Source of the DNA: a virus
DNA: 23,233 nt
Reading direction: 5' to 3' (one strand)
IMG/VR virus record: IMGVR_UViG_3300035698_028646
Location: 1-23,233 of that record
A program made the translations under genes and the position numbers. The notes beneath the pieces are model-generated. The model searched no databases. It saw nothing but the letters and a program-made list of their open reading frames with translations, and had not been told where the DNA came from. Below are positions 1-23,233 of the stretch, one piece after another; the first letter of the stretch is position 1, and every line of letters begins with the position of its first letter.

Positions 1-464
1 ACAAATGCTCCATTACGAATGGACGAGCTAATAGTATCTGATATGTTCGTATTCCATGGAATTTTTTTAGTATATATTTCATTTTTATTTTTATCTGAAA
101 CAAAAATTTCAGTATTAAAATTTTGAACAGCAGATGACTTAATTAAGTTTTCATCTATCAAATCGTTTGTTGTAGACTTATCAAAAAAATTTTCTTTTAC
201 TTGATGCTTTGCTAAAACCGAGCCTCCTTGAAAAAAAATATATTGACTTATTACTCTTGATCCTCTTATAAATTTATTTTTATAAATATCTATAGATCCA
301 CCGATTACCCTTAACATCTCAATAGATCCTGACAGTCCCAACAAAGCATTTTCTGAAAATAAAATACCTTCGCCATTGTCAATTAAAACATTTCGTGTAT
401 AACCAAATCCACCATTGGGATTTTCAGATATCGTATTTCCTCTTATTTTTATATTAATATCCAT
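1..464 (-). CDS. Virion-type protein, N-terminal part (runs off window)
   Basis: An open frame starts with ATG at 464-462 and stays open for about 154 codons to the left edge, so only the N-terminus is seen. It begins MDINIKIRGNTISENPNGG and continues with short beta-rich, Asn/Gly/Ile-rich segments such as LIDNGEGILFSENALLG. That texture resembles the beta-helix or fibre proteins next to it. Its ATG overlaps the TAA stop of the upstream 1505-residue gene by one base (TAATG), which suggests translational coupling at the end of the fibre operon. No catalytic motif is visible and the function is unknown. A fibre-associated or virion protein is inferred from texture and position only. Confidence 0.75.
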   Translation of the reverse strand, partial: MDINIKIRGNTISENPNGGFGYTRNVLIDNGEGILFSENALLGLSGSIEMLRVIGGSIDIYKNKFIRGSRVISQYIFFQGGSVLAKHQVKENFFDKSTTNDLIDENLIKSSAVQNFNTEIFVSDKNKNEIYTKKIPWNTNISDTISSSIRNGAF

Positions 465-3400
465 TAAGTTCCATTCACATTTATTAAAATAAATCCATTA
501 TTTAGTATGGCAGATGTTGAGTAAGGAATTAAAAATGATGGGTTTGATGCCACAATATAATTATTACTAACATCTAATGTTGGGGTAGGTGAAGTATTTG
601 CAATCAATGTTTTGAACAATAAATGCATCCAATTACAATGGTTTTTCTCAATATTAACGTTAGAACTATATATTCCTTGATCAATAGCTATTGAGAAATC
701 AACAGTTCCACTAGAAGATCCGCTGAAAATAAATTTACTATTATTTTCCACTATTGAAAGTATGCTATTTTTATCAAATATTGCAGAGCTATTAAATGAT
801 GTTGATATTGCTTGCCCTCTTGTAAAATAACATATAGACCCGCAAATATTATTTTTTATATTTACATTAATTGGAACTAATCCGTTCAAAACTTGACTTG
901 ATCCGTTTCTATCCGCGCTAAAAACAATCATTTGATTTTTATCACATACGTTTTTTTCAATATTCAAATTTACTATTTCGCAACCTAATGCAGAGCTATT
1001 TACACTAGTTTCTACAAAACTTATTACAGACCTTCTATCTTCTGATGAGATAGAGTTATTAAAATAATTACCTATAATATTACAATTTTCAAGATATCCA
1101 GTTCCATCAGTACTTACAAATGATATTCCTGGATGATGATCTGGTCCGTTTATGTTGAATATACAATTTTCTATTGTAATATTTTTAATTAACTTGCCAT
1201 TGAGATTGCAAAAAATTCCCGCTTTTAAAGGATTATTTAATGCGTCTGTACTATACAGAGTATTAGGAGAAAGGCTATAGTTAAATACGCAATTTTTGAA
1301 TGATATGTCGCTTCCCAATAATACGATACCTAATGGGTTTAGTATATCGAAATAAACATTTTCAAATTCAACATTAGAATATACTAGCGCAGATGGGAAA
1401 TCAACAATTAATTTACCACCATCTCCAATATACTTTATTTTATTTTTTAATTTAAAGTTTTGAGGAGTTGCGGTTAATAATATATTATCCCTTATTTTTA
1501 CCTCAGTCGAATATGAGTTATGTCCGGAATTTTCTACAGAAGAATAAGAGTTTAGTCTTGACAACCAAGTATTTAATGTTGCCACGTCTTTTATAGATTT
1601 TCCAAGAATAAATGGATTATCTAATCCTCCATAACCTTTTCCAATGTATCTCTGTGCAGGGCTTATCTGAGCTCCGGTAACTCTAAATTTAGAGGAAGGC
1701 GTATCTAATGTTAGCGTTGGTTTAACTATTAAAATAGGTGTTAGGTTTTTGTTATAATCTAAAGATACCAAATCTGACCAAGATGATGAGCGAACTATAT
1801 ATGGTGATGCCGCGGTATCATTAATATTTAAAACGTAAAACATTCTTTGGTGATCTAATGAAAGTGATGTATAGCTTGAGTTTGGAAGCGTAAAGTCTGA
1901 AAATGCAACATACTCATACTCAGCCTTATCGTTTACGCAAAGTATCCACTCCACATCATTTGTTAAAAGTGAGCCTGAATAAGGAACAAGTGTTTCTCTT
2001 AAAATAGGAAGATTTACGTATTCAGAATTTAATTGAACGAATTTTCCATTTACTAATGCTGTTCCTCCAGAAATTTGCATTCGATTTGGATTAATTATAT
2101 TTTCATATTCAAGAAGTTGAAATCCACTAATAAGTCCGTTCTCATCTAAATATTTATTTCCAGCAGAAATAAAATCTAATGCGGAAGTAGATAAATTTCT
2201 TTCGCTTACATTTCCAAATTGCCTCGCATCTGATAATGAATTTATTTTTTTAATTATTTCATTTACTTGAACAGTGCTTAAAATCATCAACTCTTCATTA
2301 AATTGAAGCGTTGGGAATAATTGTATATCGATTTTTCTAGCGGAGCTCCATGAAGTGGCTGAAAATAAATTATCAATTAAAATTTCAACATAATCAATAT
2401 TGGACTGATCGTAAAATCTTACGGGCTGCCCCTTTTCCCCAAAAGCGAGTGGTCCAATATTATTAATATTTACGCCATCAAATGAGCATAAATATCCTGA
2501 AAACTGTCCCGTTATCTGATTATAATTTGTTATTTGAATATTTACTTTATTAACGCTTCCGTAAGAATATCCTTTTAATTTTGGACTAACTGAAACTATA
2601 TTTAGTTCAAATAATTCAGGGTCAGCGTAAAGAATATTTGAATTTACAGCAATATTTGAAGTAAGACTTAAACGCGCGCGCTCGTGAGATAATGTTTTGC
2701 CATTGACATTCAAATATATTTCAAACCATCTTTTGAATGATGTATTAATTGGCGATAGATCGGATGCATTTCCAGAGCTGAATGCTACGCTATCAGATCC
2801 AAAGTATAATTTAACATCAGTTCCAATAACTGCATTTGCAAACGGTGTACTTCCCGTACCATGAACGCTATCGAAAACTGTTATATTAGTTATTCCTCCG
2901 TAACCATCGCAATCACAATCATTAAATACAACATCTTTGATAAAAAATCTTCCGCTATCTACGGAATTGGATGAAATTACAGATAATGTTTTGCCTACTT
3001 GTAGTGATGATGTTGAAAGGTCCTGCTGAACCTCATAGGTAGTTTCAATTCTTGTTCCTGGAATAATTGTTTTTCCAATTATTTTGGCATTCCAAAATGA
3101 TTCTCCGTATCCGTCATTTATTTGGAACGGTTCAGTTGCAAATTTTTCAATTTCATTACCATTGACATTTGCAAAATTTCTTATGAGAGGTGAAAATATT
3201 TTGGTTGGATTTTGAGCAACTAAAGTAGTTATTGACCCAGATGCAGTTAGCGAATACCTTGGCGATGCCGATCCTGACCCAGACGGCGAGAATCCTAAAG
3301 CGTCGCTTAAGTCAAATCCGGGAATTCCAACAACATTTCTTGGATAAAAAGAATTTGAAGAAGATTGTTCGTAGTTTCCAGAGGCGTCTAAAGACCCAGA

Positions 3401-4981
3401 GATAATTGAAAATGATGCAACGTTTATTGGATCAGCCATCATTATTCCGAATTCACCTTTATGCGAAAAGGCGATGAATCTATAGTTAAATCCAGCTAAT
3501 CTTAATGAGTTATTGGTAGATTCAACCACAGATGATAGTGTGTATGAACCAGGCGTAGATCCTTTATTTCCGGAAATATCTATTGCTACTAACTCTTTAG
3601 AAGAGCTTAAAGGATTGCCGTTTGCATATATCGCTAGATAAAGATTGTAATGAAACTCATCGATTTGATCTGGCTCAAATCCTATGCCTAGGGTTTGTGC
3701 AGATCTTGGATTTCCTATTATTAATGATGGTAAGGATCCAGTTGGAGAGTTTGCTTGAGCCGTTGCTAAAACCCCATACTTATTTGTATTTACTGGATTT
3801 TTATAAACCTGCGCGGAGAAGTTTCCAGATGTTAAATTTTTAGAGCTAACTCTAATTACATATCTTTGCGGTGAATTTGGGGATAAAGGCTTTTTCTCTT
3901 TAACCATTGTTTGCACTGAAAATGGAGATCCATATCCATCTGGACCGTTTCCATATCCATCAAAATAGTTTATATTTACAATGTCTCCTATTTTTATTTG
4001 CTGAAACATTGTATCGAAATATCCATTTGTTGAAAATGGTGTATTTGGCAAAAACTCGATAATATCATCACCAGTATCAATATTATCTACTGGAAGATTG
4101 GAGCTATTATTAAGCAAATAAGTTTTTATTTTTGTATCTAAAATAATATTAGTTGAAAAATTACTACCTACCGTAGCAGATCTTGAAGATCTTGAAATTC
4201 CATTTGAGAAGAATGTTTGTATTTTAGTTCCGAGCAAGAATATATTAGAATTATCAACGAATTCTAAAACGTCTTGAAGAGATTTTTTATCCTGTGGTAT
4301 GTATGAAAAGTTTGATGAATTTACAAAAATGCCATCTGCTACGTGAGCGTAATTATCTGCAGGAACCGTTCCAACCGAAGGTGATGTTGGATCAACAATT
4401 CCGAAATTTGTTCCATCCGCTTTTTCATGGGCAACAAAATTTTTGTTTATATTTTTTAATAAATTATATGAATTTGAGTTATCAAGATTTATATTCTTTT
4501 TATTTTTCAAAAAATTAGCAGTAATCCCAACATCTATGTCCGATAGTTTGTGCCTGTAAATAAATCCAGATAGGTGCGGCTCAAATTTAGATCCAGTATC
4601 GGAAATAAAAGATAATGACGTGTAAGCATTTCCTTCTATTTCAAGAAGCTTATTATATAAGTCTTGAGTTGCATGGTCTAGATTTAGTTTAGATTCTGAT
4701 ATGTCAGCTGCCGATGAAATATGATAGTCATATATTGGAAGAGATATAAGTCCGGAAGATGTTATTGCTGATGAGCTTAGGGTACCATCCGCATTAATAC
4801 TAACTCCAAGCCTTTCGCTAATTGAATTTTTAGTTCCAGAGGCGCCCAAACCTATTTCAGTCTCTATATTGAATATAGCGTCACGCACGGCATTAATAGC
4901 ATCTCCACCTACTTCAGTAATGTTGTCATTTACTGGGGGTAGTTCTAAATCTGTATCAATTTGATTTGGAAAATTACTCAT
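464..4981 (-). CDS. Large virion/tail fibre protein with C-terminal beta-helix
   Basis: This 1505-residue protein is the largest in the window. The N-terminal ~60 residues (GGDAINAVRDAIFNIETEIG, then an ISERLG segment) resemble the start of many phage fibre or baseplate-attached proteins. The middle is beta-rich and non-repetitive. From about residue 1160 to the end there are stacked short rungs rich in Asn, Ile and Val (for example IENCIFNING, VNIKNNICG, VNIEKNHCN), as in right-handed parallel beta-helix spikes. Four DGY tripeptides occur near residues 340, 346, 623 and 691; one sits in a DCDCDGYGG loop. There is no enzyme motif I can name, so host-surface binding or structural extension is inferred. 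The ATG at 4981 has only a weak upstream AAAAGA. The stop overlaps the next ATG. Confidence 0.85.
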   Translation of the reverse strand: MSNFPNQIDTDLELPPVNDNITEVGGDAINAVRDAIFNIETEIGLGASGTKNSISERLGVSINADGTLSSSAITSSGLISLPIYDYHISSAADISESKLNLDHATQDLYNKLLEIEGNAYTSLSFISDTGSKFEPHLSGFIYRHKLSDIDVGITANFLKNKKNINLDNSNSYNLLKNINKNFVAHEKADGTNFGIVDPTSPSVGTVPADNYAHVADGIFVNSSNFSYIPQDKKSLQDVLEFVDNSNIFLLGTKIQTFFSNGISRSSRSATVGSNFSTNIILDTKIKTYLLNNSSNLPVDNIDTGDDIIEFLPNTPFSTNGYFDTMFQQIKIGDIVNINYFDGYGNGPDGYGSPFSVQTMVKEKKPLSPNSPQRYVIRVSSKNLTSGNFSAQVYKNPVNTNKYGVLATAQANSPTGSLPSLIIGNPRSAQTLGIGFEPDQIDEFHYNLYLAIYANGNPLSSSKELVAIDISGNKGSTPGSYTLSSVVESTNNSLRLAGFNYRFIAFSHKGEFGIMMADPINVASFSIISGSLDASGNYEQSSSNSFYPRNVVGIPGFDLSDALGFSPSGSGSASPRYSLTASGSITTLVAQNPTKIFSPLIRNFANVNGNEIEKFATEPFQINDGYGESFWNAKIIGKTIIPGTRIETTYEVQQDLSTSSLQVGKTLSVISSNSVDSGRFFIKDVVFNDCDCDGYGGITNITVFDSVHGTGSTPFANAVIGTDVKLYFGSDSVAFSSGNASDLSPINTSFKRWFEIYLNVNGKTLSHERARLSLTSNIAVNSNILYADPELFELNIVSVSPKLKGYSYGSVNKVNIQITNYNQITGQFSGYLCSFDGVNINNIGPLAFGEKGQPVRFYDQSNIDYVEILIDNLFSATSWSSARKIDIQLFPTLQFNEELMILSTVQVNEIIKKINSLSDARQFGNVSERNLSTSALDFISAGNKYLDENGLISGFQLLEYENIINPNRMQISGGTALVNGKFVQLNSEYVNLPILRETLVPYSGSLLTNDVEWILCVNDKAEYEYVAFSDFTLPNSSYTSLSLDHQRMFYVLNINDTAASPYIVRSSSWSDLVSLDYNKNLTPILIVKPTLTLDTPSSKFRVTGAQISPAQRYIGKGYGGLDNPFILGKSIKDVATLNTWLSRLNSYSSVENSGHNSYSTEVKIRDNILLTATPQNFKLKNKIKYIGDGGKLIVDFPSALVYSNVEFENVYFDILNPLGIVLLGSDISFKNCVFNYSLSPNTLYSTDALNNPLKAGIFCNLNGKLIKNITIENCIFNINGPDHHPGISFVSTDGTGYLENCNIIGNYFNNSISSEDRRSVISFVETSVNSSALGCEIVNLNIEKNVCDKNQMIVFSADRNGSSQVLNGLVPINVNIKNNICGSICYFTRGQAISTSFNSSAIFDKNSILSIVENNSKFIFSGSSSGTVDFSIAIDQGIYSSNVNIEKNHCNWMHLLFKTLIANTSPTPTLDVSNNYIVASNPSFLIPYSTSAILNNGFILINVNGT

Positions 4982-5030
4982 TATTGTCTTTTATAAAGTT
5001 CAAAATAATGCCTTAATATTAAGTCTTAAC

Positions 5031-5510
5031 TTATTTTTTTTCAGCTGGAACAACTGCAACTGGAGTTGGTATTGGCATGACTGGCTCGCCATCGATTACT
5101 GGAACGCTAGTTGTAGTTGTAGTAACTACTGATGCGCTATCGGCGTTGATACTATCTCTAACCGAATTTAATAAATCTGTTTCAGCCTCTTCTGGATTTG
5201 AAAGCCTTGCATTTAGCATACTTTTAAGAACTCTATATAATGTTCCGCAAAACATGCCTGCTACGACTCCAAATACTACTTGACTATCTTGGTTATCAAT
5301 ACCTTCTGGGAAAGGACCTCTTAAAAAGAAACCTAAAACCCCTCCTAAAAATAATGGCAGAGTTGTAAGTATTAACGAAGACCATAACCTTGTAGAACGC
5401 GCGTCTTTAAAAGTAAATTCGACTATATTTTTTATAACAGAAGTTATTCCGAATATAAACATACAAAATAGAACGAACTGCCAGGTTAGAAATTGTAAAA
5501 ATGGATCCAT
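5031..5510 (-). CDS. Three-helix membrane protein, holin-like candidate
   Basis: This 159-residue protein has three predicted membrane segments, at about residues 8-27, 44-63 and 78-95. A soluble tail follows: an acidic stretch (NPEEAETDLLNSVRDS), then a Val/Pro-rich end finishing in EKK. Small size, three helices and a charged tail fit a class I holin or another inner-membrane phage protein, but no family motif is certain. It lies inside the tail-protein operon with a good ribosome binding site (AAGGGAAAATA before ATG at 5510). It could instead be an unrelated membrane-anchored virion or superinfection protein. The holin role is inference from topology and size alone. Confidence 0.75.
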   Translation of the reverse strand: MDPFLQFLTWQFVLFCMFIFGITSVIKNIVEFTFKDARSTRLWSSLILTTLPLFLGGVLGFFLRGPFPEGIDNQDSQVVFGVVAGMFCGTLYRVLKSMLNARLSNPEEAETDLLNSVRDSINADSASVVTTTTTSVPVIDGEPVMPIPTPVAVVPAEKK

Positions 5511-5556
5511 ATTATTTTCCCTTATATTGAATGCTAAAATAGCAACAAATTATTTA

Positions 5557-6189
5557 TTATCTTAATAAGAAATAATTAGATACGTTTGATAAATTAATTT
5601 CTATATATGAAATTGCACCGGCGGATGGAATGGAGTTTGTTCCCGATTCACCTTGAACAACTAAATAATACATTCTATCACCAAGAATTGCGGGCGATGC
5701 AGGAAAGCTCGTTAAAATTAAGTCACTTGTTAAGTTGCCAAATACTGGAACGTTATATCCGGCGATCAAGCTTTGAAATCCTATAGTAGAGGCAAATGAA
5801 TTAAATAGCTTCGTAACAATAGAGCAATTCATGTGTATGTCGGGGGTTCTCAATAAACCATATATAATATAATGAATCCTAATAGATACTAAATTTGATC
5901 CAACATAATTTTTTAGAATTGGTAAATTTATAATTAGTTGCGCATTTGGTAGATTGTTTATTTGTGCTATAAAATTGGAAGGCATGATAGCAGAAGCTCC
6001 CCAACCAACCACCCCGCTTGAATTTAATTGATAAGATTCTGTAGCCGCTTGTATTATAGTTACCGTACGTGGGGGCGAAAATGAAAATGCTGCATTTGTA
6101 AGATCATAGCTATCTACTTTCGTTTTATCGATTGCAGACAAGTTTCCTGGTGCGCCTACCGTTGCTGGCGGATTTACTTTATAAGCCAT
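5557..6189 (-). CDS. Putative virion protein, 210 aa
   Basis: I do not recognise this protein. It starts MAYKVNPPATVGAPGNLSA behind a clear ribosome binding site (AAGGAAC, then ATG at 6189). It is predicted mostly beta, with alternating hydrophobic strands such as QLIINLPILKNYVGSNLVSI and a C-terminal YIEINLSNVSNYFLLR. There is no signal peptide, membrane helix or catalytic motif. It sits between the beta-helix spike gene and the membrane-protein gene on the same strand with short gaps, so it is probably co-expressed and part of the tail or fibre apparatus. It contains no DGY motif, unlike the large genes on either side. Confidence 0.75.
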   Translation of the reverse strand: MAYKVNPPATVGAPGNLSAIDKTKVDSYDLTNAAFSFSPPRTVTIIQAATESYQLNSSGVVGWGASAIMPSNFIAQINNLPNAQLIINLPILKNYVGSNLVSIRIHYIIYGLLRTPDIHMNCSIVTKLFNSFASTIGFQSLIAGYNVPVFGNLTSDLILTSFPASPAILGDRMYYLVVQGESGTNSIPSAGAISYIEINLSNVSNYFLLR

Positions 6190-6198
6190 ATTGTTCCT

Positions 6199-7821
6199 TT
6201 ATATTATATTCCATCCTACGCCTTCGAGAGCTAACAAATTAACGGATCCGTAATCTTGATTAATTACGAAATTAAATTGCCCATCGATTGTGCCTGAGCA
6301 AATTATTGTAATTGGGTGAGTTCCAGCATTGCCAACTGTATCTTTTATTATTAATTCTTGCCCCTGAGCTCCAGAAAATGGTATCGTTATAGTTTTCGGA
6401 ACAGATCCGTTTACGAGTACTATCGAGTCTCTAGCGAGAACTCTGTAAGGGTGACTGACTACCTTTACGCCATTTCTAATAATTGGTCCATTATTAATAA
6501 CGAGTCCGTTTGTTCCGAAATTTCCGAAAATACTAACCATTATATTATCTTCATTATTACCAGTTCCAACAAAAGATATTAGGCTTAAAGAGGGGTTAGA
6601 CGTAAATATTCCAAATAATAAATTAGAAGAAATTATTCCAAATCCGGTTTTTGTTGAAACTGGGGTAAATCTATTTTCATAATTAATTAATCTGAGGGCA
6701 AGTCCTTTATTTTCTATAGTATTTGAATTTATTATAATGGAGTTATTATTTACGTTAAATATACAGTTAGTTACTGGCGATATATTGTTACCTAGAGCGT
6801 ATCCAAATCCTCTTATTTTAGAATTAGATACCTCTAATAAGTCATTTCCAGCATTTATTCCATTAAATTTAATTGGTTGTGCAAAATTATCAATAAAACA
6901 ATTATTTATTTTAAGCAAAGTTTGAGGATAATTAATATTTGCAGCAACGTTAACGCTAGTATCCAAGGATATTGCATAATAAGTTGATATTATATTAGCT
7001 AGCGGAAAATTATTTCCGAATAAAGACTTGCCTAATAAGTACACTCCGTTAAGTTCTAAATTAGAACAATTTTCCTGCATTATCAAGGGCTTGTTCGCTT
7101 CAATATTTAAAGGTAGCTTCCAATAACTATCTCCTAATACTGGCTCTTCGACAAAGTTATCTGAAATTAATAAATTAATTAATTTTGTACATTTTTGAAA
7201 CATGAAAGGTCTACTATCAATATTTACATTTTGCTGGTCTGATGTACTAGATCTACCGCTATCTTGCTTTATTATAAATACTGGATTTGCAGTAGATGTT
7301 ACATTTCTCTGTGGTGGATTATTTGAAAAATCTAAATTTGTTGCATTTATTATTTTTGTACCATACCCCTCGCCCATTATAGTAATTCCTGCTGGAACTG
7401 ATATTGATTGCTTTACAATATAAGTTCCCGACTTTAAAATTATAACTCCTCCACGACGCAGTCTTTCGAATTTTATTGGTAAAAAAGTGTTACCTATAAT
7501 TGCGGAGAATATTGGATTAAGTAGTAGGTCAATACTTGGTATTAAAGGGTTATAATTATTAATTCCATTTGCATCTATCCATGTATCATATCCGTCGCCT
7601 AAAGTAACAAAGGTTTGACTAGAAGTATTGGCTGCTAATGTTAAATTTATAATAGCATCTTCAACATTTAATGCATTACCAAGTACTGAGGCTGTATCAG
7701 ATATTGATATGTCTAGCGCTTCGTGCTTACCGCTATAACCGTCAACATGATTTTTAAATTCATATAAATCGGCAGCTATTCTACCTCTACCTGGTATAAA
7801 ATTTGGAATGTTTGGAGGCAT
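6199..7821 (-). CDS. Pectate-lyase-like beta-helix tailspike protein
   Basis: This 540-residue protein has the N-terminal pattern of a phage spike: a virion-attachment-type segment, then at about residues 122-155 the characteristic entry into a pectin/pectate-lyase-like right-handed beta-helix (RGGVIILKSGTYIVKQSISV followed by PAGITIMGEGYGTKI). Repeated rungs with Asn ladders follow, such as LLKINNCFIDN and IINSNTIENKG. This fold is common in tailspikes that bind or cleave host polysaccharide, but I cannot identify catalytic acids, so enzyme activity is not claimed. The C-terminal ~80 residues (TITIPFSGAQGQELIIKDTV) look like a small beta-sandwich cap. DGY occurs twice (HVDGYSG and LGDGYDTWID). 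The start is 4 bases after the preceding stop, with no clear ribosome binding site, so coupling is likely. Confidence 0.85.
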   Translation of the reverse strand: MPPNIPNFIPGRGRIAADLYEFKNHVDGYSGKHEALDISISDTASVLGNALNVEDAIINLTLAANTSSQTFVTLGDGYDTWIDANGINNYNPLIPSIDLLLNPIFSAIIGNTFLPIKFERLRRGGVIILKSGTYIVKQSISVPAGITIMGEGYGTKIINATNLDFSNNPPQRNVTSTANPVFIIKQDSGRSSTSDQQNVNIDSRPFMFQKCTKLINLLISDNFVEEPVLGDSYWKLPLNIEANKPLIMQENCSNLELNGVYLLGKSLFGNNFPLANIISTYYAISLDTSVNVAANINYPQTLLKINNCFIDNFAQPIKFNGINAGNDLLEVSNSKIRGFGYALGNNISPVTNCIFNVNNNSIIINSNTIENKGLALRLINYENRFTPVSTKTGFGIISSNLLFGIFTSNPSLSLISFVGTGNNEDNIMVSIFGNFGTNGLVINNGPIIRNGVKVVSHPYRVLARDSIVLVNGSVPKTITIPFSGAQGQELIIKDTVGNAGTHPITIICSGTIDGQFNFVINQDYGSVNLLALEGVGWNII

Positions 7822-7825
7822 ATTT

Positions 7826-9403
7826 TTATGTTAAATTATGAGTATGTCCCATATTTTCTATAACCATCAGTTGTCCGTTGACAGTGCGTACCTCGTGAAC
7901 GTGCCCTTGGGATATTTGGGTATTTTGCTCCCATGTAGTTTGATCATTTTCATTTCTTCTTATTTTATGAACATGTGGCATGACTGCTGGTATTGCCGAT
8001 CCTATTGATGTGTTGGACCACTCGGGCAGCATAGATGTATTATCAAATGCATTGGTTTGATATGCCGGATCGAATTTGCGAATACGGGCACAATTAAGTT
8101 TTTGGGCACCTGTCAAGCCAAAGAATGTCGAATTTCTAGTTACTGACAAAACCTCGTACCTAAACTCTTCGTTACCAGCTTCATCGAATAGTATTATTAT
8201 GTCTCTAGATTTAATAGTGGGCGCTGCTAACGTCCAAAGCTTTAATGGATATTCGCTTTCCAAGCCGGCTTCTTGCATTTTTAAAGTTTCATCGGTTGGA
8301 TCTGCGCGGACCAAAATTCTTCCATCGGATCTTCTTTGATTGAAGAACTGTTCATAACGAGTTAAAAATCCTACCCCGTTACAAAATACACAGCGGTCAT
8401 CTGGATATTCTGAATTAGCCAAAAAACATGAACATCGATTACCAGTCATAGATCTTTTAAGCAAGACGGCAACTCTTCCAACTACTTCTAATTGTAGCTC
8501 TTCTCTTTGATTTATTTGGTCTTGGGCATTGAGTCCACGTACTCTATTAAAATTTCCGTACCCGTCTATACAGCCTCTTTCGCCACCAATGTAGCTTCCG
8601 ACACATATTCCTCCAAGAATTAGTTTAGGGTCAGTTCTGTGCCATCCAGAATAATCATAGCCAGGAAATCCGGTATTAGTTTCATCGGCAACGGATAGAT
8701 CAGTCGTCAATAAATCTTTTACAACCTGTTTGTACCCATCTATAAGTGTATACGGTAAATTTGGATATTCAAATCTTGCTTGAGAAGCATAAATTCTATC
8801 AAAAGTATTTGCTTCTCCAGGAGTAAACATCGTTATTGTTGGAGAGTATGTGTGATATCCATCAAAGCCAGAAATATCGTGAAATCTAGGTGTTGTTGAA
8901 TTTATTCCGCGCTGAGATATATTATTTAATATGAAATTGCTATTTACAATATCAATAGATGATATTTCAATAAGCTCAGATCCGATCTTTATTACATCAA
9001 AATTTGTAAATCCAAATGTATCTAAAACAGGAATTAGCAAATCATTTGCTGAGATATTAGATCTTAATATTGTAGTTGGATAATATTTTAAATTATCATG
9101 CGCGTCTGGCAAATTATTTAAATTTAATAATGAAGAGTATTCGACTGGTCTTACGGAAAACCAATACTCTTGACCAGGGTCTAAATCAATAATATTTACA
9201 TTTAAATCTCTTGTAATTGAAACATATTTAACACCTTCTCTAAATACATCTTCTTTTTCAATAGCGTAATATATGTGATATGCTATTTTGTTCAATGTAT
9301 TTGAAGGCTTTGCCTCAAACCAAGAAATATTGAAAGATGTTCCATCTCCAAGGTTATTAACGGATTCTAATCCAACTCTAACGTAATCAAGATAATAGGG
9401 CAT
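7826..9403 (-). CDS. Virion protein: FN3-like start, zinc knuckle, C-terminal HxH motifs
   Basis: This 525-residue protein opens with a fibronectin-III-like domain (residues ~5-75; ...IAYHIYYAIEKEDVF... then DLDPGQEYWFSVRPVEY). The middle holds a cysteine pair arrangement at about 325-345 (CSCF ... CVFCNGVGF), which suggests a structural zinc site. I associate this signature with conserved structural proteins of large phages, from memory and without a search. The last 50 residues carry three HxH motifs: HVH 477-479, HVH 501-503 and HTH 520-522, three residues from the end. In T4-type fibres HxH motifs bind iron in trimeric needles; a similar metal-binding tip is inferred here. DGY occurs three times. 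The gene starts 2 bases after the stop of the metallopeptidase gene. Confidence 0.85.
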   Translation of the reverse strand: MPYYLDYVRVGLESVNNLGDGTSFNISWFEAKPSNTLNKIAYHIYYAIEKEDVFREGVKYVSITRDLNVNIIDLDPGQEYWFSVRPVEYSSLLNLNNLPDAHDNLKYYPTTILRSNISANDLLIPVLDTFGFTNFDVIKIGSELIEISSIDIVNSNFILNNISQRGINSTTPRFHDISGFDGYHTYSPTITMFTPGEANTFDRIYASQARFEYPNLPYTLIDGYKQVVKDLLTTDLSVADETNTGFPGYDYSGWHRTDPKLILGGICVGSYIGGERGCIDGYGNFNRVRGLNAQDQINQREELQLEVVGRVAVLLKRSMTGNRCSCFLANSEYPDDRCVFCNGVGFLTRYEQFFNQRRSDGRILVRADPTDETLKMQEAGLESEYPLKLWTLAAPTIKSRDIIILFDEAGNEEFRYEVLSVTRNSTFFGLTGAQKLNCARIRKFDPAYQTNAFDNTSMLPEWSNTSIGSAIPAVMPHVHKIRRNENDQTTWEQNTQISQGHVHEVRTVNGQLMVIENMGHTHNLT

Positions 9404-9405
9404 AA

Positions 9406-9930
9406 TTATATTTTATTTTTTAAAAGTTTTTTTAGTTTTTTCTTATCTTTTTCTGGATGGTCGTGATATTCCAATAAATCATTAACATACTCTTCGGCTT
9501 TATCTTCGCCATGATGAGAATGTATGAATTCTATTTGATGTTGAAATCCTTCGATTTCGTTTGGATTTTCTAAATAATCTTCGTCATCTAAACTTTTTGT
9601 AGGACCATTGCCAGTTGTTTGCTGAGCATAATGAACAAGCTCGTGCCTTGCGTAAGAATAATCTTCAAAGAAGTCAGCATCCTGAAGTAGAGCGAAAGAA
9701 AATATAATTATTCCCTTAGATGTTTTTGCAGACACATCAATGTCATCAAACCTCATAGGAATATAATCGATTTCATCGATAGACATATCATACTCTTTAA
9801 ATAATTTAATAGTTCCTTCTTCCTTCTTTAGGAAGACTCTCATAGTATCAAGTATCTTAGTAAGATCTTTATTATCTATACTCTTAACAAGATGTAGAGG
9901 GAGTTCTTTATCTTCTGATTCCATATACAT
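9406..9930 (-). CDS. Zincin-like metallopeptidase
   Basis: This 174-residue protein has the zinc metalloprotease motif HELVH at residues 96-100, in the context YARHELVHYAQQ. A downstream acidic helix (NPNEIEGFQHQIEF, about 122-135) could supply the third zinc ligand, as in gluzincins. The N-terminal half is a mixed alpha/beta region and the C-terminus is highly charged (KDKKKLKKLLKNKI). It heads the minus-strand operon ending at the left edge and is followed within 2 bases by a virion gene, so it may be a virion or assembly protease, but the substrate is unknown. ATG codons at 9930 and 9924 are both possible, neither with a ribosome binding site. A TATAAT box lies only 8 bases before the first ATG. 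Confidence 0.8.
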   Translation of the reverse strand: MYMESEDKELPLHLVKSIDNKDLTKILDTMRVFLKKEEGTIKLFKEYDMSIDEIDYIPMRFDDIDVSAKTSKGIIIFSFALLQDADFFEDYSYARHELVHYAQQTTGNGPTKSLDDEDYLENPNEIEGFQHQIEFIHSHHGEDKAEEYVNDLLEYHDHPEKDKKKLKKLLKNKI

Positions 9931-9938
9931 GTTATGTG

Positions 9939-9944
9939 ATTATA
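9939..9944 (-). promoter_or_regulatory. Candidate -10 box (TATAATC) before the metallopeptidase gene
   Basis: Read on minus, the sequence is GCATTATAATCACATAAC then ATG. The hexamer matches the sigma70 -10 consensus exactly. A poor TTGGGG lies 18 bases upstream, so the -35 is weak. Translation would start almost at the transcript 5' end. The extended TATAATC also precedes the genes starting at 11465 and 22166. Confidence 0.35.
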
Positions 9945-9976
9945 ATGCGATGCAGATCTTCTCCCCAATAAACTTA

Positions 9977-10030
9977 CTCTCGAATAAATTCTCTCGAAGT
10001 TTATATATCCCCTCAGGTTTTGTCGAGAGA
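9977..10030. repeat. CTCTCGA boxes: two direct, one inverted
   Basis: CTCTCGAA occurs at 9977-9984 and 9991-9998, exactly 14 bases apart. The inverse complement TCGAGAG lies at 10023-10029. The set lies in the 208-base gap between divergently oriented genes. The spacing and orientation resemble repressor or activator binding sites; the second and third copies could also form an RNA hairpin. The role is inferred. Confidence 0.5.
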
Positions 10031-10076
10031 TTTGATCCAATTAAAAAATCAATTATAGGTAGGCTTTGTTAGTCAT

Positions 10077-10154
10077 GAGGCGCCTGTAAATATTATTTAG
10101 GTAATGCTTGATTTGCCTAAATAATATGCCATACACTTGTGGGACAGGCGCTTT
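10077..10154 (+). ncRNA. Predicted three-way-junction RNA element overlapping a start codon
   Basis: Three nested helices can be drawn by hand. P1 pairs 10077-10087 with 10144-10154 (core GCGCCTGT with ACAGGCGC plus G-U and A-U extension). P2 pairs 10091-10104 with 10113-10126 (14 pairs, one G-U, 8-base loop). P3 pairs 10129-10133 with 10138-10142. Junction strands are 3, 2 and 1 bases. No poly-U follows, so it is not a simple terminator. It overlaps the GTG start at 10139, so control of translation is a possibility. It does not match a riboswitch class I know. The same pairing is nearly possible on the minus strand, so orientation is uncertain. Confidence 0.45.
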
Positions 10155-10504
10155 CGATAGACTGTAAAAATTGCTATATAAATAGCCAGCTATGCTTGAG
10201 TAGATTTACACTAAATAAGAAAATATTTTTCTACTGCGCAAAATGCGGTCCATTGTGCAGTAGTTTTAGCTTCAGTTTTGAAAACAAAGAAATAATAGAT
10301 TTTAAATTCAATTTATTAGTGGAAAATATGAGGTATACGATATACTCATCGTCTAAGTTTTCAAACTGCTTGGTATATCTATCCGTAGATAGGGAGCCAT
10401 TAATTGAATTAGATAAATTTTTTATTTTAAATTTATCATCTAATATAGAAAATCAGATGATTAAGATTGTTGAGAAGGCAATTAATTTAAAAAATTTTAG
10501 GTGA
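10139..10504 (+). CDS. Small protein with N-terminal zinc ribbon
   Basis: This 121-residue reading frame has two cysteine knuckles near its N-terminus: CKNC at about residues 9-12 and CAKC at about 34-37, with extra cysteines close to each. That suggests a zinc ribbon. The rest alternates hydrophobic strands and helices (NCLVYLSVDREPLIELDKF; IENQMIKIVEKAINLKNF), as expected of a real folded protein. The start is uncertain: GTG at 10139 is the only usual start codon before the cysteines, it has no ribosome binding site, and it lies inside a predicted RNA structure. An ATG at 10126 in another frame reads MPYTCGTGAFDRL then stops, so a frame error is also possible. The 3' end overlaps the convergent endonuclease gene by 8 bases. 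Function unknown. Confidence 0.55.
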   Translation: MGQALSIDCKNCYINSQLCLSRFTLNKKIFFYCAKCGPLCSSFSFSFENKEIIDFKFNLLVENMRYTIYSSSKFSNCLVYLSVDREPLIELDKFFILNLSSNIENQMIKIVEKAINLKNFR

Positions 10505-11465
10505 CTAAGTATTCGATGATATTAAATTTTCTATCCAAATAAATATTAGATTTTTCATATAAGTATTTTACTATATTTTTCAATATTAAGTTCCCGCCAT
10601 ATTCTAGTAAGCCCATTCCGGATGAAATCCTAATAGGCTTAGATCTTTGTTTTAAGCAACACTTATTTTCCAAAACCTCTCTTATCTTTAATAAGAAATT
10701 AGAATTGCCCCTCATTGAGAATGCCAACTGATCTAATTTATTTACTTTCCTGATCCAATAAAAAGACCCATCGCCATCATTGTATCCTCTTATGAAATGA
10801 TGCAGTAATTCGTGGCTTAAAATCCAAGTAGGAATATCGTATATTTTACTTTTACGCATAACAACATTAAATCTACTCAAATCTTTGCAAATTTTTCTCG
10901 AAGTTATTTTTAACTCACAACTACTAGTACCATTACATCTATTATTTTTAAAGTTAATTGGATTGCTAGCATTTAAAATTTTTTTTAATTTTTCTAAATG
11001 ATTAAAGTCGCTCGCTTTAAGTCCTAAAGACAAAACGTTTGGAATAGATTTATTTTTAGTACAAGCTAATACGCACCCATCCGCAGCTATAAAGCCCGCC
11101 CAATAGAAACTCGTCTCATTATCTTTTTCGAAAAAGTCATGATCGCAACTATGAATAACTTGCTTTTTATATGGCAAATTAAAAATGTCCATATATTTTT
11201 TGATATCCGCGCAATCAACAAATAGCTCTCGCGCCAATTTTTTAGTTGATTGTAATTTTTCATACCCTTGCTTAAGAACGTCGTATGTCAATATTTTAGA
11301 TAGATCTCTATTTATTTTATAATTTATAGAAAAATTGTTGCAAGCCTTCTTTATACTATAGACACTAACTCCATAATATTTTGCTACTTTATTTGCACTT
11401 TTTAGTGCGGTTAGATCTTTAACAAGCCGGTCTTTTGTTATTTTATCTAAAAACTTGTTTTGCAT
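10497..11465 (-). CDS. Free-standing LAGLIDADG homing endonuclease
   Basis: This 322-residue protein has two LAGLIDADG motifs: FYWAGFIAADG at 120-130 and FIRGYNDGDG at 224-233, each with the expected catalytic acidic residue. That fits a single-chain, two-domain homing endonuclease that cuts double-stranded DNA at a long site. Upstream are two helix-turn-helix-like segments, about residues 24-41 (NKVAKYYGVSVYSIKKAC) and 73-91, probably for DNA binding. It lies between the Ig-like virion gene and the gap upstream of the metallopeptidase, 27 bases after the preceding stop, and interrupts the virion operon without splitting a gene. A TATAAT box is 5 bases before its ATG, so independent expression is possible. 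No intron or intein boundary is seen. Confidence 0.88.
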   Translation of the reverse strand: MQNKFLDKITKDRLVKDLTALKSANKVAKYYGVSVYSIKKACNNFSINYKINRDLSKILTYDVLKQGYEKLQSTKKLARELFVDCADIKKYMDIFNLPYKKQVIHSCDHDFFEKDNETSFYWAGFIAADGCVLACTKNKSIPNVLSLGLKASDFNHLEKLKKILNASNPINFKNNRCNGTSSCELKITSRKICKDLSRFNVVMRKSKIYDIPTWILSHELLHHFIRGYNDGDGSFYWIRKVNKLDQLAFSMRGNSNFLLKIREVLENKCCLKQRSKPIRISSGMGLLEYGGNLILKNIVKYLYEKSNIYLDRKFNIIEYLVT

Positions 11466-11470
11466 ACAAG

Positions 11471-11476
11471 ATTATA
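11471..11476 (-). promoter_or_regulatory. Candidate -10 box before the LAGLIDADG gene
   Basis: On the minus strand the 27-base gap contains TATATAATCTTGT immediately before the ATG at 11465. TATAAT matches the -10 consensus, but no TTGACA-like hexamer is placed 16-18 bases upstream. The sequence is AT-rich, so a chance match is quite possible. Confidence 0.25.
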
Positions 11477-11492
11477 TATCAAAAATTTTTAA

Positions 11493-12386
11493 TTAAAATC
11501 TGCCACTTCGCAAGTGTCTAAGTCTTGCAACCGCTGTATTTCTTCCGCCAGTAGCAGACCAGGTGCCCAGACCAATTGGAGATGGTCTCAAAGAATTTTT
11601 AATTAATTTTATTTTTTCCCAATAATTTGTAAGCTCTGAAGAATATTGAGTATTCATCATATCCGAAACTGTTGGCGGCGTAAATGAAATTCCGTTATCA
11701 GTAAAATTATATTCTCTACCTCTCTCTAATAGAGCCATACTTGATAAAGCGAATAATGTCGCAGATTGAACTAATACAGTTCCGAACTGAGAAATAAAAT
11801 GATCATCTTCGAATGTAAAAAAGGTGAAATATGGAATAGCGTTAAATTCCATTAAAGCCATCGCCAGAAAACTTACTAAGGTATCTACTGTATAGATATC
11901 GCAGTCAACATAGATATCATTACCGTACTTGTCTTTTGATAACGCCTTACCAGAAGAATTTAATCTTGCTTTAAGCATTCTAATTAATATATTTATATTT
12001 TTAATTGCATTCTGAGAATAGTTTAGCCCAATTACGTCTCCGAGGTGTGAATAACCATCCGTATTAATAGATGGTATTTGCGTGCCAGAAACCACGAAAC
12101 TAAAGGTAGTTTCTATTCTGAAACCATTTATGAAGCCGACCCAAATATCATTCCACGCTCCATATGGACCAGCATATGGAATTGTTAAAGTATATCCATA
12201 TTTTCCAGTATCAAGCCTTGAAACTCCAACGGAAGTTGGAGCTAAAAACAAACCGCCAGACGGTTGAACTATAGAAATTTTAGGAAAACTATCCGTATCA
12301 ATTGGATTTCCCATTTGATCTTTAAATAAAACGGTCAGATTTATTTGTTCTGTTACATCAGTTTCTTGTCCGCGAAATTTAATCAT
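11493..12386 (-). CDS. Virion structural protein with N-terminal Ig-like domain
   Basis: I place the start at ATG 12386, giving 297 residues, because it overlaps the upstream stop as ATGA; a longer frame opens at 12455 but would run inside the upstream gene. Residues 1 to ~100 form a beta-sandwich-like domain (FRGQETDVTEQINLTVLFKD ... SRLDTGKYGYTLTIPY) related to the whole of the upstream 116-residue protein. After a DGYSHLG linker comes a helical region containing a hydrophobic segment (VSFLAMALMEFNAIPYF). The C-terminal signature is NYWEKIKLIKNSLRPSPIGLG, then a basic tail (VARLRHLRSGRF). That C-terminal pattern reminds me of conserved neck or tail proteins of large phages, but the exact role is not established. 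Confidence 0.8.
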   Translation of the reverse strand: MIKFRGQETDVTEQINLTVLFKDQMGNPIDTDSFPKISIVQPSGGLFLAPTSVGVSRLDTGKYGYTLTIPYAGPYGAWNDIWVGFINGFRIETTFSFVVSGTQIPSINTDGYSHLGDVIGLNYSQNAIKNINILIRMLKARLNSSGKALSKDKYGNDIYVDCDIYTVDTLVSFLAMALMEFNAIPYFTFFTFEDDHFISQFGTVLVQSATLFALSSMALLERGREYNFTDNGISFTPPTVSDMMNTQYSSELTNYWEKIKLIKNSLRPSPIGLGTWSATGGRNTAVARLRHLRSGRF

Positions 12387-12733
12387 ATTGTTTGAACCGA
12401 TGTTGCATAAATCCCGTAAGGAGCCGATACTATTAATTGATATCCTTGAGTGCAATTTTCAAAACTAATTGGATGAACGTAACTTACGCTTATAAAATAG
12501 CTTCCAACAGAAATTGCACCTCTTGGTATTTGGAATTGAAATGCATATAAGCCGGTATCAAGCTGAGTTAACGGAAGCGAATATCCATCGTATCCGTCAT
12601 TGGTAAAATCAGGAAGAAGTATTGAGCTGACAATAGGAATATTTAAAGTGTCTATTCTTGTATTAGAATATCCATCAGTCACTTCTAAAAATATACTGGC
12701 TTTTGCTCCTGGAGTATAATTTAATATATGCAT
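12383..12733 (-). CDS. Small Ig-like virion protein
   Basis: This 116-residue protein is predicted all-beta. It shares the pattern LTQLDTGLYAFQFQIPRG with the N-terminal domain of the following gene (SRLDTGKYGYTLTIPY), so the two are probably paralogous Ig-like modules. It is unusually rich in DGY, with three copies (VTDGYSN and NDGYDGYS) in what look like beta-turns. The ribosome binding site is good (AGAAGGGCGTTT before ATG 12733). Its TGA overlaps the next ATG, indicating translational coupling. A neck, tail-tube decoration or fibre-attachment role is plausible but unproven. Confidence 0.8.
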   Translation of the reverse strand: MHILNYTPGAKASIFLEVTDGYSNTRIDTLNIPIVSSILLPDFTNDGYDGYSLPLTQLDTGLYAFQFQIPRGAISVGSYFISVSYVHPISFENCTQGYQLIVSAPYGIYATSVQTI

Positions 12734-12786
12734 AAACGCCCTTCTGATTAATATGATAATATTAATATCATGGCATTTATTTGATT

Positions 12787-13143
12787 ATGGATAAAAAGCA
12801 ATTTTGGATTACAAATATTAGCAACATGCTTGTAAATATACATGACTTGAATTTGTTTATTAAACCATATTCTTCAATAAATCTACTAGACAGACGTCAC
12901 TATTTGTTAACCGAGAATCAGCTTTATTGGTCAGCAAAAACAGGGTCTATCTTTAAAAAAAGAGATAAAATTTTTGTAAGAGGAATTGCTCCAGAGTTAA
13001 AGCAAGATCTTGCACTAGATATAGAATTAGAACCAATACTTCCGTATAAACAACTATCTACTGTAGAATTTAAAGAAGAGGTTTACGAAGAACTGCTAAT
13101 ATCTGAAGAAGAGATGGCAGATAATAACTCAGAATTAGATTAA
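12787..13143 (+). CDS. Small conserved-type phage protein, 118 aa
   Basis: The start is taken as ATG 12787 (MDKKQFWITNIS); a TTG two codons earlier (12781) is less likely. The N-terminal 70 residues form a compact beta-rich module (FIKPYSSINLLDRRHYLLTE, then a GSIFKKRDKIFVRG segment). I associate this texture with a family of uncharacterised small virion-region proteins in large phages; that is recollection, not a search. The C-terminal third is strongly acidic (EEVYEELLISEEEMADNNS). It starts a short plus-strand cluster diverging from the Ig-like genes. No clear ribosome binding site is seen. Function unknown. Confidence 0.75.
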   Translation: MDKKQFWITNISNMLVNIHDLNLFIKPYSSINLLDRRHYLLTENQLYWSAKTGSIFKKRDKIFVRGIAPELKQDLALDIELEPILPYKQLSTVEFKEEVYEELLISEEEMADNNSELD

Positions 13144-13160
13144 TAAGGAACATACGAAAT

Positions 13161-13358
13161 ATGAATAACAATTCACGCAAATCAAAAGCTAAAATTCTAG
13201 TAATTAAACACCCTCTAATAGATGTAGAAGATGAAGATAATGATGAGATATATTCTGAGCAAACATTAGAAGATTATCATGATCTAAAAGAAAAATGCGA
13301 AAAAGTTATATTGAAAATAAAAAAAAGAAAACAACAAAAGCAAGTATCCGCAACATAA
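13161..13358 (+). CDS. Small highly charged protein, 65 aa
   Basis: This short gene has a clear ribosome binding site (TAAGGAAC, spacer, ATG 13161) and lies 17 bases after the preceding stop, 6 bases before the next start. The product is basic at the start (NSRKSKAKILVIKH), acidic in the middle (DVEDEDNDEIYSEQ) and lysine-rich and probably helical at the end (KCEKVILKIKKRKQQK). No family is recognised. Operon position and base use support a real gene. It may be an adaptor or chaperone for its neighbours, but that is speculation. Confidence 0.65.
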   Translation: MNNNSRKSKAKILVIKHPLIDVEDEDNDEIYSEQTLEDYHDLKEKCEKVILKIKKRKQQKQVSAT

Positions 13359-13364
13359 GGTAAT

Positions 13365-13682
13365 ATGCCGCAAGACATTATGAACGTAACAGAATATATC
13401 TATAAAAGAGATATAGATATGATGATGCAAGTTAACAGCAAAGCTGTTGAACTACAGGCTGCTGTTGCCGATCAAAATGAAGAAATTATAGAAATGCTTA
13501 AAGACATACTTAAGCAAAACGAGAGAATGTCGAATAGCCATAAAGATATGGATAAGGACTTGGCAAAAATTGTTAAAGCTAATGAAGATCTTGCCAAGGA
13601 TTTATTTAAGTTTCAGATATTAGCGATAAGCGGTTTCGTTGCAATTATACTACAAATAGTGTCCGCGTTCCTAAAAAAATAA
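13365..13682 (+). CDS. XhlA-like coiled-coil protein with C-terminal membrane anchor
   Basis: This 105-residue protein has a long heptad-like helical region, about residues 15-80 (LQAAVADQNEEIIEMLKDIL and KDLAKIVKANEDLAKDL), then one membrane helix at about 82-102 (FQILAISGFVAIILQIVSAF) and a KK end. The architecture matches the haemolysin XhlA-type phage proteins that work with a holin in lysis. Those are usually about 70-110 residues. I see architecture, not a sequence signature, so a membrane-tethered protein of another role is possible. It has a ribosome binding site (AAGGTAAT before ATG). The endonuclease gene begins 3 bases after its stop. Confidence 0.75.
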   Translation: MPQDIMNVTEYIYKRDIDMMMQVNSKAVELQAAVADQNEEIIEMLKDILKQNERMSNSHKDMDKDLAKIVKANEDLAKDLFKFQILAISGFVAIILQIVSAFLKK

Positions 13683-13685
13683 ATA

Positions 13686-14825
13686 ATGGATTCCAGACAA
13701 GACAGAATTTTTACATTCGAAGAATTAAGTTGGATTTACTCTAATATAATCGAAGTTGATGGAAATTTATTCTTTAATGAAAATCCAATTCAAACTTTTT
13801 TAAATAAAGCTGGGATATTAAAAATATATTTGCCTAGGCATCCAAAAGATAGCCCATTCAAAAGTATTAATCAAATTAAAGCAAAGGTACACAGAATTGT
13901 ATGGATTATTCACAACAAAATTAATCCAGAGATTGTAGAGCACATATCTAGCGATTTTAGAAACAATAACATTTTGAATTTAAACCATATTTCTTTCAAA
14001 GAAATGGAAAATAGATCAAAAAAAGAAAAATTGGAATATAATAGAATTCATTCCAATATAAAGAACAAAACGTCGAGAGGAAGATACGAACACGCGCAAA
14101 AAAGAGCAAAAAATTTTTTAGGCGAGTTCACACTTTCTTTTGAAAAGTACGAAGCTTTACTTACAAAGCCCTGTCATTATTGTTCTGATTATTTTAAGGG
14201 CACAGAAAATACTGGCTCCGGATTAGATCGAATTAATAATGATCTTGGATATCAATCGAATAATATTGTTAGATGCTGCGCTTTCTGCAATTATTTAAAA
14301 GGCGATAATTTATCTTATGATATATTTAAAGCAGCATTAAAGTCTTTAATTTTTTATAATAAAAAAGAGTTTGAAAAACTAAAAGATATTAATAATTACT
14401 ACGATCTCAACAAACATTTGTATAAGATAGATCGATCAGAAGAAATGAATGTAGCTCTACCGAAACGAATAGCCAAAGATAATAACATTGAATATGCTAG
14501 AGCTTTTTCTCAAAAACTATCGTCGAGATATTCTCAATCGGTATGTTTAAGTAAGCGAAAGGATAGAGATTTTTCGTTAACTTTCGAAGAGTTTAAAAAA
14601 GAAATTTTAAAACCTTGTTATTACTGTAATGATTATTTCAGATTATCGGGAGCTAAAACCGGAGTAGGATTAGATAGAAAAAATAATGCTTTAGGATATA
14701 CAGTCGAAAATTCTGTATCCTGCTGCCCCCATTGCAACTATCTTAAAAGAGATAGCTTGTCTCCAGAACAAGCTTCAATTTTCATAAGGTCGGTTATTTT
14801 TAATAAAGTTAAGTTAATACTTTAA
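13686..14825 (+). CDS. Multi-domain HNH endonuclease (three HNH-type modules)
   Basis: This 379-residue protein carries two clear tandem zinc-HNH modules. Module A has PCHYC (162-166), GLDRINND (179-186) and CCAFCN (197-202). Module B has PCYYC (310-314), GLDRKNN (328-334) and CCPHCN (346-351). Each keeps two CxxC knuckles and the D-R-x-N core. Before them, residues ~66-105 resemble the HNH_3 type of homing endonuclease (VHRIVWIIHNKI; EHISSDFRNNNILNL), with His and Asn residues kept. That gives three nuclease-like modules in one chain, an uncommon layout. It is probably a free-standing homing endonuclease, active or with some domains reduced to DNA binding. It follows the XhlA-like gene by 3 bases and its end overlaps the convergent cold-shock gene by 17 bases. 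Confidence 0.85.
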   Translation: MDSRQDRIFTFEELSWIYSNIIEVDGNLFFNENPIQTFLNKAGILKIYLPRHPKDSPFKSINQIKAKVHRIVWIIHNKINPEIVEHISSDFRNNNILNLNHISFKEMENRSKKEKLEYNRIHSNIKNKTSRGRYEHAQKRAKNFLGEFTLSFEKYEALLTKPCHYCSDYFKGTENTGSGLDRINNDLGYQSNNIVRCCAFCNYLKGDNLSYDIFKAALKSLIFYNKKEFEKLKDINNYYDLNKHLYKIDRSEEMNVALPKRIAKDNNIEYARAFSQKLSSRYSQSVCLSKRKDRDFSLTFEEFKKEILKPCYYCNDYFRLSGAKTGVGLDRKNNALGYTVENSVSCCPHCNYLKRDSLSPEQASIFIRSVIFNKVKLIL

Positions 14826-15042
14826 CTTCTACCGCTTTATCTATTTGGATATTATTTTTGCCTATTTTGAATGTAACTCGCTGTTTTGCTAACAAATTCT
14901 TAAAACCTAATTGATCTATATCTGAAAAATGAACAAAAATATCTTTTTGTTTTTCCCCGTCTTTGGACCACGATATAAAGCCATATCCTTTTTTTGTATT
15001 GAAAAATACAACTTCGCCGCAATAATCATTTTCTATATTCAT
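14809..15042 (-). CDS. Cold-shock domain protein
   Basis: This 77-residue protein is a full-length cold-shock domain. It has GEVVFFNTKKGYGFISW with the RNP1-type KGYGFIS (residues 18-24), then RNP2-type DIFVHFS (34-40), and the closing basic strand. These motifs bind single-stranded nucleic acid, so the protein probably acts as an RNA chaperone or binds ssDNA during infection. Bacterial relatives are about 65-75 residues. It is downstream of, and probably co-transcribed with, the 97-residue gene (stop at 15051 is 8 bases before this ATG). The last 17 bases overlap the 3' end of the convergent HNH gene. The ribosome binding site is weak (AAATAAGAAATAAT). Confidence 0.9.
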   Translation of the reverse strand: MNIENDYCGEVVFFNTKKGYGFISWSKDGEKQKDIFVHFSDIDQLGFKNLLAKQRVTFKIGKNNIQIDKAVEVKVLT

Positions 15043-15050
15043 ATTATTTC

Positions 15051-15344
15051 TTATTTTATAAAACTATCCGTGTATATAAGTTCGTTATTTACAAATAGTT
15101 TGTCGCCTTTTCCTAGTACTGCATATACTTCATAACAAGCATATTTGCCCATATCAGATCTTTCTGATTCTGAATTACAAAGGCGCAATGCTTTATCATA
15201 TTTTGAAAATAGAATTAGAAGATCTTTTTCTTTTCCAATAGATCTAGCATATGTTAAAAACCTTTTTCTTGTTTCCTGCTCGGTTAGAGGTTTTTTATTT
15301 AAATTGTCTGGATTAGTTAGATCGATGTTTAATTCGTTAGCCAT
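15051..15344 (-). CDS. Small conserved-type phage protein, 97 aa
   Basis: I do not recognise this 97-residue protein. It has a strong ribosome binding site (TAGGAGAAAGAATATT, ATG 15344). The N-terminus (ANELNIDLTNPDNLNKKPLT) is polar. The rest looks mainly helical (RKRFLTYARSIGKEKDLLIL; SDMGKYACYEVYAVLGKGDK), ending in a short beta segment. No metal-binding or catalytic pattern is seen. It lies between the fibre genes and the cold-shock gene on the same strand and is probably in the same operon. Confidence 0.7.
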   Translation of the reverse strand: MANELNIDLTNPDNLNKKPLTEQETRKRFLTYARSIGKEKDLLILFSKYDKALRLCNSESERSDMGKYACYEVYAVLGKGDKLFVNNELIYTDSFIK

Positions 15345-15375
15345 AATATTCTTTCTCCTATATATTATATATCAA

Positions 15376-15691
15376 TCACCAACCATCTATTCTCACTACA
15401 ATTGGACCAAAAGATCCGGCTTTTACCCTAAACCATATTCTTACAATTGGTCTATATTGAAAAGTCATACCTTTAGTTGGTAAATCTGGATTTAATTCGC
15501 CGTGTAAATTTTTGCCGTTAAAGCTATATTCAACAATACCTGTTTCATTTTCATTTAGCATCATTATAGTATTTGCTGCGAATTTGAAAAAAAACATCTG
15601 CTGCATAACCGTCTGAAGATGATTGACCAAAATCATTCCATGATACATATATTTTTTCATAGTAGTTAAAATCTCTATCAACTATAGTCAT
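15376..15691 (-). pseudogene. Small fibre/virion protein with an apparent frameshift at a T8 run
   Basis: The natural start is ATG 15691 (MTIVDRDFNYYEKIYVSWND), behind a GGA-containing leader. This frame runs through SSSDGYAADVFF and then stops after only 46 residues. If one T is removed from the run of eight (15587-15594), reading continues as FKFAANTIMMLNENETGIVE and on to FGPIVVRIDGW, giving a coherent 104-residue protein. The second part alone stays open upstream in an unlikely sequence (MIEILTTMKKYMYHG), which is the wrong frame of the first part. One explanation is a sequencing or assembly error in the homopolymer; others are transcript slippage, +1 ribosomal frameshifting, or a true mutation. 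The reunited protein contains a DGY motif like other virion genes here. Confidence 0.7.
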
Positions 15692-15746
15692 TATAATATT
15701 CCTAGTCTTTAAATATTTCTCAGCAAATATATGCTAATTTATTATG

Positions 15747-15934
15747 TTAATAAACATATATTGGATGTAGTTTCCAATTATTACCATCGTAAATCCAAAT
15801 TGTTATTTTTTCCATTCGTTATTTTCAAATATTTTAATAAATCCGTTTGACATAAATTCAAATTTTTGAATTTTCCAAGAAAACGATGAAAAATCAGAGC
15901 GTCTAAAATTTGTTAGTTGGTTTCGTAATCTCAT
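15747..15934 (-). pseudogene. Short fibre-associated protein broken at an A6 run
   Basis: A frame opens at ATG 15934 (MRLRNQLTNFRRSDFSSFSW), two bases after the stop of the 269-residue gene, and stops after 43 residues in ...NNEWKK-TAA at 15803. Adding one A to the six-A run (15806-15811) restores a natural continuation, ITIWIYDGNNWKLHPIYVY, ending at 15747, for a total of 62 residues. The continuation has the Trp/Tyr-rich 'W-x-Y-D-G-N-N-W' look of phage fibre tips. The run GGAAAAAATAA places two AAA codons directly before the stop, a context where -1 ribosomal slippage is at least conceivable. A sequencing error is the simpler explanation. Confidence 0.6.
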
Positions 15935-15937
15935 AAA

Positions 15938-16747
15938 TTATGCCTGAACTAATTTCATAGTAGAATATATTATACCTGTAGAAGTGCTTCCGCATAAAAC
16001 CATCATCGTAAGGCAGGCGCTATTATTTATTACTGGAAGCCCAGTTAATTGCCAATCGTATACAACGGAGCTATTCGCTAGAGCGCACGAAAAACTAAAA
16101 ACTGACCTTGTACAAGTTACTCCAAAATTTCCGACCGTACCAGTAGATACTGATAATCGAACGCTTTCGATACTTTTAATAAATTTTGCAGTAGAAGCGG
16201 AAAGTATTGGAATTGCCCTACCAGCAGCCCACGAAGCCGGAATGCTTATAGTTATGTTTTGGGTAGTATTATTATTATATGTAACAGCTACCGTAGCAAC
16301 CGTCGCCGTCGTTCCTGTTGAGACATACCACTCTAACCACCATTGAGTATCTGAAAATGCAGGATCTCCTATTCTTAATGTTAAATCCACATGATCTGCA
16401 CTTAGATCTACGTTCTGAGTTGCCGTAGAATTTCCGACTAAACCGCCGATTTGTAAAAGCCTATCTACGACATATACATCTGTAGCAGATATTCCAGCTA
16501 AGCAAGTTCCTCGAATCAAATAATTAGAAATTCCTACTCCGGCGTCTGAGAAAGTTAGTGCTCCAAAAGTTGACTTATCACATACCTGCCCTGAAGATGG
16601 CAATGAAGCTTGTCCATGAATTCCAATGGCGCGCCACATCGAAGTCCAGCCTCCTGTTACTTGCGATGTTAGCGAAGCTTTATTGACTAAAAATGCTTGA
16701 GAATTATTAAAACTATTTATTAATGTATCTAAACTAGTAATTGGCAT
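15938..16747 (-). CDS. Fibre/adhesin protein, paralogue of the next gene upstream
   Basis: This 269-residue protein is colinear with the C-terminal ~240 residues of the 16752-17977 gene. For example LRIGDPAFSDTQWWLEWYVS matches LRKGDAMFSDVQWWAEWYSN, and GTVGNFGVTCTR matches GAIGNFGITATR. The shared domain is beta-rich and small-residue-rich, with no catalytic motif I can see. It looks like a phage fibre head or adhesin domain for receptor contact. The N-terminal 30 residues (LDTLINSFNNSQAFLVNKAS) may attach it to the partner. The ribosome binding site is good (GAGGGATAATAAT before ATG 16747). The gene begins 4 bases after the paralogue's stop, consistent with tandem duplication. Confidence 0.8.
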   Translation of the reverse strand: MPITSLDTLINSFNNSQAFLVNKASLTSQVTGGWTSMWRAIGIHGQASLPSSGQVCDKSTFGALTFSDAGVGISNYLIRGTCLAGISATDVYVVDRLLQIGGLVGNSTATQNVDLSADHVDLTLRIGDPAFSDTQWWLEWYVSTGTTATVATVAVTYNNNTTQNITISIPASWAAGRAIPILSASTAKFIKSIESVRLSVSTGTVGNFGVTCTRSVFSFSCALANSSVVYDWQLTGLPVINNSACLTMMVLCGSTSTGIIYSTMKLVQA

Positions 16748-16751
16748 ATTA

Positions 16752-17977
16752 TTATCCCTCAGTTAACCTTATTACTCCGCCTATTGTTCCAGTACTTGTT
16801 GCACTGGGAATCACAATTAACATGGGGCAACAATCATCTTGAATAACCGGTAATCCTAATTGCTGCCAATCATTATAAGATATACTATTTGAAATCCGGC
16901 AGGAAACACTAGATATAATCCTAGTTGCAGTTATTCCGAAATTACCTATAGCACCGGAGCTTGTTGGTAAAGTTATTGTTTGTATTGACTGAATGAATTC
17001 TCCACCAGAACCAATGATTGGAATCATCCTATTTGCAGCTACAGAAGCGAACATATTTATTGTGGTACTTCTATTTGCAATACCGGCAGCGTTAGTATAG
17101 GATATAGTTACGTTATTAACCGCAGATGATCCAGTATTGCTATACCATTCAGCCCACCACTGAACATCTGAAAACATAGCATCTCCTTTTCTGAGGTTTA
17201 GAGATATGTCGCTAACATCCAAATTTACCGTTTGTGAAATTAATGATGTGCCACTTAAACCGCCCATATGGGCTAATCTATCATAAAAATAAATATCAGT
17301 TGCGTTATTTGCACAGTATAAATTGCATTTATAAAAGTAGTTTGACCCAGAATTAGCATTAACTAAGGGTACACTTCCTGTTAGCGAGGAAGTGCAAATC
17401 GCAGCAGCGGACGGTATAGCGCCAGCAGGTGGGGCTGAGGCTGCTCTCCAAAAAGACGTAAATCCACCAGGAGCCTGCCACGTTGCCGCGGATCCTGAAG
17501 TTGCAGTTAATACTTGTCCGACAGATGGCGTCGCTGGAACTGTTGTTCCATTTATTCTTAGTACTTGCGGAAGTAACGCAGTTCCACCTAAATCGTTAGC
17601 TAGCTGAACAACTCCTCTTGCTGATGAAGAAGCATCGCTTGTGACATGATTGCTATTTATCGTAAATGTTCCACCAGCACCGCTATCAACAAAGCTAATG
17701 TTTGTTCCGGCAGTTAAAATTCTTTCATCAGTTAGTGTAGCATTACTTGCTAAAGTTAGGTACTGTGCATTTACGGGCGCTTGATTTGAAGCGCTAATAG
17801 TCAATGCGTTTCCAGGACCCGCATCGTTAATGGTAATGTTTGTTCCGGCAGTTAACACTCTTTCACTTGTTAGTGTTGCGTCGGTAGCTAAAGTTATATA
17901 TTCAGCAGCTCTAGGAGCAGAATCAGCTCCACCGCCGCCAGCGCCTCCCCTCCCCAATAAGTAACATACCCGCTCAT
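16752..17977 (-). CDS. Tail fibre protein with N-terminal repeats; start frame disrupted at a G run
   Basis: The C-terminal ~240 residues are the adhesin-type domain shared with the following gene. The N-terminus has two ~40-residue repeats: AEYITLATDATLTSERVLTA and AQYLTLASNATLTDERILTA, each followed by GTNI and an acidic-glycine turn, typical of phage fibre shafts. The long frame has no in-frame ATG here and could begin only at TTG 17957 (GRGGAGGGGAD...). A well-placed ATG at 17977 (leader TTAAGGTAAAT) encodes MSGYVTYWG in the neighbouring frame. One extra G in the GGGG at 17952-17955 would join them as MSGYVTYWGRGGAGGGG, giving 408 residues. I therefore extend the gene to 17977 and treat the disruption as a sequencing error, a slippage site or a mutation. 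Confidence 0.75.
17696..17896 (-). repeat. Two 63-bp direct repeats in the fibre gene
   Basis: Units at 17696-17758 and 17834-17896 share 52 of 63 bases by hand count. The first 22 bases (TAATGTTTGTTCCGGCAGTT plus AA) and the last 10 (GCTAAAGTTA) are identical. They encode the two LTSERVLTAGTNI-type shaft repeats. Spacing is 138 bp. Recombination between them could lengthen or shorten the fibre. Confidence 0.8.
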
Positions 17978-18027
17978 ATTTACCTTAAGCAATTTAAGAC
18001 TTACATAAGATATAGAATATTATTGAA

Positions 18028-19065
18028 TTATTTTAAATTTTTAAAAATGTGAATAGGCTCATATTTTGGGTTGTCTTTATCACCAAAATGGCTTTTTACC
18101 ATTGTCATTTTAACTTCTTCAAAAGGCTCTCCAAAATATTCTTTAGCAATATTAACCATTCTAATATCATTATTTATATTTAATCCAAAGAACTTTTCAG
18201 GCTTTAACATAAATTTTACATTTTCGCAAGTTTTGCGCCAATATTCTTCGTAGAAGTATTCTGAGCCTTTTGCGTAAGCCTGCGTATCATCATTCGAATA
18301 TTTTTCCAAATCGAAATATGGAGGCGAGCTAAATGAAAAATCAATAGAGTTTTCCTCAAGCCTTACATTTTCGGATCCGCTCTTTATAAGATTTATGTCT
18401 TTTAAGGCTAAGTGGTTTGCCATTGTACGAAGACTACCCGTTGTAAGAGGATCGGTTCCAATGTACTTTCTTCCCGCTGCAGCGGCGCCCAGCATCCTTC
18501 CTCCCCACCCTGCAGAATAATCGTATACCGTATCGCCATATTCTGAATATCGCTCATATAAATATTTAGCAGCCGTAGGTTTGAATATAGATATATTGTA
18601 GCTAAAGCCTCCGGATATAAATCCGCGGAATACTGTTTTTAAAGAGATATCAAACTTTTCATCGGTTTCTGTTTTCCATCCAAGCTTCATTCTATTTCTA
18701 ATGGACTTCAAAAGAGTTTCATCGTTATGAAACGCGTCGAATAATGAAGTGCTTTTTTTATATTTAGCCGCATAGAATTGCTCATAACAAAATCTTTTGC
18801 AAAGCATTGTGCAAATATTATTACTTGAACTTATTTCGAGCTTTGAGATATCAGGCTTATTATTTATAAGAACTTGATAGTCTTTCATTGGATCTTTATC
18901 GATGCGCAAATGCAAGCCTATGGATCTGATGTAATCAAATGTTTTCTTTGCAAGAACCTCTTTCTCTTCTTTAGATAAAGAGGCTACGTATTTTTTTGTC
19001 AAAGCGTTTCCTTCGATAACGAATATTTCGTTAAATTCGGGATAAGTTTGATTTGTTATTGTCAT
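18028..19065 (-). CDS. SAM-dependent amino-methyltransferase (DNA N6-A/N4-C type)
   Basis: This 345-residue protein has the class I methyltransferase SAM-binding loop VYDYSAGWGGRMLG (residues 180-193), an acidic residue after strand two (GTDP, 203-206) and the catalytic motif IV SSPPY (246-250). SPPY is typical of enzymes methylating an exocyclic amino group, usually in DNA, so N6-adenine or N4-cytosine modification is likely. The recognition site is unknown. The first ~150 residues are a separate domain (KKYVASLSKEEKEVLAKK ... FDAFHNDETLLKSIRNRM), also found truncated at the end of the endonuclease encoded at 19552-20976. It may protect phage DNA from host restriction. No matching restriction enzyme is seen. 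The ribosome binding site is weak (AAAGAAAAATT). Confidence 0.85.
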   Translation of the reverse strand: MTITNQTYPEFNEIFVIEGNALTKKYVASLSKEEKEVLAKKTFDYIRSIGLHLRIDKDPMKDYQVLINNKPDISKLEISSSNNICTMLCKRFCYEQFYAAKYKKSTSLFDAFHNDETLLKSIRNRMKLGWKTETDEKFDISLKTVFRGFISGGFSYNISIFKPTAAKYLYERYSEYGDTVYDYSAGWGGRMLGAAAAGRKYIGTDPLTTGSLRTMANHLALKDINLIKSGSENVRLEENSIDFSFSSPPYFDLEKYSNDDTQAYAKGSEYFYEEYWRKTCENVKFMLKPEKFFGLNINNDIRMVNIAKEYFGEPFEEVKMTMVKSHFGDKDNPKYEPIHIFKNLK

Positions 19066-19085
19066 AATTTTTCTTTATTCATGTA

Positions 19086-19122
19086 ATGATATATATCATA
19101 TATCCATTTTTTAAAATGGATA
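19086..19122. repeat. Two adjacent palindromes upstream of the methyltransferase gene
   Basis: A perfect 14-base palindrome ATGATATATATCAT (19086-19099) is directly followed by a 10-base inverted repeat TATCCATTTT / AAAATGGATA with a 2-base centre (19101-19122). Both lie in the 66-base gap between the HTH gene and the methyltransferase gene. They could be operators for the HTH protein or an attenuating hairpin. AT-rich background makes the first one weaker evidence. Confidence 0.4.
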
Positions 19123-19131
19123 ATAGTGCTA

Positions 19132-19467
19132 TTATGTTTTATATGAAAATCTGTCGTAAGCAGATCTAATAATAACGCCTCTTGCGCGAAGCTTATCCAA
19201 AACTTGGTCCGGACTAACTTCTAACAAAAATGCTATTTGTTCCGCAGATTTTACAGCATACTCTTTTACAGCAAAATCTATGTCTTTTTCAGACATAACT
19301 TTTCCACGAAAATTTAAAACGACATTCCTTTTTTTAATCCCTCTTCGTATAACTTGTTCACTAGTATTATACTCTAACGCAACGATTGGCGCAGATATGC
19401 CATTAGTGCACTTACTAATTATTTCAAGCCATTGTTCCTCTGTTATCTTAATGCGTAACTTACTCAT
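19132..19467 (-). CDS. Small double-HTH DNA-binding protein
   Basis: This 111-residue protein has two helix-turn-helix-like units. The first is at about residues 24-42 (ISAPIVALEYNTSEQVIRRG). The second is at about 74-96 (KSAEQIAFLLEVSPDQVLDK), followed by LRARGVIIR. The same order and a similar LRxRGVxxR end occur in the N-terminal 120 residues of the LAGLIDADG protein encoded just upstream (ILRRRGVVMNK), so this could be a detached endonuclease DNA-binding module or a regulator derived from one. The ribosome binding site is strong (AAGGGAGTAAAAT before ATG 19467). It sits between the endonuclease and methyltransferase genes on the same strand. Confidence 0.7.
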   Translation of the reverse strand: MSKLRIKITEEQWLEIISKCTNGISAPIVALEYNTSEQVIRRGIKKRNVVLNFRGKVMSEKDIDFAVKEYAVKSAEQIAFLLEVSPDQVLDKLRARGVIIRSAYDRFSYKT

Positions 19468-19551
19468 ATTTTACTCCCTTGCTTGTGACTATATCGTTAT
19501 TGATGGATGGATATCGCTTTGTATTCTCTAAATAATAAATTTATATTATAA

Positions 19552-20976
19552 TTATAATATTAGTGATTGCAAAATAACGTTAATAGAAATTTCAAGCTCT
19601 TTTTGCAACCCCGATTTCATAACATTTCTAATGGTATATAATAATTTATTATCGCTGGCAAATGCTTCTAATATCGATTGTCTTTTAGAAGCGCTCATAT
19701 CGTAGTTTAAATATAAACTATAACTATACATAGTATTATTTTCGCAATAAGCGGATATTCCGATAGATCGTAAATAGTCTAATGTTTTTTTAGCAATATT
19801 TTCTCTCTCGGATCTTGATAGAGATGATAAATATTTATTCGTTAATTTAACGCCACCAATAACCAAAGTTTGTTTTAATTCAGGATACATAAGCTTATAT
19901 CCGCTCATTGGAAATCCACAAGTTCCAGATAATATTTTTTTATCAATATCATTCATTTTATTACGAAGCTCTAAATATTTATTATATTTTCGTTCTAGAT
20001 GAATTGAAGAGGAGCTGTAAATATAGTTTGTGAATTTGTAAATATTACGATTTCCGCTTATTGTAAGAATATAGGTGTTTTTATCGCTACCTACTTTATT
20101 CTCATAAAGATTTGATGAAATACCAATTATTTTGATAATAGATTGAATTTCCTCTAAAAATTCTTTCGTAGAAATTATTTTGCATCCAGTTTTATCATTA
20201 TCGGGATTATATAATGAGCCATCTCCGTCAAAATATCCCCTAATAAAATGCCTATATAAAAAAGTATTTAAAAAATTAGGAAAGGTTAATTTGAATGTTT
20301 TTAAATGTACACACCCAGCATTACTTAATGATTGGCACATATATTTGCTATTCATATGAAGGGTATAATCTATACCTTTATCTTCTGAAGATCTATCCGT
20401 TCTTTTTACCTGAGAATCAATATCTTCTTTTGTAGAATATACGAGCGCCGCTAGTTTATAAACAATTTCTTTGTCTATTTCATTTAAAGAAATGTTAGCC
20501 TTATTATGTAAAATTTGATTACATCCGTCCGCGTACATGAATCCTAAAAAATAAGCCTTGCTTTCACTATCAATAGTATCGAAAAATTTCTCATTCAATT
20601 GGTATTTTCTTTGTGTTTGACCTGGCTTATTCATAACCACGCCTCTTCTACGCAAGATACTTTTGATACCGCCCGCAGTTACGCTTCTTCTATTAGATCC
20701 AGTTTCGGCGAGTATAAAAGCTTGCGCAATTTTAGCTGGGCTTGTATTATTTTTATACATTTTGCACATTATGTTCTCTTCATATTCTGCCCAGTCCCGC
20801 AATGGTCTAATTATCACACCTTCTTTTTTTAAAACGTTTCTAATAACTCCAGGAGTGTAAATTATGTTTGAATTAGAAAAAAATTTCGCGATTGTTTCCG
20901 CCCCTTTTCCAGATTCATAGGCTGTTACAATTTCTTTTCTTTCTTCTAGGCAAATATCGTTTAATTTTTTTATCAT
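19552..20976 (-). CDS. LAGLIDADG homing endonuclease fused to a methyltransferase N-terminal fragment
   Basis: I start at ATG 20976 (474 residues); a TTG two codons earlier is in frame. Residues ~10-120 hold two HTH-like DNA-binding units. The nuclease core has LAGLIDADG motifs AYFLGFMYADG (141-151) and FIRGYFDGDG (244-253). After about residue 345 the sequence changes: residues ~363-470 match residues ~7-147 of the nearby methyltransferase. NKYLSSLSRSERENIAKK aligns with KKYVASLSKEEKEVLAKK, and ILEAFASDNKLLYTIRNVMK with LFDAFHNDETLLKSIRNRMK. About 30 residues are missing in the middle, and the SAM and SPPY motifs are absent. It is a chimera, perhaps left by homing into a methyltransferase gene. 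A near-consensus sigma70 promoter lies about 45 bases upstream. Confidence 0.85.
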   Translation of the reverse strand: MIKKLNDICLEERKEIVTAYESGKGAETIAKFFSNSNIIYTPGVIRNVLKKEGVIIRPLRDWAEYEENIMCKMYKNNTSPAKIAQAFILAETGSNRRSVTAGGIKSILRRRGVVMNKPGQTQRKYQLNEKFFDTIDSESKAYFLGFMYADGCNQILHNKANISLNEIDKEIVYKLAALVYSTKEDIDSQVKRTDRSSEDKGIDYTLHMNSKYMCQSLSNAGCVHLKTFKLTFPNFLNTFLYRHFIRGYFDGDGSLYNPDNDKTGCKIISTKEFLEEIQSIIKIIGISSNLYENKVGSDKNTYILTISGNRNIYKFTNYIYSSSSIHLERKYNKYLELRNKMNDIDKKILSGTCGFPMSGYKLMYPELKQTLVIGGVKLTNKYLSSLSRSERENIAKKTLDYLRSIGISAYCENNTMYSYSLYLNYDMSASKRQSILEAFASDNKLLYTIRNVMKSGLQKELEISINVILQSLIL

Positions 20977-21020
20977 GTTCAATATATTAGATCGTTTTTT
21001 AAAGATTGTAGCAGATACAT

Positions 21021-21049
21021 AATCTAACCTGCTTACGCGAATTTGTCAA
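21021..21049 (-). promoter_or_regulatory. Sigma70-like promoter for the LAGLIDADG gene
   Basis: On minus, a perfect -35 TTGACA (21049-21044), a 17-base spacer and a -10 TAGATT (21026-21021, 4 of 6 matches) give a start about 38 bases before ATG 20976. It lies just beyond the capsid terminator, so the endonuclease appears transcribed independently, probably by host RNA polymerase. Confidence 0.7.
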
Positions 21050-21090
21050 GATATTTTCAAAAAAAATAAGTAATAGGTAATTTGAACGAC

Positions 21091-21119
21091 AAAAAAAGAG
21101 GGGCTCCTAAGAGCCCCTC
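21091..21119 (-). terminator. Rho-independent terminator of the capsid gene
   Basis: A perfect 9-bp GC-rich stem (GAGGGGCTC / GAGCCCCTC, 4-base loop, 21098-21119) is followed on the minus strand by seven Ts (21097-21091). It begins about 36 bases after the capsid stop codon and is the clearest terminator in the window. Confidence 0.92.
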
Positions 21120-21155
21120 ACATTTTAAAGCGAGTATTTTACAGGTTATTTTTAA

Positions 21156-22166
21156 TTATCGACCGACGACAACTGACTTACGACCAACTGCTACGCCTCG
21201 TGGATTAACAATCCCAATTCCGATAATCTCACTTACAACCCAGCCAAGTTTTAGTTGACGTGGTTCGTCAGCGGGAAGTACTTCAATGTCTTGACGTATT
21301 GGCATGACGCCGACGAACTCGGGATCAGCAACTGCGTAAACTGTACCAGGTGGTACAATCTTCGAAACGAGAATATCTGCGCCCCAGATCCTGGCGTAAA
21401 GACCGGTCTGTAGAACTTCGCGCATGGTGACCTGATCGAATTCACCGCCGCCTAGACCTTGACCACCACCGGAACCCCATGATAGGATATCGTTGTAATC
21501 TAGGATGTTCATGAAAAATTTGGTGGTTACTAGGTCCCAACGATCAACCTGAGCCTTGATGGCAAGTAGATCGCGCTTGGTTAGACCTGCGTCAGAAATA
21601 TCAACGGCTTGATTTTCTACTTGAGCTGCTGAGTCGAAAGCTGCGAAGACGTTAGCATCTTCTTGTGCCATGATCTCTTGACGAGCTTTCTGGACTGCGC
21701 GGTCAATAACGTTGAAACGACGACGTTTGACTTCTGCAATACGGATGGTTGGATTTGCGTAAATTTCGAACTCAGGAACCACAACGCGGTCACCGAAGAT
21801 GCGGCTCTCTGGACCCGAACCATTGGACGAAATAACTACTGCTTGAACGTCAACGTCGCGTTCGTAAGTAGCCATTGCGCCTTGTGGCAACGCATCTACC
21901 ACAAGGGATCTACGAGCGATGCCATGGTAGTCAAGATTGCGGCGAATTGGATTAGCCATTGCCTGAGCTAAAGCTAGTTTTCCGTCCTGGGTCGAGATGG
22001 CGCGTGAGATTAGATCATCACGACGTGCATCCGACATATCGGTTGAGCCGCCGACTGAGCTTGAAGAAGCTCCGTCGTCTAATGCCGATGCGTATTTAGC
22101 AAGCTGAGCTGCTAGATCTTTTAGTGAGTTGGCGTTCATTTCTCCGCCGTTATTAAACATATTCAT
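21156..22166 (-). CDS. Major capsid protein (HK97 fold)
   Basis: The product is 336 residues from ATG 22166, chosen because GGAG lies 8 bases upstream; a longer frame to 22220 has no support. It matches a phage major-capsid family I recognise by pattern: LAQAMANPIRRNLDYHGIAR, LVVDALPQGAMATYERDVDV, a FEIYANPTIRI strand, and RRRFNVIDRAVQKARQEIMA followed by QEDANVFAAFD. The end has an EVLPADEPRQLKLGWVVSEI segment. The first ~60 residues (Ser/Gly/Asp-rich after KDLAAQLAKYASAL) may be a scaffold-like arm. GC content is about 47% in two 60-base blocks I counted, against about 30% around it, consistent with codon selection in a very highly expressed gene or with different ancestry. It has its own strong terminator and leader hairpin. 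Confidence 0.92.
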   Translation of the reverse strand: MNMFNNGGEMNANSLKDLAAQLAKYASALDDGASSSSVGGSTDMSDARRDDLISRAISTQDGKLALAQAMANPIRRNLDYHGIARRSLVVDALPQGAMATYERDVDVQAVVISSNGSGPESRIFGDRVVVPEFEIYANPTIRIAEVKRRRFNVIDRAVQKARQEIMAQEDANVFAAFDSAAQVENQAVDISDAGLTKRDLLAIKAQVDRWDLVTTKFFMNILDYNDILSWGSGGGQGLGGGEFDQVTMREVLQTGLYARIWGADILVSKIVPPGTVYAVADPEFVGVMPIRQDIEVLPADEPRQLKLGWVVSEIIGIGIVNPRGVAVGRKSVVVGR

Positions 22167-22212
22167 TTGCAAAACTCCATATATGGGTATTATTTGCCAG
22201 CTTACGCCAGCG

Positions 22213-22228
22213 CAGCACAAAGGTGCTG
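22213..22228 (-). promoter_or_regulatory. Leader hairpin and TATAAT box of the capsid gene
   Basis: On minus, CAGCAC-CTTT-GTGCTG forms a perfect 6-bp hairpin about 47 bases before the capsid ATG, possibly stabilising the mRNA 5' end. TATAAT abuts it at 22234-22229 and a second TATAAT lies at 22269-22264; neither has a good -35 at normal spacing. A transcript from the second box would contain the whole hairpin. Confidence 0.45.
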
Positions 22229-22278
22229 ATTATAATATATAATTATTACCTAAATATTAATAAATTATACAATTTTAA

Positions 22279-22307
22279 TTGACAGCACACCGACTAATGG
22301 TTATTTT
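22279..22307 (+). promoter_or_regulatory. Sigma70-like promoter for the HNH gene
   Basis: A perfect -35 TTGACA (22279-22284), a 17-base spacer and a -10 TATTTT (22302-22307, 4 of 6) lie directly before ATG 22318. The leader would be only a few bases long and no ribosome binding site is present. Confidence 0.6.
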
Positions 22308-22317
22308 ATAAAAAATA

Positions 22318-23233
22318 ATGAGCAATAAACAAAATTTAGTAGGAAAAAAATTTGAAAGGCTTTTGGTATTAAAAGAAGGAAAGCCCATAACTGTTATTAA
22401 AAATAATAGAAAATATATTACTTGGGACTGTTTATGTGATTGCGGAAAAATAACTAATGTCGTATCAGAAAAACTTAAAAGTAATAATACTAAATCTTGC
22501 GGCTGTTTAAACCTACAGAAAATTTCTGAAAGATCTTATTTACTTCACGATGCCAGGCGTAAAAATAATCCAGATATAGCCTCAGCCAGAAGAGTTTGGC
22601 AGACCTACAAATTAAGAGATGATAAAATGAATATTTCTTTTAATGATTTTTTTAAAATATCTCAATTAGATTGTTTTTATTGCGGGCTAAGTCCTAGCCA
22701 AACATACAATATATTCAATTGCAAATCTTCTAGGGGATCTGAAAAATCAAAACAAAATGGAAATTTTGTATATAATGGAATTGACAGAATTGACAATGAT
22801 AAATATCACACAATAGATAATGTCGTTAGCTGCTGCAAACGATGTAATCAATATAAAAATAATTTAAAGCATAATGAATTTATTAGAAAGGTATTAAATT
22901 TTAAAGTAAAAGTTCCGTATTTTAAATATGATCAAATAAATTTGCCAGATAATAACTATCTTAGATCTACAATAAACACTGCGTTTTATAATTACAAGCT
23001 TGATGAAAATAATTTAAGCATTGAATATTTTTATTCATTATCACAATTACCATGCTTTTATTGTACGGATATGTTTTCAAATTATTTTAATAACAAAACT
23101 AATAAAAAATCTTCTTCAGATAAATCTCTTTTGGAAGGTAATTTTAAATATAATGGTATCGATCGAATTAATAATACGATGGGTCATTCGATGAATAATA
23201 TTGTTCCATGCTGTAATATTTGCAATTTTGGAA
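22318..23233 (+). CDS. Tandem HNH homing endonuclease (runs off window)
   Basis: ATG 22318 opens a frame of 305 codons to the right edge. Residues ~7-65 form the zinc-binding N-terminal module seen in many phage HNH proteins (VGKKFERLLVLKEG; CLCDCG at 38-43 and CGC at 61-63). Two HNH modules follow. The first has CFYC (119-122), GIDRIDND (154-161) and CCKRCN (172-177). The second has CFYC (246-249), GIDRINN (280-286) and CCNICN (298-303). The tandem layout parallels the endonuclease gene at 13686-14825, though the two differ in their N-terminal domains. The gene diverges from the capsid gene and has its own near-consensus promoter. The end of module two and anything beyond it lie outside the window. 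Confidence 0.85.
   Translation, partial: MSNKQNLVGKKFERLLVLKEGKPITVIKNNRKYITWDCLCDCGKITNVVSEKLKSNNTKSCGCLNLQKISERSYLLHDARRKNNPDIASARRVWQTYKLRDDKMNISFNDFFKISQLDCFYCGLSPSQTYNIFNCKSSRGSEKSKQNGNFVYNGIDRIDNDKYHTIDNVVSCCKRCNQYKNNLKHNEFIRKVLNFKVKVPYFKYDQINLPDNNYLRSTINTAFYNYKLDENNLSIEYFYSLSQLPCFYCTDMFSNYFNNKTNKKSSSDKSLLEGNFKYNGIDRINNTMGHSMNNIVPCCNICNFG

Follow-up and report, generated by a model that had tools for sequence, protein, structure and literature searches.

A truncated methyltransferase N-domain at the end of a phage LAGLIDADG endonuclease, and fused relatives of the pair behind the capsid gene

In a 23,233-nucleotide stretch of viral DNA (the window), the C-terminal end of a LAGLIDADG protein resembles the N-terminal part of a DNA methyltransferase encoded next to it on the same strand. 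LAGLIDADG enzymes are known for homing, and the question raised by this locus is how one of them came to carry a piece of a methyltransferase, and whether the piece still has a role. An earlier note had taken it for a truncated copy of the methyltransferase N terminus, left either by homing into a second methyltransferase gene or as a DNA-binding domain shared by the two proteins.

The endonuclease, its stub, and the neighboring genes

The endonuclease (P0001; 476 residues, 19552–20982, minus strand) consists of a helix-turn-helix (HTH) array, a two-motif LAGLIDADG core, and a methyltransferase stub, as judged from Pfam and PHROG matches and from an AF2 model searched with Foldseek. It matches Pfam LAGLIDADG_3 in two stretches (1.8e-17) and the endonuclease family PHROG 4645 (4e-52). 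The HTH region (residues 1–120; 20623–20982, minus strand) has a weak match to Pfam HTH_38 (0.017) and is helical in the model. The core (residues 125–345; 19948–20610, minus strand), identified by the conserved residues of relatives, carries the motifs AYFLGFMYADG and HFIRGYFDGDG and retains 12 of the 12 invariant and 34 of the 37 conserved positions of those relatives; both catalytic motifs are included, with the acidic residues D152 and D252/D254 present. The top Foldseek matches are PI-SceI-type, I-DmoI, I-OnuI, I-SceI, and bI3 chains, that is, proteins of the LAGLIDADG fold. At the level of sequence, the endonuclease core looks intact. Behind it lies the linker GTCGFPMSGYKLM (19888–19926, minus strand), which comprises the native C terminus of this LAGLIDADG clade and the fusion junction, followed by the stub (residues 366–476; 19555–19887, minus strand).

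The methyltransferase (P0002; 18028–19065, minus strand) is a complete enzyme of 345 residues with intact SPPY and GWGGR motifs, as indicated by family matches and by an AF2 model that shows the class I methyltransferase fold (pLDDT 90). Judged by its sequence, it belongs to an N6/N4-type phage methyltransferase family. Its first 150 residues (the N-domain; 18616–19065, minus strand) are the intact counterpart of the stub according to BLASTP, the N-domain tree, and the AF2 model, and this domain is found throughout the close methyltransferase family, in fused and unfused members. When the methyltransferase model was searched for folds like the N-domain, the best Foldseek matches were methyltransferases, with nothing specific to the domain standing out, and a profile of it gave no significant match among PDB sequences.

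Comparison of the two ORFs by BLASTP aligned residues 366–475 of the endonuclease with residues 8–150 of the methyltransferase at 32% identity over 143 columns including gaps (73 bits, E 1e-18), and a Smith–Waterman comparison gave z = 28 (2000 shuffles). In the family alignment, 41% of the 110 paired residues are identical. There is a single gap of about 29 residues, and the catalytic domain is absent from the stub. Together with the sister position of stub and P0002 in the N-domain tree (99/98), these results confirm that the end of the endonuclease is a truncated copy of the methyltransferase N terminus; the earlier note had placed it correctly to within one codon (19555–19890) and had described the one internal gap and the missing catalytic domain. 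Since the region 19050–19600 contains no methyltransferase remnant past the endonuclease stop codon in any frame, we reject the idea that a frameshift or a sequencing error simply divided a single ORF.

The copy is old. Third codon positions of stub and P0002 agree at 36%, against a chance expectation of 29%. This is near saturation, although the paired residues still match at 41%; dS is about 2.1 (saturated) and dN about 0.5. The divergence is, as proposed before, beyond that of a fresh duplication, and an assembly duplicate is an unlikely source because dS is saturated. The stub frame is open over 111 codons and its identity lies above what would be expected after neutral decay to saturation, which indicates that the stub was under protein-level selection for part of its history. 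That such a domain might simply be common at the ends of LAGLIDADG proteins was not borne out: none of the 14 standalone proteins inspected from this wider LAGLIDADG family has it, and a tblastn search of annotated phages with the stub gave no match at E 10.

Between the two genes lies a third, encoding a double HTH protein of 111 residues (P0003; 19132–19467, minus strand) that is homologous to the front ends of HTH-LAGLIDADG proteins. A profile of such front ends matched it with E 2e-11 in a two-sequence search. Pairwise comparisons gave z values of 8.5 to 9.4 with the front ends of L160, L164, L240, and L254, and of only 2.9 with that of P0001. The three ORFs are in the same reading frame, an agreement expected by chance in 1 of 9 cases, and are spaced by 28 and 22 codons that contain stops.

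Fused relatives and the capsid-downstream site

Scanning IMG/VR with one protein at a time (P0001, P0002, or the stub) gave no close relatives, and profile scans were therefore adopted, using the methyltransferase, the capsid protein, the LAGLIDADG protein, and a narrow methyltransferase clade; a first scan of genome contigs with the narrow clade profile had found no relatives. In the IMG/VR profile scan, the closest methyltransferase relatives of P0002 sit in large phages, and most of them have a LAGLIDADG core upstream within the same ORF. In total, 24 contigs from the same large-phage clade, including a few near-identical ones, encode an HTH array, a LAGLIDADG core, and a complete methyltransferase in one ORF of 643–743 residues. 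These 24 proteins thus combine a nuclease and a methyltransferase in one chain, with a likeness to Type IIC/IIG enzymes that concerns domain architecture only; P0001 does not, as it ends after the degenerate N-domain. Most of the fusions are located directly behind the capsid gene, as is the window pair; in the window, the gene for the major capsid protein (21156–22220, minus strand; 68–79% identity to aligned relatives) marks this common insertion site.

P0001 and P0002 have the same best relative, the fusion L170:3986–6025, with 41% identity in the LAGLIDADG core and 50% in the methyltransferase. Its junction LVGTRGYPKAHLHSNYPEYHQVLNING aligns with LSGTCGFPMSGYKLMYPELKQTLVIGG of the window and LTGTQGYPVHYLGKNYPDFYKPIVVNG of L014, and the linker pattern GTxGYP...YP is common to P0001, L014, and L170. 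The variants are GTQGYP and GTRGYP in the fused L014 and L170, respectively, GTQGYKK in the standalone L171, and GTRGY in L160. Standalone members of the P0001 clade end at ...GTQGYKKSNLLKTSSLK, which implies that the methyltransferase was joined at the natural end of the endonuclease. By its junction, its position downstream of the capsid gene, and its place with L014 and L170 in the LAGLIDADG tree, P0001 agrees with the fusion family.

In the N-domain tree, the sisters stub and P0002 are joined by L170 and L014 (91/99). The stub branch is long, at 2.1 changes per column, and its placement carries a long-branch risk. AU tests rejected a grouping of the stub with L170 (p 0.017) or with L014 alone (p 0.021) but did not reject a grouping with both (p 0.064). 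The LAGLIDADG core tree puts P0001 with L014, L170, and the standalone proteins L171–L178 (93/94), apart from the other large fusion clade, and fusions hence occur in at least two LAGLIDADG lineages. Standalone proteins lie within the clade of P0001, so that the methyltransferase may have been either gained or lost there. In the tree of whole methyltransferases (58 rows), P0002 belongs to a 16-row clade that includes 12 fused proteins (100/99) and stands beside L170 and L014 with weak support (86/47). The fused state requires five changes on this tree, and a single fused clade is rejected (p-AU 1.9e-6), which indicates that fusion or splitting recurs.

Between the capsid gene and the gene that follows, which we call neckA, the phages of this clade have an interval that is empty (130–164 nt) in L092, L100, L117, L121, L135, L151, and L152. 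Elsewhere in the clade it is filled by a LAGLIDADG gene, by a fusion, or by a LAGLIDADG gene and a fusion in tandem (L125, L143), and in L126 and L164 it holds a GNAT-like gene and a standalone methyltransferase. This interval is an insertion hotspot, with occupied and empty sites among phages of one clade, the pattern expected of homing. Unlike its relatives, the window has no neckA match behind the methyltransferase.

Several other arrangements were seen in the relatives. In L011 (1682–3756), L012, L230, and L254, the capsid gene is interrupted by LAGLIDADG ORFs in an intron-like manner; in L011 and L012, no intron scored above the Rfam threshold. Standalone methyltransferases of the clade follow a GNAT-like (LPG_synthase_C) gene of about 250 codons in L015 (4227–6047), L017 (4241–6023), L164 (8878–10664, where the two genes overlap by 4 bases), L226, and L235–L238, a possible DNA-modification pair. 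Many phages of the clade (L098, L106, L115, L118, L128, L134, L139, and L162) have a gene resembling CCA-adding tRNA nucleotidyltransferases right after the capsid gene but on the other strand.

Origin of the window pair

We consider it likely that the stub derives from an HTH-LAGLIDADG-methyltransferase fusion and that the endonuclease has lost the catalytic domain of the methyltransferase. The ancestral phage lineage would have carried, directly downstream of the capsid gene, a single gene for an HTH array, a LAGLIDADG endonuclease, and a complete methyltransferase. This gene, or its methyltransferase part, would then have been duplicated in tandem at the same site. One copy may have lost the catalytic domain and 29 residues of the N-domain, giving P0001 with its degenerate stub, and the other may have kept the methyltransferase (P0002) and lost the LAGLIDADG core, with probably only the HTH front part left as P0003. 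A tandem duplication is supported by the match of P0003 to LAGLIDADG front ends, by HTH-HTH-methyltransferase proteins without a LAGLIDADG core at the same site (L251, L254), and by extra methyltransferase sequences, namely a catalytic half ahead of a fusion in L240 and a second copy behind a fusion in L094; the part of P0003 in it is a suggestion. No relative with the exact arrangement of the window was found, and the path is for this reason a reconstruction.

As to function, P0001 would act as a homing-type endonuclease encoded by a free-standing gene, and by its cutting the capsid-downstream cassette would spread to phages that do not have it. No longer tethered as in the proposed ancestor, the methyltransferase would most likely mark phage DNA, possibly including the endonuclease's own target. 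The sequences show the homology, the fusion in relatives, the common junction and site, the empty sites, and the intact catalytic residues of both enzymes, whereas the duplication path, cutting, homing, target, and methylation are inferred; we put forward this working mode of homing plus self-marking tentatively.

One alternative is that the stub works, as a recognition or docking domain for the DNA of the methyltransferase or for the methyltransferase itself, so that the split pair acts together. Protein-level constraint (dN 0.5 against a saturated dS), the open frame of 111 codons, the confidently predicted helices of residues 370–400 (pLDDT about 90), and the continued adjacency of the P0001 and P0002 genes speak for such a role. 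The deletion, however, removed the most conserved part of the N-domain, the T86–F97 region with T86, C89, K90, C93, and F97, and 13 other conserved positions are altered, leaving 8 of 28, compared with 20 of 28 in P0002. Moreover, residues 411–438 in the middle of the stub have a pLDDT below 50 and are predicted to be disordered, and the 14 related standalone proteins do without the domain. While the stub has kept 8 of its 28 conserved residues, the core in front of it has kept 34 of 37, which favors a relic. We therefore regard a working stub as unlikely; the shared DNA-binding domain suggested earlier is disfavored, and a degenerating relic fits the data best.

The other two alternatives concern how the domains were joined. 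Phage methylase genes are invaded by homing endonucleases (PMC9957025, PMC11855218), and the C-terminal part of P0001 is a piece of a methyltransferase, as would be seen if the endonuclease had homed into a second methyltransferase gene and the downstream piece were the interrupted target. However, within the fused ORFs no methyltransferase piece was seen ahead of the LAGLIDADG core; the relatives carry the LAGLIDADG part in front of a whole methyltransferase, joined at the start of the latter and not internally, and in many of them the capsid-downstream site is empty rather than occupied by a methyltransferase. An intein or group I intron context also found no backing: Pfam shows no intein splicing (Hint) domain in P0001, L170, or L014, the LAGLIDADG part of P0001 begins its own ORF behind the HTH array with no N-terminal extein, and neither the window nor seven relatives has a group I intron match at the Rfam gathering score, a threshold that weak or novel introns could escape. 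This route, the one the earlier note had mentioned, is highly improbable. An independent fusion, in which this lineage alone joined a standalone LAGLIDADG gene to part of an already duplicated methyltransferase, with no full-length fusion as ancestor, would fit the occurrence at the site of standalone proteins with the same GTxGY end (L171–L178) and the repeated changes between fused and unfused states described above. It is nevertheless quite unlikely in our view, as P0001 has the GTxGYP...YP junction in common with L014 and L170, two full-length fusions that are near relatives of each half of the window pair. Descent from a full-length fusion, by contrast, places the window pair as a natural split of a fused endonuclease-methyltransferase and its endonuclease as a decayed variant, and the fused family behind P0001 is the more interesting object.

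Known systems and other nuclease partners

P0001 resembles the free-standing two-motif LAGLIDADG homing endonucleases of phages (PHROG 4645; I-DmoI/I-SceI fold) in its two acidic motifs, its HTH front, its free-standing gene beside an essential gene, and its patchy occurrence among relatives. It differs in bearing a methyltransferase stub and in having complete methyltransferase fusions among its nearest relatives. In 2023, Gosselin et al. (PMC9957025) described an actinophage methylase, Taj_79, with a LAGLIDADG domain inside it, in which neither an intein nor an intron was detected. The authors found the in-frame domain to be vertically inherited and considered a role in restriction-modification unlikely, LAGLIDADG enzymes being undescribed in such systems (PMC9957025); an out-of-frame HNH in the same methylase followed in 2025 (PMC11855218). 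Taj_79 and the fused relatives are alike in domain architecture, each being a single polypeptide that contains both a phage DNA methylase and a LAGLIDADG domain. Whereas the domain in Taj_79 is described as inserted into the methylase, in the present family it forms the N-terminal part together with an HTH array of its own, and the gene lies downstream of the capsid gene; in the window the fusion is broken. Fusions of GIY-YIG nucleases to methyltransferases were noted in 2006 for an Slx1 cluster (PMC1564403). Such fusions or operons, and single-chain restriction-modification enzymes, likewise recurrently join a nuclease and an N-methyltransferase in one chain; the GIY-YIG nuclease fold is different, and the present proteins are known from sequence and models.

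The set in the 58-row methyltransferase tree also holds fusions of the P0002 family to LAGLIDADG_2 domains (L006:973–4662, L194, L196, L210) and, in L208, to a TnsA-like nuclease, and L085, L089, and L190 have N-terminal extensions of uncertain nature on the methyltransferase. A nuclease of the Vsr/REase-like type is possible in L246, by a Pfam match to MTES_1575 (E 0.009 only). The fusions L006, L194, L196, L210, L262, and L208 and the possible one in L246 come from phage records and from archaeal and bacterial MAGs.

In the literature searched, which left most subscription journals outside its scope, we found no description of the capsid-adjacent HTH-LAGLIDADG-methyltransferase family, and the recurrent joining of one methyltransferase family to nucleases of the homing type is covered there in part only. 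A more far-reaching reading, which we hold to be rather doubtful, is that one phage methyltransferase family has repeatedly been joined to unrelated homing-type nucleases (LAGLIDADG_3-like, LAGLIDADG_2, TnsA-like, and possibly Vsr/REase-like), yielding one-gene homing modification enzymes. Their nuclease would cut competitors at the capsid locus, and their methyltransferase would protect the carrier; the window would then hold a split enzyme whose stub still helps the halves to act together. With a capsid-adjacent hotspot in large phages where LAGLIDADG endonucleases and a complete methyltransferase are joined, split, and rearranged, one can test if a single selfish gene can combine homing with self-protective modification.

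Elsewhere in the window, a second LAGLIDADG protein (10497–11465, minus strand) has at most 28% identity to the relatives in the tree, and a protein at 13686–14825 (plus strand) resembles two HNH-type halves in one chain. The genes at 15938–16747 and 16752–17957 (minus strand) are adjacent tandem paralogues with, by eye, a common C-terminal domain, and possibly encode tail or fiber proteins. Short DGYG and DGY motifs are abundant in predicted structural proteins (464–4981 and 12383–12733 of the window; L174:3–557).
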